From contig QHYI01000130.1 in assembly GCA_003223245.1 (NCBI GenBank), positions 76,986 through 140,985 on the forward strand: 64,000 nucleotides of DNA, given 5' to 3'. The DNA is from Acidobacteriota bacterium. Lineage in GTDB: Bacteria > Acidobacteriota > Terriglobia > Acidiferrales > UBA7541. A program made the position numbers and the translations under genes. The notes beneath the pieces were generated by a model. It was not told the origin of the DNA, did not search any database, and saw nothing but the letters and a program-made list of their open reading frames with translations. Positions within the stretch are counted from its first letter, which is position 1; every line of letters begins with the position of its first letter. Below are positions 1 to 64,000 of the stretch, one piece after another.

Positions 1-70
1 GAGCGGCTGCGGCAGCAGCGGCCAACATCGTGGTAATGGCGAGTACGGCGAAGTTCAACACGATGAGCAT
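1..70 (-). CDS. N-terminus of a small membrane protein, cut by the window edge
   Basis: On the minus strand an ATG at 70 opens a frame that stays open to the edge. The 23 visible residues begin MLIVLNFAVLA and end in a run of alanines, so they look like a signal anchor or first membrane helix. A GGGAG-like ribosome binding site lies about 8 nt upstream of the ATG. The family cannot be named from this fragment. Confidence 0.45.
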   Translation of the reverse strand, partial: MLIVLNFAVLAITTMLAAAAAAA

Positions 71-324
71 GGTCTGTCTCCCGAAATGCGCACTACCGGA
101 CGGCAGGCCACGAGCCAATTTCAATTTATTGGAAACAAAGACGTTATACCCTGCTCGAAGACAGAGTTTTGTGGATGCGGGCACACGCTGTGTCGGGCGG
201 GACGCGAAACGGCCTGGCGCACCGTTTTGCCGGGGGAGAAATTCGCGCTAGTGTAGATTGTGAGGCTCGCGGGATATGCCTGAGGCTGCGGCCCCGCCGC
301 CCGCTTTCGAGAAAGCGTTGGTCC

Positions 325-1476
325 ATGTCTTTTCGAACCGCCGGCTTTCGAATCGCTAAAATTCTGGGCATTCCTATCTATCTGGATGCCACCTGGCTGC
401 TCATTTTTGGCCTGATTACCTATACGCTGGCCATGAACTTCGGGCTGCAGCACCCGCACTGGACCCCGCTCCAGCACTGGGCACTGGGAATCCTCACCAG
501 CGTATTGTTTTTTGCCTCGGTACTTTTCCACGAACTGGCGCACAGCGTGGTGGCGCTGCGTTACAAAATTCCCGTGCATTCGATCACCCTGTTTATCTTT
601 GGCGGCGTCGCGCGAATTGGGCGGGAGCCGACGAAGCCCCTCCAGGAATTCAACATCGCCGTGGCCGGACCGCTCGCCAGCTTTTTTCTGGGCGTTGTGT
701 TCTTGGCCATGATGCGCCTTTCTTCTCCGGACCAGATGTTAGGCGCGCTGTCGAGTTATTTGGGTTGGACGAACGTCGCGTTAGGCGCTTTCAATCTGGC
801 TCCGGGATTCCCGCTGGACGGCGGAAGAATTTTTCGCGCGGTCATTTGGGGCATCACCAAAGATTTTTCCCGGGCCACGCTGATTGCGGGATCGAGCGGC
901 AGAGTGGTCGCGTACGCCTTGATGGGAATCGGCGGGTACCTGGCGTTCTACAAGAATGACTGGTATTCCGGGCTGTGGCTGGGCGTCATCGGGCTTTACC
1001 TGCTCAACGCGGCGCAGCAGAGCATTGCGCAGATGACCATTCGCGATGCGCTTGCGGGGTTGCGCGCAGCGGACGTGATGAGTCACGAAGTTCCCACGGT
1101 GGAAGGCCATATGTCGCTCGAAGAATACGGCGCGGAGGTGCTGCGGACCGGGCGGCGCTGCCACTTGGTTCTCTCCGGAGACCGGCTGGTGGGCATGATG
1201 AATGTTCATACCCTGAATGCCGTGCCACGCACAGAGTGGGCCAACAACTCCATCCAGTCGGCCATGATTCCGCGCGACAAGATTCAGTGGACTTCCCCGG
1301 ATGAGCCGCTGCTGCGGCTCCTCGAAAGACTGCTGACGTCGGACATCAACCAGATGCCGGTGGTGAGCGGGGGCGCGGACCAAGCGCCGCAAGTCATTGG
1401 CATGGTCACGCGCGACTCCATCCTTCGCGTCATGCGCACGCACTCCGAGCTCGCCTCCCAACTCTCGAGCAAATAG
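325..1476 (+). CDS. Site-2 protease family (M50) metalloprotease with CBS domains
   Basis: This is a membrane-embedded zinc metalloprotease of the S2P/M50 family, 383 aa from the ATG at 325. The first membrane segments are followed by HELAH, the HExxH zinc site. A second conserved motif, NLAPGFPLDGGR, supplies the third metal ligand. The C-terminal third is soluble and looks like a CBS pair, which in this subfamily is thought to sense nucleotides. The frame is open 52 codons further upstream, but that stretch is arginine-rich and unlike the family, so the internal ATG before SFRTAGFRIAK is preferred. The substrate is unknown. The gene is followed by a strong intrinsic terminator and is probably monocistronic. 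Confidence 0.9.
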   Translation: MSFRTAGFRIAKILGIPIYLDATWLLIFGLITYTLAMNFGLQHPHWTPLQHWALGILTSVLFFASVLFHELAHSVVALRYKIPVHSITLFIFGGVARIGREPTKPLQEFNIAVAGPLASFFLGVVFLAMMRLSSPDQMLGALSSYLGWTNVALGAFNLAPGFPLDGGRIFRAVIWGITKDFSRATLIAGSSGRVVAYALMGIGGYLAFYKNDWYSGLWLGVIGLYLLNAAQQSIAQMTIRDALAGLRAADVMSHEVPTVEGHMSLEEYGAEVLRTGRRCHLVLSGDRLVGMMNVHTLNAVPRTEWANNSIQSAMIPRDKIQWTSPDEPLLRLLERLLTSDINQMPVVSGGADQAPQVIGMVTRDSILRVMRTHSELASQLSSK

Positions 1477-1499
1477 GCTCACGCTGGTCATTCCCTACC

Positions 1500-1524
1500 G
1501 CCGGCTCTAGCCGGCTGTTTTTTC
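1500..1524 (+). terminator. Rho-independent terminator after the site-2 protease
   Basis: GCCGGC (1500-1505), loop TCTA, GCCGGC (1510-1515), then a T-rich tail containing six consecutive T. It lies 24 nt after the protease stop codon. Confidence 0.8.
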
Positions 1525-1558
1525 TTATAGTAGGGGCAAGGAGGAACGGCTAAGTCTG

Positions 1559-2959
1559 CTAATCGGCACTGACGGCTTGGCGAGCGGGGCGGCTCTCCGG
1601 GGGAAGAATGTCTCGTGGACGGGCTTGCCGCGATTCCAGCAGCACGCGCACACCATACCGAGGACGCAGCGTTACGGACGCGAGCGGCACGACCGGATGA
1701 TGCGGCACCAAATGCAGCCGGTACTTTTGTGCTACCGTGGCCAAAATCAGCGCCGCTTCCATCGAAGCAAAATTATTTCCGATGCATTGGCGCGGGCCGC
1801 CGCCAAACGGGAAATACGCAAATCGCGGGATGCGCTTTGCGAAATCGCCCTCCCAGCGCTCGGGGCGAAATTCCTCCGGCGCATGGTACCAGCGCGTATC
1901 GCGATGGACGACCCACTGCGCCATCGCTACACCCATCCCTTTTTTCACCGGGTAGCCGGCCAGTTCGTGATTTTCGACGGCGATGCGCGCCAGTCCCCAA
2001 GCGGGAGGATAGAGTCGCAACGATTCGGTGATGACGTTCGCAGTGTAAGGGAGGCGCGCGAGATCATCGATCGAGGGCGCGCGCCCACCGAGGACCTCGT
2101 CGAGTTCCGCGTGGAGCTTCGCTTCCACAGCAGGATTCCGCGCCAGCAGCCACCACGTCCAGGAAAGAGAGCTGGCCGTAGTTTCGTGCCCGGCAAGAAA
2201 AAGCGTGATGGTTTCATCGCGGAGCTGCTTGTCGGTCATGCGCAAACCGTCTTCGTCCTGCGCGCGAAGAAGCATGGAGAGAAGATCTCCGGTGTCGCGG
2301 CCAGAGGTGCGGCGTTCGCCGATGATGCGGTAGATAATGCTTTCGATGAAGGCGATTTCGCGCTTGATGCGGAGGTTCGTGAGGGTGGGCACCCAATGCG
2401 GAACAAACAGAGTACGGCGAAAATCGGCGCCAAGTTCAAGAAGCAATTCGAGGGATTTCCCGACGTCTTTGGCGTCGCGCGCAACGTCGGCGTCAAACAA
2501 AGTCTTGGCCACGATTTGCAGCGTCAGCCGCATCATCTCTTGATGCACGTCGCGTTCTTCTCCGGCGCGCCAGCTTTCCAGCATGCGCTCGGTGTACTCC
2601 ACCATGGTTTGCGCATAGGCGGCAATACGGGCGCGATGAAACGCCGGCTGCACCAAGCGACGCTGCCGCAGCCAGAAGTCTCCTTCGCTTGTGAGCAGGC
2701 CGTCGCCAAAAACGTGCCGGTAGGCGCGCAGTACGCGGCCCTTGATGTAGCGGCGCGGATGGCTTACCAGCACTTCTTCAATGAGCTGGGGATGATTGAT
2801 AAAAATATTGCGGAAATTGACGACGCGGACACCGACGACATCCCCGTAGCGCGCCAAATCACTGAACATCTCGAGCGGGCTTTGATTCAACGCGCGGAAG
2901 GACCAACCTTTGAGCCCGCTATAGGGGCCGGGGGGGAATTTGTTGCGGCGGAACCACAT
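1559..2959 (-). CDS. Cytochrome P450
   Basis: This is a full-length 466-aa bacterial cytochrome P450, a haem-thiolate monooxygenase needing separate electron-transfer partners, none of which are encoded nearby. All landmarks are present: the I-helix oxygen-activation motif AGHETT at about 256-261, the ExxR motif as ESLR at 312-315, and the haem-binding loop FGGGPRQCIG with the axial cysteine at about residue 392. The N-terminus (MWFRRNKFPPGP) has the proline-rich start of CYP102/CYP4-like soluble or peripheral enzymes and no clear membrane anchor. Fatty acid or alkane hydroxylation is possible but not shown by the sequence. It is convergent with the site-2 protease and stands alone. Confidence 0.93.
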   Translation of the reverse strand: MWFRRNKFPPGPYSGLKGWSFRALNQSPLEMFSDLARYGDVVGVRVVNFRNIFINHPQLIEEVLVSHPRRYIKGRVLRAYRHVFGDGLLTSEGDFWLRQRRLVQPAFHRARIAAYAQTMVEYTERMLESWRAGEERDVHQEMMRLTLQIVAKTLFDADVARDAKDVGKSLELLLELGADFRRTLFVPHWVPTLTNLRIKREIAFIESIIYRIIGERRTSGRDTGDLLSMLLRAQDEDGLRMTDKQLRDETITLFLAGHETTASSLSWTWWLLARNPAVEAKLHAELDEVLGGRAPSIDDLARLPYTANVITESLRLYPPAWGLARIAVENHELAGYPVKKGMGVAMAQWVVHRDTRWYHAPEEFRPERWEGDFAKRIPRFAYFPFGGGPRQCIGNNFASMEAALILATVAQKYRLHLVPHHPVVPLASVTLRPRYGVRVLLESRQARPRDILPPESRPARQAVSAD

Positions 2960-3034
2960 GCGCCCATGCTAAGCCGCAGGCTTGGCGGGGGTCAACGCGG
3001 GTGAATCCTGCACTAAATGGTATGGGGTAAAAGA

Positions 3035-3613
3035 CTACTCCGCACGCAGCGCCCGGATGAGAAAGCCGCCGCTCCGGGAATCTATGGTGACCTTGGAGAG
3101 TCCTGCGGCCAGCAATCTTTGCTTCGCGGTCGCCGGGTCCAGGGGCACGTAGGTGCTTTTGATATGGCCGACGCGGTGAATCCAGTGATCGGAAATATCG
3201 AATGCCAGGAAAACCCCTCCTGGCCGAAGCACGCGGCCCATTTCGGAAAAAGCGCGATCCTGCAACGCCCCGGATTTCAGATGGTGCAGCATGAGGATCG
3301 CAATCGCGGAGGAAAATGTGGCATCCGGGAAAGGCAGAGTCGCGGCGTCGCCTTGAATAATGCAGACGTTCCGATGCGCTGGCGAATGATTGGCCCGTGC
3401 GCTAAGTTTCAAGGCCAGGGCGTGGTCGTATTCGAGGCTAGTCACGCGAGGCGCGTGACGCGCCAACTCTATGGTCGCGGCGCCCGGGCCGGCGCCGATT
3501 TCCAGAATGTGCTCGCCCAACTTCGCGTCTTGGAGCATCCACGGCAGCAGTTCGCGCCGTGTGAGATAACGCCAAAGAGCCGACCCGCAATACCATTTTT
3601 CAAACCAATTCAT
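3035..3613 (-). CDS. Class I SAM-dependent methyltransferase
   Basis: This is a small Rossmann-fold methyltransferase, 192 aa from the ATG at 3613, which has an AGGA ribosome binding site just upstream. The frame is open ten codons earlier to an ATG at 3643. SAM-binding motif I is ILEIGAGPGAAT, followed by an acidic residue after the second strand (LEYDHA) and a post-motif III RVLRPGGVFLAFD. The arrangement is that of the UbiE/Methyltransf_11 group. The acceptor substrate cannot be inferred. It ends 75 nt before the P450 start on the same strand, so the two could be co-transcribed. Confidence 0.85.
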   Translation of the reverse strand: MNWFEKWYCGSALWRYLTRRELLPWMLQDAKLGEHILEIGAGPGAATIELARHAPRVTSLEYDHALALKLSARANHSPAHRNVCIIQGDAATLPFPDATFSSAIAILMLHHLKSGALQDRAFSEMGRVLRPGGVFLAFDISDHWIHRVGHIKSTYVPLDPATAKQRLLAAGLSKVTIDSRSGGFLIRALRAE

Positions 3614-3733
3614 GCGTTTCCTAGCAAACGTCTGGTCCACCACTTTATCGCGATCGGCAGACGATTACTGCAAAGGCCCAGAAGGAAGCCACATCATTTG
3701 CTGTACGGGATATTATTCAGACGGTGGAACGAA

Positions 3734-4726
<993 letters not shown>

Positions 4727-4827
4727 CTACTCCTCCCGAGATGGATACTGTTTGGATGACCATTTCGAGGTTTCGGATACCCTCGAGCCAAGAAAGTGCG
4801 CGTCTTTCCTCCTCATGAATCGTTAAA

Positions 4828-5181
4828 ATGAAAGTGGTCCCCGCGGCAAAACGCCGTGCCGTCGGCGAGACCCGAGTCGGAGAATATTCGGTGGGCGAAG
4901 AAGAGCAAGAAACGCATAGCGGGCGACAGATTTATCCGCTTGGTCTGAGCCTGATTGCCACCTCAGTCAGCGGAGCGATCTTCTTCGCCTCTCTTTTTTA
5001 CCAATTTGCGCTGGTTGAGATGGCCGCCAGCCTGGTGACAGGCTTCGAGGTATTTTTTCTCAGCTCCGCAGTGGCGGACTTGATCGAGAGAGAGAAGACC
5101 AGCGTCAGAAGAAATTCTTGGGCCATCGTTCTGGCAGTGTTGCTGGCCGCCTTTTACTGTTTTGCTTGGTATTTTCGATAG
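4828..5181 (+). CDS. Small hypothetical membrane protein
   Basis: This is a 117-aa protein of no family I recognise. The first 35 residues are charged. They are followed by hydrophobic segments around 37-60 (LGLSLIATSVSGAIFFASLF), 63-85 and 98-115, so it is probably a three-helix inner-membrane protein ending in WYFR. No clear ribosome binding site precedes the ATG. It is divergent from the aldo/keto reductase. Codon use is consistent with a real gene, but support is moderate. Confidence 0.5.
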   Translation: MKVVPAAKRRAVGETRVGEYSVGEEEQETHSGRQIYPLGLSLIATSVSGAIFFASLFYQFALVEMAASLVTGFEVFFLSSAVADLIEREKTSVRRNSWAIVLAVLLAAFYCFAWYFR

Positions 5182-5387
5182 GGTCCAGGATTTTTTGCGG
5201 AACGGGCCGCGTGCGGTGCGCGAAGTCACGCAGTATCTCCTCCCTGGTTGCGCTTGGTGGCCCTTCTCCGCTTGATTCAAAATCCTACAAACCCAAGAAG
5301 TCCTTTAAGGTCAGCATGTTGCAAAGCCTAAGGTTCCGTTCGACTTGGCAAGTGGCATGCCCCAAAACAGGGCAGGAGGTATCTCCC

Positions 5388-6265
5388 ATGGCTCCGTCCG
5401 CCATTGCCGAACACCCCGTCAAAGACGAAGTAATCGTCCCGAAGCTCATCGAACTTGCGCCCCTCCCGCTGTCCGATGGAAAGAAAAAGATTCCTACGCT
5501 TGCGGATCAGCGCGAAATAAAGCCCGCGTTCAAATTTTCGCAAGCCGTGCTCCTGGATGAAAATCGATTCAGCACCGGCTCACGCGCGTGGAAACTTGCC
5601 GTTTCCATCCTGACGCACGCCGTGGTGCTTACAACTCCCATCCTCATAGGTCTTTTTTTCACCGATACCATCAACATCAAGCAGTACGCCGCGGCGATGC
5701 TGGTGGCTCCCCCGCCCCCGCCACCGCCACCAGCAACTACGGCCGTCATCAAAGCTGCCCCGTCTCGCGCAAGATTCATTTCCGCCGGCAAGCTGTTTGC
5801 GCCGACGGTGATTCCCAAACAAATTGCCGAGATCAAAGAAGCACCGCTTGAGTCAGACAGCCTCGGTGGCGTAGTCGGCGGTGTGCCGGGCGGCCAGATG
5901 GGTGGCGTGATTGGGGAGTGCTCGGCGGAGTGCTGAGCACAGCAGCCAAGCCGGTGGCACCGGTAGCAAAATCCGGTCCGGTCCGAGTCGGTGGCCGCGT
6001 GAAGCCGCCAAGGGCAATTATTCAGGTGCCTCCCGAATATCCGCCTTTGGCGCGGCAGGCACGCATTCAGGGGCAGGTACAGATCGACGCGGTCCTGGAC
6101 GAAAGCGGCAACGTGGTTGAGATGCATGTCGTTTCCGGACCGTCGCTTCTCTACCAGGCGGCCTTGGATGCCCTGAAGAAATGGAAGTATGAACCGACTT
6201 CCTTAAACGACCAGCCGATTGCCGTCCAGATGATCGTAACGGTCACATTTGTACTGGGGCAGTAA
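5388..6265 (+). pseudogene. tonB: Energy transducer TonB, split by a one-base frameshift
   Basis: TonB couples the proton-motive force via ExbBD to outer-membrane receptors. The start at 5388 follows a GGAGG site 8 nt upstream. The first frame gives an N-terminal cytoplasmic segment, a membrane helix (LAVSILTHAVVLTTPILIGL), a proline run (APPPPPPPPA) and a glycine-rich linker, then stops at 5936. The C-terminal TonB domain (VPPEYPPLARQARIQGQVQI, ending WKYEPTSLNDQP) continues in another frame to 6265. Adding one G to the four-G run at 5913-5916 joins them as GGVIGGVLGGVLS, a natural glycine repeat. This is either a sequencing or assembly error in a homopolymer or a genuine frameshift; the domain is otherwise undamaged. 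Confidence 0.85.
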
Positions 6266-6336
6266 TCCGGACAGGTTTGGACGGAGAGGGTGGGGCGCTG
6301 CAGTTTGGGCGACTCCACCCTTTGCTTTGGACCGCA

Positions 6337-6561
6337 TTACGCGGCGACCAGGGTCGGGCCGGTCTTACCCTCGGGCTTACCGTTTCTCTCGAGCAATTCA
6401 CGCTCGGCCCGCACCCAGTCTCCCAGGGCATGTCCCGAGGCTCCTCCGCGTTCCAAATAAATTTCATAAGCGCGCAAGGCGATCTCTTCATGGGTCGGCG
6501 CGCCCTTGGTGGACCGCAATTTCTTGGTAGCCGGCATGGAACTCTTCAATCTCTTGGACAT
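6337..6561 (-). CDS. DUF2934 domain protein
   Basis: This is a 74-aa protein with the DUF2934 core EEIALRAYEIYLERGGASGH followed by DWVRAERELLE, an arrangement common in small acidobacterial and proteobacterial proteins of unknown function. The N-terminus is lysine-rich and probably disordered. A strong GGGGGGAGA ribosome binding site lies just upstream of the ATG at 6561. No molecular role is established for the family. Confidence 0.82.
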   Translation of the reverse strand: MSKRLKSSMPATKKLRSTKGAPTHEEIALRAYEIYLERGGASGHALGDWVRAERELLERNGKPEGKTGPTLVAA

Positions 6562-6812
6562 GGTCTCCCCCCTTCAACTGCTGCTTGCATTTTACGATTG
6601 GAGAGAAGGAATTGCCGCATTTTTCCTTCGAAACTGCTTCGAAAGTTTCAATCCAATGCATCAAGGAAATAGCTTACAAGAGAAACCGTTTTTGCTGCGC
6701 GCGTCTGGCCCTTGCTTCTTACGCCGCTTCGCTGCCCCCGCCGATTGGCCTTGTATTAGTCTATAGGTAGATGCCGCAACCCAAGAAACAATCCCGGGAG
6801 TGAGAATCGACC

Positions 6813-7370
6813 ATGCTTCACATCAAGGGCACCGCCGTAATGGACGCGATGGAAGCGATTAAAGCACGCGCCGGACGAGAAGAATTAGAGAAAATCTTGT
6901 CGCTTCTTGATGTGGAAGCCCAAGAAACCTTCCGCGGGCCCCTCTCTCTCTCTTCGTGGTACTCCTGTGATGCGTTTGCCCGTTTTCTCGAAGTCGACAT
7001 CCGGGAAACCGCCGGGGGCAACGAAAAAGAATTGATCAGGCGCTCGGAAGCGGTAATCGAGAAGCAGCTAAGCGGAATCTATAAAATGTTCGTCAAGCTG
7101 GGCTCGCCTGAGTTTGTCATCCGCAGAATCGCCGCGGTGCACTCCACCTACTTCGACGGCGTGCAGATTATTCCGGAGATGCAAGGACCGAAAAGCGCAA
7201 CCATCCAGTACGTCGGATTTTCTCGTAACCACCGGATCATGGGATTCGCCATCATCGGCTTCTTTAGAAAGGCGTTGGAGATTTCTGGCGCAAAGAAAGT
7301 GGACGTACACTTCACCGTTCCTATCGAGGCCGGCGAGAAATTCTGCGAACTGGCATTGAGCTGGGATTGA
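6813..7370 (+). CDS. Hypothetical protein resembling TIGR02265/DUF2378 (HNOB-like fold)
   Basis: This is a soluble 185-aa protein. The C-terminal half (GFFRKALEISGAKKVDVHFT, ending ELALSWD) matches the pattern of TIGR02265/DUF2378 proteins, which are related to haem-NO-binding domains and were noted mainly in myxobacteria. No haem-ligand histidine could be assigned, so gas sensing is not claimed. A GGGAG site lies 12 nt before the ATG at 6813; the ATG at 6840 is an alternative start. It stands alone between divergent small genes. The coding call is firm and the family call is tentative. Confidence 0.7.
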   Translation: MLHIKGTAVMDAMEAIKARAGREELEKILSLLDVEAQETFRGPLSLSSWYSCDAFARFLEVDIRETAGGNEKELIRRSEAVIEKQLSGIYKMFVKLGSPEFVIRRIAAVHSTYFDGVQIIPEMQGPKSATIQYVGFSRNHRIMGFAIIGFFRKALEISGAKKVDVHFTVPIEAGEKFCELALSWD

Positions 7371-7533
7371 ACTAAATGTCATACATGGCGTTCCGGGCGG
7401 GAAAACCTGCCCCCTTATGACCCGACCTCCCGCGAGGCAGTGAGGTCTCATCGCAAATCGTTTCCGTCAAGTTGGCCAATGTCCCGCCTCATGCGGACAG
7501 GGGCACGAATTGTAGTATGCAATTCGAGCGCTG

Positions 7534-7791
7534 TCAGTCTTGGGAGGCTTTCCTTACCGGCCTATCGGCGCGCTCGATTCGAAATGTGAAGCATCCCGCG
7601 GTCGTGCTGTGCACTTGAATGTAGTCAACTTCTTCTTCTTCGCGCTTGAGCAGTTTTTCGATGGCCGGCTCGAATTTCCCGTCCGACACATACTCTTGTC
7701 GCAAAAGACGCCGGCCCCGGCCGTAAGCTTCTAGCGTGCGCCGGCTGGGGCGCAGTTGTTCGGGAAAACCGGAGTCGCTTTTGTAACGCAC
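7534..7791 (-). CDS. Small hypothetical protein
   Basis: This is an 85-aa frame from a GTG at 7791, with an AGGA-like site about 8 nt upstream. It is highly charged, with an arginine-rich first half and KREEEEVDYIQV in the second half. No family was recognised. It has no stop-codon-avoiding competitor on the other strand, but evidence for expression is limited to composition. Confidence 0.42.
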   Translation of the reverse strand: MRYKSDSGFPEQLRPSRRTLEAYGRGRRLLRQEYVSDGKFEPAIEKLLKREEEEVDYIQVHSTTAGCFTFRIERADRPVRKASQD

Positions 7792-7977
7792 GCACGATTC
7801 CTGGTGGGAAATTCTCGGCCGCCGCTCAACGCCTTTCTATCCGGCAACAGTCGTCAAACTATCAGCCTTACCGCCGCCTTGTGAAGGGACCCTCTGTTTC
7901 AGCCGGATTGGACCTAGCCATTTGGCGGATGTAATCGCCTGGGCGCGTGCGGCATCTTGTTCATGGAGGTTCCCCAA

Positions 7978-8892
7978 ATGTCCACAGAACTGATTGCTCT
8001 TTCAAACGCTCTGGCGCAGGCCACCGAGCGCTCCGCAGCAAGCACTGTTGCCCTTCACACCGAGGCGCGCGGCTCGTCGAGCGGCATCATCTGGCGCAAC
8101 GGTGTGATCGTTACCGCGGAGCACGCGCTCGGTCGCGATGAAGACATTCAACTGACCTTGCCGGATGGCCGCGTTGTCACCGCCACACTTACAGGCCGCG
8201 ATCCATCCACCGACCTGGCCGTATTGAAATGCCCGGAAGCCACCTCACCGTTTACAGAAACCGGCGATGTCTACCGAACCAAGCCCGGAAATCTCGCGCT
8301 TGTTGTCGGCCGCACGCGCGCGAGCGGGCCCGTTGTCGCGCTGGGCGCCGTCAGCCTGGTTGTCGCCGAGCGGCGCGCCTGGACGGGCGCAGCGCTTGCG
8401 CCCTACATTCGGCTCGATATCGGCTTGCAACCCACTGCCGTGGGCGGAGCGGTCATAGACGCGCACGGCCGACTAATCGGCATGGCAACGCCACGTTTCG
8501 CGCGCTTCGGCGCCATTGCCATTCCCGCTCCTACCGTCAGCCGCGTCGCCGACGTGCTGCTCGAAAAGGGCCGCATTCCTCGCGGCTATCTTGGTGTGGG
8601 CTTGCAGGCGGTGCGCCTGCCGGATGCGCTTCGGCGAACCCTGAATCGGGACGCCAAGACCGCAGCCATTGTCCTCGAAGTTGCGCCGGAAGGCCCCGCG
8701 CATAAGGCCGGGATCGTCATCGGCGATATTCTTGTGGCGCTCGCGGGCCAACCGGTCGCTCAGCTGGAGGATGTTCACGGGCAACTGGGCGCGGAGTCCA
8801 TCGGCAAATCGCTCCCGGTCCAATTCATTCGCGGCGGCGCGCTCGAGCAGGCCAGCATTGTTGTTGGTGAGCGCGCGCACGGAGCCGAATAA
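7978..8892 (+). CDS. HtrA/DegP-like S1C protein with degenerate active site, plus PDZ domain
   Basis: This is a trypsin-fold S1C protein followed by a PDZ domain, 304 aa from the ATG at 7978 (GGAGG 9 nt upstream). His49 (VTAEHAL) and Asp79 (PSTDLAVLK) are conserved. The segment that should read GNSGGP reads PTAVGGA at about 152-158, so the catalytic serine is Val155 and the oxyanion loop is altered. It therefore should not be an active protease. The PDZ domain begins near RIPRGYLGVGLQ. There is no obvious signal peptide. The next gene, an intact homologue, starts 1 nt after this stop codon, which suggests a co-expressed active/inactive pair. Confidence 0.85.
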   Translation: MSTELIALSNALAQATERSAASTVALHTEARGSSSGIIWRNGVIVTAEHALGRDEDIQLTLPDGRVVTATLTGRDPSTDLAVLKCPEATSPFTETGDVYRTKPGNLALVVGRTRASGPVVALGAVSLVVAERRAWTGAALAPYIRLDIGLQPTAVGGAVIDAHGRLIGMATPRFARFGAIAIPAPTVSRVADVLLEKGRIPRGYLGVGLQAVRLPDALRRTLNRDAKTAAIVLEVAPEGPAHKAGIVIGDILVALAGQPVAQLEDVHGQLGAESIGKSLPVQFIRGGALEQASIVVGERAHGAE

Positions 8893-8893
8893 G

Positions 8894-9760
8894 ATGACCA
8901 TCCCGGGATTTGGCGAAATCGCGGAACAACTAAGGCGCTCGACAGTTCTGATTCATTCCGGCGGTCGCGGGTCGGGCTCTGGCGTGATTTGGTCGAGCGA
9001 CGGCTTCTTGCTGACCAACGCGCATGTCGTTCGCAGCAGGCGCCCCACGGTTCAGCTGTGGGACGGCCGCGAATTCCAAGCCACGGTTCACTCGCGCGAC
9101 CCCTTTCGCGATCTCGCGCAACTGCGCATCGACGCCACGAACCTCCCTGCCGCTTCTGCGGCGGATTCTTCCCTGCTGCGCCCCGGTGAGCTCGCCATTG
9201 CCATCGGCAATCCAATGGGTTTTGTCGGCGCGCTTGCGACCGGGGTGATTCACGGCGTTGGCCCACTTCGCGGCCTCGGCCCGCACTCCTGGGTGCAGGC
9301 CGAAGTGCGTCTTGCGCCTGGAAACTCCGGCGGTCCGCTAGCTGACGCGCGTGGCCGCGTTGTCGGGATCAATACCATGGTCGCGGGCCGCCTGGCGCTC
9401 GCGATTCCCAGCAACGCGGTACGCGACCTTCTTTCTGCAGCTCCGAGCGATGGCCGGCTTGGCGTCACGGTTCACCCCGCGTTCGTCCCTCGGCCTTATC
9501 GCGCCAAAACCTTCGGCTTGGTCATTCTCGAAGTCGAACCAGAGAGTCCCGCGGCTCTAGCCTCGCTTCTGCCGGGCGACATTCTCCTGGGCACCGGGGA
9601 GCGACGTTTTGCTTCGCTGGAAGATTTGGGGCGCGCACTTCAAGGAAATGGCCCGCGTGTCTTGCGGTTGGAATTCCTGCGCGGCGATTATGAGCGAATC
9701 CGCCGGGTCAGCGTCGAACTCGGGAATCGGTTGGCGGCAAGGAGCTCCGCCGCGGCGTGA
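8894..9760 (+). CDS. HtrA/DegP-like S1C serine protease with PDZ domain
   Basis: This is a 288-aa trypsin-fold protease with an intact triad: His44 in TNAHVV, Asp73 in FRDLAQL and Ser145 in GNSGGPL. A C-terminal PDZ domain follows from about residue 195. The ATG at 8894 sits 1 nt after the stop of the degenerate paralogue, so translation is likely coupled. There is no recognisable signal peptide, unlike classical periplasmic DegP. Its stop overlaps the GTG of the downstream regulator, forming a tight three-gene operon. Protein quality control or regulated proteolysis is the family role; the substrate is unknown. Confidence 0.88.
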   Translation: MTIPGFGEIAEQLRRSTVLIHSGGRGSGSGVIWSSDGFLLTNAHVVRSRRPTVQLWDGREFQATVHSRDPFRDLAQLRIDATNLPAASAADSSLLRPGELAIAIGNPMGFVGALATGVIHGVGPLRGLGPHSWVQAEVRLAPGNSGGPLADARGRVVGINTMVAGRLALAIPSNAVRDLLSAAPSDGRLGVTVHPAFVPRPYRAKTFGLVILEVEPESPAALASLLPGDILLGTGERRFASLEDLGRALQGNGPRVLRLEFLRGDYERIRRVSVELGNRLAARSSAAA

Positions 9761-10410
9761 TCTCCGTTTTCATTGTCGCGGCTTCCCCGCTGGCGCGCGC
9801 CGGGCTGGAAAATCTGTTGGTGGCTCGTCAAATCGAAGTCGCCGGCAGCGTTAGAGCCCTTGCCGACCTCGACGGCCGCTTGGATGACGCTCCGACCGAC
9901 GCCATTGTGATTGATTCCGCCGGAGAGCGGTTTGAATCATTTCTTGATGCCATCATTGCTTCGGGAGTTCCGTCGGATTTTATCGTGGTCCTTCTCGTGG
10001 AACCTGCTTCACTCGGGGCTTCGTCAGCGGCGCTCGGTGCGGGAATTCGCGCGGTCCTGCCTAACGATGTTTCACCCGACCAACTCGTCGCGGCGCTGCA
10101 AGCTGCGACAAGCGGCCTGCTGGTGATGCACCCCGCGCAGGTTCCGCTGACGGTCAATGTCAATGGATTCGCTTCCGCACCAGGGCGCTCGCAAGGGCTC
10201 GATGAACTCGCCGAAGCACTTACGCCACGCGAGAGCGAAGTTTTGCAGATGCTAGCCAGCGGGCTCCCCAACAAAGAGATCGCCGCAAAGCTCGCCATTT
10301 CCGAGCACACGGTAAAATTTCACGTGGCATCCATAATGGGCAAGCTCGGCGCGGCCAGCCGCACCGAAGCCGTTGCTCTCGGGATCCGCCGCGGCCTAGT
10401 GCTCCTCTAA
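9757..10410 (+). CDS. LuxR/NarL-type response regulator with atypical receiver domain
   Basis: This is a 217-aa two-domain protein: an N-terminal receiver-like domain (about 1-120) and a C-terminal LuxR/NarL helix-turn-helix (about 150-212, TPRESEVLQMLASGLPNKEI). Asp53 (DAIVIDSAG) sits at the usual phosphorylation position. The acidic pair that normally binds Mg2+ after the first strand is replaced by AAS (VFIVAASPLARAG), so phosphorylation is doubtful. The GTG start at 9757 overlaps the preceding protease stop (GTGA), so the regulator is translated with the HtrA pair. No sensor kinase is encoded nearby. Confidence 0.87.
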   Translation: MISVFIVAASPLARAGLENLLVARQIEVAGSVRALADLDGRLDDAPTDAIVIDSAGERFESFLDAIIASGVPSDFIVVLLVEPASLGASSAALGAGIRAVLPNDVSPDQLVAALQAATSGLLVMHPAQVPLTVNVNGFASAPGRSQGLDELAEALTPRESEVLQMLASGLPNKEIAAKLAISEHTVKFHVASIMGKLGAASRTEAVALGIRRGLVLL

Positions 10411-10494
10411 AGCTCGGGCTCCTGCATTTTCGCCAAGCGCGCCGCGATCGTAGAGGCCGCCCCAGCCTAGCCGGATGCTGATTGGTCGTCCGCT

Positions 10495-10920
10495 CTACTT
10501 CAGAATCTCTAGTTCGTCGTGGCCCACAGGATCGCGGAGCGTGGCCGCGAGATCCGCATTTGCTTTGCGCTTGCTCTCCTCGGGCTGCACGCGAAGTCCG
10601 GCCTCGTCGAGCGCCTTTTCGAGGTTTGCTGCTTGCTCGCGATCTTTCAGGACAAAGATGCGCATATGCGTCCAAGGGGAATCCGGTTTGTGGGAGATAT
10701 ACGTGGTGATGGAAAGGAATGCGCCAGCGCGCTGCGCCTCAAAGTCGATAGGCTCCCCCACCGTCTTGATGTAGTGATTGTAGTCGTCCAGTTTTCCGGG
10801 CTTCGCCTTCCAGTAGTAGACCATCGCCACTTTTCCGCTAGATTCCTGGCCGCGGAGAAACCATCCGGAGCCTGAGCCAATGGCGAGCGCCAAAAACAAT
10901 CCCGCGACTTTCTTCAACAC
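10495..10920 (-). CDS. Membrane-anchored hypothetical protein (possible dimeric alpha/beta barrel)
   Basis: This is a 141-aa protein with an N-terminal signal or anchor (MLKKVAGLFLALAIGSGSGW). It continues as a compact domain with YYWKAKPGKLDDYNHYIK and WTHMRIFVLKDREQA, a pattern reminiscent of ABM/Dabb-type dimeric alpha/beta barrels. That comparison is inference only. It is probably exported to the periplasm. No operon partner lies on the same strand. Confidence 0.65.
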   Translation of the reverse strand: MLKKVAGLFLALAIGSGSGWFLRGQESSGKVAMVYYWKAKPGKLDDYNHYIKTVGEPIDFEAQRAGAFLSITTYISHKPDSPWTHMRIFVLKDREQAANLEKALDEAGLRVQPEESKRKANADLAATLRDPVGHDELEILK

Positions 10921-11141
10921 CAGACTCCACCTCCTTTTTGGGGCGAAATTTTCTCACAGATTTTCGCGGTTACGGCATAAGAATCAGGGAGCCACCAGGC
11001 CCCGGGCAAACATAGCTGACACCTGCCTTGGTGACCGCCGTCATAGCAGCAGGCTTGGCCTTGGCTCCAGTATGTTCGTCGGATTTTTGCCCGTCTCTGC
11101 CTGAGCGGGGCACGAGGTGTACGGTTAAGGAGGTTTGAACC

Positions 11142-11321
11142 ATGTGGCTGAAGATTCTTGCTGCTGGGGCCATCCTGCTGTTCGTCGTTTGAGTGCTTGC
11201 TGTGCTCCAGTCCTAGAGCAAAACGCCCCCTTCGGGACGCCTTACCGGGATAGCGTTCATGGCCCTTTTCGGCGCGGCCGCCTTCTGGGGCTTCCGGATC
11301 CTCTTTGGCGTACCCCACTGA
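11142..11321 (+). pseudogene. Possible decayed small membrane protein, two in-frame stops
   Basis: An ATG at 11142 has an excellent AAGGAGG site 8 nt upstream and encodes a 16-residue hydrophobic peptide beginning MWLKILAAGAILL before a TGA at 11190. The same frame then reads VLAVLQS, a TAG at 11214, and a further hydrophobic stretch (TGIAFMALFGAAAFWGFRIL) to a TGA at 11319. Three consecutive membrane-like stretches in one frame, interrupted by two stops, suggest a degraded two-helix protein, or a real micro-peptide followed by unrelated sequence. No homologue was recognised. Confidence 0.3.
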
Positions 11322-11435
11322 AAATTCGGCCTCTGCTTGGGTGAGCAGCAACCGGCTGGAGCCCATCTTGCCGGGTTCCTTACGGCCGCTTCGAGGAGTA
11401 GAATGCTCCCTAAATTGTGGGCGTGGAGGAACGCA

Positions 11436-11636
11436 ATGCATGCCGACCGAGTGGAAGTTTCCTGGGATGCCAGCAAGTCGAACTGGCTGGTACGCATCAT
11501 GACGGGCGAGGAGGTGATTCGTCGCCACTGCAAGGTGCCGAAGGACGCGGACGAGCAAACCCTGCGCTCTGTCGCGAAGAAGACGGTACAAGAGGAAGGT
11601 TACGAGCCAGATGTCGAGCTCAGCATCCGCCGCTAG
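11436..11636 (+). CDS. Small hypothetical protein
   Basis: This is a 66-aa protein starting at the ATG at 11436 (MHADRVEVSWDASKSNWLVR), with GGAGG 7 nt upstream. It looks like a compact soluble domain and ends DVELSIRR. I believe similar small proteins occur in other acidobacteria, but their function is unknown. The frame is open upstream to 11337; the ribosome binding site decides the start. Confidence 0.7.
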   Translation: MHADRVEVSWDASKSNWLVRIMTGEEVIRRHCKVPKDADEQTLRSVAKKTVQEEGYEPDVELSIRR

Positions 11637-11715
11637 ATGCACTTGATCCGCACGGAAACCAGGAGACATCAGGCAGCGGTGATGTTGGGTGTGTACCAGC
11701 CGGCGACACCGGGGC

Positions 11716-13329
11716 CTATGGTAGAACGTGCAGTTCCAGGTTCACGGAATGCAACAGAGTTCCGCTCGCACCGGTGATCCTCAATTCGTACTTTCCTGGC
11801 TCGGCGGCGGTGTCCACCTGCAAGGTCAGCGCAGCGTTGCCCGAGCCGGTGATCGTCGGCGGGTCAAAGCTCGCGAACGTGCCGGAGGGCAGGCCGCTGA
11901 CGCTGAAATCCACCGTCCCGGTGAAACCCTGCAAAGCCACAACGCTGAAGGTAAAGGTTTCTGCAGCACCGCGATGAATCAGGATTGTTTGACGAGGCGG
12001 TTCAGTGAGAGAAAAGTCGCCCGCAGAGGCAGCGTTGGCCGCCAGCGCTTGTACCAGGTCCAACCGGCCATTACCCATGTCGGCTCCGATGGGCACGGCA
12101 TGGGCTACGGCGGAAGCGGCCTGCGACTCATTGATGCCAGGCGTTTGATTCAGTAACAGCGCAGCTGCCCCGGCAACAAAGGGCGCGCTAAACGAGGTTC
12201 CCCATCCAGCCCCGTAGACCCCAAACGGATAAGTGCTGATGACGGCTTCCCCGGGGGCCGCTACCCAAACGATGGCATCGCCAAAGTCGGAGAAAGTGGA
12301 CCGCTGATCCACGTCGTTCGTGGAGGCCACTCCCATCACGTCGCTTTGAAGTGCCGCCGGATAAACGATTTCCATTGCGCCGTTGTTACCCACCGAGGCA
12401 GTGCAAATCACATTTTGCTGGTTGGCAAAATCGAGGGCTTTGGTTAACTCATCCGAGTTGGACTCGAGGTCGAAGCTCATGTTGATGACGTTGGCGTGGT
12501 GCTGAACCGCAAAGTAAATGGCACTCAAAATATCGGAGAGGAACCCTGTCCCATCGGAATGGAAGGCTTTCAGTGGAAGAAGCTCGGCGTGTGGGGCTAC
12601 AAGATGGATGATGCCCATCACCATGGTGCCATGACCGAAGGCTAGGTACTCAGGATTCCCATCAAGCACGGCAGCAGTCGATTGGTCCAGCACGGCTGCG
12701 GTCGATTGATTCACAACCGCTGCGGGGCAACCGGAACACGAGGGAGGCGGTGTAATTGTCGGATCAAGATCCCTCATCTCGGAGCCGACCGGCAGATTCC
12801 GGGTAAAGTCCCAGCCTGGCAACAAAACACCTTGCAGCGCCGGGTGATCGGGGTCCACACCCGTGTCAATGTCTGCCACGATACCGCTCCCAGCAACGTG
12901 AAACGTGTTTTGCGCCTCCGACACACGGACGATCTGCGCCCCAGGCTGATACACATAGCCACCCTGAACGAACGTGCCGAAGTACTCGACAGGGGTAGTG
13001 TCGGAGAGCCCGGCGGGTATCGGGCCTGTTTGATTCAATCCCGTTACCAGAGCCACCGCTTGATCCTGCTCGATGTTGATCACCCCGGGCGTTTCCAACA
13101 GTTCATCCAAAGCACCATCCAGATCGATCTCCCCAGGAAATGTGACCAGAAAAACGTGACTCAGGTTGGCGTCAAGGCTTTGGACGATCGTACAGCTTAG
13201 TTTCTCGCAAGCCTCCTCGAGCGAGGCGAGACCCGCAGTGTCGCGCACAATGAAGCGCTTGTGGGCGGAAGCGCTCGTGGGCAAGAGCGCGAAGAAGAGC
13301 AAGAAAAAGGACACAACTTTGAGCCTCAT
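11716..13329 (-). CDS. Secreted subtilisin-family (S8) serine peptidase
   Basis: This is a 537-aa exported protease. A signal peptide (cleavage after about TSASA) is followed by an inhibitor-I9-like propeptide to about residue 95 and an S8 domain. The triad is intact: Asp155 (VADIDTGVDPDH), His233 (FGHGTMVMG) and Ser379 (GTSFSAPFVAG). Between Asp and His there is a cysteine pair (CSGC) and a short direct repeat (QSTAAVLD twice). The last 110 residues form an all-beta domain (FTFSVVALQGFTGTVDFSVS), probably Ig-like. It starts 11 nt after the preceding receiver-like gene on the same strand, so the two are likely co-transcribed. Confidence 0.92.
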   Translation of the reverse strand: MRLKVVSFFLLFFALLPTSASAHKRFIVRDTAGLASLEEACEKLSCTIVQSLDANLSHVFLVTFPGEIDLDGALDELLETPGVINIEQDQAVALVTGLNQTGPIPAGLSDTTPVEYFGTFVQGGYVYQPGAQIVRVSEAQNTFHVAGSGIVADIDTGVDPDHPALQGVLLPGWDFTRNLPVGSEMRDLDPTITPPPSCSGCPAAVVNQSTAAVLDQSTAAVLDGNPEYLAFGHGTMVMGIIHLVAPHAELLPLKAFHSDGTGFLSDILSAIYFAVQHHANVINMSFDLESNSDELTKALDFANQQNVICTASVGNNGAMEIVYPAALQSDVMGVASTNDVDQRSTFSDFGDAIVWVAAPGEAVISTYPFGVYGAGWGTSFSAPFVAGAAALLLNQTPGINESQAASAVAHAVPIGADMGNGRLDLVQALAANAASAGDFSLTEPPRQTILIHRGAAETFTFSVVALQGFTGTVDFSVSGLPSGTFASFDPPTITGSGNAALTLQVDTAAEPGKYELRITGASGTLLHSVNLELHVLP

Positions 13330-13340
13330 GGATAACCGCC

Positions 13341-14132
13341 TTAGTCTTCAATCTCTTGCGTCGTGGCTAGAGAATCTGGTAATTCTAGCGATACCCAATG
13401 TCGTTCCCTCACTGCGATCTCTAGCTTCATGTGAGTATGACTATCAAAATCCAACTGAAATTCGCCCATGGTGTTGCTGGTTGTGGCGGCAATCGGCTCG
13501 GTTTCACTTTGAAGCATCACGGGGTATGACTTTTGAGACGCCGGTCTAGCCCGGCTCAAAATCTGGCCCATAAGCTTGGCACGACGCAAATCACTCTGTG
13601 ACTCGAGCCACAGATCCACCGTCACGTCCCCGGCTTCGTAAAGGAGGGTACGGTCCGCAGGCAGCGCTGAGCGGATCCCGGCAGGCAAGGGCTCAAGAAA
13701 ACTGTCAAATACCAGCCGCGCATTTTGCTTGGTAGGAGCGATATTCCGGCGGAACAACGAATCCAAGCAAGGCCACAGCTCCTGAAAGACCAGATCGACA
13801 GAAACCTTTGGGAGTGAATAGGCGTCGAGCATCTTAAGTAGTTGTGGGTCACTGTCTTTATCGGTGAGCAGGGCCGCGCGCCCTTGCAACCTAAAGAAGA
13901 GCCTATGCAAGGTGGCCAAGATCTCGGCAGTCGTGGACTTTAGCAGTTGCTGGTCAAGAAGCGCGGCATAGGGCTTTTCCTTATCAACTAACGCGCGCGC
14001 CTCTTTGAGACTTGCGCCGATGACGCACCTAAATCCGAGGGTCCTAAGCAGCACACGGAGGTTATCTAGGAGCAGCTGACGCGCGCCCACTACGAGGACT
14101 GTAGGCAGATTCCAAGTCTCTTCTGCAAGCAT
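13341..14132 (-). CDS. Receiver-like protein with unknown C-terminal domain
   Basis: This is a 263-aa protein. The N-terminal 120 residues have the periodicity of a response-regulator receiver domain (TVLVVGARQLLLDNLRVLLR), with a possible phospho-Asp in YAALLDQQLL. The acidic pocket after strand one (VVGARQ) is missing. The remaining 140 residues are not recognised and contain no DNA-binding helix-turn-helix. It is immediately upstream of the S8 peptidase with 11 nt between them, so a role in regulating or accompanying that protease is plausible but unproven. Confidence 0.68.
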   Translation of the reverse strand: MLAEETWNLPTVLVVGARQLLLDNLRVLLRTLGFRCVIGASLKEARALVDKEKPYAALLDQQLLKSTTAEILATLHRLFFRLQGRAALLTDKDSDPQLLKMLDAYSLPKVSVDLVFQELWPCLDSLFRRNIAPTKQNARLVFDSFLEPLPAGIRSALPADRTLLYEAGDVTVDLWLESQSDLRRAKLMGQILSRARPASQKSYPVMLQSETEPIAATTSNTMGEFQLDFDSHTHMKLEIAVRERHWVSLELPDSLATTQEIED

Positions 14133-14363
14133 TCCAGTAGCAACTGCGACCTTTCGAGGCTAAAACAGGTTGCGGTACGACTTTTCCCATAAAACAATCC
14201 ATAGTCAATTCGGGGAAAGGCTGCAATCGCAGAGGGATAACACCTGAACAACCGCGCACGAGTTCCCGGCTGCACCTCGTTCCCGCCTGTCTAAAGGCGA
14301 GAATCCCAGTAGTGGGGAGGCGGCCGCAACGGAGGCTGCGGTTACAACACCGAAAAAAGAATT

Positions 14364-15221
14364 TTATGCGGCGGCGGGTTCGGCCTCGAGGATGTGCGTG
14401 GGGACTTTACGCAGGTCCCAAACGATCCCGAGCCAAGACATCAGTTTCAGCGTGTAGTAGGTAATGTCAATCTCCCACCAGTAGAAGCCCTGGCGCGCGG
14501 AAGCCATGTAGTGGTGATGGTTGTTGTGCCAGCCTTCGCCGAGCGTGAGGATGGCAAGCAGCCAGTTGTTGCGGCTCGTGTCGGTGGTTTCATAGCGGCG
14601 CGAACCGAACAGGTGTGCGAGCGAATTGATGGTGAAGGTGTCATGCCAGAGCAGCACAGTGCCGAGGCAGAACGCCCAGATAAACACCGGCCATCCGCCG
14701 ATAAGCCACAACACCGCGCCAAGCACCGCCGGCGGCACTATGTGATATTTGTTCAGCCAGCGCAATTCCGGGAATTTCGCAAAATCGCCGATGTAATCCA
14801 TGCGCGTGTCGTTGTATTTGTCGGAGAGAATCCAGCCGATGTGCGACCAGAAAAAGCCGAACAGCGTGGGCGAGTGCAGATCCAGTTCCTGGTCGGAATA
14901 GCGGTGATGGTGGCGATGATGGGCCGCCCACCACAGCACGCCCTTCTGCGAAGAAGACATGGCCATGAAGGCGATGACGAACTGGAAGACGCGGCTAGTC
15001 TTAAACGACCGGTGTGAAAAGTACCGATGATAACCGGCGGTGACGAAGAACATCCGCACCGCCAGCACCGCAAGCGTAGTCAACACATAATACCAATGGA
15101 AAGGCATGAAAAAGATCAGCAGCGCCAGGAGATGCACCAAGAAAAAAGGCAGCGAGTGAAGAATGGAAATCCGCGAGCCATTCGGCAGCGGGATAGTTAA
15201 ATTCCGTGGAATCGAAGCCAT
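14364..15221 (-). CDS. Acyl-CoA/fatty acid desaturase
   Basis: This is a membrane di-iron desaturase of the stearoyl-CoA delta-9 family that introduces a double bond into acyl chains. The start at 15221 (MASIPRNLTIPLP) follows GGAGG 10 nt upstream, giving 285 aa. The frame is open to 15326, but the extra residues look non-coding. All three histidine boxes are present: HRYFSH, HHRHHHR and EGWHNNHHH. Paired hydrophobic segments before the first box and after the second give the usual four-helix topology. It probably adjusts membrane fluidity; electron donors are not encoded nearby. Confidence 0.9.
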   Translation of the reverse strand: MASIPRNLTIPLPNGSRISILHSLPFFLVHLLALLIFFMPFHWYYVLTTLAVLAVRMFFVTAGYHRYFSHRSFKTSRVFQFVIAFMAMSSSQKGVLWWAAHHRHHHRYSDQELDLHSPTLFGFFWSHIGWILSDKYNDTRMDYIGDFAKFPELRWLNKYHIVPPAVLGAVLWLIGGWPVFIWAFCLGTVLLWHDTFTINSLAHLFGSRRYETTDTSRNNWLLAILTLGEGWHNNHHHYMASARQGFYWWEIDITYYTLKLMSWLGIVWDLRKVPTHILEAEPAAA

Positions 15222-15394
15222 CCGGCAGAATCCTCCGCGTGGAATTAAGGCGCTCTTGAATCGCGTCATTCCGCAAACGCCGAGATCCAGCCAGGAACTT
15301 CGCGCCTCAAACAACTGCGTAACCACTCCAGTCTACGGTTGGGCTCGGAGCGGGGTCAAGCACAACAGAAAACAAGGTTACAGTTAATTAAGAT

Positions 15395-15445
15395 GTACGA
15401 AAGGACAGCGGGGTTGTGAAACAGAGATTTTCCCTCATTTCGTAC
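15395..15445. promoter_or_regulatory. Inverted repeat upstream of the desaturase
   Basis: GTACGAAA (15395-15402) and its perfect complement TTTCGTAC (15438-15445) flank 35 nt in the region between the divergent desaturase and the next plus-strand gene. It could be an operator or a cruciform, or chance. Confidence 0.25.
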
Positions 15446-15560
15446 GGCTTAGTCCGACAAATCCCGTAGGAAATTGGCGGATGGAATATGCTATTGTCAC
15501 AGCCGGGTTGCATCTTCGAGGGAAAGCATCGCGAAAGCGGCGGTCCGGATGAAATGACAA

Positions 15561-15836
15561 ATGGCAGAACGCCCTGTTCTTGTTGGATTGATTCCGCAAA
15601 CGGTGGTGCTCGATCCCGGCGACCAGGTTTGCTGGATTTCCGACGCGGGAAACTTGCGGGTCGAGTTTGACGCGAACCGCTGTCCTTTCTCCTCCAATGT
15701 TTTTCAAGCGCCTTCCGGAGTCCGCCTTCTCAGCGGCCCGCCGCGCCCCGGCAGCAAAGCCACCACTTACAAATACCGCCTGTGGCTCAACGACCAGCTG
15801 GTCGGCCAAGGCGAAGTGATCCTGCGCGAAAAATAG
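15561..15836 (+). CDS. Small hypothetical protein, beta-rich
   Basis: This is a 91-aa protein with no signal peptide, predicted beta-rich. The pattern VVLDPGDQVCWISDAGNLRV and the C-terminal YKYRLWLNDQLVGQGEVIL resemble a single cupredoxin-like sandwich, but the full set of copper ligands is not visible. The ribosome binding site is weak. Function is unknown. Confidence 0.6.
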   Translation: MAERPVLVGLIPQTVVLDPGDQVCWISDAGNLRVEFDANRCPFSSNVFQAPSGVRLLSGPPRPGSKATTYKYRLWLNDQLVGQGEVILREK

Positions 15837-16036
15837 CTGGCCGCCAAACAATCCGACGACTGGCCGCTGATGCCCGGGCGGTGTACGTCATCCTTTGTCT
15901 TTGGCCGGGAACTTTGTTGCGGGCCAGCAGGAATAGAAACGGAGGCATGTACCCCTAACCGCTGGGTTGAATCCCGGTTACTTTTCTCCCAGCGCGTACG
16001 TCTTTCTAGAGAAGAAGTCCATGGGAGAATAGCGAA

Positions 16037-16743
16037 ATGGGCGCAAAGGAATTCTTTCCATTGAGTCTGACGCTTCTGCTGGCGGCAACTCCTTGGCTGG
16101 CACAACAGCAAGCGAGTTCGCAGGGACAAGGCCAACAGAGCGCGCCGCCGGCAGGTGAGGTCAGGATGCAAGGTCCCCCCGAAGGGCGCGGCCACGGGGT
16201 GGTGGGGAAAATCACCTCGATCAAGGATGGCGCGATTGAGCTGACAAGAATGGACGGAGCCAGCGTTACCGTCAAACTGACGGACAAGACGCAGTACCGC
16301 AAAGACCGCGAAAACGCCAAGCTCGCGGATTTTAAGATGGGGGACATGGTTTTCATCCGCACGGAAGGCGCCGGAGATCAGGACCTGACCGCACTGATCG
16401 TGGCGGGACGAAGCGGCGGACCGGGTGAGCATGGCGTGGGCGGTTCGGGCGGCGGAATGATGATGATGGGCGGCGGCGAGCTTGGAAAGGACTTCGTTTT
16501 TGGCGAGGTGAAATCCGTGGACGCGCCGAAGATCACCGTGCTGCGGCCGGACAATGTCACTCAAACGGAGATCACGTGTTCGTGCGCGGGGCGGTGCAAA
16601 ACAACGCGTTCGTGCCTAAGATGGTGATGGTCATCGGGGCCGAGCAATGGAAGCGAATGCAGGAAATGGGTATGGCGCCGGGAATGACGACGGGAACCGC
16701 CAAACCGCCTGCCGATTCCAAACCCAACCCACCGCAACGATAG
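16037..16743 (+). pseudogene. Exported DUF5666-like protein with internal deletion and frame change
   Basis: A signal peptide (LTLLLAATPWLA) is followed by a domain reading GKITSIKDGAIELTRMDGAS and LADFKMGDMVFIR, the repeated pattern of DUF5666-type proteins. A second copy starts at GEVKSVDAPKITVLRPDNVT but breaks off: the first frame runs to a stop at 16627 with unrelated residues. From 16567 another frame gives the expected GDHVFVRGAVQNNAFVPKMV and a natural C-terminus ending at 16743. The piece that should join NVTQTE to GDHVFVR, roughly 58 or 61 nt, is missing. The gene sits just before the TonB-dependent receptor on the same strand. Confidence 0.75.
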
Positions 16744-16774
16744 GCAGCAATTAACCATCCAGGGAGTCTTCGAA

Positions 16775-19700
16775 GTGAAGTTCAGGTGGCGCAGCATATC
16801 TATTTTGAGCCTAGCCGCGATTTTGTGGCCCTTCGCTTTGCGAGCACAGGATGCGCCTCCCCCCGTGCCTGCGCCACAGTCCGCCACGGCGCCTGTCCCT
16901 GCTCAACAGGCGCCGGTTACTTTCGAAATCACCGGCTCGGCGCGCAGCGGCAAAACGCCATTGCCGGGAGTTACGGTCACCGCGGCGAACACGCTGACCG
17001 GCAAAAAGTATGTAGCCGCAACGAATTCCGAAGGCAAGTTCAGCCTTGCTGGCATGGCGCGCGGGCGATACGTCGTTCGCGTCGAGTTCATGGGATTCGC
17101 CACGTTCACGCAGGAAGTCGTGCTGAATCCGGAGAATCCCGCAGCAAAAGTCGATGCGGAGTTGCTGCTGGCCTCCCGCCAGCAGGAGCAATCCACCAAT
17201 GCAATGGCGGCGCTGGCTGCGGCAGGACGCGGTTTTCAGAGCCTGGCGATGGAGAACTCGCTTTCCTCGCTTGGCGGCGGAAGCAGCGACTTCGGCGGGG
17301 CAACCGGGAACGGTGGAGGCCAAAACAACGGAGACGTCTCGAGCTTGCCGTTAAGCGGGGCCGGGGCGGAAGGTCCGACCGAATCTGTGAGCGTCAGCGG
17401 CGCGCAGGGGCGCACGCAGGATTTCGGCATGGGCAACGAAGAGGAACTGCAGCAGCGCATCCAGGAATTTCGCGAGCGCATGCAGCGGGAAGGCGGTGGA
17501 AACTTCGGCCCGCAGGGCGGAGGAGGATTCGGCGGCCCGGGAGTTGTGATTATGGGGCGTATGCCGCGGGGCTTCAATATCAATCAGCCGCACGGCGTGC
17601 TCTACTACACGGATGACAACTCCGGTCTGGACGCCCGACCGTACTCGCTAACCGGTGTCCCCGCACCGCAGGCTTCCTACAACCAAGCGCGGTTCGGCGC
17701 CAACGTCGGCGGGCCCTTGAAGATTCCCAAGGTTTTCAACGGCGGCAACAAATGGTTCTTTTTCGGCGGATGGAACGGTTCGCGGGGCAGCCATCCTTAC
17801 GATGCGTTCTCGACGGTGCCTACGCCGGCCGAGCGTAACGGAGACTTTAGCCAGGCCACCTACAACGATGGGAAGCCGGTCCAGATTTTCAATCCACAAA
17901 ACGGCCAGCAATATCAATTCAACGGCCATCCCAATGCGCTGGACGCCAGTTTGATTAGCTCAGCGGCACAGGCGCTGCTGCCTTACATTCCCTTGCCCAA
18001 CATCGCCACAAATGCCTTTGGCCAGAATTTCCATTATGTCACTTCGGCAAACAGCAGTTCCGACGCCGTCTCCCTCCGTCTGGTGCACAATTTCACCGCA
18101 CTCGGCGGTCCCGGCGGCGGAGGGCCCTTCTTCGTTTCCAGGGAGGGAGGAGGCGGTGGACGCCGGCGCGCGCAGAACAATGTTAATTTCGGCCTGAACT
18201 GGGCGCGCAGCTCGACGAACATCGTGAATCCGTTCCCTTCGTTGGCGGGCGGCAACAGCACGCAAGGCTTGAACGCGAATGCCGGGTGGGTCTACGGCAA
18301 GGGTCGCGCAACAAACATCTTTCGCGTGAATTACAACCACAACCACGTAGCAACAACAAACCTGTACTCGAACGTGACGAACGTGGACGCGCTTGCCGGT
18401 ATCACCGGGGTTTCCACGAATCGGTTTGACTGGGGCTTGCCGGGAATCAGCTTCACCTCCTTCGGCGGCCTGAATGACCCGACGCCGCGGCGCGAACTCG
18501 ACCAGACTTACACGATCTCCGACACGATTTCGTGGAATCACGCGAAGCACAACTGGCGCTTCGGTGCAGATTATCGCCGCATTCTTCAGAGCTTCCATTC
18601 CGCGAGAAATGGGGAAGGCAGCTTCGTGTTTACGGGATTCGCGACCTCGCAGTACTCTTCCGGGAGCGCCATCCCGGTGACCGATACCGGATACGATTTT
18701 GCTGATTTTCTGCTGGGCTTTCCACAACAAACTTCGCTGCAGTTTGGGACTACTGCCTACAACTTCCGCGCGAACTCCTACGCCTTCTTCGTCCAGGACG
18801 ACTGGCGTTTCCGACCGAGTCTGTCCTTCAACCTGGGGTTGCGCTACGAATATAACGGGCCGTACACCGAGGCCAACAACCGCATTGCAAACTTAGATGT
18901 TGCGCCGGGATTTGGCGCAGCCGCTTTGGTCTTGCCCGGCGCAACCGGCCCCTACAACGGCACTTTCCCGGCGTCACTCATTCAGCCAGACCGCAACGAT
19001 TGGGCGCCGCGCGTGGGCCTCGCTTGGAGACCGCAAAAGAAGATGGTCGTCCGCGCCGGGTACGGCATCAATTACAACCTCGCGCAATACGGCACCATGA
19101 TTCAGAATTTTGCCTTTCAGCCGCCTTTTGCCGAGACCGCGACCAATGCCACGGACGTTACCAGCCTTGTCGCAGGAAGTCCCCTGACGCTGGTTAATGG
19201 ATTCCCCCCGGCATCTTCCAGCGCGGTGACCAACAACTTCGCCGTCAATCCAAGCTACAAGCTGGGATACGTGCAAATCTGGAATCTGGACCTCCAGCGC
19301 GAACTGCCCAGCGGCTGGATCTTGAGCACCGGCTACAACGGGTCGAAAGGCACGCGTCTCGATACGGAGCGCGCCTTGTTGGTCGCGGGAAACCAGCCGT
19401 TCATCTATGCGTCCTCCGAGGGCAATTCCATCCTGCATGCAGGTTCTGTGCGGATTCGCAAGCGCATGGCGAAAGGGATTGGCATGAGCGCGCAGTACAT
19501 GTATTCCAAGTCCATTGATGATGCCTCTTCGATTGGCGGCGGAGGCAGCGTGGTGGCGCAAAATCCCTTGGACATTTCTGCGGACCGCGGCCTTTCCAGC
19601 TTCGACCAGCGTCACAAGTTCACCGGGAACTGGATCTACGACTTGCCCATCGGTGAGAACCGCCACTTTTCTCCAAAGGGCGCGTTAGGCCACATTTTCG

Positions 19701-20170
19701 GGGCGTGGCAGTGGAGCGGCGATTTCACCGTGGGTTCCGGTTTTTACTTCACACCGCGTGTGCTGGGCGACGCCCTGGACATCGGTCGCGGCGTGAGCGG
19801 CTCGCTCCGCGCCAACACCGTCGCCGGACAAACCGTTCGCCTGAGCAATCCCACGACGCGCGAGTGGTTCAACACGGCCGCGTTCTGTGCGCCCGGCGCT
19901 GCTTGCAGCAATCCCAATGGCACGGCCTTCGGCGATGCGGGCCGAAATATCATTGCAGGTCCAGGACAAGTCACCTGGGACATGGCGCTGAACAAAACGA
20001 TTTCCATCAAAGAATCGCGCGCGCTGGACCTTCGGCTTTCCGCCAACAACGTCTTCAACAACGTGCATTTCACTTCGATCAACACGGTCGTGAACTCGCT
20101 CGCGTTTGGCGAAGTGACGGGAACGGGCAGCATGCGGCGTGTCACTATGACCGCGCGCTTCCGGTTCTGA
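16775..20170 (+). CDS. TonB-dependent receptor, Oar-like, with carboxypeptidase-regulatory N-domain
   Basis: This is an outer-membrane receptor of 1131 aa, starting at a GTG with GGGAG 8 nt upstream. A signal peptide (FALRAQ) and proline/alanine linker lead into a carboxypeptidase-regulatory-like beta domain (PLPGVTVTAANTLTGKKYVA, about 55-130). A glycine/glutamine-rich region (about 150-260) precedes the plug and barrel. The barrel ends in the aromatic C-terminus TARFRF expected for BamA recognition. Acidobacteria carry many such Oar-like receptors, whose ligands are mostly unknown. It is followed 6 nt later by a VWFA-related gene and probably forms an operon with it. Confidence 0.92.
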   Translation: MKFRWRSISILSLAAILWPFALRAQDAPPPVPAPQSATAPVPAQQAPVTFEITGSARSGKTPLPGVTVTAANTLTGKKYVAATNSEGKFSLAGMARGRYVVRVEFMGFATFTQEVVLNPENPAAKVDAELLLASRQQEQSTNAMAALAAAGRGFQSLAMENSLSSLGGGSSDFGGATGNGGGQNNGDVSSLPLSGAGAEGPTESVSVSGAQGRTQDFGMGNEEELQQRIQEFRERMQREGGGNFGPQGGGGFGGPGVVIMGRMPRGFNINQPHGVLYYTDDNSGLDARPYSLTGVPAPQASYNQARFGANVGGPLKIPKVFNGGNKWFFFGGWNGSRGSHPYDAFSTVPTPAERNGDFSQATYNDGKPVQIFNPQNGQQYQFNGHPNALDASLISSAAQALLPYIPLPNIATNAFGQNFHYVTSANSSSDAVSLRLVHNFTALGGPGGGGPFFVSREGGGGGRRRAQNNVNFGLNWARSSTNIVNPFPSLAGGNSTQGLNANAGWVYGKGRATNIFRVNYNHNHVATTNLYSNVTNVDALAGITGVSTNRFDWGLPGISFTSFGGLNDPTPRRELDQTYTISDTISWNHAKHNWRFGADYRRILQSFHSARNGEGSFVFTGFATSQYSSGSAIPVTDTGYDFADFLLGFPQQTSLQFGTTAYNFRANSYAFFVQDDWRFRPSLSFNLGLRYEYNGPYTEANNRIANLDVAPGFGAAALVLPGATGPYNGTFPASLIQPDRNDWAPRVGLAWRPQKKMVVRAGYGINYNLAQYGTMIQNFAFQPPFAETATNATDVTSLVAGSPLTLVNGFPPASSSAVTNNFAVNPSYKLGYVQIWNLDLQRELPSGWILSTGYNGSKGTRLDTERALLVAGNQPFIYASSEGNSILHAGSVRIRKRMAKGIGMSAQYMYSKSIDDASSIGGGGSVVAQNPLDISADRGLSSFDQRHKFTGNWIYDLPIGENRHFSPKGALGHIFGAWQWSGDFTVGSGFYFTPRVLGDALDIGRGVSGSLRANTVAGQTVRLSNPTTREWFNTAAFCAPGAACSNPNGTAFGDAGRNIIAGPGQVTWDMALNKTISIKESRALDLRLSANNVFNNVHFTSINTVVNSLAFGEVTGTGSMRRVTMTARFRF

Positions 20171-20176
20171 AGGGCA

Positions 20177-22354
20177 ATGAAAATGCGTCAGAAGATGAAA
20201 AATCTTGCGGCCATTCTCACCAGCGGGCTGCTTCTCCAAACAGCCGCGCCACTCGTCGCCCAGCAAGCCCCGCAAACACCAACAAGCCAGGGGCGTATCC
20301 GCATAACCACAGAGCTGGTGCTCGTCAATGTCGTTGCGCGAGACAAAAAAGGAAATCTCATTCGTGATTTGAAAAAAGAAGATTTCACGGTGCTCGAAGA
20401 CGGCAAGAAGCAGGAAATTTCTAGCTTTGATTTCGAAAATGTGGATCAGCCCCTGACCGCGGGAGCCGCAGAGGCCGCGATTTCCGGCACGGCGGGAGCC
20501 CGAGCGATTTTGCGCACCGGGAAAAACGCCGCTCCCTCGCTCGCGGCGCGCGACCGCCGCCTGATGCTCTTCTTCTTTGACTTTTCCGCAATGGATCCGG
20601 AGCAAATCGATCGCGCCGTCGATGCAGCGAAGAACTTCGTTTCCACCAAGATGCAGCCTGCGGACTTAATCGCGTTAGTCTCGCTGGCCACGAACATGCG
20701 CGTGGACCTGGATTTCACGGATGACAAGGCGAGAATCCTCGCGGCCCTTTCCGCATACACTTCCGGAGAAGGCCAGGGATTCGACAACGGCGGCGCCGGG
20801 AGTGCCGAAGGAGAGGCCGAGACCGGCGGCTCCTTCACGGCCGACGACACGGACTACAACACCTTCAGCGCGGACCGCAAACTGCTGGCGTTGCAATCCT
20901 TGATGCAATCTCTCGGCAAGCTCACGCAAAAGAAGAGCCTCATTTATTTCAGCAATGGAATCAGCCAGTCCGGCATGGACAATCAATCGGCACTTCGCAG
21001 GGCGACCGCCGCCGCCGTGAAGGCCAACGTCTCCATCTATTCGATGGACCTGCGCGGGCTCGAGGCCTTTCCGCCAGGCGGCGAAGCCCAAGCAGCCAGC
21101 TTGCACGGGCAATCGGCGTATTCCGGCCAATCCGTGCTGAACGATTTGAATAACAATTTGAGTTCGCAGGAGACGCTGGCAACGCTTTCCGCCGATACGG
21201 GCGGCAAGTCCTTTTTCGATTCCAACGATTTCGGCGGCGTGTTTTCTCAAGTTCAGAAAGACACCTCCGCGTACTACGTCCTGGGCTTCTCGAGCAACAA
21301 TCCCCTGAAAGACGGGCGCTACCGCCATTTGAAGGTTCAGGTGAACCGCGCCGAGGTAAAGCTCGATTACCGCTCGGGATACTACACGGACCGCGATTTC
21401 GAGCACCTGAGCAAATCCGACCGCGAGCAGCAACTCGAAGACGAACTAGCGGCCGAGCTCCCGCAGGTGGACGTGCCGCTCTACACCGGCGCCGCCTACT
21501 TTCGCCAGGACGATTCTCACTATTACCTGGCGGTTTCACTCGTGATTCCCGGCTCGCAAATCCCGTTTGTGACGGAAAAAGACAAAGACAACGCCACCAT
21601 CGACATCATCGGCCAAGTCCTCGAGGGCAGCAAATTCCCGGTCGGCCATTTACGGGATACCGTGAAGCTCGCCGTGGACAGCACCCAGCAGGTCCGCCGC
21701 AAAAACGTGCAGTACAACACGGGGTTCGTGCTGGCCCCCGGCAGCTATCACTTGAAATTTGTGGTGCGCGAGAACCAGACCGGTCGCATGGGCTCATTTG
21801 AAACCGATGTGCAGATCCCCGATTTGCGCAAAGCGCCGCTGAAAATGAGTTCGGTCGTGCTGAGCAGCCTGCGCGTTCCGGCCAACGGCAAGAAAAGCGG
21901 CCCGAACCCCCTGGTGCGCGATCAGATGGAGACCGTTCCCAACATCGCCCACGTTTTCACCGCCGACCAGCATCTCTATCTGCAGTACGAAGTGTACGAC
22001 GCCGCGAAGGGCAAAAATCCCGCCCCGGCCGCTCCGATAAACGGTCAGGCGGCTGCCGGTAAAGCCGAAGCCCGGAAAGGTCCGCGCGACAGCGTCCGTG
22101 TACTGACCAGCATCGAGTTCCTGCAGGGCGGCGTAAAGGTCTACGAATCCAAGCCCATCGTGACGAACGAAGTGGCAGCCCCGGAGCGCAAGGCCGTCGT
22201 CGTTCAGATCGATGTGCCTCTCGAGGCCCTTAAGGCGGGGCTTTACCTTTGCCAGGTGAACGTTATCGATGACGTATCCGGCAATTTTGCCTTTCCGCGG
22301 TTTCCCGTGCTGATCCGCGATGCTAGAACAGCCGGGCTAAAGGCGGGAAAGTAA
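20177..22354 (+). CDS. VWFA-related acidobacterial domain protein (TIGR03436 type)
   Basis: This is an exported 725-aa protein. The signal peptide is followed by IRITTELVLVNVVARDKKGN and DLKKEDFTVLEDGKKQEISS, the hallmark N-terminus of TIGR03436 proteins. The von Willebrand A-like domain (about 125-400) has DFSAM where a MIDAS motif would have DxSxS, so metal binding is uncertain. The C-terminal 300 residues are beta-rich. The ATG at 20183 is spaced better from the AAGGG site than the ATG at 20177. The gene is 6 nt downstream of the receptor, suggesting a cell-surface role together with it. The biological function of the family is not known. Confidence 0.88.
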   Translation: MKMRQKMKNLAAILTSGLLLQTAAPLVAQQAPQTPTSQGRIRITTELVLVNVVARDKKGNLIRDLKKEDFTVLEDGKKQEISSFDFENVDQPLTAGAAEAAISGTAGARAILRTGKNAAPSLAARDRRLMLFFFDFSAMDPEQIDRAVDAAKNFVSTKMQPADLIALVSLATNMRVDLDFTDDKARILAALSAYTSGEGQGFDNGGAGSAEGEAETGGSFTADDTDYNTFSADRKLLALQSLMQSLGKLTQKKSLIYFSNGISQSGMDNQSALRRATAAAVKANVSIYSMDLRGLEAFPPGGEAQAASLHGQSAYSGQSVLNDLNNNLSSQETLATLSADTGGKSFFDSNDFGGVFSQVQKDTSAYYVLGFSSNNPLKDGRYRHLKVQVNRAEVKLDYRSGYYTDRDFEHLSKSDREQQLEDELAAELPQVDVPLYTGAAYFRQDDSHYYLAVSLVIPGSQIPFVTEKDKDNATIDIIGQVLEGSKFPVGHLRDTVKLAVDSTQQVRRKNVQYNTGFVLAPGSYHLKFVVRENQTGRMGSFETDVQIPDLRKAPLKMSSVVLSSLRVPANGKKSGPNPLVRDQMETVPNIAHVFTADQHLYLQYEVYDAAKGKNPAPAAPINGQAAAGKAEARKGPRDSVRVLTSIEFLQGGVKVYESKPIVTNEVAAPERKAVVVQIDVPLEALKAGLYLCQVNVIDDVSGNFAFPRFPVLIRDARTAGLKAGK

Positions 22355-22513
22355 AAGTAATGGAAGCGACCAAACGCCAGCCAAAGCCAGCCAAAGAAGG
22401 AATCTCAGTCCTCTCAAGCGGCCGCACACCCCACAAGGTCTTAAAATGGAACACTCGGAGGGCCGCCGCTCATCCGTCGGTTGTTTGGATTACAGGAGGC
22501 CTACGGCTTCGGC

Positions 22514-23593
22514 TCAGTCACTGTTTGCGGGGCAGCCGCCTTCCTTCAGGTCCCGCAGCTTCTTCGAAGCTTCTGCATTGTTTTTTTCGGACGCGGCCAG
22601 CAGCAAGACCCGCGCTTGCTCGCAGTTCACCGGGACGCCTTCACCCCGTGCGTAGAGGTCCGCAAGCGCTACTGCCGCCTTTATGTTTCCTGCTTGCAGC
22701 GCAGACCACAACTGCTGCGGCGTCGCCGACACCTTTTTCGCGTGCTCGACTTGCCCCGAGGAAGAATGCGCCTTTGAGGCGTCTGGAGCGGGCAATACTG
22801 CCGCCTGGCTTGCCCCAAGCGGCTGCTCCGCCTTCCCCGGCTGCGGCGCTGCCGACGGCGATGCTGTGCCCCTCATCGGCGCGGTGGAAAATCCTTGCGC
22901 TGTCTGTGGACTCTGCCTCCGCGGCGACCTTGTTGGCTCGGCCACGGAGACCTTCTGCACCACCGGCGGCGGCGCCAGCGCTTTCCTAGCGGTCGACTCC
23001 GAGATCGACGCACTTGGCGGCACGGAATGTACTGCTGACGCCGGAGTCTGTTCCGCGCTGGATTGCGCCGCGTGGCTGGCGCTCTCTATCGTCCAGGCCA
23101 GGCTGCCTGGCTTCATGCCACCAGCATACCGGAAGATGGGAACCATGAGCGCCGCGCATATCCCGAAGCCCACCAATAGGCCGCCGAGGAAATGCCGGCG
23201 CTTCTGCGCCCGGTGCCGTTCTATGGGAACAAGTTGCAAGCTCCGAAGGCGCCGGTCCTGCCAAACTACCAGCTGGCCGGTCGCCGCGCCGTCATCGGCT
23301 TGCTTATCAACCTTCTGCAAAAACGCGCCCCCGCTTCTTCCGCCGGACGCGATGGAGGTCTCGCTCAGCCAGGCGCGGATCTGCTCGCGCGCCGACGTGC
23401 TCAACTCCACGAAGCGCAGGCCTCCCGTGCGTTTTGCCGAGTCGATCCACGCCAACCGGCCGGCGGCCTCGATCGCGCCGTTCAACCCATCCTCGGAAAG
23501 ATTCAGGACGGAACTGCTTTTTTCGCCGCCGAGCTTACACAACACGATCTGCTCGGGCTGCTTTCGTTCTTGCAACCGCCGGTTTGCGTTCAT
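22514..23593 (-). CDS. PilZ domain protein with transmembrane segment and C-terminal Sel1-like repeat
   Basis: This is a 359-aa protein. Residues 1-75 look like a PilZ domain (NRRLQERKQPEQ, SVLNLSEDGLNG, GLRFVEL), which commonly binds cyclic di-GMP; the RxxxR arginines are present. A single membrane helix follows at about 136-158 (FLGGLLVGFGICAALMVPIF). A long Ala/Pro/Ser-rich linker then leads to a Sel1/TPR-like motif (AAVALADLYARGEGVPVNCE) at the C-terminus. This suggests a cytoplasmic sensor with a periplasmic scaffold domain. It stands alone, divergent from the small zinc-ribbon gene. Confidence 0.82.
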   Translation of the reverse strand: MNANRRLQERKQPEQIVLCKLGGEKSSSVLNLSEDGLNGAIEAAGRLAWIDSAKRTGGLRFVELSTSAREQIRAWLSETSIASGGRSGGAFLQKVDKQADDGAATGQLVVWQDRRLRSLQLVPIERHRAQKRRHFLGGLLVGFGICAALMVPIFRYAGGMKPGSLAWTIESASHAAQSSAEQTPASAVHSVPPSASISESTARKALAPPPVVQKVSVAEPTRSPRRQSPQTAQGFSTAPMRGTASPSAAPQPGKAEQPLGASQAAVLPAPDASKAHSSSGQVEHAKKVSATPQQLWSALQAGNIKAAVALADLYARGEGVPVNCEQARVLLLAASEKNNAEASKKLRDLKEGGCPANSD

Positions 23594-24001
23594 GGTCGTG
23601 CAGGACTCCCCTCGTAGACTTTTTCTCGAGAGGACCGGGTAGACTCAAGACACTAATATAAGATGTTAATTGTATACGCTAATACTGAAAACTGCGTAAT
23701 TAGTCTATCAGGTTCTTACTGTAGTTTCATGCAAATAAAGACCTTAATAATTCATCCGACACGAGCGCCAAAAGAGAGCTTGTAGGGCTTTGTCTGATTG
23801 ACGAAACCCATTCGCCACTTTAGCGTGGCGTGAATGCAGAACCTTCTGCAAATCGTGTTGCAGCAGTCTTGGCTGAATATCAAATACCCATCGAGCGCTC
23901 GGCCACTGCGACTGCCGCCTGGACTTCTGCGCAAGGAACGCACGGCGAACCACGGGTGGGAGCATGCGCTCAGGATTTTTCTTGCTCCGCTTTACGGCGC
24001 C
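23594..24001. other. Intergenic region, locally AT-rich
   Basis: This is 408 nt between divergent genes. Bases 23640-23760 are much more AT-rich than the surroundings and probably hold the promoter of the PilZ gene. A hairpin CGCCAC-TTTAGC-GTGGCG lies at 23813-23830. No gene or tRNA was recognised. Confidence 0.4.
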
Positions 24002-24175
24002 ATGGACGAAAGCAAGCGGCCCGAGTTTATATGCCCGATATGCAGAACGATGTATTCGGCCCCGGAGTCCGTGGAGTCGGGGAAAATACCGAAGTGCCGA
24101 AACTGCGGTTGCTTGCTGGCGTCGCTGCGCCAAACCCTCAAGGATTTTCATTCTAAACGCCGGGGACTGCGGTAG
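24002..24175 (+). CDS. Small zinc-ribbon protein
   Basis: This is a 57-aa protein from the ATG at 24002 (MDESKRPEFICPICRTMYSA). Two cysteine knuckles, CPIC and CRNC, 22 residues apart, are typical of a zinc ribbon. The remainder is basic (FHSKRRGLR), so nucleic-acid or protein binding is possible. The ribosome binding site is weak. The frame is open upstream to 23834, but that part is low in coding character. Confidence 0.5.
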   Translation: MDESKRPEFICPICRTMYSAPESVESGKIPKCRNCGCLLASLRQTLKDFHSKRRGLR

Positions 24176-24231
24176 GGGTGTCCTCACTCGGCTGAGTCGA
24201 ACAGTTCCAGCAAGTCGCAGATGACCGAGCG

Positions 24232-24248
24232 GGGTGGCGGCGCCACCC
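24232..24248 (+). other. Hairpin after the zinc-ribbon gene
   Basis: GGGTGGC, loop GGC, GCCACCC: a perfect 7-bp stem, 57 nt after the stop at 24175. There is no T tract, so it is more a transcript-stabilising structure than a classical terminator. Confidence 0.4.
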
Positions 24249-24360
24249 TGAGCAGCGCGCAGACGCCCGCCGCCCGATTGGAGACTCCCCCTACAGAGAA
24301 TTACAACCTTCATCGGATTGACCGGACGGCGGCTCGGCTGATAACCGGAAGCGGCCCCTT

Positions 24361-24376
24361 TAGGCGTCGACGCCTA
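24361..24376. promoter_or_regulatory. 16-bp perfect palindrome upstream of a PilZ gene
   Basis: TAGGCGTCGACGCCTA reads the same on both strands and lies 44 nt before the ATG of the PilZ-domain gene, a position suitable for an operator. The cognate regulator is unknown. Confidence 0.35.
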
Positions 24377-24420
24377 GAAGCCAAGGAGTTCCCCAGCCCA
24401 TCCATGGGAGTGCCCTCTAT

Positions 24421-24747
24421 ATGGATTCCGGGCGAAGAGAACGGCGCAGTCCCAAGCAACAGCTCGAAGTATTGCTCTCTACCGGAGAGCAACCCATCCT
24501 CTCGGAACTAGCGCTCACGGAAAACGCCAGCTCTTGCGGCCTACGGGTCCTCACAGAACAACCTTGGAAGCCGGACACTCCGCTGCTGGTGCGATCCCCG
24601 CAAGGTGGATGGGTGCGCGCCAGGGTCGTCTACTGTCAAGGAATTGACACCAAGTCCTTTGCGGTTGGGCTGGAGTTTGCGACTCGGACACGCACCCCGT
24701 CTTCTAGCAATAGCCAATTCCCGCTCACTTCCACGGCACAACGATAA
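24421..24747 (+). CDS. PilZ domain protein
   Basis: This is a 108-aa single-domain protein. It begins with the arginine-rich MDSGRRERRSPKQQ and continues with NASSCGLRVLTEQPW and VRARVVYCQGIDTKSFAVGLEF, the expected PilZ strand pattern. The arginine motif near the start is consistent with cyclic di-GMP binding, but binding is not proven. A palindrome lies just upstream. It is 118 nt before a second tiny zinc-ribbon gene. Confidence 0.75.
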   Translation: MDSGRRERRSPKQQLEVLLSTGEQPILSELALTENASSCGLRVLTEQPWKPDTPLLVRSPQGGWVRARVVYCQGIDTKSFAVGLEFATRTRTPSSSNSQFPLTSTAQR

Positions 24748-24866
24748 ACACGGCAAGCGCTGTCGAGGTAAAGACAAGTGACCACAAGACGGATTGGCGT
24801 CCAAGATAGGGACTTGACGAGTCTGACTCCAGGGTCCATGGTGTCGCTAATCCAAGGAGTGCTCCC

Positions 24867-25037
24867 ATGGACGCCGCGAAGCACTGGCAACTGACGACGG
24901 CCTACACGTGTCCGCAATGCGGCAAGCGTTACGCGGTGGTCGAATGGAAGCAGCACCCGAGATGCCGGCAGTGCGACCTTGAGCTTCGCGCCGACGCCAA
25001 ACCGCACGAACCGCCTCCGCGGCCACAAGGCAAATAG
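24867..25037 (+). CDS. Small zinc-ribbon protein
   Basis: This is a 56-aa protein with an AAGGAG site 7 nt before the ATG at 24867. It contains two CxxC knuckles, CPQC and CRQC, 17 residues apart, and a proline-rich tail (EPPPRPQGK). The sequence begins MDAAKHWQLTTAYTCPQCGK. It is probably a zinc-binding accessory or nucleic-acid-binding peptide. It resembles the zinc-ribbon gene about 0.9 kb upstream in size and motif spacing but is not a close copy. Confidence 0.62.
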   Translation: MDAAKHWQLTTAYTCPQCGKRYAVVEWKQHPRCRQCDLELRADAKPHEPPPRPQGK

Positions 25038-25225
25038 GCAGCCTGACCGACCCTACGCTCCGGCCCGCCACGTACCAAAACAAAACGAAGCTATTTCCCT
25101 TTTCGCCCTTGGCCCTCGGCCTTCTGCTTTCCGCCTTGGCGGCACTATGCGGTCCGAGCTTCGAGGGGCCATCGTTTGTGGAATTGTGGTTTTAGGCCGA
25201 AGGCCAAAGCACAGCAAAAGATGAG

Positions 25226-25326
25226 AGCACAGGCAGAAGTGCCTGTGCTACAGGAAGCCATGAGGTACTCAATTCGCCGTTCGTGGAATTGCGATTCAGT
25301 GGGGAGGCCAGAGTGCCTGTGCTACA
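25226..25326. repeat. Interspersed hairpin repeat (1.5 copies)
   Basis: AGCACAGGCA (25226-25235), loop GAAG, TGCCTGTGCT (25240-25249) is a perfect 10-bp stem. The 13-mer TGCCTGTGCTACA occurs at 25240-25252 and again at 25314-25326. The form resembles a REP-type intergenic element, in the gene-free stretch 25038-25332. Confidence 0.55.
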
Positions 25327-25332
25327 AGGCGG

Positions 25333-25788
25333 CTAGTCGCCGGCGGCAGCGGCGGCGCGAGGAATTTCCACCGATTCGGCCAGTCCTCGCCGCATTGGAC
25401 CCAGGACGGAAGCAGGTACTTCCCTCTCGGGAGCCAAGGTCACGCTGGTCGCGCGCTTGGGAAACTCGTTCCGGCGATCGAGCCGCATACCCGCTTGTTT
25501 CAAAAATTCCGCGGAAAAGCCCATATCCTCGGCGCGGTCCACGCCCCAGAACCACAGCTTGTCTTCCTGCCTTTGCAAGAAATCCAGAGCCTCTTCCAGC
25601 TTTTTCATGGCTCGATCGAAGGATCCGGCCAGGAAGTAGACGTTCAGCGTCCAGGCATGCCGCGGGTAATGTACGCGGAGACGAACGCAATACTTTCCCG
25701 ACTGATTGCGTTCAATACTGCAGCGATATTCGTTGCGCGAGGTTGCCGTTCGAGTAGGCATCGAAGTTTCACCGATCTCAAGAGTCAT
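25333..25788 (-). CDS. Hypothetical protein
   Basis: This is a protein of about 151 aa using the ATG at 25788; a TTG at 25815 and an ATG at 25761 are alternatives. It begins with RNEYRCSIERNQSGKYCVRL, has an aromatic-rich beta pattern, and then a helical region (FDRAMKKLEEALDFLQRQED) and WFWGVDRAED. No signal peptide or membrane segment is present and no family was recognised. Confidence 0.55.
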   Translation of the reverse strand: MTLEIGETSMPTRTATSRNEYRCSIERNQSGKYCVRLRVHYPRHAWTLNVYFLAGSFDRAMKKLEEALDFLQRQEDKLWFWGVDRAEDMGFSAEFLKQAGMRLDRRNEFPKRATSVTLAPEREVPASVLGPMRRGLAESVEIPRAAAAAGD

Positions 25789-25971
25789 GGGCCGGATGAC
25801 TCTGGAATTGTTCAAGGAATCCCGAATGTGGTCGAAAGAGCCCGATCTAGGTTTTGAGACAACTCAGGGCAAAACGAACCTAGTGAAGACACCCATAGGG
25901 TAATGAGCTGCGGCAAGAAAGGCAAGAGGTCGCTTACGGCAAGCTAAGTTGTTTATTTTATTTAAGTTAGC

Positions 25972-27894
25972 CTAGGTCAGGCTGCCAAAGCTCTTCAATT
26001 TGTCAGGCATCAGCTTCAGCTTGCCCTCTTGCTTCAGGCGCTCGGAAAGGGCCGAATGGAAAGCCTCAAACGCCACCTCGCGCTTGGATTGCAGCAATTC
26101 GTCGGTCAACTGCTTCCGCTGCGCCTCAAAATTGGCCGGATCCGGCTCGACCTTCTCCGCAATGCGGTAGACGAACCAGTTTTGGCCGAGACTCAACGGC
26201 GCGCCAACATCCCCTTGCTTCAAGTTGAAGGCCGCGCTGAGCTGTTTGCCGCTGGCCGCGCCGGAAATCGAGCCGTCACGCGCGAAGAAATCGCTCGTTT
26301 TCGGGTCCAATCCGAGGGCTTTGGCGGCAGCATCGAATTTCTCGCCGGCCTTCACGCGTTTAACCAACTCTTCCGCCTTGCTCTTCGCCTGCTGTAGGGA
26401 CTCTTCTTTCTTCAACTCGCTAATCACTCGCTCGCGCACTTCCTCGAGCGTACCCTGGTGCGCCGGGAAAGAATCCTTCAGCGCAAGCACCACATAGCCA
26501 CGGTCGGTGCGAATCGGCCTGCTCAGCTCGCCACTGCGCAGACGAAAGATTTCATCCTTGACTTCCTGGGAGTTGCCCAGCTCGAGAAGCGCGTCCGCGG
26601 CGCTGACAGGCCTCGTCTCGCCTAAAGTCAAGTGATATTGCTTGGCGAGGTCGTCCAAGGAAACCTTGCTGGAGCGGCGGATCGCGGCCGAAAGCTGGTC
26701 CGCGGTATTGCTGGCATCCTTGTCCGCTTCTGACAGCAAAAGCGGTGTGCGCATGGACTCCCTCACCTCATCGAAGGGTTTGGTGTGCGCCGTCTGTTTT
26801 TCCAGGACTTTGATGATGTGAAAGCCGTATGGCGTTCTCACCAAATCGGAAATTTGTCCCGGCGCGAGCGAAAACGCCGCCTTTTCGAATTCCGGGACCG
26901 TCTGCCCCTGCCGAATCCAGCCCAGGTCCCCGCCTTTCTCCCTGGAACCGGGGTCTTCGGAATACTTTTTGGCCAACTCGTCGAATTTCGCGCCTTTCTT
27001 AGCCTGCTTGAGAACCTCCTCGGCTTTCTTCTTGATCTCCTCTACTTCGGCATCCGTTTTTCCAATGGTCTTAAAAAGAATGTGCTCGACATGCACCTGG
27101 TTGGGCACCTCATATTGCTTGATATTGTCCTGATACTGTTTCTTGAGCACGTCGTCGGGAATTTGGATCGCCTGACGAAGCTGGTTCATGTCCAAAAGCG
27201 CGTAACGCACCGATCGCCGTTCCGGCACCTGATACTTATCTTTGTTTTTCTCGTATTCCGCTTTGATTTCCGCTTCCGTCGGCGTGATCTTGGCTTCCAG
27301 ATCCTCCGGCTTAACCAGTGCGTAATCCAGCTTTATCTTTTCGTTTTTGTAGCGATACTCGTCCTCGAGCTCTCCCGGACCAACGCTAATCCCATCGGTT
27401 ACGAGCTTCCGGAATTTCTCCTCGAGCAGGCCCTGCCGGATGAGTTCTTCGAAGGCCGGAACGGTAAGCTGGAAGCGCTGCTGCACTAGCTCCGCATATT
27501 GGTCCTTGCCGATAAAAGAGCCACCACTGACAGCCATTGGGAGATACAAGCGGATGCGGTCGGCTATCTCTTCATCCGATACAGTGATTCCCAGGCGCTT
27601 AGCTTCGAATTCCAACTCTCTTTGAAAAACCAGGTTCTGCAGAATCTGCTGCGCGTAAAAACTTTCCAGCTGCCTGGGGACCTGATTGTTGCGCTCAATT
27701 TGGTCAAGCTGCTGGCGGATGTCCTTCACCGTGACGGACTGATCCCCAATCTTCGCGACCGTGTCTGTCGAGACTTCGCCCGTGGCGGGCCCCTGTGGAA
27801 CCAGGTACAGCAGCATGCTGCCGCCAAGAACCAGACCCGCTGCGCCAAACAGGATGCGCTTCGTCAGGGTACTCTTATCTTTCGTTCCAGCCAT
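25972..27894 (-). CDS. PpiD/SurA-type peptidylprolyl isomerase chaperone
   Basis: This is a membrane-anchored periplasmic folding factor of 640 aa. A short cytoplasmic start and one membrane helix (ILFGAAGLVLGGSMLLYLVP) precede a SurA-N-like helical domain. A parvulin/rotamase domain follows at about 265-365 (VEHILFKTIGKTDAEVEEIK and FDELAKKYSEDPGS, then GFHIIKVLEKQ). A second, more degenerate isomerase-like domain lies at about 420-500. The architecture and length match PpiD. It assists folding of outer-membrane and exported proteins, fitting the many secreted proteins here. GGGGGAG lies 9 nt upstream of the ATG. Confidence 0.9.
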   Translation of the reverse strand: MAGTKDKSTLTKRILFGAAGLVLGGSMLLYLVPQGPATGEVSTDTVAKIGDQSVTVKDIRQQLDQIERNNQVPRQLESFYAQQILQNLVFQRELEFEAKRLGITVSDEEIADRIRLYLPMAVSGGSFIGKDQYAELVQQRFQLTVPAFEELIRQGLLEEKFRKLVTDGISVGPGELEDEYRYKNEKIKLDYALVKPEDLEAKITPTEAEIKAEYEKNKDKYQVPERRSVRYALLDMNQLRQAIQIPDDVLKKQYQDNIKQYEVPNQVHVEHILFKTIGKTDAEVEEIKKKAEEVLKQAKKGAKFDELAKKYSEDPGSREKGGDLGWIRQGQTVPEFEKAAFSLAPGQISDLVRTPYGFHIIKVLEKQTAHTKPFDEVRESMRTPLLLSEADKDASNTADQLSAAIRRSSKVSLDDLAKQYHLTLGETRPVSAADALLELGNSQEVKDEIFRLRSGELSRPIRTDRGYVVLALKDSFPAHQGTLEEVRERVISELKKEESLQQAKSKAEELVKRVKAGEKFDAAAKALGLDPKTSDFFARDGSISGAASGKQLSAAFNLKQGDVGAPLSLGQNWFVYRIAEKVEPDPANFEAQRKQLTDELLQSKREVAFEAFHSALSERLKQEGKLKLMPDKLKSFGSLT

Positions 27895-27958
27895 TCCTAT
27901 GACTCCCCCGGTCCCTAAACAAACTTAACATTATAAAAGATCACGGCATAGGCCTCAA

Positions 27959-28126
27959 ATGGAATCGTGGTACGACAATTCCGCAAGGAATCCGCACAAT
28001 CCGGATCCCAACGAAGCCCTGCGTTGGGGCGAGCAAACGTACGAGGAGATAATGGTCGGCTTTTTCGATGTCGCCGTTCCCGCCGCGATGGACAAATGGC
28101 GCTTTTTCATCCGCCCCCAAAATTAG
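27959..28126 (+). pseudogene. C-terminal remnant of a redoxin/monooxygenase-type protein
   Basis: A 55-residue stretch ending at a TAG (28124-28126) reads WYDNSARNPHNPDPNEALRW, then GEQTYEEIMVGFFDVAVP. This pattern is typical of the C-terminal end of acidobacterial and planctomycete exported redoxin or copper type II monooxygenase-like proteins. There is no upstream domain: a stop codon occurs about 30 nt before 27959. The fragment is directly joined to a truncated permease, so this is a recombination scar. The family assignment is from memory of the motif. Confidence 0.55.
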
Positions 28127-29161
28127 ACGCGTCAGAGGAATTCGCGGGGCAAGTCCGGATCGGGACTGTCTTCCAAACCGCATTGCGCGGCGTGTCTTCC
28201 CTTCCCGGGGTCTCCGGAGCGGCTTTGACCTCAAACTTTCCTGCGAGCAGCGTCGACAATGAAAAGACCTTGTTCACTATCCAAGGCCGGTCGGCTCTTC
28301 AAGCCAGCGAAGCGCCCGCGGCGGACTTGCAAATCATTAGCGGAGATTATTTCTCCGTTCTGAAAATCCCTCTTGTCGCGGGGCGGTCCTTCACCGAAGC
28401 AGACACCGCGGAGCGCACCGCGCGTCGCCCTCATAAGCCGGACAATGGCGGACCGCTTCTGGCACAAGAGCGATCCCTTGGGGCAAAGATTCAAGCTGGG
28501 CGCAGCAAACTCGGGCGGGCCTTGGATGACTGTAGTTGGCGTGGTGGGCGACGTCCGGCAGAACTGGTGGGACCCCGCAACCTTCCCCGTCGTCTATCAG
28601 CCTTATCTTCAGTCTTCGAGAAGCTCGTTTCGGTTCCTCCTGCGTGTCACCTCGAATCCGGCCGGTCACAGTTCGGCGGCGCGTGCGGCGATCTCACAAC
28701 GCGATCCGCAAATCGCTATAACCGAGATCAATACTCTCCAGACAGAGATTCAGGATTCCATCGCCATGGTGCACATCATGGGAATTTTGATGACCGTCTT
28801 CGGAATCGTGGCGCTCCTGCTTTCTTCCCTAGGCGTCTACGGAATTTTGTCTGAAAACGTCGCGCATCGAACTCACGAATTCGGCATCCGTTTTGCCCTC
28901 GGCGCCAATCCACGCGATGTGCTCCAGCTCGTCTTGCGCCATGCGCTTCTTGTTTGTGGCATTGGGTTGGCCATTGGCTTGCCGATTTCGTTCGCTGTCA
29001 GCCAGGCGATGGCCGCGTTTGTTTTTGGAATTGTTTCGGTGAGCCTGCCTGTTCTGGCATCGCTCGCCGGGCTGCTCATCGTCGTCGCGCTCATCGCGGC
29101 CTATTTTCCTGCGCGCCGCGCGCTTCATGTCGATCCGATGGTTGCTTTGCGCTACGAGTAA
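28127..29161 (+). pseudogene. Truncated and frameshifted FtsX/MacB-like ABC transporter permease
   Basis: This is the C-terminal part of a long acidobacterial permease. One frame holds LPGVSGAALTSNFPASSVDN and SGDYFSVLKIPLVAGRSFTE. Near 28415 the reading changes frame (2 nt lost or 1 gained) and continues as RVALISRTMADRFWHKSDPL and the last three membrane helices, ending PMVALRYE at 29161. The N-terminal FtsX half and first periplasmic domain, several hundred residues, are absent. The product cannot be a working transporter. Confidence 0.8.
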
Positions 29162-29436
29162 ATGGACTTGAGAACCTCTTGCGCGGCTCTCCGAGCCTCA
29201 CCGCTGTAGCCGTTCAAAGCATGGACTGATTTCTCCGTCGAGGCAGAGAATCGAAGTCCTGGCGCGCGCGACCTGGCCGCGTGGGCAGGTGCGGTACAGC
29301 GGTACAGCGAAAGGTCTAATGGTGCGAACCTGCCACGTGCTATTTGCAACTTGACTACGCAACTGCCTCGCCGTTCTAGAGTCCGCTGCCCGCTGTGCTA
29401 GATTGAAAATTTGGAGCCCGGTGATCGAAGCGACCC

Positions 29437-30732
29437 GTGACCATACATTCTCCTACTGACCCGAGACACACTCAACCCTACCAAAAGGTTCCGCGAGTGG
29501 AAGTGTACTGGACCACCGTTACCTACAAGACGGTTTTCCTGTACTGCCTGCTGGCATTGTCCGTCGTCTTCGGAGCAATCTACATCGCCAAGCCGGACCT
29601 GTTCACCGCAGTCATCAACAAGATCGACAAATCGGTGGGCAACCCGGATGCCGACGCCGTCAATGCGGACCAAAAGCGCGCGAAATTCGTGAATCTCGAG
29701 GGCCGCGTCCAGATAAAGAAACTCAACTCCGTACAATGGGTGGATGCTACCCTAAGCACGTCCCTGGATAAGGGGGACTTGGTGCAAACCGGTTCCGACA
29801 GCGACGCGCGCATCAGCTTCGCAGACGGTACCGACTACACCATCAAGCCGGATACGCTGATCACCGTGGAAGAAAACTCCACGGAAAGCAACCGGCCCAC
29901 GAGCGTGACGGTGAGCATTCAAACGGGCGCAGTGGATTTGGCCACGCCCTTTTTGAGGTCTGCGGATTCCAAAGCTGCGGTAAAATCCGAAGACGCCACC
30001 ACGCAATTGCATTCCAACAGCCGAGCGGCTGTAAAGTTTGATCCGGAGAAGAAGGAAAGCGAGGTTGTGGTTTCGAGCGGTACTGCGCAGGTGCAACGGG
30101 GCCAAGAGAAAATTGATCTCGTGCAATACGAAAAGGCCACCATTCCCAGCAGCGGGGCGATCCAGAAATCCATGGTACTGGCTCCCCCGGATCTGGTTGA
30201 GCCGTTGAACCTGGCGCCCATTATCGCGGAAAATCCCAAGAAGGCGGTCGTGCATTTCGAATGGAAGCCCGTGCAGGAGGCGGTTTCTTATACTCTGCGA
30301 GTGAGCGCCACCTCCCTGTTCACCAGAACCGTGGTGGACAAATCGAACATTAAAGGAACGAGCGTGGACGTTTCCGGTTTGGATTCCGGAGACTACTTCT
30401 GGAACGTGACCGCCACGGACGCCAAGAAACAGTCCAGCGAGTTGGGCGTGATTTACAAGTTCACGCTGGTAGCGCAGGGCAAATCTCAGGACATGATCCT
30501 GGAAATTACCGGCTACCAGCTTCATGGGCGAGTGGCGGAGATTATCGGCAAGACTGAACCGGGCGCGGCCTTGATCGTAAACGGCCAGCCGGTTCCCAAT
30601 ATTGCGCCTGACGGCACGTTCCGGCATTTCACCGAGACGCTTGAGCCAGGACATCATACTATCGTAGTGGTGGGGCAGAATCGCCGTGGCGGTACGGGAC
30701 ATGCGCAGGTTTCTATCGTCGTGCCAAAATAA
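29437..30732 (+). CDS. FecR domain membrane protein with Ig-like C-terminus
   Basis: This is a 431-aa protein from a GTG. A cytoplasmic start of about 30 residues leads to one membrane helix (VFLYCLLALSVVFGAIYIA). A FecR domain follows (about 83-200: VNLEGRVQIKKLNSVQWVDA, RISFADGTDYTIKPDTLITV), then a fibronectin/Ig-like beta domain (FEWKPVQEAVSYTLRVSA). The C-terminal 80 residues look like another beta domain. FecR domains are usually periplasmic and sometimes signal to ECF sigma factors, but no cognate sigma gene is adjacent. It lies 136 nt upstream of mreB on the same strand and may belong to the cell-shape gene cluster. Confidence 0.82.
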   Translation: MTIHSPTDPRHTQPYQKVPRVEVYWTTVTYKTVFLYCLLALSVVFGAIYIAKPDLFTAVINKIDKSVGNPDADAVNADQKRAKFVNLEGRVQIKKLNSVQWVDATLSTSLDKGDLVQTGSDSDARISFADGTDYTIKPDTLITVEENSTESNRPTSVTVSIQTGAVDLATPFLRSADSKAAVKSEDATTQLHSNSRAAVKFDPEKKESEVVVSSGTAQVQRGQEKIDLVQYEKATIPSSGAIQKSMVLAPPDLVEPLNLAPIIAENPKKAVVHFEWKPVQEAVSYTLRVSATSLFTRTVVDKSNIKGTSVDVSGLDSGDYFWNVTATDAKKQSSELGVIYKFTLVAQGKSQDMILEITGYQLHGRVAEIIGKTEPGAALIVNGQPVPNIAPDGTFRHFTETLEPGHHTIVVVGQNRRGGTGHAQVSIVVPK

Positions 30733-30868
30733 GAATTCCGAACGACAGGCCATCGCGCGTTGCATAGGTCGGGGTGCCCGGAGACAATAGCAGGAAGGCT
30801 GATCGCACAGCCCTCAGTGCTTTGCCGGCCGGACGGCGGAGAGCCTCTCTCCGCGGGGGGAAGTAGGG

Positions 30869-31909
30869 ATGAACAAGAACGGTTACAACATGAGGTCGGT
30901 GTTCAGTCTGTTTTCTTCCGACCTGGCCATCGATCTCGGCACGGCAAACACCCTGGTGTTCTCGCACGGCAAAGGAATTGTGGTGAATGAACCTTCCATC
31001 GTTGCGATCAACAAAGCCAGCGGCGACGTCGTAGCCGTGGGGCGCGAAGCCAAGGAAATGCTCGGGCGCACGCCGGGCAACGTGGTGGCCATCAAACCGA
31101 TGAAAGACGGGGTCATCGCGGATTTCAAAGTCACGGAAAAAATGCTGACGTATTTCATTCAGAAAGCGCATAACCGCCGCGTGCTCGTGCATCCGCGCAT
31201 TGTTATTGGCGTGCCCAGCGAAATCACGCCGGTGGAAAAACGCGCGGTGCAGGACTCGGCGTACCGCGCGCGCGCCAGCGAAGTCTATTTGGTGGAACAA
31301 GCCATGGCCGCGGCCATCGGTGCGGGTCTGCCCATCGAAGAGCCTTCCGGGAACATGGTCGTGGATATCGGCGGCGGCACCACCGACATCGCGGTCATTT
31401 CCATGAGCGGCATCGTATATTCGCGTTCCGTGCGCGTGGCGGGCAATGAGATGGATGAAGCCGTCATGCAATATCTCAAGCGCAAGTACAACCTGCTGGT
31501 CGGCGAGCGCACCGCAGAACAGATCAAGATGGAAATCGGCTCGGCCTATCCGCTCGAGAAGCCACTGACCATGGAAGTCAAAGGCCGCAACCTCATCGAG
31601 GGCGTGCCGCGCACCGTGACGATTGACGACAGCGAAATCCGCGAAGCCCTCAGCGAGTGCGTAGCCACTATTTTGAACGCCGTGCGCGTGGCGCTTGAGC
31701 GCACGCCGCCAGAGCTTTCAGCGGACATCAGCGACCGCGGCATCGTGCTGACCGGGGGCGGCGCGCTGCTAAAGAATCTCGACAAGCGCATCCGCGAAGA
31801 GACGGGCTTGCCGGTTTCCATCGCCGATGATCCACTGGCGTCGGTCGTGCTCGGCACGGGGAAAATGCTAAGCGACTTCAAGCTCCTGCGCATGGTTTGC
31901 ATCGACTGA
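30869..31909 (+). CDS. mreB: Rod-shape-determining protein MreB
   Basis: MreB is the actin-like cytoskeletal ATPase that guides lateral-wall synthesis. The 346-aa length is standard. Motifs: [16 protein letters not shown] (phosphate 1), [20 protein letters not shown] (phosphate 2) and [18 protein letters not shown] (adenosine). The ATG at 30869 has a G-rich site upstream; an ATG at 30890 would give the shorter start common in other bacteria. It begins the mreBCD-mrdA-rodA cluster. Confidence 0.97.
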
Positions 31910-32049
31910 ATGGTTGGCGGCAATTGGTGCCGAGACACCGGTTTGTTGGAGGACACTGCAGGATATTCGAGAGCTTTTCTTCCCGGCGTCGCTCTCCCGG
32001 AAGCGGCATGTTTTGCTTTTGAACTGCCAACTGTGAACTGTTAACAACT

Positions 32050-32881
32050 ATGACTGCGATTCCCTCGCGCCACAAATCGCTGGTTCTGCTCGCGGGCGTC
32101 ATTCTCCTGCAAGTGCTCCTGCTCGCCGTGCAGATCAAGCGCGATTCCCAGGGGCGCCTGATTCGTAGCTGGACGGTGGGAGCGGTTTCGCCTTTTGAGC
32201 GCGCCGGCTCCTACGGGTTTGGCTGGTTTCGCGACGCCTGGCGCAACTATTTTGCCCTGCGAAGCACCCGGAAAGATAACGAGGATCTGCGCCGCGAGAA
32301 TGACGCGTTGAAATTGCGCCTTGCCCAACTCGAAGGCAAAGCTGCTGAAGCCGATCGCCTTGCCACATTGCTTCATTTCCGTCAATCGCAAGAGGACGTT
32401 CCCATGGTGGCTGCGCGTGTGATCGGCGGCAGTGCGGATGGGAGTCATCACTCCCGACGGCGTCGTGGGAAAAGTGATTGAAGCCTTCCCGAACACTTCT
32501 CAAGTGCTGCTTCTCACCGACAGAGAGAGCGGCGTCGGAGCCATGCTCGCGGACTCGCGCATCCAAAGCCCCGTCGGCGGCGTGGGCGAGCCTCTCATCA
32601 CCATGAAATATGTTCCGAACGACGATGATGTAAATATCGGCGAGCGGGTCATCACGAGCGGCATGGACCGCATTTTCCCGCGCGACCTGCCCGTCGGAAC
32701 GATCACAGAAATCAAACCCGGCAGTACCTTCAAGCAGATTCGCATCAAGCCTGCGGCGAATCTCGAAAAACTGGAACAAGTGCTGGTCCTGTTAACGCTG
32801 CATCCTCTGAAGGAAAGTGCTGCCCCGGCAGCCGCGCCCGCCGCTTCGAATGCTGCGCCCCCCCAGGCGGCCAATCCATGA
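32050..32881 (+). pseudogene. mreC: Rod-shape-determining protein MreC, with internal deletion and frame change
   Basis: MreC is the periplasmic scaffold linking MreB to wall synthases. The first frame gives the N-terminal helix (LVLLAGVILLQVLLLAVQIK), a coiled coil (RRENDALKLRLAQLEGKAAE) and VAARVIGGSA, then runs into a foreign tail ending at 32481. The second frame, from about 32432, resumes with MGVITPDGVVGKVIEAFPNT and the rest of the beta domain to 32881. About 20 residues that normally connect GGSA to MGVITPDG are absent, equivalent to 59 or 62 nt. mreC is usually needed for rod shape, so a true null allele would be surprising. The 3' end overlaps mreD (ATGA). Confidence 0.88.
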
Positions 32882-33411
32882 ACAGCGCCTTCGATTTGCG
32901 CATTGGCGAATCGCACATCGAGGTACACAAGTTTCGTTCCGGCGCAATCGTCTTCAGTGCGCTGCTGGCGCTGGTGATCCAGGCCTGGCTCCCTCTGCAT
33001 TTCACCCGGGCGTCTCTGCTCGATTTACCTTTGCTGGTAACGATTTATTTCGGGCTCAGCCGCCGCAATCCGTCCACAGGACTCATCTTAGGGGCCCTCA
33101 TTGGGCTGTCGCAGGACAGTCTCAGCGGCCCCACGGTTCCACTAGGCCTGTTTGGGATCGCAAAAACCGTCATCGGTTATCTGGCCTCTTCCATTGGCGC
33201 GCGTCTGGACACCGAGCATCCCGTGGCGCGATTTGCCGTGACCGCAGGATTCTTCATCGTCCATCAGGGTATTGTCGCCATGACGCGCCGCATCCTGCTC
33301 GCACAACCGGAACCGTGGTTCAACCTGCACCTGTTCGGCGCGGCGTTCCTCAACGCGCTCTTCGCCGTATGCCTTTTTCTCCTCCTCGACCGCCTCCGCC
33401 GACCGTCATAA
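32878..33411 (+). CDS. mreD: Rod-shape-determining protein MreD
   Basis: This is a 177-aa integral membrane protein of the elongasome. Five or six hydrophobic segments are visible, including LLDLPLLVTIYFGLSRRNPS and GLILGALIGLSQDSLSG, the latter carrying the conserved MreD pattern around GLxQD. Its ATG overlaps the mreC stop (ATGA), indicating translational coupling. It ends 42 nt before the convergent thrC stop. Confidence 0.92.
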   Translation: MNSAFDLRIGESHIEVHKFRSGAIVFSALLALVIQAWLPLHFTRASLLDLPLLVTIYFGLSRRNPSTGLILGALIGLSQDSLSGPTVPLGLFGIAKTVIGYLASSIGARLDTEHPVARFAVTAGFFIVHQGIVAMTRRILLAQPEPWFNLHLFGAAFLNALFAVCLFLLLDRLRRPS

Positions 33412-33453
33412 TAAAACTCCCTCAGGGCCCTCGGCCTTACTTCTTGAAGCATT

Positions 33454-34758
33454 TCATAATCCTGATAAAAGGAACTGTTTGAGGTCCGCGTAGTTGCTCG
33501 ACATCGGCAGCGACAACTTCTCTCGATTCAGGCATCCTGCCAGCCGTTCCGGCAGCGGCGGCGCCGTGCCAACCGCTTTTCTCACCACGTCCGCAAATTT
33601 TGCCGGATGCGCCGTCGCCAACACCAGTCCCTGCGCGGGCTCCGCGTGTTCGAGCTTGTACGCTTCCCAGCAGAAAACGCCGACCGCCGTGTGCGGGTCG
33701 GCGAGATACGCAAATCGTTCGAAAATCTTTTTCATCTCGCATAGCGTCTCGTCATCGGTCGCCGCATGGCCCCAAATTTCCTTTTGCACGTATTCAAGAC
33801 GGCCCCGGCACAAGTCCAGCAGCCGCGGAAAATTATTCGGATTGCCGACGTCCATGGCGTTCGAATACGTGGCCTTCGCGGGCCGCGGGCAAAATTGTCC
33901 GCTTCTCAAATATTGCGGCACCACGTCGTTGATGTTCGTGCTGGCAATAAACTTCGCCACCGGCAGCCCGATGCGCTTGGCAAAAATTCCCGCCGTCAAA
34001 TTGCCGAAGTTTCCGCTTGGCACCGACACAATCAGCGGCACGGACGCCACCGGCAACTGCCGGTACGCCGCCACGTGGTAAAACATCTGCGGCAGCAGCC
34101 GCCCGATGTTGATGGAATTGGCCGAAGTGAGAAACGCGGTCTTATTGAGTTCCACGTCCGAGAATGCCTGCTTCACCAGTCTCTGGCAATCGTCAAATGT
34201 GCCCGATACTTCGAGCGCGGTGATGTTTTCTCCGAGCGTGGTGAACTGCTTTTCCTGCGCCTCGCTGATGCGCTTCGAGGGATACAGAATCACGACGCGT
34301 ATTCCCGGCACGCCCAGGAATCCGTGCGCCACCGCGCTCCCGGTATCGCCCGAGGTCGCCACCAGCACGGTGAGCGGCCGCGATTCTCCGCGCACGAAAT
34401 AACCCATGAGCCGCGCCATGAACCGCGCGCCAAAATCCTTGAACGCCAGCGTGGGCCCGTGAAACAGCTCCAGGATGTGCAGCCCCGGAGACAGCGACAC
34501 GAGTTTCACTGGAAAATTGATCGCTTCGCTCACGATTTGCCACAGGACTTCTTCCGGCACGTCGGGTGTAGCAAACGGCTTCACCACTCGGAAGCAAACT
34601 TCGGTAAACGGCAGCTTGCGGAACTCTTCCAGTTCTTCCGGCGAGTGCCGCGCAATCTCCGCCGGCATGTACAGCCCGCCATCGGGCGCTAGCCCGCGCA
34701 GCACCGCTCCCCGCAACGAGGTAAGCGGTGCCTGGAGCGATGTGCTTCTATACCTCAT
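33454..34758 (-). CDS. thrC: Threonine synthase
   Basis: This is a PLP enzyme converting O-phosphohomoserine to threonine. At 434 aa it belongs to the longer (E. coli/yeast-like) class. The PLP lysine is Lys107 in LAFKDFGARF. Other family signatures are LVATSGDTGSAVAHGF, SANSINIGRLLPQ and VPSGNFGNLTAG. It lies on the strand opposite to the flanking cell-wall genes, breaking mreBCD from mrdA-rodA. Neither hom nor thrB is encoded nearby. Confidence 0.95.
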   Translation of the reverse strand: MRYRSTSLQAPLTSLRGAVLRGLAPDGGLYMPAEIARHSPEELEEFRKLPFTEVCFRVVKPFATPDVPEEVLWQIVSEAINFPVKLVSLSPGLHILELFHGPTLAFKDFGARFMARLMGYFVRGESRPLTVLVATSGDTGSAVAHGFLGVPGIRVVILYPSKRISEAQEKQFTTLGENITALEVSGTFDDCQRLVKQAFSDVELNKTAFLTSANSINIGRLLPQMFYHVAAYRQLPVASVPLIVSVPSGNFGNLTAGIFAKRIGLPVAKFIASTNINDVVPQYLRSGQFCPRPAKATYSNAMDVGNPNNFPRLLDLCRGRLEYVQKEIWGHAATDDETLCEMKKIFERFAYLADPHTAVGVFCWEAYKLEHAEPAQGLVLATAHPAKFADVVRKAVGTAPPLPERLAGCLNREKLSLPMSSNYADLKQFLLSGL

Positions 34759-34831
34759 TTCCGTGTGCCCTCAGGGCCTGCTGAAAGAGCTCGCAGACCA
34801 GCGATCGGAGATCAGGAATCTCACGTTCATT

Positions 34832-35497
34832 CTACTTTCCGCTCTCCGCTCTCTGCCCGCTCTTCTCCGCTCTCCGAATCCGCTCCAAGAACTGCTTCGC
34901 ATCGAACAGTGCCCGCAATTCGCCAACGTCCACGGTGCAATGCGCCAGCGCCTCGTAACTTCGCCGCCGCGCCTCGATCAGCGCCGGATAACATCGCGCC
35001 ACGGTTTCCCGGGGCGTTTCTCCGCTTCTCGGTTGAAACGCGCCGCGCCACAGCACCGGTTTCGGATCCTTCAAATATCGTTCAATCAGCAGTTGACGCT
35101 GCTGGGCGCTCGCCGCCAGATACACCAGGGTCATCTGCCGGCGTAAGCGCTTGAGCAAATGACTCCCTGCATAAATCACGCTCCCCGTAGTATCCAAAAC
35201 CAGGGAAGCGTCGGGCTTCTGCTCGAGCTCCCGTAAGACTTCATCCAAGGTGTGAATCTCTTCCGCCAGGTATTCCGCTTCGCGCTCGGCGTAGGTCGCG
35301 CTGTCCGGCCAGCCCATCCACGCGGCTACGCCGTTAATTCCCGAATACCCGCTCGGAACCAGCCTTGGCGCTAGCCTCTGCTCGATCCGCTCGTCGCAAA
35401 AGACGGCCGGCGCCCCCTTCTCCGCTAACTTCTTTGCCCAGAAGGTCTTCCCGGCGCCGGACATGCCAATCAGCGCCAGTCGCATCGGTTTTTCCAT
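34832..35497 (-). CDS. Shikimate kinase-like P-loop protein
   Basis: This is a 221-aa nucleotide-binding protein. MRLALIGMSGAGKTFWAKKL contains a Walker A motif (GMSGAGKT) and FCDERIEQRLA follows, the position of the shikimate kinase substrate-binding Asp/Arg. VLDTTGSVIYAG supplies the third conserved element. At about 220 aa it is longer than AroK (about 170), so the substrate is uncertain. The ATG at 35497 is preferred; the frame is open 93 codons upstream but that part is compositionally unlike the protein. The ATG at 35485 is an alternative. It is 73 nt upstream of thrC on the same strand, so both may be expressed together. Confidence 0.78.
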   Translation of the reverse strand: MEKPMRLALIGMSGAGKTFWAKKLAEKGAPAVFCDERIEQRLAPRLVPSGYSGINGVAAWMGWPDSATYAEREAEYLAEEIHTLDEVLRELEQKPDASLVLDTTGSVIYAGSHLLKRLRRQMTLVYLAASAQQRQLLIERYLKDPKPVLWRGAFQPRSGETPRETVARCYPALIEARRRSYEALAHCTVDVGELRALFDAKQFLERIRRAEKSGQRAESGK

Positions 35498-35898
35498 GTT
35501 GGTTTCTCGGCGCACAAGAGAATTTTCTACAATAGCGTGTGCCCGCCGCCGGAGCAACCGGCCTTTCCCCGGCTCCCCCCGAGAGATCTGTGTACAAATC
35601 TGGAACCTGTCCCTGCGGACGGCTTGCAGCCCCCCTGCGCAAGTGATAGGTTTTAGAATGACTCGGCTGCCCTGGCGCAGTTCTAGTCCAGCGGCTTTTA
35701 CGGGAGCTCCCGAAGATTTTTTCGCAGCCCAGACCTGCCTTTCGCAGGCAGATTCGAGGAAATTTTCGACGGACAATTTGAGGCTGACTTCGGTTCTAAC
35801 GGAGCCAACTCGAAACCCACGCTGTAGATTTTTTCCGTGACGCGAGTTACGTCCGGCGTATTGGGACGAAATCGGAAGTCCTACGAGACTCCTCGCGC
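35498..35898. other. Intergenic region between divergent genes
   Basis: This is 401 nt between the P-loop kinase and mrdA. A short palindrome CGGGAGCTCCCG followed by AAGATTTTTT lies near 35699-35722, and a hairpin CCTGC-CTTTC-GCAGG near 35743. Promoters for both directions presumably lie here, but none could be assigned. No gene was recognised. Confidence 0.4.
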
Positions 35899-37872
35899 GT
35901 GGGGTTTTGCGTGTCTTACTGGTTTGGGAACGACAATCGTTTGCCGCAGGCGCGGCTCGCTATCGCGTCCTACGTCATCGTGGGCATGATCGGCGTGCTC
36001 TTGCTGGGCTTCTGGAAACTCCAGGTCATCGACTCCGATAAGTACGCCACGCTCGCCGAGCGCAACCGCGTCCGCGAAATTCCCATCATCGCTCCCCGTG
36101 GCCGGATGCTCGACCGCGACGGCCGCGTGCTCGTGGACAATCGCCCCTCCTTCAGCGTCCTGCTGTTGCGCGACGACATGGCCGAAGTGGAAAAGCATCT
36201 TGCCGCCATCTCGGATGGCCTGGGCATTCCACTCGCGGATCTAGAAGAGCAGCTCAATAACACCAAGGATCTTCCCAAGTTTCAACCCATCATCATTAAG
36301 CCCGAGGCTTCGCAGGCGGACATCGCCTATATCGAATCGCACCGATCCGACATCCCGGTGCTTGAAATGATTTCCGTTTCCCGCCGCCGCTATCTGCCTG
36401 ACGGTTTCCTTTCCCATGCCGTCGGATATGTGGGTGAGGTCAGCGAGCAGCAAATCGAGCAAAGCAGCGACAAATTGCGCCCCGGCGACTTCGCCGGCAA
36501 GAGCGGCCTTGAACGCCAGTATAACGATATCTTGATGGGCACCGACGGCAAGCGCCGCGTGGTCGTGAACAGTGTTGGCAAAGAAATGAAGGACATGCGG
36601 CTTCCCGAGCAGGAAGCCATTCCCGGCAAACAGATTCAGCTCAGCGTTGACTATGACTTACAGCTCGTGGCCGAGCAATCGCTCGGCGCGCGCCCCGGCG
36701 CAGTTGTTGCACTCGATCCGCGCAACGGCGAAGTTCTGGCCATGGTGAGCCATCCCGCCGTGGACCCCAACGATTTCGCCGTTCGTATTTCCGCCGACGA
36801 ATGGAAAAGACTCAACGAGGATCCCGAGAAGCCTTTGCTGAATCGCGCCATTCAGGCGCAACTCGCTCCCGGCTCCGTCTTCAAAATTGTGACTGCCACG
36901 GCGATGTTGGAAGACCATGTTCCTTCGGAAAGCTTCAAGACTTTCTGCCCCGGCTATGCCAACTTCTTCGGCCGGCAGTATCACTGCTGGGTCTACTACT
37001 CCAAGAAAGGCAAAAAATCCCATGGCGTCACGAACCTTCACGAAGCCATCTTGCAGTCGTGCGACGTGTTCTTCTACAACGTGGGCCTGCGCCTGGGAAT
37101 CGACCGCCTGGCTTACTACGCCAGCCACTTCGGCATCGGGCACAAGACCGGGATTGATCTTCCTGCTGAAGAGTCCGGCTTGATGCCCTCCCCGCAGTGG
37201 GTTGAGCGTGTTCTGCACCGTAAGTGGTATCAAGGCGAAGTGATTTCCGTGGCTACGGGGCAGGGCGCCGTCACTACCACCCCTTTACAGCTCGCGCGCA
37301 TGATCGGGGGCATCGCTTCCGGCGGCGTCTTCATGCAGCCGCACATGCTGAAGGACGCGCCTAACGTCCAGGTGGAACGCTTCCCCATCTCGGAACCGAC
37401 CGTCGAAAAGATTACCGACGCCATGTATGGTGTGGTCAACGAACCGGGAGGGACCGGGGGTCAATTGCGGCTCGCGGGGATCGAACTCAGCGGCAAGTCC
37501 GGCACGGCCCAGGTGATCGGTTACGATACGCTCGCGCGCATACATAAGCAGAAGAAGTTCGATGACAACGCGTGGTTTGTCGGCTATGCCCCGCGCCGCA
37601 ATCCGGAGATTGTCGTCTCCGTCCTAGTTCAGGAAAGCGGAAAACATGGCGGCGAGGCCGCCGGACCCGTGGTGCGGGATGTCATTAAGGCGTACTACGA
37701 CAAGAAGAATAAGAAGCAGGGGCAGTACACCGCAGAAACCAAGCCGCCTGCGCCTCGGACGAAACCCCTCTCGACAGCGGTTAGGGTACCCCGCGCGCCC
37801 GGCGTGGCCCTTAAAAAACAAGAAACCGTCTCCACCGCAACCGTGCGTCCGGTCGCCGAAAGGGAACCGTGA
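35899..37872 (+). CDS. mrdA: Penicillin-binding protein 2 (elongasome transpeptidase)
   Basis: PBP2 cross-links lateral-wall peptidoglycan with RodA. The 657-aa protein has one membrane helix (ASYVIVGMIGVLLLGFWK), a pedestal domain starting RGRMLDRDGRVLVDNRPSFS, and a transpeptidase domain. Catalytic Ser326 is in PGSVFKI (SxxK). The second motif appears as SCD at 387-389, and KSGTAQ is at 533-538. The C-terminal 60 residues are a proline/lysine-rich tail. The GTG at 35899 is used; a GTG at 35911 is possible. It is followed by rodA. Confidence 0.95.
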   Translation: MGFCVSYWFGNDNRLPQARLAIASYVIVGMIGVLLLGFWKLQVIDSDKYATLAERNRVREIPIIAPRGRMLDRDGRVLVDNRPSFSVLLLRDDMAEVEKHLAAISDGLGIPLADLEEQLNNTKDLPKFQPIIIKPEASQADIAYIESHRSDIPVLEMISVSRRRYLPDGFLSHAVGYVGEVSEQQIEQSSDKLRPGDFAGKSGLERQYNDILMGTDGKRRVVVNSVGKEMKDMRLPEQEAIPGKQIQLSVDYDLQLVAEQSLGARPGAVVALDPRNGEVLAMVSHPAVDPNDFAVRISADEWKRLNEDPEKPLLNRAIQAQLAPGSVFKIVTATAMLEDHVPSESFKTFCPGYANFFGRQYHCWVYYSKKGKKSHGVTNLHEAILQSCDVFFYNVGLRLGIDRLAYYASHFGIGHKTGIDLPAEESGLMPSPQWVERVLHRKWYQGEVISVATGQGAVTTTPLQLARMIGGIASGGVFMQPHMLKDAPNVQVERFPISEPTVEKITDAMYGVVNEPGGTGGQLRLAGIELSGKSGTAQVIGYDTLARIHKQKKFDDNAWFVGYAPRRNPEIVVSVLVQESGKHGGEAAGPVVRDVIKAYYDKKNKKQGQYTAETKPPAPRTKPLSTAVRVPRAPGVALKKQETVSTATVRPVAEREP

Positions 37873-37993
37873 GCCCAGCTATGCCGCAAGTCGTCTGCAC
37901 AATACCGAAAGCCATGGCGCAATCGGCTACTCCGCTATTCAACTTTTCTTCTTCTGCCTGTGGACGGCGAGCTATTGATTGTGGACTTTCTTC

Positions 37994-39106
37994 ATGAAAG
38001 ACGCACCGGGAACCCGCGATTACGACTGGTGGCTTCTGGCCATCCTCACCACTATCTGTGCGCTTGGCGTGATTGAAATTTACTCCGCCACCCACGGCAG
38101 TTCGCTCGCAGGTATGCACTGGAAGCAGGTACGCTGGCTCGCTGTCGGCTTCATCTTGATGTTGGCGCTCTCGCGCCTCGACTATCACCTCATTCTGGAT
38201 CAGGCTCCCATTTTGTACCTGCTAAGCATTGCCGCCCTGATCGCCGTACTCGTCGTGGGCCACACCCGCTTTGGGGCCAAGCGCTGGATTAACGTCCCAG
38301 GCATCGGCGAGCTTCTGCAGGTGTCGGAATTGGTCAAATTGGTTATAATCATTGTGTTGGCGCGCTTCTTCGCGGAAGTGCGCACGGATGAGCTTGATCT
38401 CCGGGACCTCATCAGGGCAGGATTGATCGTGGGGGTTCCGCTGGTGTTGATCCTGAAGCAGCCTGACCTCGGCACCGCCCTGGTACTGATGCCCTTATTG
38501 GCGGTCGGCGCTTTTTTGGCGGGTCTGAAGTGGCAGCACGCAGCCGTTTTCTCCTTAGCGGGGATTCTCTTTGTTGGGGCGGTTTTTTACCCCCCCGTCA
38601 GCAGGCGAATCCTGAAGCCGTACCAGCGGGAGAGAATCACTTCTTTCCTGCACCCGGAAGAAGACGCTAAGGGCGCCGGATATCAGCTCTTGCAGTCCAA
38701 GATTGCCGTGGGTTCCGGCGGGTTCTGGGGCAAAGGATTCGGCAATGGCACGCAGAACCAACTGGGCTACATCCCGGTCCGCTATTCGGATTTCATCATG
38801 TCGGCCTGGGCTGAGGAACAGGGATTCAAAGGCGTGCTTCTTGCTCTCGGGTTGTATATGGCGCTATTGCTGCGCTTAGTGCAGAATGCTCAACACGCGA
38901 AGGATCGCGCGGGAATGTTTCTGGTCATGGGCGTTGCCGCAGCGCTGGGGTTCCATGTGTTGGTTAACGTGGCGATGGTGATTGGCGCGATGCCCGTCAC
39001 CGGCATTCCGTTGCCGTTGATGAGCTACGGAGGCTCCGCCACGCTGTTTGTTTTCTTGGCGATTGGTCTGGTGATGAACGTTCGGCTTCGCCGCTTTGTC
39101 AACTGA
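37994..39106 (+). CDS. rodA: Rod-shape-determining protein RodA (SEDS glycosyltransferase)
   Basis: RodA is the SEDS-family glycan polymerase partnered with PBP2. The 370-aa protein starts at the ATG at 37994 (MKDAPGTRDYDWWLLAILTT); the frame extends five codons to a TTG. About ten membrane helices are visible. SEDS motifs include GAKRWINVPGIGELLQVSEL, the catalytic-site Asp in KQPDLGTALVLMPLL, and PVTGIPLPLMSYGGSA near the C-terminus. It lies 121 nt downstream of mrdA. Confidence 0.95.
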   Translation: MKDAPGTRDYDWWLLAILTTICALGVIEIYSATHGSSLAGMHWKQVRWLAVGFILMLALSRLDYHLILDQAPILYLLSIAALIAVLVVGHTRFGAKRWINVPGIGELLQVSELVKLVIIIVLARFFAEVRTDELDLRDLIRAGLIVGVPLVLILKQPDLGTALVLMPLLAVGAFLAGLKWQHAAVFSLAGILFVGAVFYPPVSRRILKPYQRERITSFLHPEEDAKGAGYQLLQSKIAVGSGGFWGKGFGNGTQNQLGYIPVRYSDFIMSAWAEEQGFKGVLLALGLYMALLLRLVQNAQHAKDRAGMFLVMGVAAALGFHVLVNVAMVIGAMPVTGIPLPLMSYGGSATLFVFLAIGLVMNVRLRRFVN

Positions 39107-39514
39107 TCGGCCGCCGCCCCCGGCGGCATTCCTACTCCGTCGGAATGCCCTGGAGAAATCGGAAGTAAGCAAGTCTCTGGTAGTCAAGACGTATTTGAAA
39201 GTTAGGAAGAAATTGGAATTGTTTGGCTCCGGCTTGGCCGGTGTCAACGCCCCAAAAAGGATTTTTAGAGTGAGGACAACATCGTCCGCCGTTCGCCCAG
39301 CCAGTTTTTGGCAACGGATTAACCTCGATAGGCTGAGGATATCTTTTCCCTCTGGCTTCGAACACCAAGCTATTTTGCTACTAGTGCACCCAGCGTCCTT
39401 CCCGGAAGTGCCGGGAAGCGCTTTCGTTTGTTGGGCCCACGATGGGCAGAAGCTTGCGGCGGTGCGTCCTGCCGTGGACTCCGGCCATGCCGGAGCCACT
39501 TTGAAGGAGTTTTC
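39107..39514 (+). other. Structured leader between rodA and the RNase E/G gene
   Basis: This is 408 nt without a gene. Three hairpins are visible: GGCATTCC/GGAATGCC (39125-39132 with 39142-39149), TTCCCGG/CCGGGAA (39399-39405 with 39411-39417) and CTCCGGC/GCCGGAG (39479-39485 with 39489-39495). The last sits 8 nt before the AAGGAG ribosome binding site. They could form a structured 5' untranslated region of the RNase gene. Confidence 0.5.
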
Positions 39515-42500
39515 ATGTCAAAAGAATTGGTTATCTCCGCGTCCTCCCACGAGCGGCGGGTCGCGATTTTGGAAGAAGGCCAGCTAGTCGAAATTTACAT
39601 CGAGCGGGAAAAAGAGTTCGCTCTCGTCGGCAGCATCTACAAAGGGAAAGTCACACGCGTCCTCCCGGGCATGCAGTCTGCTTTCGTGGACATCGGCCTG
39701 GATGGTGATGCCTTTCTCTACGTTAGCGATGTTTTCGAAAACCTCGAGGACTACGATCACCAGCCCTACGAGCAGCATGAACATCTGTCGGCTCCGGCAA
39801 TCCCTCAGAGCAACGGCGCAACGGTTGAAGTGCTTCCCGGGGAATCTCTCGCTCGTGCCGCCGAGCGGCGTAAGCACGAGGAAGCGCATGCCGAGGAGTT
39901 CCCTTCTCAGCCTCTCCTAGAGCCCGTGACAGCAGAAGAGGGCTCGCCCCTAAGCAGCCAGGAAGGCCCGCAATCCGAGGAGCAACCTGCTGGCGAGCCA
40001 GTGGGCTCTGCCGCAGGCTCTCCTCGAGAGTCAGGCGAAGAGCGTCAGCCCGATTCCAACGCTTCGGCCCCGCAGAATTTCTCCCCGCGTTTTAATCCGA
40101 CACAGAATTATTCGCGTCGCCCGGGGAACGACCGCCAGGGCCAGAATTATGGCCAGGGCGATCGCGGCCGCGGACGCTTTGGACGCCGGGGCGGGCGTCA
40201 TCGGGGCGGCGGCGGCCGCCAGCAGGGCGGTCCAGGCGGGCGGAATCTTCCACCGTCGAAATATGCTTCGCCGCAGAGCGAATACCGCGGCTACGACAAT
40301 CGCGGCCAGCAACGCGGCCATGACAATCGCCGCCAGGAAGGCCCGCGCAGTTCCGGCCCTTCGCCAGCCGATCTCTCGGAGGAAACGATTCTTCTTCCCG
40401 GCGAGTCTCTCGCAAAATACCGCGCCAGAGCCGTAGCCTCTCCATCCTCTGCCCCGACAACCGAGCAGGAATCTGGTAGCGACCCCACCTCGAGCGAAGC
40501 TCAGACTCCGCGCCCGGCGTCGAATCTGCCCGCTGCTGGTTCGGGCGCGGCTGGCGTTCCTCGCCGCTTTTCCGGAGGTCTGCCGAGTTGGCTCTTGGCG
40601 GAGGGCGGCCTAGCGGCGGCGCCCGAAACGGCTCCAGCAGAAACGGAAACGACCGAGACCCACGCTGCTCGTGAAACTGAGGCGGCGGCCAACGGCGCAG
40701 ATCTAAATGATGATCAGGTCGCCGCGTTGGCCGCTGACCTCGTGGAAGCCAAGCGCGAGGAAGCCACCGCCGAGGCAGAAGCCGACGCCGTCGTTGGAGG
40801 CGCCGTCTTCGAGGAAGAAGAAGAAACGGAGGAAGAGGAAGCTTCAGGGGAAACTTCTGCTCAAACCGCTTCCGGGCTTAGCGCCGAAGATGTTGCCGAG
40901 GTGGAAGCCAGCCGCGCCGCCGAGCGCGCGGAGTTTGCCGCGGACGTCGCGCAGGAAACTGCCGAACATGTCGCAGCTCTGGGGGGGGCTCACGAACTGG
41001 CGGAAGAAGAACCAGAAGAGCCGGAAGCCGAAGTGGGTCCCGCTGAGTCGGAAGACGAGGAAGAGCTTTCGCCGGCGGCACGATCCACGGAAGAGCCCGG
41101 CGAAGTGGAACAAGTTCACACCGAAGCCGAAGCAATGACCGCATCGTCTGGCGCCCTCGCGGCCGAAGCTGCGGCCTCCGAAGACCATGAAATTCTGCTC
41201 CCCGGCGAGACGCGCGCTCCTCGAACTGCTTCCAGCCGCGAGGATTATCCGCGTGATTCCGCGCGCATCGGCGGAAACGCCCGCTCGCGCTTTCAGCGGC
41301 CTTTCCGCCGCGATCGGGGAGGGCGCCCCGACCGTCGTGGTGGCGACCGTGGCCGTCAGCGATTCGAACACCGGGGCCGTCATGATCGCGGCCATTCCGC
41401 GCCGCGCCGTCCGCAGCTTATCTCGGAGATGCTCAAGCCCGGCGAGGAAATCGTTATCCAGATTGCCAAAGAGCCTCTCGGTAAAAAAGGCGCGCGTATT
41501 ACCAGTCACGTCGCCTTGCCCGGCCGCTTTTTGGTCTACATGCCCACGGTTCATCACACCGGCGTGTCGCGCAAGATTGTCTCTGCGGAAAACCGCGCGC
41601 GTCTCCGTCGCCTGGTGAGCGAAGCCAGCGCCAATTACCCCGGCGGCTTCATCGTTCGCACGGCTGCGGGCGCCGCTTCCGACGACGAAATCCGCGCCGA
41701 CATCGATTTCCTCGGAAAAACCTGGGAGGAAATCAAGAAGCGCAGCGAGGAGCGCAAAGCGCCCGCCCTGCTGCACCGCGATCTCGACCTCGTCGAGCGC
41801 ATGCTGCGCGATTACGTCAGCGACGATTTCACCGCCATCTGGATTGACAGCGAAGAGGAGTACGGCAAGGTCATCGAATTCGTCAACCGCTTCCAGCCCA
41901 AACTCGTCAGCAAGGTCAAGCTCTACACCAAGCAAACCCCTATCTTCGAGGAGTTTGGCATTCAGCACGAGCTCGACAAGGCTCTGCGCGCCAAAGTGTG
42001 GCTGAAATCCGGCGGTTACATCGTCATCAATCACACCGAAGCGCTTGTGGCCATCGACGTTAATACCGGCAAGTTTGTCGGCAAGGGTTCCACGCGCCTT
42101 GAAGATACTATCGTCAAGACCAACCTCGAAGCGGTGAAGGAAATCGTTCGCCAGATTCGCCTGCGCGACCTGGGCGGCATCATCGTCGTGGACTTCATCG
42201 ACATGGAAGAGCGGCGCAACCGCGAAAAGGTTCTCCAGGCGCTGCAACAGGCGCTGGAGCAGGACAAGGCTCCGTCAAAAGCGCTTTCCTTCAACGAATT
42301 CGGTCTCGTCTGCATCACCCGCAAGCGCACCAAGCAGGCTCTCGAGCGCGTGCTCTGCCAGCCCTGCCCGTACTGCACCGGCTCTGGCATGGTGAAGTCC
42401 ACCCCGACGCTTTGCTACGAGATTCAATCCGAAGCGCGCAAAATGGCCGCGGCCGACCCCGAGAACCCCAGCATCACGCTGCGCGTGCACCCGGAAATTG

Positions 42501-42619
42501 CCAAGGCGCTTAAGACGCGCGAATCCATGCTCATCGACGAGCTCGAGCAGAACTCGCACAAACACGTCATCATCCAGTCCGACGCCACCCTCCACTGGGA
42601 GCAATACGACATCTATTAG
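39515..42619 (+). CDS. RNase E/G family ribonuclease with giant insertion in the S1 domain
   Basis: This is a single-strand endoribonuclease of the RNase E/G family, 1034 aa from the ATG at 39515 (AAGGAG 5-6 nt upstream). The N-terminus and first S1 strands (GSIYKGKVTRVLPGMQSAFV, DGDAFLYVSDVFE) are normal. The S1 fold is then interrupted by about 550 low-complexity residues (about 80-633) before resuming at LISEMLKPGEEIVIQIAKEP. The insertion holds an Arg/Gly-rich segment (about 207-243), long acidic stretches, and LPGE-type motifs near residues 107, 294 and 564. The catalytic DNase I-like region has VAIDVNTGKFVGKGS and IIVVDFIDMEE, and the zinc link is PCPYCTGSG. RNA decay and rRNA processing are the family roles. 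Confidence 0.95.
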   Translation: MSKELVISASSHERRVAILEEGQLVEIYIEREKEFALVGSIYKGKVTRVLPGMQSAFVDIGLDGDAFLYVSDVFENLEDYDHQPYEQHEHLSAPAIPQSNGATVEVLPGESLARAAERRKHEEAHAEEFPSQPLLEPVTAEEGSPLSSQEGPQSEEQPAGEPVGSAAGSPRESGEERQPDSNASAPQNFSPRFNPTQNYSRRPGNDRQGQNYGQGDRGRGRFGRRGGRHRGGGGRQQGGPGGRNLPPSKYASPQSEYRGYDNRGQQRGHDNRRQEGPRSSGPSPADLSEETILLPGESLAKYRARAVASPSSAPTTEQESGSDPTSSEAQTPRPASNLPAAGSGAAGVPRRFSGGLPSWLLAEGGLAAAPETAPAETETTETHAARETEAAANGADLNDDQVAALAADLVEAKREEATAEAEADAVVGGAVFEEEEETEEEEASGETSAQTASGLSAEDVAEVEASRAAERAEFAADVAQETAEHVAALGGAHELAEEEPEEPEAEVGPAESEDEEELSPAARSTEEPGEVEQVHTEAEAMTASSGALAAEAAASEDHEILLPGETRAPRTASSREDYPRDSARIGGNARSRFQRPFRRDRGGRPDRRGGDRGRQRFEHRGRHDRGHSAPRRPQLISEMLKPGEEIVIQIAKEPLGKKGARITSHVALPGRFLVYMPTVHHTGVSRKIVSAENRARLRRLVSEASANYPGGFIVRTAAGAASDDEIRADIDFLGKTWEEIKKRSEERKAPALLHRDLDLVERMLRDYVSDDFTAIWIDSEEEYGKVIEFVNRFQPKLVSKVKLYTKQTPIFEEFGIQHELDKALRAKVWLKSGGYIVINHTEALVAIDVNTGKFVGKGSTRLEDTIVKTNLEAVKEIVRQIRLRDLGGIIVVDFIDMEERRNREKVLQALQQALEQDKAPSKALSFNEFGLVCITRKRTKQALERVLCQPCPYCTGSGMVKSTPTLCYEIQSEARKMAAADPENPSITLRVHPEIAKALKTRESMLIDELEQNSHKHVIIQSDATLHWEQYDIY

Positions 42620-42702
42620 GTCTTTAGCTTGTATAGTGCTGAAAAATAAAGAGATAGATAAAACGAACTTCCTTATGGCATAAATTTGGCATAACGTTTC
42701 TG

Positions 42703-42729
42703 GGTCATGGGGACGCCTCGACCATGACC
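42703..42729 (+). terminator. Hairpin downstream of the RNase gene
   Basis: GGTCATGG (42703-42710), an 11-nt loop, CCATGACC (42722-42729). The 8-bp stem is perfect, but no T tract follows, so it may stop transcription weakly or only protect the 3' end. Confidence 0.4.
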
Positions 42730-42917
42730 AAAATCACCGACGAGATCACGCGCACGGTCAAACGCACTGCTCAATGCGTTCTTCGCTCGTTCGCTCGCTT
42801 TCGCAAGCCGCGCGAGATGCCCATCCGTACTGCCCGCTTGCTTTAGGCGAACTCAAATTAGCCCCACAATTGTAACCAGCGGTAGTCATCTCTAGTAATA
42901 CAAAGAGAGAGTAGTGC

Positions 42918-43460
42918 ATGGAGCTGCTCGAACGATTCGCGGCGGGCGACCTCGAAGCCTTTGAGGCTCTCTTTCGCGAGCACCAGAAGGAAGTCTATCG
43001 CTGGGCCGTCCGCATCGTTCGTGATACCGGCATCGCCGAGGATTTAACTGTGGAGACGTTTTGGCGCATTTACCGGGCTCGCCAGCGTTTCGACCCCGTC
43101 GCGGGAAACTTCCGCGCCTGGGCCCGCCGCATTGCCACCAACGCGGCCCTGGACCATCTTCGGCACGCGCGCGTGGAAACCGAGCTTGGCGAGGACTACC
43201 CAGCTGCAGTTCATGGGGACTCCGCAGTCCGCGACGAACTGCGCGGCCATCTTCGGCGGGCTTTTCTCGAGCTCCCTGCCAAATATCGCGTTGTTGCGAC
43301 TTTGGCGCTCATCGAAGAGGAGCCGTACAAGGAAATCGCCGACGCCGTTGGCATTTCCGTGGCCCTCGTCAAAGTGCGCGTCTTTCGCGCTGTGCGCCTG
43401 CTGCGCAAAAAACTCAACTCTCTCGGCGTGGAGGTTCCCGCAAAATGTCCGACAAAATGA
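42918..43460 (+). CDS. ECF-type RNA polymerase sigma factor
   Basis: This is a 180-aa sigma-70 family factor. Region 2 reads DLEAFEALFREHQKEVYRWA and VETFWRIYRARQRFDPVAGN. Region 4 reads ELPAKYRVVATLALIEEEPY and KEIADAVGISVALVKVRVFR, with the helix-turn-helix. There is no region 3, as usual for extracytoplasmic-function sigmas. GAGAGAG precedes the ATG. Its 3' end overlaps a small membrane protein gene in another frame, which may be its anti-sigma partner. Confidence 0.9.
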   Translation: MELLERFAAGDLEAFEALFREHQKEVYRWAVRIVRDTGIAEDLTVETFWRIYRARQRFDPVAGNFRAWARRIATNAALDHLRHARVETELGEDYPAAVHGDSAVRDELRGHLRRAFLELPAKYRVVATLALIEEEPYKEIADAVGISVALVKVRVFRAVRLLRKKLNSLGVEVPAKCPTK

Positions 43461-43687
43461 CCCATCCGGAAAACGAAAAGGAACTCCAGGCGCTTCTCCA
43501 GCGCGCGTTCCCTCCCCCGCAAAACGCAGAGTTGCAGCGCGATCTCTGGCCCCAGATGCTGCGCCGCCTCGACGCGCAGCCGCAGCCGCTTCGCGTCCCC
43601 TGGTTTGAGTGGGCTCTGGCCGCGGTTGTCGCCGCTATGCTGGTGCTTTTTCCGAATGCCATTCCGGCACTGCTCTATCAATTGTGA
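43445..43687 (+). CDS. Small membrane protein, possible anti-sigma partner
   Basis: This is an 80-aa protein whose ATG at 43445 lies inside the last codons of the sigma factor gene, so translation is coupled. The first 55 residues are soluble and helical (ENEKELQALLQRAFPPPQNA). The last 25 form one membrane helix (WALAAVVAAMLVLFPNAIPA). The position and topology fit a membrane-bound anti-sigma factor, though no zinc-binding HxxxCxxC motif is present. The role is inferred from context. Confidence 0.62.
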   Translation: MSDKMTHPENEKELQALLQRAFPPPQNAELQRDLWPQMLRRLDAQPQPLRVPWFEWALAAVVAAMLVLFPNAIPALLYQL

Positions 43688-43700
43688 GCGGGAGGCTTCT

Positions 43701-44114
43701 ATGAATAAGCATCCTTATCTTCGGGCCTACATGGCGGGTATCGCCGTGCCCACCGTCTTTCTACTCTTTATCATGACCGGCTACACGCTTTTGCGCCTGG
43801 TCTACCATTTCCCGGTTCCCGTGGAACGCGTCATCGTTTTTCCCATGGCCGTAGTGCCCAACCTCTGGGGTCTCTGGAACGTTCTCTTCATCGCCTGGCG
43901 CCGCCGCGTGCCTCTTTCTCTCGGCCTGCATGGCGCAATCCTGCCAATTCTGCTCGGGCCCCTGGGGCTGGCGGTCTCCGCTCTTCTGAAGTTTTCCATT
44001 CCCGGCTTCGCCGCGCACGCATTTCCTGTGCTCGCCCCCCTGGCGCTGATCGTCTATTATTTCGCTTGGAAATATTTCGTGGGCTTTCTGAACAGCGTTC
44101 TCGAACTCGCCTGA
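43701..44114 (+). CDS. Small integral membrane protein
   Basis: This is a 137-aa protein with about four hydrophobic helices (YMAGIAVPTVFLLFIMTGYT, LHGAILPILLGPLGLAVSAL, VLAPLALIVYYFAWKYF). A good GGGAGG site precedes the ATG at 43701. It starts 13 nt after the putative anti-sigma gene, so the three genes form an operon. No family was recognised. Confidence 0.68.
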   Translation: MNKHPYLRAYMAGIAVPTVFLLFIMTGYTLLRLVYHFPVPVERVIVFPMAVVPNLWGLWNVLFIAWRRRVPLSLGLHGAILPILLGPLGLAVSALLKFSIPGFAAHAFPVLAPLALIVYYFAWKYFVGFLNSVLELA

Positions 44115-44172
44115 GCCCAGCGGGGCAGGTTGGTTATCGCAATCCAAAGGAAGCACTCGGAAACACGTGGCC

Positions 44173-46803
44173 TCATTTATACTCCTGATTTTCCGTTTCT
44201 GTCTTCGGCTCGGAGATCTTCTGCTTCTCATCTACCGCAAAGAGCAGATAGTTGCTGTAAGTGAGGCGGCGGTGCATCCGCTTTCCTCTCCAGTCGCTAT
44301 ACAATTCCGCGCTCTGCGGCAGCCACATTTCCACATTGCGCTTTTTGAAGCGAACCGGGCCGTAGTCAACTACCGTGTGGTCGGCAAAAAGACGGATCTC
44401 AGGCAGAGGAGCCACCAAGTCGGTTTCCATGCGCAGGATTTGATAGCTCTCCGTCGCAATCCACGCGCGCCCTCTTAGCGCAACGGGATGGGCAGGACCA
44501 TTCTCTCCGAATTTGTATGCTCGGATGGTGTTTGGTTTGTCCGCTCGTTGCCGGAAACGCACCTGCCACGCCAAATGTCCATTCCATTTGCTCAAACCCT
44601 CGCAACTCATTTCAAAGTTTTCAGCGTTGTTCGGATGAAAGATCAGCGCCAGAGCCGACAATCCCCTTGTCTCGACACCGTCGGGAAATTCCGAAGGTGA
44701 CGGTATGCCAGTTCGGTACTCCGCCACGCTGAAGTACCCTGGCTTGTACTGATCAATGCTCGCCACATATTCGAACTTGCGCGTCTGTTCGGACTGGGCA
44801 AATCCTCCCTTGTCAATCGACTCATGTTCGAGCAATTCATTGGCCGTGAAACGGTCGACATTCTTGACAAACTCCTCCACGCGCTTCCCCGCCCTCCGAA
44901 CCAGGTCGTCCAATGCACATGCCGCTTCTGCCTCCACAGGAGGAACGTTTTCATCTATGTCGGGCGGAAACCATCTGGTGGCAGTCAGAGGCACAAGCGT
45001 GACGGCAGCGATTGCACTCGACTGCAATAGCTCCTCGGCCGATGCTTTGGCAGTGTCCTGCCCATTCTGCCCGCTAATCCCACGCAGTTTGTCCAGCTGC
45101 TTTTTCGCGCCAAGGTCTGCGCGGTGGTTGCGCACGTAGCCTTCCAAAACGCTGACAGCTTGGCCCTCTTCTCCAAGCTCCGCCAGGGCCGCCGACAGGT
45201 ACCTTTGCGCGATCGAGCTTTCTTCGCGGCCCAGGTCGATTGCGCGTTGCGCCTCTTTAGCTGCTTGGTCCGCAGAACCTTGACACAAGTACACATGCGC
45301 CTCCAGCGCATGCGCACGCCAGGAAAACGGTTCTGCTTGGGCCGCCCGTTCCAGATAAGGCAAGGTTTCATCGGGTTTGTTTTCCTCCACCAGGGCCTGA
45401 CTGAGAGACAGAAGCGCGCGAAAATGCTTCGGGTTGAAAGCAACCGCTTTTTTCCAATAGGACACGGCCTGTGCGCGGTCATTCCTCTGCCAAGAATAAA
45501 CGCCGAAAAGGTAATTCACATCCGCGCTAGCCGGTTCAATCCTGTACGCCGTTTCCAGATGCTTCCTTGCCCACTCCTTTTCCTCTGGCGACGAGCCGGA
45601 CTCAAGAAGTTTAAACGCTTTATCCAGCATCTCTTGTGCTTTCTGCCGGGAGTTTCGACCCCTGGGCGAGAATTCCGCTTCACTGCTGGCACTCTCTTCT
45701 TCCGGGTGCCCCTTTGAGGGGAGCGGAAGCGAGATGGCCCTTTCGGCCTCGGTCTTCGTTGGCGGCTTGGCCTCGAGGGCGGCCTTACTAGCAGAGAGCA
45801 AGCTCTCGAGTTGCTTGCCCGCCGCGCCATCGTTCGGATGCTCCTGAACGTATTCTTGAAGAACGTTTATCGCGCGTTCCTTGTTCCCGCTTTCTGCCAA
45901 CGCCCGCGCTAACATAGGCTCCACAATGGCAGCCTGTCCGTGCCCCAATTCCAGCGCGCGGTCCGCTTCCTTGGTGGCCTCTGGCGCCGAGCCTTCCTTA
46001 AAATAAACATCCGCGAGGATTGCGTGCGCCCGCCACGAGTTGGGATCGGCGTCCACGGCGCGCTTCACATACGATTCTGCCTCCGGAAGTTTTTGCTCTC
46101 GCATCATGGTCTCGCTCAACGAAAGCAGTGCGGAAACATGCTTGGGAGCGAATTCAATGGTCTTCTCCCAACAAAACTTGGCTCTTTCCTGATCTTTCAT
46201 CTGAAAGAAATAGACGCCGTAAAGGTAAGTCACCGCCGGATGATTCGGCGCTCGCCGATAAGCCTCCTCGAGATGGCTCCGCGCTGCTTCTGGTTTGTTC
46301 GAGCGCAACGCCTCCAGGGCCTTGGCCAGCTCTTTCTGAGCTTTCGGCGCAAGCAGCATCTGGAGCGGTCCAGCCCCTTTTTCTCCGCTCGAGGCTGGCC
46401 GCATGTCAATGACAACTCTTGACGCCGCCGCGTTGTACCCGTCGAATTCCTTCGCTGCATTTTCATAGCCAGGCGCGGTCACTTGGATGGTGTATTCGGT
46501 CGCCGCAATCCCGTTGAACTGTATGTTTCCCCCCAGGGTGGTTCCTTGCGCGACAACTTGGCCCGTTGCGGCAACCAAAGTGACCACGGCCGTCACTTCA
46601 ATCGGCCCTCCATCTGCTCCCCTGACGTAAACATCCATGCCCACCGTGGCATCGCCGCCCTCGAGGGGGGACAACCCCGGCTTGCTGCCGGGTCCGCGAT
46701 TCGGTGGTGGCGCGGGTCGCTGCGCTAAGACGGCGTTACAGAAAAACGTCGCCGCGAGAAAAAACATGACAAAGGGAAGGCGCTTCGTGACACGGAAACC
46801 CAC
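44173..46803 (-). CDS. Exported TPR protein with duplicated TPR block
   Basis: This is an 876-aa protein from a GTG at 46803 (GGAG 8 nt upstream). A signal peptide (FLAATFFCNAVLAQ) is followed by a carboxypeptidase-regulatory-like beta domain (about 55-135). Two homologous TPR blocks (about 150-345 and 390-595) are clear tandem copies: PNSWRAHAILADVYFKEGSA in the first matches PFSWRAHALEAHVYLCQGSA in the second. The C-terminal 250 residues form a separate, mostly beta domain (FEYVASIDQYKPGYFSVAEY). It probably acts as a periplasmic scaffold. It is convergent with the sigma operon. Confidence 0.88.
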   Translation of the reverse strand: MGFRVTKRLPFVMFFLAATFFCNAVLAQRPAPPPNRGPGSKPGLSPLEGGDATVGMDVYVRGADGGPIEVTAVVTLVAATGQVVAQGTTLGGNIQFNGIAATEYTIQVTAPGYENAAKEFDGYNAAASRVVIDMRPASSGEKGAGPLQMLLAPKAQKELAKALEALRSNKPEAARSHLEEAYRRAPNHPAVTYLYGVYFFQMKDQERAKFCWEKTIEFAPKHVSALLSLSETMMREQKLPEAESYVKRAVDADPNSWRAHAILADVYFKEGSAPEATKEADRALELGHGQAAIVEPMLARALAESGNKERAINVLQEYVQEHPNDGAAGKQLESLLSASKAALEAKPPTKTEAERAISLPLPSKGHPEEESASSEAEFSPRGRNSRQKAQEMLDKAFKLLESGSSPEEKEWARKHLETAYRIEPASADVNYLFGVYSWQRNDRAQAVSYWKKAVAFNPKHFRALLSLSQALVEENKPDETLPYLERAAQAEPFSWRAHALEAHVYLCQGSADQAAKEAQRAIDLGREESSIAQRYLSAALAELGEEGQAVSVLEGYVRNHRADLGAKKQLDKLRGISGQNGQDTAKASAEELLQSSAIAAVTLVPLTATRWFPPDIDENVPPVEAEAACALDDLVRRAGKRVEEFVKNVDRFTANELLEHESIDKGGFAQSEQTRKFEYVASIDQYKPGYFSVAEYRTGIPSPSEFPDGVETRGLSALALIFHPNNAENFEMSCEGLSKWNGHLAWQVRFRQRADKPNTIRAYKFGENGPAHPVALRGRAWIATESYQILRMETDLVAPLPEIRLFADHTVVDYGPVRFKKRNVEMWLPQSAELYSDWRGKRMHRRLTYSNYLLFAVDEKQKISEPKTETENQEYK

Positions 46804-47190
46804 GGCCTAAACTCCACCGCCCAGCGCAAACTGAGCGCCGCTGTATCATACACCTGCCATCGGATATCGGGGGCCAGCGGGCAAATACTCGAGACTGCTG
46901 GCTTTCTCCCTTTTTCCTCCTCGCCATTCGCCCGAGCCGCGCGTTTCAGCCCTCGCTGATTGGCAGGAAAGGAACCCTAACGTACATTTCCCCTTGGGTG
47001 AGGCGAAGGCAACTTCATTCTCCGATCCCATCTCACCTCGCCTGTCCCTACGGTCAGTTTTCCAACTGCGCAAATGTGCTGCGTTTCTCGGTTGCCGCGC
47101 CGCGCCGCGCGGAACAACATGGTTTCCATACTGCTCCTTCGCCCGGAGCAAATTTTATTTTCAGGATTCCAATAAGGGAGGTACCAAATA
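46804..47190. other. Divergent promoter region
   Basis: This is 387 nt between the TPR gene and the bactofilin gene. Nothing was recognised apart from the GGGAGG ribosome binding site of the bactofilin gene at about 47176. Confidence 0.35.
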
Positions 47191-47649
47191 ATGTGGTCCA
47201 AGCAGCAAGCAGCGGCGGCGGAGCCATCTGCGGTTTCACTATCGCCCTCGACTCCCGTTGTTCCGTTTAACCAGCCTTCGTCAGGAAAACCGAGCGGCGC
47301 CCCGTCTCGTGGTGGCGCGCGTCTGGGCGCCAGCATGCAGATCAAAGGCGAAGTCACCGGCACCGAAGATTTGCACATTGACGGCATCGTGGAAGGGCCC
47401 ATCCGGCTCAAGGGGCATGAACTCACGGTCGGCCCCGGTGCCCAGCTCACTTCCGAAATTCATGCCGGCGACGTGGTGGCTTTCGGCAAAATCATGGGCA
47501 ACGTTCATGCGCGCGGCCGCGTCGACATCAAGAAGGATGGTTCGATCACCGGCGACATCGCTTCCGCCCGCATCAGCATCGAAGAGGGCGCTTATTTCAA
47601 GGGCCGCATCGAAATCGACCCGACCAAAGCTCCCTCCGCCGCTGATTAA
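47191..47649 (+). CDS. Bactofilin (polymer-forming cytoskeletal protein)
   Basis: Bactofilins assemble without nucleotide into filaments that localise wall enzymes. The 152-aa protein has a disordered 45-residue N-terminus and a right-handed beta-helix core starting ASMQIKGEVTGTEDLHIDGI, with VEGPIRLKGHELTVGPGAQL and GNVHARGRVDIKKDGSITGD. It ends in a short tail. With the mre cluster this gives two cytoskeletal systems in the window. Confidence 0.93.
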   Translation: MWSKQQAAAAEPSAVSLSPSTPVVPFNQPSSGKPSGAPSRGGARLGASMQIKGEVTGTEDLHIDGIVEGPIRLKGHELTVGPGAQLTSEIHAGDVVAFGKIMGNVHARGRVDIKKDGSITGDIASARISIEEGAYFKGRIEIDPTKAPSAAD

Positions 47650-47782
47650 AAACGGCTGGCGTCTTGCGTTGCAACTTCATAGAATCAAGCCGTCCGTACC
47701 CTTTGGAGCGTGATGGCCTTGGTGCATTTCACCTGCAAGTCCCTTCGTCGGACAAACTTTTGCAAAACGGGGAGCACAATCC

Positions 47783-48124
47783 ATGCAAGCAACCGGATGG
47801 GCTCGAAACGAACCTACATGGTCCCCTGAAGAGAAAAAGCTGGCTCGAAAGGCTTTTGAGCAAGCCTACAACCGGCAGTGCGCGGCGCTGCTCGCGAAAA
47901 TCAAGGAGATGATCGCGAGCAGCGCCGACCCTAACGTGATTTGGCAGGTCCACGATTATCTTTCCGAGCAACGAAAGGAAGTCGATCGCACATTTGATTA
48001 CAGGTATTCCGTTCTCCAACAGGTCTTCGGAAAGCTCCTTTGTGAAGGCTGGTTAACCGAGGCGGACTTGGCTGGTCTTGGTGAAGACAAACTCAAAAAA
48101 ATCAAGCTCTGGGCCACCCTCTGA
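47783..48124 (+). CDS. Hypothetical helical protein
   Basis: This is a 113-aa, highly charged, mostly helical protein (SPEEKKLARKAFEQAYNRQC, VIWQVHDYLSEQRKEVDRTF) ending GEDKLKKIKLWATL. No membrane segment or signal peptide is present. No family was recognised. It is 133 nt downstream of the bactofilin gene and could share its transcript. Confidence 0.7.
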   Translation: MQATGWARNEPTWSPEEKKLARKAFEQAYNRQCAALLAKIKEMIASSADPNVIWQVHDYLSEQRKEVDRTFDYRYSVLQQVFGKLLCEGWLTEADLAGLGEDKLKKIKLWATL

Positions 48125-48231
48125 CCTCTCTTCGTTGGCCCGCAAGCCTTCTTCCCCTCATTTTTTGAACTTTCCCGCCGGGATGCAAATCTTACTGTTC
48201 CTTGCTTGCTGATCTCTCGGCTCATCCCCAA

Positions 48232-50787
48232 TCACTCATACCGCAACGCCTTCATCGGATCCAGCCGGCTCGCGCGCAGCGCGGGAATGTACCCTGCCGC
48301 GCACGCCACCACCGTCAACCCCACGGTCGCAATCGCCAGCGTTCGCGGATCGTGTCCCGTCAACCCGAACAGTTGGCTCTGCACCACGCGCGTGAGCACC
48401 AGCGCCGCGGGGATGCCCGCCACGATGCCAAGGCCAATCAACCGCAGCACGTCGCGCATCACCATCCACACCACCTTCCCCTGCTCCGCGCCCAGAGCCA
48501 TGCGGATTCCGATCTCTCGCGTTCGCTGTGCCACCGCATACGACATCACGCCGTAAAGACCGATCACCGCAAGCAGCGTTGCCAGAAACCCAAACACCGT
48601 CGATAAGCTCGCAATCATGCGTTCGGTAACCAGCGAATTGCTGATTTGCGTTTCCGTGGTTCTCAGCCCGTAAATCGGCAGGTTGGGATCGAGCTCTCTC
48701 ACTTTTTCGCGCACCGTCGGCATCAGCAATCCCGGATCGACCGCCGTACGGATATACACCGTCATGCTCCCGAGAAAATGGCTCCCCAGGTACGGGATGT
48801 ACGCCTGTTCCGGGATCTCATCCCGCAAATTCGTGTACTTGACGTCCTTTACGATGCCGATAATTTCCATATCCGTGGGCGTTCCCGGGTCGTTTCCGAA
48901 ACCGAGACGCAGGCCAAGCGGATTCCTGCCGGGGAAATACTTCTTCGCGAACTTCTCATTGATGATCACCGTCGTGGGCGTCCAGTCATCCGGGTCGGGT
49001 CCATGCTTGGCCTCGTGATCATCCGTCATTCGGAAGTCCCGTCCCGCGACAATCGGTACGCCCAGCGTGGCAAAATACCCCGGACTGATCTGATTCATGT
49101 ACGGTTGGGCGCGGTCCTCGGGCTTGGCGGCGGTGCACCCTTCTACCGTCATGCTGCTGTCCCACTCATTGTTTTCCAGAATCCGCATGCTCGCCAGGCC
49201 CACGAACTTCACTCCGGGAATGGCGCTGAGCGTATTCGTCAACTGCTGGTAGTAAATTTTCGATCTTTCGGGAGTGTAACCGCCGAGCGACGGATCAATA
49301 TTAAAGGCCTCCAGCCGCTCCACAGGGAATCCCGGGCCGAGATTGCTCAAATTTGTCAAACTGCGCAGAAACAGCCCCGCGCCGATGAGTAATAAGAGCG
49401 AAAGCGCGACCTGCGCTACCACCAGCGTTTTCCTAAGCCCCGCGTGGCCGCCGCCCACCACCGCCCCCGCCTCATCCTTCAGCACGCGACCTACGTCCGG
49501 CCGCGTGGTTTGCAACGCCGGCACCAGCCCGAACAAAATTCCCGTCAGAATGGTTACGCTCAATGTGAAAACGAGAATCCGAAAATCCGGCAGCGTGGAA
49601 ATATTCAGGTTCGTCGAATCCGCCGGCAAATAAATCCTCATCAGCGCGTTGTCCGCCCAAAACGCAATCGCCAGCCCCAGCAGCCCGCCTAATGCGGCGA
49701 GCGAAAGTGTCTCCGTCAGAAGCTGCGAGACGATGCGCCCCCGGCTCGCCCCAATCGCCAGCCGCACCGCAATCTCTTTCTGCCTCCCGGTCGCTCGCGC
49801 CAGCAGGAGATTTGCTAGGTTCGCGCACGCAATCAGCAGCACCATTCCCGTTGTGGCCATCAGCACCCACAGCGGTGTTGAAAGCTCCCGCCGCGTGTAC
49901 GACCGCCCCTGCGATCCCGGCAAAACGTCCATCCAGCACTTCAGAAATTGCTCGCGGTCGTAGGCCGAAGCGTGGGCGAACGCCGCTTCCTTCACTTCCA
50001 TTTCGAGCATCGAATGCATGAACGGTTGTAGCGACGCTTTGGCCTGCGCCAGGGACACGCCCGGCTTCAAGCGCCCGAATGCATTCACCCAACGCGACCG
50101 GCGGTCGGTCAGCATTTTGGGATTCCCTACCACGATCCACTCTTGCTCCATGATGGGGATGAAGATTTTCGTGGAATAGCCGAGCTCCACGCCGTCAAAT
50201 CCCGGTTGCACCACCCCGACCACCGTCATATTGTGTCCGTTCACAATCAGGTTCTTCCCCACAATCCCGGGATCTCCTCCGAACCTTTGCCTCCAATAGG
50301 CATAAGTCAGCATCACCAGCGGATGCCCCAGCGGCACGCGATCGTCTTCCGGCGTAAACGCGCGCCCCAAAATGGCGTTCAACCCAAGAACACTGAAGTA
50401 CGTCCCCGAAACCAGTTCGGCATTCACGTGTTCCGACTGCCCGCCAAACGTGAGGCTCACCGGGACCGGAAAGCGGCAAAACATTCCGGAAAACACTTCG
50501 TTGTGCGCCTGGAAGTCACGGAACATAGGATGCGAAATCGCGTTTCCGCCCCAATTGTTCCCGTAATGGTGCCCCCGCATCGTCAGCAGAACCAATTGCT
50601 GCGGATTTTTTACCGGCAGCAACCGCAGGAGGATTTGATCCAGAAGCGAAAAAATCGCCGTGTTTGCCCCGATTCCGAGCGCCAGCGTCATCACCGCTAC
50701 GGCCACATAGCCCGGGCTTCGCCGAAACGTGCGCCAGGCAAACTTGAGATCGCCGATCGCCGTACTTGCCCACTGATTGAAGCTCAT
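48232..50787 (-). CDS. ABC transporter permease, acidobacterial long FtsX/MacB type
   Basis: This is an intact 851-aa permease of the duplicated FtsX class. The ATG at 50787 follows GGAGG about 8 nt upstream. The N-terminus (FKAW-type amphipathic start, then FAWRTFRRSPGYVAVAVMTL and [20 protein letters not shown]) is followed by MacB-PCD periplasmic domain 1, an FtsX triplet of helices (LLIACANLANLLLARATGRQ), periplasmic domain 2 and a final FtsX unit ending LDPMKALRYE. No ATPase gene is adjacent. Members of this family usually lack a local ATPase and their substrates are unknown. Confidence 0.92.
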   Translation of the reverse strand: MSFNQWASTAIGDLKFAWRTFRRSPGYVAVAVMTLALGIGANTAIFSLLDQILLRLLPVKNPQQLVLLTMRGHHYGNNWGGNAISHPMFRDFQAHNEVFSGMFCRFPVPVSLTFGGQSEHVNAELVSGTYFSVLGLNAILGRAFTPEDDRVPLGHPLVMLTYAYWRQRFGGDPGIVGKNLIVNGHNMTVVGVVQPGFDGVELGYSTKIFIPIMEQEWIVVGNPKMLTDRRSRWVNAFGRLKPGVSLAQAKASLQPFMHSMLEMEVKEAAFAHASAYDREQFLKCWMDVLPGSQGRSYTRRELSTPLWVLMATTGMVLLIACANLANLLLARATGRQKEIAVRLAIGASRGRIVSQLLTETLSLAALGGLLGLAIAFWADNALMRIYLPADSTNLNISTLPDFRILVFTLSVTILTGILFGLVPALQTTRPDVGRVLKDEAGAVVGGGHAGLRKTLVVAQVALSLLLLIGAGLFLRSLTNLSNLGPGFPVERLEAFNIDPSLGGYTPERSKIYYQQLTNTLSAIPGVKFVGLASMRILENNEWDSSMTVEGCTAAKPEDRAQPYMNQISPGYFATLGVPIVAGRDFRMTDDHEAKHGPDPDDWTPTTVIINEKFAKKYFPGRNPLGLRLGFGNDPGTPTDMEIIGIVKDVKYTNLRDEIPEQAYIPYLGSHFLGSMTVYIRTAVDPGLLMPTVREKVRELDPNLPIYGLRTTETQISNSLVTERMIASLSTVFGFLATLLAVIGLYGVMSYAVAQRTREIGIRMALGAEQGKVVWMVMRDVLRLIGLGIVAGIPAALVLTRVVQSQLFGLTGHDPRTLAIATVGLTVVACAAGYIPALRASRLDPMKALRYE

Positions 50788-51020
50788 CAAAAGCCCTCCG
50801 CCCGGATTTGCCGGTCGCTCTGCTCTAGGGCCTTGCCGTCGAGAGCATTCCGCCGCCTTCTTTGGTCCCTACGCGATTTTCGGGCATAGGTTCCGCAACC
50901 GATCTAGGCTGGCTAACAACTAGGACGTTCGACAACCGAAACAGTCACGTCAAACGACACTGTCCTGAGGCTAAGTCAAGCAGGCACACTCAATTACAGG
51001 TTCTATGAGAGTCTCCCGAT

Positions 51021-52130
51021 CTACGTTCTGGCGCCTTGCAGAAGATAGCGGTCGATCCACTCCAGAATCAGCTTTCGCATCTCCGGCAGCTCCACGTGCG
51101 CGCACTCGTACAATTCAATCCGGCAGTCGGCTTCCTTTCCATACTTCCGGTACAGCGGCATCAAATAGTCGCGAATCTTCTCGACCCCTGAAGGCGGCGT
51201 CAGCTTGTCGAGCCGGCCATTCACGCTCAGATGCGCCCGCGGCACGATCAATTCATTAATCTCCGCGGTCTGGAAATGTTTCAGCAACGACGGCACGTAG
51301 TAATAGATCCCATGCCCGCTCAGTCCATTCGCTTTGATCAGCTCTTCATAATCGGTCAGACAGCAAACATCCATACAAACGCGTACCCGCGGCTCGAGCG
51401 CCGCCAGCCACCACGCCTTCGTCGAACCCATGGACATCCCTAAAACTCCCAGCCGCTCGGGATCCACTTCCGGCCGATGCGCCAAATAATCAAACGCCCG
51501 AAACTCGTCGAACATCATCATTCCGAACAGAACTCTGCCGTTCCAGAGCATCAGCTTGAAAGCGTCTTCTTCTCCTGTTCGCCCATTCTTCTCGTGCTTG
51601 CGCTCCCCGAAGCACCAGCTATCGATCGCCAGCGTCACCAGCCCTTTTTCGGCGCACACCGGAGCGTAGGCCGGCTGCGCTTCGACTCCCTTCCATAGCT
51701 GTTCTTTCCCAAGGTCGTACATTCCGCCATGCCAATGAATGTAGAGCAGCCCGGGCGCGCGCTCCGGTCGCTTGTCCGGAATCAGCAGCAGCGCCGGAAC
51801 CGGCTCCACGCCATTCAGGTCCAGAAGCAGTCGCTCAAGCGTATACCCTTCATGCTTTTCGCTACTCACGACCTTCGGCGGCCCAGGCATATCTAGCGTC
51901 GGAAGATCTCCCAGCAGACTCCACAGTTCCTTGCGCCGCTCGTCCTGTTTCGCCGCGAAGACCTCCTCTCCCTTCCCGGCGCGTGCCGCAGTCTGCTTCG
52001 CGTCAACCGCCGCCTCTTCCCCGCCGGCAAACCTCACGCGATGTGTGCCCGCAATTCCGCTTAACGCCAAGCCCGCCCCCGACCGCTGCAGAAATTCCCG
52101 TCTATTCGATAATTGCTTTTGGTCACTCAT
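51021..52130 (-). CDS. Tat-exported alpha/beta hydrolase (acetyl-xylan-esterase/dienelactone-hydrolase-like)
   Basis: This is a 369-aa protein beginning with a Tat signal (NRREFLQRSGAGLALSGIAG), so it is folded before export. The hydrolase core has IHWHGGMYDLG near the oxyanion region, the nucleophile Ser233 in GVLGMSMGSTKAW, a plausible acid region around VNGRLDKLTPP and a catalytic histidine in ECAHVELP. The layout resembles acetyl xylan esterase or dienelactone hydrolase families; the substrate is unknown. It lies downstream of the ABC permease gene in orientation terms (same strand, 234 nt away). Confidence 0.83.
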   Translation of the reverse strand: MSDQKQLSNRREFLQRSGAGLALSGIAGTHRVRFAGGEEAAVDAKQTAARAGKGEEVFAAKQDERRKELWSLLGDLPTLDMPGPPKVVSSEKHEGYTLERLLLDLNGVEPVPALLLIPDKRPERAPGLLYIHWHGGMYDLGKEQLWKGVEAQPAYAPVCAEKGLVTLAIDSWCFGERKHEKNGRTGEEDAFKLMLWNGRVLFGMMMFDEFRAFDYLAHRPEVDPERLGVLGMSMGSTKAWWLAALEPRVRVCMDVCCLTDYEELIKANGLSGHGIYYYVPSLLKHFQTAEINELIVPRAHLSVNGRLDKLTPPSGVEKIRDYLMPLYRKYGKEADCRIELYECAHVELPEMRKLILEWIDRYLLQGART

Positions 52131-52328
52131 GCCGTCCTCCCCGGGTTACTCTCCCCGCAAAAACCCGTTGTCCGCCTCCCGCTCTCAGCCCTCTGGTTTC
52201 TTTCAACTCTTCCATCTTGTACGCCCTCCGCCTTTTCGTGCAAAATGAACCGAACTAGCCCGCCGCTCCAGGCGCAAGCGATTCGCTCGACTCTTTCGTT
52301 CCTGTCATGCGCGTCTAGGGGATAAGCC

Positions 52329-53144
52329 ATGGTGGGTGACTGGAAAAAATTCGAGGGCCAGTTTTTCCAAGACAATTTTCCTCTTCAAAAGTTTTTGGGC
52401 AGCACGAGCTACAGCGCGGTCTTCCTAACGCAAACCCCCCCGCCGGAGCCAAAAACTCTCGCCATCAAATTTATAAGTTCTGGCGCGAAGGCAGATTTCC
52501 ACGCCTCTCTTTTGCGCCGCGCTTCAAAGCTTGTTCATCCAAATCTCCTTCGCCTGCTGCCTGGCGGCCCCTGCCGCCTTGCGGGTATGGATTTGGTTTT
52601 CGGGATGATGGAATACGCGAACCAAAACCTTGGACAAGTTATCCGCCGTCGTCCACTCACCAAAAAGGAAGCGCACGAATTGCTCGAATCGCTCCTCGAC
52701 GCGCTTGGCTATATCCACAGCGAAGGCTTTGCCCACTCTCACATCAAACCTTCGAACATCATGGCCGTGGGCAATCAACTCAAGCTCTCAAACGACGCGG
52801 TTCTCCCCCTCGGCGAACCTCGCCCGGCCTACCGCCCGCTTGACGCTTACGACCCGCCCGAGGCAGGCTCCGCGCCGGTTGCGCCTTCGAACGACGTTTG
52901 GTCTCTGGCGGTAACGCTGCTCGAAGTACTTACGCAGCAAGCTCCTGTATCATCTCTCGAGAGCCGAGACGATCCCGCCGTTCCTTCCACGATTCCTCAG
53001 CCCTTTTTCGACATCGCGCGAAACTGTTTGCGTCGAGATCCTCGGCTCCGCTGGACCACCGCTCAAATCAAGGATGCTCTCAAGTCTCTCCCGTCCAACT
53101 CCCCGCACCTGCCCCAGCGCTCGCCGCCACTGAATAAACAATAG
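52329..53144 (+). CDS. Protein kinase-fold pseudokinase (copy 1)
   Basis: This is a 271-aa protein with a eukaryote-like kinase fold and no transmembrane segment. The glycine loop (LGSTSYSAVFLT) and the lysine strand (LAIKFI) are recognisable. The catalytic loop reads HSHIKPSN instead of HRDxKPxN, and KLSNDAV replaces the DFG region, so the catalytic and metal-binding aspartates are absent. PPEAGS and DVWSLAVTLLEVLT (the APE and DxW regions) are preserved. It is therefore probably a non-catalytic scaffold or sensor. AGGGGATAAG precedes the ATG. A paralogue follows 119 nt downstream. Confidence 0.8.
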   Translation: MVGDWKKFEGQFFQDNFPLQKFLGSTSYSAVFLTQTPPPEPKTLAIKFISSGAKADFHASLLRRASKLVHPNLLRLLPGGPCRLAGMDLVFGMMEYANQNLGQVIRRRPLTKKEAHELLESLLDALGYIHSEGFAHSHIKPSNIMAVGNQLKLSNDAVLPLGEPRPAYRPLDAYDPPEAGSAPVAPSNDVWSLAVTLLEVLTQQAPVSSLESRDDPAVPSTIPQPFFDIARNCLRRDPRLRWTTAQIKDALKSLPSNSPHLPQRSPPLNKQ

Positions 53145-53263
53145 TCTGTATTTGCCCTGTTGTGCGAGAATTGGTCACGCCCATGCTCCAGGTTTAGGCG
53201 ATTTCAGGGTCCTCATCGCCTTTAATCCGCAGCCTTGCCCAACCGCGCTTGTGGGGTGTGCCA

Positions 53264-55048
53264 ATGAGAGATGACTGGAAAAAGTTTGAAGGCCAGGTTT
53301 TCCAGAACAGGTTTCCGCTTCAGAGGCTTTTAGGCGGTACGAGCTACGGCGCGGTCTTCTTGACGCAATCCCCTCCCCCGGAGCCCAAAAATCTGGCCAT
53401 CAAATTTATAAGTTGTGGGGTAAAGGCAGACTTCCAAGCCTCTCTGTTTCAACGCGCTTCGAAGCTGAGTCATCCAAATCTGCTCCGCCTGTTGCCTGGC
53501 GGCCCCTGCCGGTTTCTGGATATGGATTTGGCCTTCGCGTTGATGGAATACGCGGAGGAAGACCTCGGACGAGGTCTTTCCGGCCGGGTCCTCAGCGAAA
53601 AAGAAATTCGCGAAATGCTCGAACCGCTCCTCGACGCACTGACCTATATCCACAGCAATGGCTTTGCCCATTCTCACATCAAACCTTCGAACATTTTGGC
53701 CATCGGCAATCAACGCAAGCTCTCAAGCGACATGCTTCTCCCCCTCGGCGAACCTCGCCCGGCCTACCGCCCGCTTGACGCTTACGACCCGCCCGAGGCA
53801 GGCTCCGCGCCGGTTGCTCCTTCATGGGACATTTGGTCTCTGGGTGTGACGCTGCTCGAAGTCCTCACGCCCGAAACTCCTGTTTCATCTCCCGAAAGGC
53901 AAGACGATCCCGCCGTTCCATCCACGATTCCTCAGCCCTTCTTCGACATCGCACGGAACTGTTTGCGTCGAGAGCCTTCGCTGCGCTTTACCGCCGCTCA
54001 AATCAGAGATTGTCTCAACCCCGCTTCCGTTCAGGTGGCCGTCGCCGCTGGAGCGGCAGGGGTCATTGAACAGAAAATTGAACAGAAAATTGAGCAGAAA
54101 AGTGAACAGAAGAGTGAACAGAAAATAGACCCCGCGAAGGAGAATCCCGCTCCCGTCGAAGTTGCCGCACCGGCAGAGACTGCGGGCGAGGAAAAGAAGA
54201 TAGAGCCTCCGAAGGAAATGTGGGTAAACAGCAATTATTGCTGGGTGGTTGTATGTAAGAACCACTGGTTTCACGGGCGGGGCAATTTCTTTACCGTGCA
54301 CCGGATTCCATTGGGGGAGACCGACGCGGTGTGGCCTCGACCGAAGGTCGATAAACCATTTGGGGTCCGCTGCGATGAATGCGGCAAGGAATACATCTAT
54401 CAGCCCTCCGATGTATTGAAATACGAAATGGAAGCGCCTGCGTCTTTTGTACCCCATCCGCTGTTCGAGAAAAACCCCGAGACCGACGACGAGTCCGAGT
54501 CCGCAGTGCCCCCACCTGCAAATATGCAAGACCTGCAGTTCGCGCGAAGAAAACGGTTAGTGCGAGCCTTGCAACAGGTTGGGGTGGCGGCTTGCTTAAC
54601 CCTGATCGTTGCTGAATTTGTCCTAACCAATATGCCCAAGCTATCCGCGGATGTTTCTGGTCCATTACGTCCTGACGACCTCATGGGAGCCAAGTTCAAT
54701 CTGTCCAATAACGGCTTGTTGTCTGTTTACGATGTGAAAGCCGGATGCAAAGTGATGCGCGTTGACACACCTCTTTCTACAAACAGAGATTTTGCGGAAC
54801 CCACAACCGTCTATTTCCCTGAATCCTATGCTGAAATCTTGTCTCCTGGGCATGACATGGCGGTTCCGTGTGGACGAGCAATCTCGATCAAGCCCGCCAA
54901 TATCCAAGCGTCGGAAATCCACGCAGAAATGTTCTTTGTTGTCAGCTACAGGCCGAAAGGCGTCTGGTGGCACAAATCCGAAAATTTCCCGATGGAAACG
55001 CAGAAAACAGAAAATGGAAAGTGGGTATGGAAAAGCATCCCACGATGA
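53264..55048 (+). CDS. Pseudokinase (copy 2) with zinc ribbon and membrane C-terminus
   Basis: This is a 594-aa protein, paralogous to the upstream gene over its first 265 residues, again with HSHIKPSN and KLSSDML in place of the catalytic and DFG motifs. It then has a repeat EQKIEQKIEQKSEQKSEQKI. A beta region with two cysteine pairs (CKNH and CDEC, a probable zinc ribbon) follows, and a membrane helix (VGVAACLTLIVAEFVLTNM) precedes an exported C-terminal domain of about 140 residues. This gives a cytoplasmic pseudokinase with a periplasmic domain. The ATG at 53264 matches the paralogue start; the frame opens earlier at a TTG. Confidence 0.82.
   Translation: MRDDWKKFEGQVFQNRFPLQRLLGGTSYGAVFLTQSPPPEPKNLAIKFISCGVKADFQASLFQRASKLSHPNLLRLLPGGPCRFLDMDLAFALMEYAEEDLGRGLSGRVLSEKEIREMLEPLLDALTYIHSNGFAHSHIKPSNILAIGNQRKLSSDMLLPLGEPRPAYRPLDAYDPPEAGSAPVAPSWDIWSLGVTLLEVLTPETPVSSPERQDDPAVPSTIPQPFFDIARNCLRREPSLRFTAAQIRDCLNPASVQVAVAAGAAGVIEQKIEQKIEQKSEQKSEQKIDPAKENPAPVEVAAPAETAGEEKKIEPPKEMWVNSNYCWVVVCKNHWFHGRGNFFTVHRIPLGETDAVWPRPKVDKPFGVRCDECGKEYIYQPSDVLKYEMEAPASFVPHPLFEKNPETDDESESAVPPPANMQDLQFARRKRLVRALQQVGVAACLTLIVAEFVLTNMPKLSADVSGPLRPDDLMGAKFNLSNNGLLSVYDVKAGCKVMRVDTPLSTNRDFAEPTTVYFPESYAEILSPGHDMAVPCGRAISIKPANIQASEIHAEMFFVVSYRPKGVWWHKSENFPMETQKTENGKWVWKSIPR
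54068..54127 (+). repeat. Five 12-bp tandem repeats encoding (EQKI/S)5
   Basis: Five imperfect copies of GAACAGAAAATT in frame inside the second pseudokinase. They encode a charged, probably helical linker between the kinase fold and the zinc-ribbon region. Copy number could vary by slippage. Confidence 0.85.
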
Positions 55049-55094
55049 GCTACACCTGCTATGGAGTCCCGCAAAATATTGCAACGCCACTGTA

Positions 55095-55126
55095 GCCGAG
55101 GGCGCTAGCCCTGCGGCTTTTCCTTT
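55095..55126 (+). terminator. Rho-independent terminator after the pseudokinase pair
   Basis: GCCGAGGGC (55095-55103), loop GCTA, GCCCTGCGGC (55108-55117) with one bulged C, then TTTTCCTTT. It lies about 47 nt after the stop codon at 55048. The rest of 55127-55362 shows nothing recognisable. Confidence 0.65.
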
Positions 55127-55368
55127 CGAGCGGAAGCGTAACTATATTTGGCGGGCCTAAATAAGTCCTCCTGCACCCGGAACGAATTGCCAGAGTTCGG
55201 CTAAGCGCGGTTACCGAAAAAACGCTGCGAAGGGAGGGATAGTCTGTTACCAGCCCCCACCAAAACCAGCCTGAGGTCACTGAGTTTTAGGGAACTCCCG
55301 GCGGCTTTCTTCGTATTCCTCGTATTCTGTCTGTTTTTCTGATTGAATCTGCCGATCGAGGTGTGGAC

Positions 55369-56733
55369 ATGCTCAAGCTTTCGTCACTTTTTGCTTCACT
55401 CTTCTTCCTACTTTCTTCTGGAATCGTGTCTGCAAAGGGCTCTCACGCGGAGGAACCGCAGGAGGCCGCACATCCATCTAACACGAGCGTCTCAGGCCGA
55501 TGGATCATCACTGTGGACGTTTACGGGACCCCGCTTTTCTACCAGATGCATTTGAAGGAGGAGGCGGGAAAACTTACAGGAGATTTTGGCGGCGACAAGC
55601 TTGAGGGAACCGTCACGGGCAATTCCATCCATTTTGTTGCCAAAGACGAGCAGGGCGGGACGGAGGAGTGCACGGCCACTTTGAAAGAGGGAACCATGTC
55701 CGGGACATTCGTGTTTACGGATGCAGGCGACCCGACTCGTCCGGAAACACATGCGTTCACAGCGGCTCTTGCGCCAGAGCGGCGCACGGGGCCAGCGAGA
55801 CGGCACGAGTTCGTCCCCACAACGTTTTACCGCCAATTTTCCTCGGCGAACAAGCCGGTGCTGACCATCTCGCCGGGAGACACCGTTCACACAACAACTG
55901 TGGACGCTGGCGGAACCGACGAAAAAGGTGTGACCCGCGTCCTGGGAGGAAATCCAGAGACTGGGCCTTTCTACGTGGAGACGGCGATGCCGGGCGACAC
56001 CCTGGTGGTGCATCTGACGCGCGTGCGCCTCAACCGCGATTGGGCCATCAGCGACGATGGGATCGTCCCCCGCGGCCTGGACACCGGCCTCGCCGTGAAA
56101 ATGAAGGACGGCGGAAAATCCGTGCGCTGGCATTTGGACACGGCTCTCGGCGTGGCAACACCCGGGAAACCATCGGAACATTTGGCACATTATTCCGTGC
56201 CGCTGCGGCCGATGCTGGGATGCGTAGCGACCGCTCCGCCTCCTGCGGCGGCGCCTCCAGGTACGGGCGACTCGGGAGGTTATGGCGGGAACATGGATTT
56301 TAATGAAGTGGCCGAGGGCGCCACGATCTATTTGCCGGTGCGGACGCCTGGCGCTCTGCTTTATCTAGGGGACGGTCACGCGGCCCAAGGCGACGGCGAA
56401 TTGAACGGCAACGCGCTTGAAACTTCCATGGACGTCGAATTCACCGCGGACGTAATCCCCGGAAAACGCGTGCCGGGTCCGCGAGTCGAGTCTCCTACGC
56501 ACATCATGGCCGTAGGACTGGCTGGGTCGATTGACGACGCCTTCCGCGACGCTACCGCAAATATGGCTGCATGGCTTGAGGAGAAATATGCATTGACCCC
56601 GCCGGAAGTGGCGGAAGTGTTGGGCACCGCGGCGGAGTATAAAGTGAGCGAGGTTGCTGACCGCAACGCCGGCGTCGTGCTGAAAATTAACAAAGAACGC
56701 CTGCTCGCGCTTCCCGCCGCACCTGCTAAGTAA
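55369..56733 (+). CDS. Exported acetamidase/formamidase-family protein
   Basis: This is a 454-aa protein from the ATG at 55369 (GTG at 55363 also possible). A signal peptide (LLSSGIVSA) is followed by a lipocalin-like beta domain of about 90 residues (GRWIITVDVYGTPLFYQMHL). The FmdA/AmdA fold follows (VLTISPGDTVHTTTVDAGGT, GPFYVETAMPGDTLVVHLTR, GYGGNMDFNEVAEGATIYLP, GALLYLGDGHAAQGDGE). The conserved acidic and histidine residues near GDGHAAQGDGEL suggest an active amidohydrolase. The combination of signal peptide and N-terminal domain differs from the usual cytoplasmic formamidase. The substrate is unknown. Confidence 0.88.
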   Translation: MLKLSSLFASLFFLLSSGIVSAKGSHAEEPQEAAHPSNTSVSGRWIITVDVYGTPLFYQMHLKEEAGKLTGDFGGDKLEGTVTGNSIHFVAKDEQGGTEECTATLKEGTMSGTFVFTDAGDPTRPETHAFTAALAPERRTGPARRHEFVPTTFYRQFSSANKPVLTISPGDTVHTTTVDAGGTDEKGVTRVLGGNPETGPFYVETAMPGDTLVVHLTRVRLNRDWAISDDGIVPRGLDTGLAVKMKDGGKSVRWHLDTALGVATPGKPSEHLAHYSVPLRPMLGCVATAPPPAAAPPGTGDSGGYGGNMDFNEVAEGATIYLPVRTPGALLYLGDGHAAQGDGELNGNALETSMDVEFTADVIPGKRVPGPRVESPTHIMAVGLAGSIDDAFRDATANMAAWLEEKYALTPPEVAEVLGTAAEYKVSEVADRNAGVVLKINKERLLALPAAPAK

Positions 56734-56802
56734 GCCAGGGCCGCCGCAACTCCGCGATGTGGAGGGCCCCAGCGGTCAAACAGACGCAGCCGAGCGGCCC
56801 GC

Positions 56803-57336
56803 CTAAACGCCCAAGTCCGGTATCGCCCGCAAGGCATCGTTGAAGCGGTTGGTGAAATTCGCGAGACAGACGACCATGGTGAGTTCCACGATTTGTGCTT
56901 CGTCAAAAAACTTCCGCAATTCCTCGAGCGTGCCCGTGCGCATCGCGGCCGCTCCGCGCGTTACGCGCTCGGCGTACAAAAGCGTGGCTTTGTCCTTCTC
57001 ATCAAAGAGCGGGCTGCGCTCATAAAACTCGAGTGCCTGGATCTGTTCGTCGGTAATGCCGATTCGCTTCGACGAAGCGATATGCGCGCGCGTTCAATAT
57101 TCGCACCCGTTGAGCAGCGACGTTTTTAGGTAGGCCAGCTCTTTGTAGCGCGCTTCGACCGCGCCTTCGTTCATGATGGCCCCGAACAAAGGCAGGAAAT
57201 TCTTCAGCACGTTCGGCCGGTGGGCCATCAGCCCGAAAATCGCGGGCATTTTGCCGAATTTTTTGGGCAACTCTTCGTAGACAGCGCGCAGCTCTGGCGC
57301 AGCTTTTTCTTTTGTCAAAGGACTGACAACGGCCAT
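56803..57336 (-). CDS. AhpD/carboxymuconolactone-decarboxylase-like selenoprotein (in-frame TGA = Sec81)
   Basis: This is a 177-residue protein if TGA at 57094-57096 is read as selenocysteine. It starts at the ATG at 57336 with GGAGG 6 nt upstream. Family features: LPLFGAIMNEGAVEARYKEL, then NGCEY-U-TRAHIASSKRIG, where Cys78 and U81 occupy the CxxC redox site of AhpD-like proteins, and FTNRFNDALRAI near the end. The frame remains open and family-like for 96 codons past the TGA to TAG at 56803-56805. A SECIS-like hairpin follows the TGA, and selA is nearby. It probably works as a thiol/selenol peroxidase or disulfide reductase. The alternative is a nonsense mutation of the second cysteine (TGC to TGA). 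Confidence 0.75.
57064..57080 (-). promoter_or_regulatory. Candidate bacterial SECIS hairpin
   Basis: On the transcript strand TCGCTTC-GTC-GAAGCGA forms a perfect 7-bp stem with a 3-nt loop beginning with G. The loop starts 21 nt after the in-frame TGA, within the 16-37 nt spacing I recall for bacterial SECIS elements, and a G at the start of the loop fits the SelB recognition rule. Confidence 0.6.
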
Positions 57337-57980
57337 AAGCAACCTCCATAGGCAAGCAAATGAACATAGAAATTTTACCGGAGTTGATCCCGCTGAGGCT
57401 AGTAATTCGGGACCCAAGGAACCGCTTGAGCCGGATCAAACCCAGCAGCAAGGGTCTCCTTTGGGATGGAGCCAAAATTCATAACGATCCGCTAACGCTC
57501 GATCGGCATCTTCCCCCGGCCAGCCCTGCGGCGCAAAACAGCAACCAGGGACTCGGGAGTGATGCGGCGCGCCTGACGGAGATTTGCTCGGCACAAGCAC
57601 CCAGCGCTGAACCGCTGGCACGGTCGAAATCGCACATGGAGAAGGGCTTAAGCGGGAGAAACTTTGCGCTACTTTTGGGGTTTGTGATCACTCTGTCGCC
57701 TGAAAGGCGACGGCTTCTCGCGGCACGCATGAGCATGAGACGACATCCTCTACGTTATGCCGCGAACGCCCGATCCGGGCGCGTTGCAGTATGCTGTCCA
57801 CGGCAACGGATTTGCGCAGATTGATCAAAAGACTTTCGCGCGGAAGATTGGCTGGCCCGGTCCACGACGCCGGATGGAACGCTTTCTTTGCCATCTATAC
57901 GCTTTGGCGACAGAGATGTTCGTTGTGTAGGTGAGAGGGCCACTCATTTGAAGCCATTAGGGCCAAGCACGCGCGGAGGT
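57337..57980. other. Gene-poor region upstream of the selenoprotein gene
   Basis: This is 644 nt with several weak frames on both strands but none with coding-like composition plus a ribosome binding site. A short stretch near 57780-57850 reads LQYAVHGNGFAQIDQKTF on the plus strand and could be a remnant. No RNA gene was recognised. Confidence 0.35.
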
Positions 57981-58208
57981 TTACCGAACGGTTGCGGCAG
58001 GCCGGGATACGCGACGGTTCCCCCGAGTGGAAGAGCGCTTGGAAGGTTTTCCACTCGGCTTAGAGTCAACGTTCATCGCCATTCTGTGGATTTCCTTCAT
58101 ACGGCGGTCCTGTTCTTCTTTTGAAAACTGTTGCAAGGAGACATACAAAGTTTCTGCTATTTTTCTTGCGGCTTTTTTCTGCCTCGCGAGTTTGCTCTCG
58201 GTTCTCAT
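57981..58208 (-). CDS. Small basic hypothetical protein
   Basis: This is a 75-aa protein from the ATG at 58208 with GGAG about 9 nt upstream. It is strongly basic and helical (LARQKKAARKIAETLYVSLQ, QFSKEEQDRRMKEIHRMA), ending in an Arg/Ser-rich tail. Nucleic-acid binding is conceivable. The frame opens further at 58280, but the ribosome binding site favours the shorter start. Confidence 0.55.
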   Translation of the reverse strand: MRTESKLARQKKAARKIAETLYVSLQQFSKEEQDRRMKEIHRMAMNVDSKPSGKPSKRSSTRGNRRVSRPAATVR

Positions 58209-58315
58209 CGGCCGATTTCTCCAAGTACCTACACCCTGAGTATGCACCGCGAATTGTTTTGTGACCACACAAGTTGGCACAAGGTTTCTTAAGATGCAAG
58301 CCCCGGCCCTATTTT

Positions 58316-59887
58316 TCAGTGCAGAAAATGGCGCATGCCGGTCGACACCATCGCGAGGCCCAGGCGGTCCGCGGCGGCGATGACTTCCGGATCGCGCACC
58401 GAGCCGCCCGGCTGAATGACTGCGGTCGCGCCGGCCTTGGCCGCTTCCTCAACGCCATCGGGGAACGGGAAAAAGGCGTCGGAAGCTACGACGCTCCCTG
58501 CCAGCGGCACTTGCGCTTTCATCACCGCGATTTTCACGGAGTCGACGCGGCTCATTTGTCCGGCGCCCACGCCGACGGTCGCGCCGTCTTTCGCGAAAAC
58601 GATGGCGTTGGACTTCACGTGCTTCGCGACCTTCCAGGCAAAGCGCATAGTGTGCATTTCTTCCTGGGAAGGCACGCGCTTGGTCACGATGCGCAGTTCG
58701 TTGTCATGGAGTTCACCGGTGTCCGGATGCTGCACCAGCATTCCGCCGAGAATGCGCTTGAGTTGCAGCTCTCGCTCAGGGGCAAGTCCGCCGGGGGGCA
58801 ACTCCAACAGCCGCAAATTTTTCTTCGCGGAAAAAATTTCTTTGGCACGTGGCGCGAATCCCGGTGCGGCGATGCATTCCACGAAGAGCTTGGCCACTTC
58901 TTCCGCGGTGGCCGCGTCCACTTCGCGATTGAAAGCCAGGACGCCGCCAAACGCCGAGACCGGATCGCAGGCCAGCGCCTTCCAATACGCGTCACGCAGG
59001 GAAGCTTGTTCCGCCGTGCCGCAAGGATTGTTGTGCTTGATGATGACCGCCGCGGGATTCTGGAATTCCGCGGCGAGGCTGCGCGCGGCTTCGAGGTCGA
59101 CGAAATTATTGTAGGAGAGCTCTTTGCCCTGAACCTGCTTCGCGGCGGCCAGCCCTTCGGGCGCGTGACCGGCGGGCACATACAGCGCGGCGGCTTGATG
59201 CGGATTTTCGCCGTAGCGCAATTCCTGCTGCTTTCGCAGCGCGAGATGCACGCGCGCGGGCAGCGCCGGCTTTGTTCCTAGCTCGACCTGCACCCGGGCC
59301 GCGCTCAGCCGTTCCAATTCCATGGTAATCATGCCGTCGTAGCGCGAGGTAGTCGCAAAGACCTTTTTTGCCAGCTCCAGCCGAGTTTCGAGCGTAGTGT
59401 CGCCGAGGCTGTCGATTTCTTTGGCCACGCGCTCAAAATCCGCGGGATCACATACCACGGTCACACTTTCGAAATTTTTCGCCGCCGAACGCAGCATCGT
59501 GGGACCGCCGATGTCGATCTGCTCGATAAGTTCCTCGCCGGTGATTCCGGCCTTCGCGGCGGTGGCCTCGAAGGGATACAGATTCACCACCACTAGGTCG
59601 ATGGACGAGATGCCGTGTTCGGTCGCTTGCTTGCGGTCGTCTGCATGCTTCCGGCGAAAGAGCAGGCCGCCGTGGACTTTGGGATGCAGCGTCTTCACGC
59701 GCCCGCCGAGCATTTCGGGCCAGCCGGTGAAGTCGGAAACGTCACGAACGCCGACTCCGTTCTCGCGCAGGAGTTTCGCGGTTCCCCCAGTCGAGAGAAT
59801 TTCGATTTTCCGAGTTGCCAGACGCTTCGCGAAAGCCACAATTCCTGTTTTGTCAAAGACGCTGAGGAGCGCGCGCTCTACGGGCAT
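58316..59887 (-). CDS. purH: Bifunctional AICAR transformylase/IMP cyclohydrolase
   Basis: PurH catalyses the last two steps of IMP synthesis. The 523-aa length is standard. The N-terminal IMP cyclohydrolase (MGS-like) domain has [35 protein letters not shown] and [16 protein letters not shown]. The C-terminal transformylase domain has [28 protein letters not shown] and [20 protein letters not shown]. It ends STGMRHFLH, the usual C-terminus. It is transcribed alone. Confidence 0.97.
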
Positions 59888-60102
59888 GCATCCCTCCGTG
59901 AAGGAAACAGAACAGTGTAAGCGCCTGGTGCGGTTTACGAAAGTCGAGCGATGTAGAAATCTGGGGAATAACGGTGAAGTTTGCAGGGGAGTTGCAAGTC
60001 AAAAGTTGCAAGGCCAAGCGAAACGAACAGGGAAGAGTCGCAAGGGCAAAAACCCACCATCCATCCGAGGCTTTTAACCTTTGACTTTGAACTTTTAGTT
60101 TC

Positions 60103-60714
60103 CTAGGCCTTCACCAAGGCCTTGAGCTTGACTTGGCCTTCCACGGTTTCGACGACGTATTCTACGTCTTTGCAGTTTTTTTGCTTTTGTAGTTCTTTGG
60201 TCTTCTTCAGGACAAACTGATTGAAGCTAAAGCGTGAAAGGTTTCCCGTGTATTCGCCGGCGAGTTGCTTGGCCTGGAGAAATGCCTCGTACAACTGCTC
60301 GACTTTTTCCGGCTCGCTTTCGGGCTCGGAACAGGTCATGCGAAACGTTTTGGATGTCGCCCCTCCCGCAGCTGCCGCTTCCTCTTTGGCATGTTCTTTG
60401 GCGCGTAACGCTTCGATGGCTTTCGCGGCGGCGCCGAAATGGCGCTGCACGGTGCCCTCTTCTTTCTGCTTCGTTCTTTTGCGGAAGATGTCTTTGTATT
60501 TCGCGTAGGTCTGCGTAAGGTTGTTGAAGCGGAAGCGCTGGTGAGACTTCATATCCCCGCCACGCTCGTTGTAGCGCTTAACCAAAAGATCGATCCGCCA
60601 TTCAATATCGGTGGGCGGCTTCTTCCGGCCGCCGCCGAAAAACTGGTCGTATTCGATTTTGAGCTGGCGGATGTCCTTTTCGATCTGGGCCAAATCTTCG
60701 TCAATCGTCGACAT
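60103..60714 (-). CDS. MXAN_5187 C-terminal-domain-like protein
   Basis: This is a 203-aa protein from the ATG at 60714 (STIDEDLAQIEKDIRQLKIE). YDQFFGGGRKKPPTDIEWRI and RFRFNNLTQTYAKYKDIFRK match what I recall of the MXAN_5187 C-terminal domain, found in myxobacteria and acidobacteria. An Ala/Glu-rich linker separates a second domain (FLQAKQLAGEYTGNLSRFSF) at the C-terminus. The longer frame to 61017 overlaps the region upstream of selA and lacks coding character. The function of the domain is unknown. Confidence 0.75.
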   Translation of the reverse strand: MSTIDEDLAQIEKDIRQLKIEYDQFFGGGRKKPPTDIEWRIDLLVKRYNERGGDMKSHQRFRFNNLTQTYAKYKDIFRKRTKQKEEGTVQRHFGAAAKAIEALRAKEHAKEEAAAAGGATSKTFRMTCSEPESEPEKVEQLYEAFLQAKQLAGEYTGNLSRFSFNQFVLKKTKELQKQKNCKDVEYVVETVEGQVKLKALVKA

Positions 60715-61005
60715 TCTTGCCAAGGCTCCCGAGAGCTCCATGCTAGGGTGACGAGAGGAAAGCGTCAACCACGGAGCGAAAAGGTGCTTCGAATGCGACA
60801 TGGAGAGGAACCTAACGGCTTCGACCGGGCCGGAGTAACCTGCCCGGGGGCGGCAGGCTAAAGGTATGGCCATCTTGTGGCTTGCGGCATGGCTGCCGTT
60901 CGCGGGAGGGTAAAAAGCCGTGCCCTCTACAAACATTCCTCTTGGGGGTGGGATGCGCATCCGACAGGATTGCCCGGGTGGGCGGCTCTGTGCTGAAATG
61001 TGCGC

Positions 61006-62454
61006 ATGGCGTCGCACACCAAACGAGGGATTTCGGCCGAACAGTCAGAACTGCTGCGGCAGATTCCGTCGGTCGACGAGCTGCTCGCCGAGCCGCGCCT
61101 GGCAGAGCTTGCGAAGCGCGTGGACCGCAATCTGGTCGTCGAAGTTGCGCGCGCCGTGCTGGAGGACCTGCGAGGACGCATCACCGGGCAGGCGGCCACC
61201 GCCCTTCTCGCGGAAATTTCTCCTGTGGCGTGCGATCCGGCATCGCTCGAAGAGCGCATCACTAGGATGGTAGAGCGGATTCTGGCGCGGTCGCTGCTGC
61301 CGGTGATTAACGCGACAGGCGTGATTTTGCACACGAATCTGGGACGCGCGCCGCTGCCGGAAGGCGTAGTGGAAGAATTTCGCCGCACGGCGACGCGATA
61401 TTCGAATCTCGAATATGACCTGGAAGCGGGATCGCGAGGGAAACGCGACGTGCATACGGCGGAACTGCTGAAGAGGCTCACGGGAGCGGAAGCCGCGATG
61501 GTGGTGAACAATTGCGCGGCAGCGGTGCTGGTCACGCTAGCGGCGTTTGCGCGCGGCGGCGAGGTGATTGTTTCGCGCGGCGAACTGATTGAGATTGGCG
61601 ACGGGTTTCGCATCCCGGAAATCATGGAGCAGAGCGGGGCACAGTTGCGCGAGGTGGGAACGACGAATCGCACACGGCTCGCGGATTATGAGAAGGCGAT
61701 CAACGAAAAAACGCGGTTGTTGCTGCGCGTGCATCCATCGAATTTCAAAGTAACCGGATTCACGGACAAACCGTCGCTTGAAGAACTTGTCTCGTTGAGC
61801 GAGCGCACGGGAATTGCTCTAGTGGAGGATCTTGGGTCCGGCTGCCTCACCGACTTGGCCGAGCACGGGATCAGCGAGCCGACGGTGCGGCAGAGCGTGG
61901 AGGCGGGCGTTGGGATTGTGACCTTTAGCGGAGATAAGTTACTCGGCGGGCCGCAGGCGGGAATCCTTGCTGGGAAAAAAGATTTGATTGCACGCGTGCG
62001 GCGGCATCCGATGTTCCGCGCACTGCGGGTGGACAAACTGACGACTGCAGCGCTGGAAGTCACGCTCGGCGCGTATCTGCGCGCGGCGTGGGACGAAATT
62101 CCGGTGATGCGGATGATTCGCGTGACGCCACAGGAATTGCAGCGCCGCGCGGAGAATTTCATCCGCGAGCTGCGCCCGGAGCTACCGCGAGACGAAGTGG
62201 AGATCGAGGTGGTAGACGGAGCTTCGCTGGCCGGAGGCGGCTCGACTCCAACACAATCGCTGCCCAGCAAAGTGGTTCGCATTGCCAGCGCTCGCTATTC
62301 CGCCGCAAAGCTCGGGCAGCGTCTGCGCCGCGCGCCGGCGGGGATTTCCGTCATTGCGCGCGTGGAAGAAGATCGCCTGGTCCTCGATTTGCGGACTGTA
62401 TTTCCCCACGAGGAACCTTTACTTCTCAAGACACTCGCCGCCGCGCTGCGCTAG
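61006..62454 (+). CDS. selA: L-seryl-tRNA(Sec) selenium transferase
   Basis: SelA is the PLP enzyme that converts seryl-tRNA(Sec) to selenocysteinyl-tRNA(Sec) using selenophosphate. The 482-aa protein from the ATG at 61006 (a GTG at 61000 is possible) has the typical N-terminal helical part (LRQIPSVDELLAEPRLAELA). The PLP core follows: INATGVILHTNLGRAPLPEG, YSNLEYDLEAGSRGKRDVHT and the PLP lysine near residue 312 in FSGDKLLGGPQAGI. Its presence shows the organism can probably decode UGA as selenocysteine. selB and the tRNA-Sec gene are not in the window. The ribosome binding site is weak. Confidence 0.95.
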   Translation: MASHTKRGISAEQSELLRQIPSVDELLAEPRLAELAKRVDRNLVVEVARAVLEDLRGRITGQAATALLAEISPVACDPASLEERITRMVERILARSLLPVINATGVILHTNLGRAPLPEGVVEEFRRTATRYSNLEYDLEAGSRGKRDVHTAELLKRLTGAEAAMVVNNCAAAVLVTLAAFARGGEVIVSRGELIEIGDGFRIPEIMEQSGAQLREVGTTNRTRLADYEKAINEKTRLLLRVHPSNFKVTGFTDKPSLEELVSLSERTGIALVEDLGSGCLTDLAEHGISEPTVRQSVEAGVGIVTFSGDKLLGGPQAGILAGKKDLIARVRRHPMFRALRVDKLTTAALEVTLGAYLRAAWDEIPVMRMIRVTPQELQRRAENFIRELRPELPRDEVEIEVVDGASLAGGGSTPTQSLPSKVVRIASARYSAAKLGQRLRRAPAGISVIARVEEDRLVLDLRTVFPHEEPLLLKTLAAALR

Positions 62455-62488
62455 CGGAAACCGGCGCGTACGGCTAGAGTAATCCAAG

Positions 62489-64000
62489 GTGGGAAGGGGT
62501 CATCCAATAGAAAACCTAGGCCAAGATATCCGATACTCCGTCCGCACGCTGAGCAAGAACCCGGGCTTTGCCGCAGTCGCGATGTTGACGCTGGCACTGG
62601 GCATTGGAGCCAATACCGCGATATTCAGCGTAGTGGAGAACGTGCTGTTGCGGCCCCTGCCTTACCCGCAGCCGGAAAACCTGGTGCAAATCTGGAATAC
62701 CTATCAGCCGCAAGTACCGCGTGCCGGATTGTCGCCGGGAGATTATGCCGACTGGAAGCGGCAAAACTCGAGCTTTTCGGAAATGGGAGCTTACGTCCAA
62801 CTCACCCAGGGATTCAATCTGACCGGCGAAGGCGAGCCGCAGCGGGTGCTGGGGAGCTACGCAAGTGTGGGCCTGTTCCCCTTGCTTGGGTCGGGCGGGA
62901 AGCGCTCCGGCAGTGATTTTGAGTCATCGGCTGTGGGAGAGCCGGTTTGGAGGCGATCCCGGCGTGGTAGGGCGAGTGATCACGCTCGACAACCAGCGTT
63001 ATGCGGTAGAGGGCGTGCTGCCGGCGGATTTTCGCCTGCTGCGCTGGCCGGACCTTTGGATGCCCATTGGGCAGTATGCGGATGACTTGAGCGAGCACGT
63101 CCATCACGCCTTCATCGGCGTCGCGCGGCTCAAGCCCGGGGTTACGCTGGCCGAAGCCCAAGATGAAATGAACCGCCTGAACCAACAGGAAACCGTCGAG
63201 TACCCGGATTCGCACAAATTTTTCGGCGTGCTCGTCGAGCGCATGGAGGACCTATCGGCTGAGAAATTACGAAGCATCCTCCTGGTCCTTTCGGGCGCTG
63301 TGGGACTGGTGTTGCTGATTGCGTGCGCGAACATCGTGAATCTGCTGCTGGTGCGGAACGCCGGGAGGGAGCGAGAAGTAGCCTTGCGCACGGCATTGGG
63401 CGCAAGCGCGTGGCGGTTGTCGCGGCAATTGCTGACCGAAAGCATGTTGCTGTCGCTCGGTGGCGGGGCGCTCGGATTACTGCTGGCGGTTGGCGGCCTG
63501 CGGGTCTTGATGGCGTTGGCGCCCGCAGATCTTGGCGTATTGCGAGAAAGTGGCGTGAACGGGCAGGTGCTGGCGTTTACGGCCCTGGTTTGCGTGGCCG
63601 CGGGAATCATTTGCGGGCTGCTTCCGGCGCTGCGCGCGCTTCGCGCAAACCTCGCGGGAGTTCTCAAGCAAGGAAGCAAAGCGACGAGCGGCTCAGGCGC
63701 TCGCCGGACGCACAATCTCCTGGTCATCTCCGAGATTGCCATGGCGCTTGTGCCGCTCGTCGGAGCAGGACTGCTGCTGCGGAGTTTCCAGCACTTGCTG
63801 GACGTGCAACCGGGTTTCCGCGTGGACCACATCCTGACGATGGAAGTACAGCAAGCGGCGATACCCTTTACGGAGGCCAGCAAGCTTTCGCAACAAGATT
63901 GGATCCAAATTCAGGAGAAGCAATCCCTGCAATTCGAGCAAATCGCGGAGAAGATCCGCGCGCTCCCGGGGGTGAAGGATGCCGCGGGCACTGACGATCT
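62489..64000 (+). pseudogene. FtsX/MacB-type ABC transporter permease, right-edge partial, internal deletion
   Basis: This is a second long acidobacterial permease. It starts at a GTG ([20 protein letters not shown]) and reads normally through [20 protein letters not shown] and the first periplasmic region to [10 protein letters not shown] at about 62890. The first frame then reads foreign sequence to a stop at 63085. From 62913 another frame resumes with [20 protein letters not shown] and continues through the helices (LLIACANIVNLLLVRNAGRE) to the window edge. The connecting piece (about 20 residues, 59 or 62 nt) is missing. The remainder lies outside the window. Confidence 0.85.

Follow-up and report, generated by a model that had tools for sequence, protein, structure and literature searches.

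A conserved acidobacterial operon with an inactivated HtrA homologue, an intact HtrA and an atypical NarL/FixJ-type regulator

Why would a bacterium keep an HtrA homologue that has lost its catalytic serine directly in front of an intact one, and what is a transcriptional regulator doing in the same operon? These questions are raised by three consecutive genes on the forward strand of the window, that is, the whole 64,000-nucleotide stretch of acidobacterial DNA analyzed here, to which all positions refer. Gene 1 (HtrA1; 7978..8892, ATG at 7978, 304 aa) codes for an HtrA-like pseudoprotease with a trypsin fold (Trypsin_2) and a PDZ domain (PDZ_2), gene 2 (HtrA2; 8894..9760, ATG at 8894, 288 aa) for a second HtrA-like protein with a PDZ domain and the C-terminus -AAA, and gene 3 (9757..10410, GTG start) for a NarL/FixJ-type regulator with a LuxR-type helix-turn-helix (HTH), a degenerate receiver and the hydrophobic end GLVLL. 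An earlier note on this DNA had described the first protein as an HtrA with Val155 in place of the catalytic Ser, the second as having a complete triad, the two genes as lying 1 nt apart and the regulator gene as overlapping the second. All of this was borne out: GTG is found at 8440..8442 and the alignment agrees, gene 2 has H44, D73 and S145 (codon 9326..9328, Ser invariant in the HtrA2 alignment) with the Ser in PGNSGG, the gap is 1 nt and the overlap 4 nt.

The trypsin-fold domain of gene 1 (PF13365, 73.2 bits) is followed by the PDZ domain at residues 203-294 (8584..8859; PF13180, 46.7 bits, cut-off 27), the architecture of the HtrA/Do (S1C) family, and DegP-like solved structures match genes 1 and 2 over most of their length. 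An AlphaFold2 model of gene 1, made from a four-row alignment, was poor (pLDDT 45.6). H49 and D79 are kept, QPTAVGG stands where PGNSGG is expected, and the equivalent of the oxyanion-hole Gly193 is Thr153. With Val155 for Ser the protein lacks the His-Asp-Ser triad of the family, and judged from its sequence it is an HtrA/Do homologue and not an active member. Gene 2 has the full set of family features, trypsin fold, PDZ and triad with GNSGG. Eight Trypsin_2 matches are found in the genome, genes 1 and 2 among them. No signal peptide or membrane anchor was seen by eye at either HtrA N-terminus in the translations, and both proteins are probably cytoplasmic.

Among the 35 other genus genomes, 20 have a relative of gene 1 (50-84% identity), which a contig end truncates in G011 and which is split into two pieces in G002. 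Gene 2 accompanies it in 19 of these 20, being absent only from G011, or in 20 of 36 genomes when the window's own is counted. The earlier note had proposed looking for the same three-gene order in relatives, and the order is invariable in the 19 genus loci read (L043-L061), under purifying selection (gene 1 dN/dS 0.11). The 1-nt gap between genes 1 and 2 is present in all 18 of the nearest relatives (L043-L060) and in 18 of the 19 loci, and the 4-nt overlap between genes 2 and 3 in 16 of 18 and 17 of 19, the exceptions being an in-frame TGA in gene 2 (L057) and a 9-nt gap (L059). In all 18 nearest relatives the Ser position of gene 1 is occupied by Val or Ile, and H49 and D79 are retained. 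Since these residues and the 1-nt gap are all preserved in 18 of 18, Val155 is not a chance substitution. The remaining locus of the genus (L061, from G002) retains Asp, Gly193 and Ser, and its His sits on the separate contig piece. The triad of gene 2 is intact in all 20 genus loci, the window included; gene 2 of L054 has a deletion behind the Ser. Median dN/dS within the genus was 0.113 for gene 1 (40 of 136 pairs usable, dS < 1.2) and 0.143 for gene 2 (39 of 105 pairs usable), and the value for gene 3 was 0.185 (23 of 91 pairs usable). The inactive copy is therefore maintained by selection. The module is missing in 15 of the 36 genus genomes, and is thus dispensable.

A wider survey of the class used an HtrA1 profile built from 21 gene 1 proteins, with a threshold of 193 bits (other HtrAs reach at most 187). 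It matched in 82 of 399 class genomes; the incomplete gene 1 of G011 scores 175 bits, below the threshold. Sixty of the 62 matches outside the genus make up the class locus set, G158 and G168 entering no count. The regulator is present at 57 of these 60 loci, and of the other three, two (L119 and L165) end before the regulator position and one (L117) is broken. HtrA2 is present at 44 of 60, with triad and GNS intact in all 43 loci where the catalytic region is fully covered, which together with the 20 genus loci gives 63 of 63, and the 4-nt overlap of genes 2 and 3 recurs in 36 of 43. Of the 16 loci where HtrA2 was not seen, 13 appear real, the others being a stretch that ends early (L165) and two broken loci (L146 and L167). 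An HtrA2 profile gave 65 matches of at least 196 bits among the 399 genomes: an HtrA1 match immediately precedes 62 of them, two (G422 and G397) begin at a contig end with the regulator next, and one (G259) stands apart and is broken. Several HtrA2 proteins have no PDZ part (e.g., L112, L113, L131, L158 and L159, where the profile match stops at about 182). HtrA1 has H/D/S at 44 of the 60 class loci, a changed triad at 15 and a partial one at one, with Ser replaced by A, V, D or N, His by N, A or P, and Asp by E or G. At two loci (L136 and L164) HtrA1 is dead and HtrA2 absent. The constant unit is HtrA1 plus the regulator, and gene 2 is an add-on.

The history of the active site was followed on a tree of 77 complete HtrA1 proteins, with the active-site columns removed and the truncated L061, L165, L166 and L167 omitted. 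The 34 dead proteins and the 43 with full triad (in 23 of the 77 the triad is accompanied by Gly193) require 12 changes, at least seven of them forced by starred branches. The dead proteins do not all share one replacement (V/I, A, D, N), in keeping with repeated loss, the direction not being given by parsimony. The triad of HtrA1 has been lost many times and that of HtrA2 always kept, which points to a conserved role of HtrA1 that is not cutting; cutting by HtrA1 may still be of weight in many species, given the 43 of 77 with triad. Dead HtrA1 proteins make up 32 of 62 at loci with HtrA2 and two of 14 without it (L146 omitted), a difference that is not significant once kinship is counted (four independent pairs). 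In a tree of 70 HtrAs all regulator-linked HtrA1s form one clade (100/99) and HtrA2 another (100/99), closer to ordinary HtrAs. An origin of genes 1 and 2 by tandem duplication of one HtrA is ruled out by these separate starred clades.

The earlier note had counted two things against its reading, relatives with the catalytic serine in the first copy and an unconserved order. Both do occur: 43 of 77 gene 1 relatives have a full triad, that of G002 has Asp and Ser, and gene 2 was not seen at 16 of 60 class loci, three of them broken or cut. Relatives that keep the Ser, together with loci devoid of gene 2, mark the dead copy as a state that was derived repeatedly and not as an artifact. The interpretation in the earlier note is upheld in part, the order of dead HtrA, live HtrA and regulator being conserved, but it covers too little.

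Outside the class the association persists. In other acidobacterial classes HtrA1 relatives again adjoin a regulator (L170-L173 and L175), and in two of these (L173 and L175) HtrA1 has Ala at the Ser position and a live HtrA of another lineage adjoins the pair. Plasmid-borne HtrA1 relatives with an adjoining response regulator were found in Paraburkholderia sprentiae (42%), Bradyrhizobium sp. Ash2021, Rubrobacter indicoceani and Deinococcus sp. KNUC1210, and a plasmid of P. phymatum carries an HtrA and the start of an unannotated regulator-like frame. HtrA1 with a regulator-type neighbor is thus seen on five plasmid records from three other phyla (for P. phymatum, the receiver end alone). No response regulator adjoins the Rhodococcus HtrA1 match. 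From the translations, neither Ser nor His stands where expected in the HtrA1 proteins of Bradyrhizobium and Rubrobacter, and in Rubrobacter a live HtrA (PGNSGG) lies behind the regulator.

The regulator itself has peculiarities that bear on its role. The HTH domain of gene 3 passes the GerE cut-off (81.5 bits), no receiver family matches in Pfam, and its profile aligns over the full length with the structures of NarL (1a04), VraR and DevR, as expected of the NarL/FixJ fold. Receiver residues, numbered on what we take to be the NarL sequence, were counted in 70 proteins (67 of the 77 acidobacterial regulators, 10 short ones being left out, and three from plasmids). The Lys is absent from all 70, an acid at either acid position is found in nine, the Asp in 23, and the full phosphorylation set (acid pair, Asp, Lys) in none of the 70. 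Gene 3 can be classed from these residues as an atypical NarL/FixJ member lacking the phosphorylation set. At the other end, all 77 regulators (L156 omitted) finish with L, I, V or F, 76 of them in the form GxxxPhi, an ending found in none of the 15 other NarL/LuxR proteins that profiles detected in the window's genome. The PDZ domains of HtrA proteins, among them DegS and the human HtrAs, bind hydrophobic C-termini, and we infer from the GxxxPhi tail and this preference a contact between gene 1 and gene 3. The conserved hydrophobic end may instead serve dimer packing within gene 3. The earlier note had suggested that the regulator is a target of proteolysis; a direct protein partner would fit the lost receiver chemistry and the hydrophobic C-terminus equally well.

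Upstream of the operon there is an operator-like palindrome, CCTAGCCATTTGGCGGATGTA (7913..7933, forward strand), 44 nt ahead of the gene 1 start, followed by a leader, TGCGGCATCTTGTTCATGGAGG (7948..7969, forward strand), which includes a ribosome-binding site and is the same in 7 close genomes in all but one base. The palindrome is invariant or nearly so in these 7 genomes while its flanks diverge; an inverted-repeat finder reported nothing of at least 7 nt in the upstream region, and the element is visible by comparison only. It scores above the 99% shuffle level in 73 of 79 class regions, on which the matrix was also trained, and six of the 79 have no element above that null. A fixed core pattern occurs at 52 of 79 class loci (shuffled mean 0.87, maximum 5). 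Outside the class, in regions unused in training, the core is present in six of nine (P. sprentiae, P. phymatum, Bradyrhizobium, Deinococcus, L208 and L211) and missing in three (Rubrobacter, L209 and L212). In the window's genome CCTAGCCATTTGGCGGATGTA is the sole copy at up to three mismatches (reversed control: 1), and a regulon search with a degenerate pattern plus one mismatch gave six sites against three for the reversed control, the exact match occurring only at the operon. BldM of Streptomyces is also a NarL/FixJ-type protein. Its footprinted 16-bp palindromic box, TCACcCgnncGgGTGA (PMC4125116), has the core CCC-N4-GGG in common with the element found here. Because of this likeness, and because gene 3 is the only DNA-binding protein always present, gene 3 is the probable binder of the element. 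BldM and WhiI resemble gene 3 in having a degenerate or unused phosphorylation pocket and no adjoining kinase, and differ from it in acting as homo- and heterodimers on developmental genes, an HtrA partner being unmentioned in the passages on them (PMC4125116).

The reading we favor, tentatively and as a possibility rather than a probability, is that the operon forms a cytoplasmic HtrA module under its own control, with gene 1 as a retired sensor or partner within a titration loop. Gene 3, a phosphorylation-independent NarL-type regulator, would bind the palindrome just upstream and control its own operon. In this lineage gene 1 would have lost cutting and retained the protease fold and PDZ, most likely as a peptide-binding sensor or partner; that relatives of this gene set recur in many acidobacteria suggests for the dead protease a part that now binds or senses and is no longer an enzyme. 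Its PDZ would hold the regulator, perhaps via the conserved hydrophobic C-terminus, and release it in competition with other C-termini, those of misfolded or cut proteins. The output protease would be gene 2, the HtrA that is always live. A broader claim, that an HtrA-type protein, often a pseudoprotease, replaces the histidine kinase of an atypical NarL-type regulator across phyla, its PDZ sensing the free C-termini of damaged proteins and releasing a regulator that acts almost only on its own operon, with live HtrAs of different lineages recruited more than once, strikes us as somewhat doubtful.

Other explanations place gene 1 differently. It could, as MamO does for MamE (PMC4794232), activate the live HtrA2 or serve as its regulatory subunit, in a mixed trimer or by direct contact, the regulator merely setting expression. 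The translational coupling across the 1-nt gap, the near absence of HtrA2 without HtrA1 (it follows HtrA1 immediately in 62 of 65 cases, and a contig end cuts two more) and the dead HtrA1s beside live HtrAs of another lineage in L173, L175 and Rubrobacter all agree with such a partnership; however, HtrA1 often stands with the regulator and no HtrA2 (at 13 of 60 class loci, L146, L165 and L167 left out as broken or cut), and the HtrA1s of L136 and L164 are dead in spite of having no HtrA2, which argues for a role of HtrA1 beyond HtrA2 and leaves this activation rather unlikely as the main explanation. Degradation of the regulator by HtrA2, with HtrA1 delivering or protecting it, comes nearest to the idea of the earlier note. 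It would make sense of the HtrAs and the regulator sharing an operon, of the regulator's conserved hydrophobic tail and of the PDZ in both HtrAs, but the PDZ part is missing in several HtrA2s (those of L112 and L113, for example) and the regulator also occurs without HtrA2, and we regard such a feedback as quite unlikely. A last alternative, in which HtrA1 has no function and is simply redundant or in decay, is highly improbable: the triad has indeed been lost repeatedly, and 15 of 36 genus genomes are without the module, one (G035) having a regulator fragment only, but purifying selection on the dead copy equals in strength that on the live one, and the open frame, the exact gap and H49/D79 are kept in 18 of 18 nearest relatives. 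Titration loop, activation of HtrA2 and regulator proteolysis are favored in that order, and are not fully exclusive.

Active and inactive protease pairs recur in evolution, but few of the bacterial ones involve HtrA proteins, and MamO/MamE is bound up with the magnetosome membrane. HrcA-GroE, HspR-DnaK and CtsR-McsB are chaperone or protease titration loops, and resemble the loop proposed here in their logic, the binding of a regulator by a quality-control protein from the operon it controls; to our knowledge no such loop has an HtrA pseudoprotease. DegP, DegQ, DegS and HhoA (S1C) share the trypsin and PDZ fold with genes 1 and 2, which differ in having no signal peptide visible by eye and in being tied to a NarL-type regulator, and which score far below the TIGR02037 cut-off (152.9 and 151.2 bits against 416.2). 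MamO/MamE is likewise an HtrA pseudoprotease encoded with a live HtrA, for which it can be required; such dead/live pairs are reported to have evolved independently in magnetotactic bacteria, inactive copies arising repeatedly, and Gly193 is also discussed (PMC4794232). MamO resides in the periplasm or magnetosome and carries a TauE-like transporter domain and metal-binding histidines (PMC4794232), whereas gene 1 has a C-terminal PDZ, sits with a transcription regulator and falls outside the MamO family (26.7 bits, cut-off 800). The earlier note knew of no described system with this arrangement. For the three-gene set this stands, no description having been found in the open PMC literature, a scope outside which most subscription journals lie; for the dead/live HtrA pair it does not, MamO/MamE being known (PMC4794232). 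Compared with MamO/MamE, this set is new in having a regulator, in looking soluble and in its breadth. The operon offers a compact, soluble-looking set of three genes that comes in dozens of natural forms (live, dead, lacking the PDZ, accompanied by a live partner or not), its repeated triad loss beside an always-intact partner gives a direct handle on what an HtrA does without cutting, and it supplies a likely partner for response regulators incapable of phosphorylation, plus a defined DNA element.

The genomic surroundings vary. Roughly half of the genus loci have the module embedded in a lipid-type cluster (thioester reductase, CsaB-like transferase, AMP ligases, enoyl-CoA hydratase, an ACP-like ORF, DAGK and PlsC), with both flanks seen at nine loci (L049, L050, L051, L053, L054 and L057-L060) and one flank at L068. 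A function of the module in this cluster was considered and rejected: in the window's genome the cluster is located elsewhere (L073) and has no module, its CsaB-like marker is found in all 36 genus genomes (in part in G012), and no operator-like site was found in 20 lipid-cluster loci (L073-L092), so that the cluster is a location of the module in some relatives. G035 retains a regulator HTH fragment alone at the cluster site (8662-8850 of L092), a remnant indicating that the module has also been lost. The three genes move and vanish together. As a separate observation, HtrA2 proteins end in AA in 52 of 59 cases (L054, L057, L117, L149, L156 and L166 omitted); in a background of 747 ORFs, among which the HtrA2s are counted, 43 have this ending.

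One component of the surroundings of the HtrA module in relatives is a lipid-type gene cluster, which spans positions 209-12224 of locus L053 and is also seen in L049, L051 and L058-L060, and, away from the module, in the window's own genome as L073. Its conserved content (thioester reductase, CsaB-like transferase, two AMP ligases, enoyl-CoA hydratase, an ACP-like ORF, DAGK and PlsC) looks like a pathway for modified-lipid synthesis. The module is housed within this cluster in 10 loci of the genus, and the CsaB-like marker of the cluster is present in all 36 genus genomes. In genome G035 a fragment of the regulator HTH (L092:8662-8850, minus strand) lies between the enoyl-CoA hydratase and ACP genes, the very site of the module in relatives, and is a relic of module loss.

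Two genomes carry a damaged gene 2, the live HtrA2, together with an undamaged gene 1, the HtrA1 copy: an internal deletion in G013 (L054:1730-2368) and an in-frame TGA in G026 (L057:2837-3697). These defects are either assembly errors or recent decay. In two loci from classes other than that of the window (L208 and L209), a live HtrA is convergent to a dead HtrA1 and its regulator, an independent dead/live HtrA neighbourhood.

The HtrA2 proteins of the class typically end in -AA (window 9738-9757; 52/59, versus 43/747 in a background set of ORFs that includes them). This ending, which resembles either degrons of the ssrA type or a ligand for PDZ domains, is shared by HtrA2 proteins lacking a PDZ domain and by those in which no gene overlap forces it.

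Farther upstream of gene 1 than the operator-like palindrome, a second palindrome, of CCTGCC-N4-GGCAGG or ACCT...AGGT type, was spotted by eye in several loci (L051-L054, L111, L121, L125, L134 and L136). Among the neighbouring genes, a 185-aa ORF without Pfam match (window 6813-7370) also appears near the module in L044, L045 and L048. By eye, a gene resembling aldo/keto reductases is located close to the module (window 3734-4726), another such gene immediately follows a different, signal-less HtrA (L071:6079-7068), and an ORF at window 11716-13329 (minus strand) looks like a secreted subtilisin-type protease.

Follow-up and report, generated by a model that had tools for sequence, protein, structure and literature searches.

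A predicted AhpD-like selenoprotein in Acidobacteriota with a conserved in-frame UGA and a covarying SECIS-type hairpin

A gene on the minus strand of the window, the whole 64,000-nucleotide stretch of acidobacterial DNA analyzed here, encodes, with a probability that we place at about 0.96, a selenoprotein of the AhpD-like kind (CMD/peroxidase-related, YciW/COG2128), in which an in-frame UGA takes the place of the second Cys codon of a CxxC motif. Judging from its sequence, the product is predicted to be a small antioxidant-type enzyme of a soil-type acidobacterium, with the active-site Cys exchanged for selenocysteine (Sec). The computed evidence comprises the gene itself, the conserved UGA, a covarying hairpin, the Sec machinery of the genome, purifying selection and the fold of the product; Sec insertion in the cell is what we infer beyond these points.

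Reading frame, homologues and selection

Translation of 57336..56803 with TGA read as Sec yields 177 residues followed by TAG; the sole in-frame TGA is codon 81, and 96 codons come after it (Table 1). The first-pass annotation had placed an ORF at 56803-57336, with a TGA at the second Cys of CxxC and 96 codons beyond it, and these points stand; it left the strand unstated, however, and the forward strand of this interval does not encode the protein in question. The product scores 58.7 bits against the Pfam CMD model (PF02627), compared with a gathering cut-off of 23, and the match covers residues 41-122, so that the domain runs across the TGA at codon 81.

Table 1. Coordinates of the predicted selenoprotein gene, its associated elements and related features (window positions unless a locus is named)
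Feature	Position	Strand	Details and basis
AhpD-like selenoprotein gene (predicted), ATG to TAG	56803..57336	-	177 residues, Sec at 81; translation, Pfam and homologues
Shine-Dalgarno GGAGG	57343..57347	-	6 nt before ATG
UGA predicted to be read as selenocysteine 81	57094..57096	-	motif C78-E-Y-U81 at 57094-57105
Predicted bacterial SECIS hairpin, UCGCUUC-GUC-GAAGCGA	57064..57080	-	7 bp, 3-nt loop starting with G, UGA-to-loop 20 nt
selA, L-seryl-tRNA(Sec) selenium transferase	61000..62454	+	564 bits to TIGR00474
Sec-AhpD::GAF fusion	L042:1042-2007	-	Pfam
Sec-AhpD::GAF fusion	L039:1489-2406		Pfam
Sec-AhpD::GAF fusion	L040:1492-2412		Pfam
Sec-AhpD::GAF fusion	L043:1483-2307		by length only

We gathered homologues from two sources, the GTDB contig set and 297 genomes belonging to the same phylum. 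Across the 63 in which the site is covered, a few of them representing one genome reached twice (e.g., L021/L064 and L022/L066), the codon aligned with position 81 is TGA in 46, a Cys codon (TGC/TGT) in 16 and a Ser codon (TCT) in one; none of the 63 has Trp at this site, and none carries a second in-frame TGA in the aligned domain. The earlier argument that a TGA at the one residue where Sec makes chemical sense is not a matter of chance agrees with these counts, as does the expectation of Cys or Sec at position 81, the single Ser form aside. Every one of the 46 TGA forms retains C78, whereas four forms without TGA have Thr there. These four (L029, L032, L044 and L046) have TxxC instead of CxxC/CxxU, and three of them belong to genomes without selB; in this homologue set, the first Cys of the motif is lost only in forms without Sec.

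The codons past the TGA are under purifying selection, as foreseen in the claim that the gene shows no decay there. In the comparison with the closest relative (82% identical), where dS is about 1, dN falls from 0.144 upstream of the TGA to 0.084 downstream, and seven further pairwise comparisons again give a lower dN after the TGA than before. The low dN indicates that the post-TGA part is translated and constrained. The window protein belongs to a close group from Acidobacteriota and Rokubacteria, the members of which are 57-82% identical to it.

SECIS hairpin and Sec machinery

Published constraints for bacterial SECIS elements specify a loop of 3-9 nt with G in one of the first two places, a stem of 4-16 bp, a distance of 16-37 nt from the UGA and a minimum free energy of at most -7.5 kcal/mol (PMC13188914). 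The window hairpin falls within all of these bounds (loop of 3 nt, GUC; stem of 7 bp; distance of 20 nt; minimum free energy of the isolated hairpin, -8.5 kcal/mol), and it starts 13 nt after the UGA, as it does in nearly all TGA forms. Covariation was assessed on 38 TGA homologues aligned without gaps, a set that leaves out L037, L077-L080 and L082, TGA forms with a slightly shifted hairpin and a longer, GGUC-type loop. In columns 17-23/27-33 of this alignment, 99.6% of the cells are paired, with compensatory (both-side) changes in six of the seven pairs; pairing falls to 35-55% when the hairpin partner is slid, and 0 of 500 shuffles reach either the observed paired percentage or the covariation score. 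RNAalifold, unaided, recovers the same hairpin and nothing else from the 38 sequences. The Cys homologues (n = 14) have 45.9% of cells paired, with no excess over shuffles. Folded as a single sequence, the GC-rich hairpin region of the window is no more stable than its shuffles (z = 0.90), a value that is unsupportive when taken alone, so the case for a SECIS draws on conservation and evolution and not on stability; Rfam at the gathering threshold gives no match in the 64,000-nt window. The alignments support the prediction of a bacterial SECIS that is conserved with TGA and not with Cys.

The genome also encodes tRNA-Sec (64.4 bits, anticodon TCA), selB (356.9 bits) and selD (345.5 bits), the product of the last also being a selenoprotein, whose Sec lies in KAAGUAAK; all three components that the first-pass annotation had named for a genome search are therefore present. 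Its remark on selA holds for distance, since the gene sits 3.7 kb from the AhpD-like gene in the same window, but the linkage is unconserved and hence lends no support. A tblastn comparison of the window neighbours with 36 loci from the GTDB contig set found no conserved neighbour, which speaks against a functional unit of the AhpD-like gene with selA; the linkage is accordingly treated as chance, and the nearness of selA probably means nothing. A weak FmdA/AmdA-type match beside the L082 gene (26% identity) was judged coincidental. Elsewhere in the window (52329-55048, plus strand), two adjoining genes share similar N-terminal sequences that, by eye, are apparently protein-kinase-like, and the second has a long C-terminal extension. 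In one Terriglobia family, the AhpD-like gene is convergent with selB and near its 3' end (G084:C21, L031; G265:C4, L038; and G210:C107); the selB-adjacent gene has Sec in G265, and the match is without TGA in G084 and G210.

Throughout the phylum, selB occurs in 196 of 297 genomes. It is present in 43 of the 45 genomes with a listed TGA-bearing match versus 153 of the 252 others (p = 7e-7), and in the focal set in 41 of the 42 genomes bearing the TGA form versus 9 of the 15 bearing the Cys form (p = 8e-4), the genomes being phylogenetically related so that neither p-value comes from independent samples. The exceptions are G110/G311, apparently one MAG reached twice, where the TGA form is found with neither selB nor tRNA-Sec, and G266, a genome with a TGA form in which no selB was found; these may be incomplete bins.

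A tree of 59 homologues needs at least nine changes of Sec/Cys label. One Cys form, L053 (4387-4917, plus strand), is sister to the Sec form L052 and retains six of the seven hairpin pairs, and searches of its genome for selB and tRNA-Sec found neither. This combination, a largely preserved SECIS hairpin in a Cys form whose genome gave no match to selB or tRNA-Sec, is what a recent move from Sec to Cys would leave behind, and L053 is likely an instance of such a change caught in place.

Two other explanations of the TGA can be weighed against these data. It might have arisen as an error of sequencing or assembly, or by nonsense mutation of a gene undergoing decay, the real product being the Cys form or an 80-residue fragment; the assembly is indeed a draft of 237 contigs, and 16 homologues do have Cys at the site. 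However, dozens of genomes that were assembled separately and carry the labels Acidobacteriota, Rokubacteria and NC10/Methylomirabilota have the same TGA, and this common TGA, together with purifying selection on the codons past it and a covarying hairpin that accompanies TGA and not Cys, rules out a sequencing error or a pseudogene for practical purposes. Alternatively, the UGA could be read by near-cognate suppression or as Trp, which is compatible with the frame, since the frame itself shows nothing beyond readthrough of a single UGA; on the other hand, the genome holds a full Sec system, the SECIS hairpin is conserved, the site holds TGA, Cys and one Ser only and Trp in no homologue, and many homologues of the AhpD-like gene end in a TGA stop, all of which leaves this reading with a negligible chance of being correct. 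Decoding of the UGA as Sec, and with it the original assignment to a selenoprotein of the AhpD/CMD family, is supported by the homologues, by the covariation in the SECIS-type hairpin and by the Sec machinery.

Fold, active site and proposed function

An AlphaFold2 model of the product (pLDDT 91.5) has the all-helical AhpD fold. The closest solved fold is 6k40 from D. radiodurans (Z 22.9, 1.7 Å over 176 residues); other close folds are the AhpD-type 2oyo and 6e8l, the Bmp8 debrominase (Z 20) and M. tuberculosis AhpD (Z 12.7). The best sequence match among solved structures is PA0269 of Pseudomonas aeruginosa (2ijc/2o4d; 30-34% identity in structural alignments), which has a shorter N-terminus and whose Cys51 occupies the place of Sec81 in the window protein. 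The relay residues of PA0269 are Glu36, Cys48, Tyr50, Cys51 and His55 (PMC3141380), and E66, C78, Y80, U81 and H85 of the window protein correspond to them one-to-one, with identical E-C-Y-C-H spacing and Sec for the second Cys. In five TGA homologues of the L077-L082 group, Q replaces E66 and N replaces H85, so that not all members of the wider set share the proton relay.

We propose that SelD would provide selenophosphate, with which SelA would turn seryl-tRNA(Sec) into Sec-tRNA(Sec), and that SelB, bound to the hairpin just past the UGA, would bring this tRNA to the ribosome, where Sec at position 81 would replace termination. In the folded protein, U81 and C78 would form a CxxU redox pair, with E66, Y80 and H85 assisting as the proton relay. 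The Sec selenolate would most likely attack a hydroperoxide or a related oxidized substrate; the oxidized Se would be resolved against C78 as a selenenylsulfide, which a cellular thiol donor would then reduce. The AhpD-type fold and the PA0269-like relay point to a Sec-dependent hydroperoxidase as the most likely function, an assignment that we favor, taken by itself, with clearly less confidence than the presence of Sec. The peroxidase activity, the substrate, the first-attacking residue (U81 or C78) and the reductant are all presumptive, and a peroxide substrate in particular is a guess from family membership, because homologous CxxC proteins such as Bmp8 do other chemistry too.

It is also conceivable, if rather unlikely, that the protein is a true selenoprotein with a role other than that of a hydroperoxidase, either reductive dehalogenation, as in Bmp8, or service as a disulfide/selenenylsulfide adaptor in the recycling of a peroxiredoxin, in the manner of AhpD for AhpC; the thiol-disulfide adaptor role is the main alternative. 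Bmp8 (6ohi/6ohj), a Cys enzyme acting on bromopyrrole, ranks first in Foldseek (E 6.6e-9) and shares the fold over the whole chain at 22% identity; the PA0269 report describes AhpD as an adaptor with AhpC, and the reported rate of PA0269 with H2O2 in the FOX assay was only 0.16 µM H2O2 per unit time (PMC3141380). Against this, 6k40 and 2oyo, both AhpD-type, outscore Bmp8 by Z. The neighbouring products tested against Pfam include no dehalogenation or peroxiredoxin protein and the gene context is unconserved, so that neither points to a specific partner. Less probable still is that the close group from Acidobacteriota and Rokubacteria constitutes a Sec enzyme family apart, acting on a substrate of its own (as dehalogenases, for instance, or as reductases dedicated to a peroxiredoxin); if it did, the repeated Sec/Cys switches, some of them in genomes without selB, would offer a natural series for testing the purpose of Sec.

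In one Acidobacteriota family, the reading frame of the AhpD-like Sec domain extends into a GAF domain at the C-terminus; the resulting fusions of 306-322 residues (Table 1) could possibly act as redox or peroxide sensors.

Relation to known AhpD-like selenoproteins

AhpD-like CxxU selenoproteins were first described from the Sargasso Sea in 2005 (PMC1088965). They were reported from genomes in 2006, by a study whose table also has Acidobacteria with four selenoproteins (PMC1794560), were abundant in GOS in 2008 (GOS AhpD-like 1; PMC2398784), and appear in reviews of 2022 and 2026 (listed in PMC13188914); the statement of the first-pass annotation that AhpD-like selenoproteins had been reported from metagenomes is correct. 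The window protein is a further branch of this already known kind (COG2128/TIGR01926), with which it shares the AhpD-type domain, Sec as the second residue of the CxxU pair, a bacterial SECIS right after the UGA and Cys homologues in other organisms. The known members come from marine samples or Alkaliphilus, whereas the window protein comes from Acidobacteriota and is borderline by TIGR01926 (peroxidase-related enzyme), scoring 78.8 bits against a cut-off of 81.8, a near miss over a full-length alignment; the model does not file it as a member, although on its predicted features it would work like one. Its best NCBIfam match, NF053654 (GroundWater_YciW, YciW-related (seleno)protein), is likewise a (seleno)protein family, and the score of 98.5 bits over residues 1-171, against a cut-off of 310, indicates that NF053654 is a relative of the group of the window protein but distinct from it; eight homologues tested singly all lie far below that cut-off. 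Scores below both of the nearest NCBIfam cut-offs argue for a further branch that is likely missed by TIGR01926 and NF053654, and the protein may escape standard annotation.

Ordinary gene calling would cut the proteins of the Acidobacteriota/Rokubacteria group to 80 residues. Their recognition adds a well-supported group of Sec proteins to Acidobacteriota and Rokubacteria, and close natural pairs, L052/L053 among them, make it possible to test the trade-offs of Sec for Cys.

Follow-up and report, generated by a model that had tools for sequence, protein, structure and literature searches.

The hairpin at positions 57064–57080 (minus strand) of the window, the 64,000-nucleotide stretch of Acidobacteriota DNA analysed here, is almost certainly a bacterial SECIS element lying inside a coding region, to which SelB would bind so that the preceding UGA is read as selenocysteine (Sec). 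The first-pass annotation had read the hairpin in this way, and its interpretation is supported by the association with Sec rather than Cys among relatives, by covariation in the stem and by the Sec machinery of the genome. A hairpin spotted by hand thus becomes a SECIS with good support, including true covariation within a coding region, and a clade of AhpD-like selenoproteins is added from Acidobacteriota and from loci labelled Rokubacteria.

An AhpD/CMD-like selenoprotein gene

The gene occupies 56803–57336 on the minus strand, running from an ATG at 57336 to a TAG stop at 56803 and encoding 177 amino acids, and is preceded by a Shine-Dalgarno-like GGAGG (57343–57347, minus strand) 6 nt 5' of the ATG. 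Its frame contains a single in-frame TGA at codon 81 (57094–57096, minus strand). When this TGA is read as U, the local sequence is N-G-C-E-Y-U-T-R-A-H, and U81 takes the second Cys position of the motif (C-E-Y-U), a codon that is TGC or TGT in Cys relatives. The gene assignment is based on Pfam, on AlphaFold and Foldseek, and on TGA-containing orthologues. The window protein scores 58 bits against Pfam CMD (cut-off 23) and 32.8 bits against the NCBIfam AhpD core domain TIGR00778 (cut-off 27.8), passing both, and the combination of a CMD/AhpD domain with a CxxU motif (C78-E-Y-U81) places it among the AhpD-like selenoproteins. An AlphaFold model of the 177-residue product is all-helical with a mean pLDDT of 92.3, and its Foldseek matches in the PDB are the AhpD-like 2o4d, 6k40 and 3c1l and the debrominase Bmp8 (6ohi). 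The top PDB sequence match is likewise 2o4d, with 33% identity over the aligned part.

Alignment A1, in which U is drawn as C, shows no variation across its 14 rows at E66, C78, Y80, H85 or the Cys/Sec column. The proton relay of PA0269 (2O4D), as described in PMC3141380, comprises Glu36, Cys48, Tyr50, Cys51 and His55, and its spacing equals that of E66, C78, Y80, U81 and H85. As the proton-relay residues correspond in spacing, U81 falls at the site of Cys133 in Mycobacterium tuberculosis AhpD; the window protein differs in having Sec where both PA0269 (Cys51) and the M. tuberculosis enzyme have Cys. The product is thus an AhpD-like oxidoreductase with a predicted C-x-x-U active site formed by E66, C78, Y80, U81 and H85. 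Judging from fold and residues, it probably functions in peroxide reduction or as a thiol/selenol redox adaptor, and Sec would be the attacking residue.

The hairpin and the constraints on bacterial SECIS elements

On the minus strand, the 17-mer from 57080 to 57064, UCGCUUC-GUC-GAAGCGA, forms seven Watson-Crick pairs between a 5' arm (57080–57074) and a 3' arm (57070–57064). The stem is closed by the 3-nt apical loop GUC (57071–57073, minus strand), whose first base, at 57073, is a G. As scored, 20 nt separate the TGA (57096–57094) from the hairpin loop, the loop base having been placed 21 nt downstream by the first-pass annotation. Its coordinates, stem length, loop and TGA distance were all correct on the minus-strand sequence. 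It also had the hairpin encoding IASSKRI; the 17 nt do cover the codons I-A-S-S-K-R, but the final I lies outside the stem.

Published limits for bacterial SECIS (bSECIS) elements are a loop of 3–9 nt, an upper stem of 4–16 bp and a spacing of 16–37 nt (PMC13188914, Fig. 2 legend), together with a G within the first two loop positions, often then followed by G or U, and an MFE of at most −7.5 kcal/mol (PMC13188914). The window hairpin lies within all of these, with a loop of 3 nt, a 7 bp stem, G at loop position 1, a spacing of 20 nt and an MFE of −7.7 kcal/mol for the 17-mer alone or −8.5 kcal/mol with 3 nt of flank on each side (z −3.0). The description of the hairpin as SECIS-like is therefore borne out on all four published bacterial constraints. 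Stem length, small G-first loop, spacing and energy are shared with the bSECIS consensus; the element differs in being minimal, with just 7 bp of stem and 3 nt of loop.

Taken alone, the hairpin is at chance level, and comparison decides. The 64-kb window holds 9 perfect 7-bp/3-nt hairpins, and ten first-order Markov shuffles of it averaged 5.4. Folding of the 50 nt from the TGA returned the same hairpin as a local element, but overall stability was not above that of shuffles (z +0.86). An Rfam search of 56500–57600 matched no family; to our knowledge there is no Rfam model for bacterial SECIS elements, so this result says little.

That bare hairpins are not rarer than chance in the window could be taken to favour a TGA that is a sequencing error or the mark of a pseudogene, next to a chance palindrome forced by the A-S-S-K-R codons, and Cys orthologues of the same peptide (L053, L134) can indeed hold 6 pairs. 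However, the stem survived in only 74 of 20,000 synonymous recodings (0.4%), with any 7-bp bacterial-SECIS-like hairpin arising in 88 of 20,000, and the hairpin is thus unlikely given the encoded peptide. Furthermore, the frame is open on both sides of the TGA, which is found at the same codon in 26 close and distinct orthologues. It is the comparative evidence that places the hairpin far beyond chance.

The hairpin is kept with Sec and lost with Cys

Relatives were drawn from 101 genomes near the window's own, from a scan of contig collections (80 loci kept of 114) and from 95 genomes of the same order. Merging of identical stretches gave 101 unique rows on the Sec column, comprising 43 with Sec, 55 with Cys and 3 with Ala. 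A close group of 37 rows (26 Sec, 11 Cys) was defined at an identity of at least 57%, a threshold set after the gap to the next row (49%) was seen. Before counting, L038 (motif column uncovered, two stops) and the three Ala rows (L033, L037, L039) were left out. Also left out was L035, which has the TGA but a frame that differs right after it; this row is among the 17 distant Sec rows and not among the 42 used for covariation. The L035 homologue (L035:1501-1758) departs from the frame after the motif near a contig end, and is either a fragment or a frameshift. The paralogues with Ala in the Sec/Cys column are probably not redox-active at that position.

Each of the 26 close Sec orthologues forms 7/7 pairs at an identical offset. 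The 11 close Cys orthologues all fall short of this, their stems keeping 6, 6, 4, 4, 4, 4, 3, 3, 2, 2 and 2 pairs. A structure kept with Sec and absent with Cys (26/26 versus 0/11) is the behaviour that marks a bacterial SECIS. The loss expected by the first-pass annotation where Cys is present was found throughout, as none of the 55 distinct Cys rows, including the 44 distant ones, retains all seven pairs. If the register is left free, 7 of the 55 (L053, L056, L134, L099, L106, L128 and L046) do hold a bSECIS-like hairpin with 6 bp or more, so register and full stem, rather than the bare presence of a hairpin, carry the signal. When the offset was slid from −200 to +249 nt of the TGA, no other position had more than 8% of Sec rows at 7/7.

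Among the 42 intact Sec rows, 36 have the hairpin in register and one has 6/7 pairs; of the other five, four carry a different bSECIS-like hairpin and one has none. The exceptions are all distant: of the 17 distant Sec rows, 10 show 7/7 pairs in register, L097 shows 6/7, and L123, L125, L036 and L042 carry a bSECIS-like hairpin in another register (6 bp or more), with no contiguous 4-bp hairpin candidate in L124. The first-pass annotation took Sec relatives lacking any hairpin, or Cys relatives keeping it unchanged, to count against a SECIS. The close group contains no Sec row of the former kind, but the distant L124 lacks a good hairpin and four distant rows have shifted register; as for the latter, the full stem is gone from every Cys row, but L053 and L134 keep 6/7 pairs, which we read as remnants.

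The same comparison bears on the possibility that the palindrome acts at the level of DNA and has nothing to do with UGA decoding, whether as a site of protein binding or recombination or as an attenuator. A perfect stem equals a DNA inverted repeat, which speaks for this reading, but its presence tracks Sec and not species or gene context, and the first loop base is G in 36/36 in-register Sec rows (GGC 25, GTC 9, GGG 2) although the stem sequence varies. Nor did the 56500–57600 region yield an Rfam match. With the 7-bp stem found in 0/55 Cys rows, a DNA-level element is ruled out for practical purposes, and we give it a negligible probability compared with a SECIS.

Eleven extra loci mostly repeat rows already counted; L148 is clearly new and has the TGA and 7/7 pairs. 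Distant AhpD-like Sec paralogues at 34–45% identity (L139, L140, L091, L031, L034, L041, L043) have 7-bp stems at the exact same offset, several of them of different sequence. L123, L124 and L125, titled Candidatus Rokuibacteriota, show a shifted candidate SECIS with a GGTCA loop that is clear in L123 and L125 and present as a broken version in L124.

Covariation and its cost to the protein

Covariation was scored on 42 Sec rows (40 distinct), which are all Sec rows except L035 and were not selected for pairing. In this set 91.1% of cells pair, and double-sided changes occur in 5/7 pairs. There are 28 double-changed cells where shuffles average 6.5. The covariation score of 0.336 (0.178 shuffled) was reached by 0/500 shuffles, with all slid versions lower. 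The number of double-changed pairs was matched by 66/500 shuffles and the pair types by 314/500, each alone being not unusual. For the 26 close Sec orthologues, 25 of them distinct, pairing is complete (100% of cells), and double changes affect 3/7 pairs, in 9 cells. Compensatory stem changes where U is present, which the first-pass annotation had put forward as the check, were thus found both in the full Sec set and in the close group. When the same structure was imposed on Cys rows (23 of the 55), 42.9% of cells paired, and 289/500 shuffles equalled or exceeded the covariation of 0.066. RNAalifold applied to alignment A2 predicted 4/7 pairs at an energy of −0.07, all four with double changes, as rows of other registers break the rest.

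The compensation extends to the encoded protein. In L025, L067, L080 and L091 a CGG (Arg) codon is replaced by CAG (Gln) exactly where the opposite base changes from C to U. The residue opposite this stem base is Arg in 32 and Gln in 4 of the 36 in-register Sec rows and never Lys, and Lys is the commonest residue there in Cys rows (6/11 close, 29/44 distant). Pair changes that compensate even through an Arg to Gln replacement argue against a palindrome forced by codons, and the shared TGA together with the covariation refutes the error, pseudogene and chance-palindrome account, the probability of which we regard as vanishingly small.

Sec machinery in this and related genomes

selA, encoding L-seryl-tRNA(Sec) selenium transferase, lies on the same contig approximately 3.7 kb away (61000–62454, plus strand; TIGR00474 564 bits against a cut-off of 267.9, Pfam SelA 463.7 bits). 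Elsewhere in the genome are selB (contig C180, 356.9 bits), tRNA-Sec (C156, 64.4 bits; called as tRNA-SeC(tca) by ARAGORN) and selD (C232, 345.5 bits; L047, G000:C232:53356-54318). With selA, selB, selC and selD all found, the genome is Sec-decoding. The selD gene has an in-frame TGA of its own, within K-A-A-G-U-A-A-K, followed by a hairpin-forming stretch.

In the E. coli paradigm, as described in PMC1794560 and PMC13188914, a complex of SelB, GTP and Sec-tRNA(Sec) docks on the hairpin and brings Sec to the UGA. By analogy, we infer SelB binding and Sec insertion at U81: the hairpin, transcribed with the gene, would recruit SelB loaded with GTP and Sec-tRNA(Sec), and the bound SelB would hold Sec-tRNA(Sec) 20 nt from the UGA, which would then specify selenocysteine and not a stop. 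In the same window purH terminates in TGA, so UGA decoding is context-dependent.

UGA can also be decoded by near-cognate Trp-tRNA readthrough or by a UGA-to-Cys tRNA, and the hairpin might then merely pause the ribosome. The Cys found at the U81 position in relatives would suit such a route, but the genome has a full Sec system and uses UGA as the stop of purH, and with a G-first apical loop at SECIS distance another route is superfluous. We consider it very improbable, and favour Sec insertion directed by the hairpin.

Of the 37 genomes, 26 carry a Sec orthologue and 11 a Cys orthologue; SelB scored over the cut-off in 23 of the former and 7 of the latter. The presence of SelB in 7/11 Cys genomes indicates that the hairpin follows the residue and not merely the presence of the machinery. 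Full SelB over the cut-off was not found in three of the Sec-orthologue genomes (two fragments in G063, none in G148 and G155), and at the E-value used tRNA-Sec had no match in G064, G142 and G155 and weak matches in G040 and G148; draft assemblies are the likely explanation. Among the Cys genomes, G121 (source of L134) has SelB at 365 bits and tRNA-Sec at 70.2 bits, G123 (source of L053; 73% complete) has no SelB match at E 1e-50 and a tRNA match of 49.7 bits, and G051 (97% complete) has neither SelB nor tRNA-Sec over the cut-off. G145 has two tRNA-Sec matches (G145:C223:77646-77736, 71.5 bits; G145:C96:28018-28108, 62.6 bits), though its L075 copy uses Cys.

Probable Sec to Cys changes and decay of the SECIS

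A tree of 47 rows, built with the motif and stem-coding columns removed, needs six Sec/Cys changes. Six independent Sec/Cys pairs can be drawn across supported branches; in an average of 5.7 of them the hairpin accompanies Sec, and in none does the association run in reverse (sign test, median p 0.031). Rooting the close group with an outgroup requires five losses if the ancestor had Sec, against seven changes if it had Cys, which suggests about five Sec-to-Cys reversions within one family. Two Cys (TGC) orthologues with 6/7 pairs, L053 (L053:2741-2788; Sec sister L052) and L134 (L134:1741-1788; Sec sister L021), carry apparent SECIS remnants.

The 2026 review (PMC13188914) describes Sec-to-Cys changes as rare, with FdhA and SelD as the main documented cases, and remnant SECIS elements in Cys genes are shown for FdhA and HesB-like proteins in PMC1794560 (Fig. 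4 legend). L053 and L134 resemble these cases in seemingly keeping a degraded SECIS after Sec-to-Cys change; they differ in belonging to an AhpD-like thiol-oxidoreductase family, whose approximately five inferred losses show decay advanced to different degrees. We propose, with moderate confidence, that this soil-bacterial AhpD-like family underwent approximately five independent Sec-to-Cys losses with graded SECIS decay (6, 4, 3 and 2 of 7 pairs), and that the stem dictates a residue of the protein for as long as Sec is retained. If so, some losses occurred with the whole Sec system gone and others with SelB and tRNA-Sec still there, bacterial thiol oxidoreductases would revert from Sec to Cys more often than has been assumed, and the SECIS constraint would shape enzyme sequence. 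The natural sister pairs L052/L053 and L021/L134 are suited to testing how the SECIS decays once Cys replaces Sec.

Relation to known families and distribution

AhpD-like CxxU selenoproteins with an in-gene SECIS are known from the Sargasso Sea and GOS selenoproteomes, as reported in PMC1088965 and PMC2398784, and the 2026 review has a TIGR01926 row for AhpD-like selenoproteins (PMC13188914). The window protein shares with the marine proteins, as described there, the AhpD/CMD fold, Sec as the second residue of CxxC and an in-gene SECIS just 3' of the UGA; its clade differs in having been met in Acidobacteriota and in loci labelled Rokubacteria, not in marine samples. It falls just short of TIGR01926 (peroxidase-related enzyme; 78.8 bits against a cut-off of 81.8). 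NF053654 (GroundWater_YciW, YciW-related (seleno)protein) is its best NCBIfam match by E-value and is matched by 14/14 rows of A1, but at 98.5 bits against a curated cut-off of 310 the window protein is not a member. The kind of selenoprotein is thus already known, and the window clade appears from these scores to be new, since it reaches no cut-off among the named NCBIfam subfamilies tested. The journal literature entries covered by our search do not name this Acidobacteriota/Rokubacteria clade. As the scores lie under the NCBIfam subfamily cut-offs, automatic annotation likely truncates these genes at the UGA.

A tblastn search with the amidase, PurH and SelA of the window against 37 loci, with flanks mostly of at most 2.5 kb, gave no match and hence no helpful operon context; SelA, at a distance of 3.7 kb, is mostly beyond such flanks. 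The gene itself is patchily distributed: at E 1e-62 it was matched in 26 of the 399 genomes from the class and in 5 of the 396 from the phylum, which suggests transfer or frequent loss.
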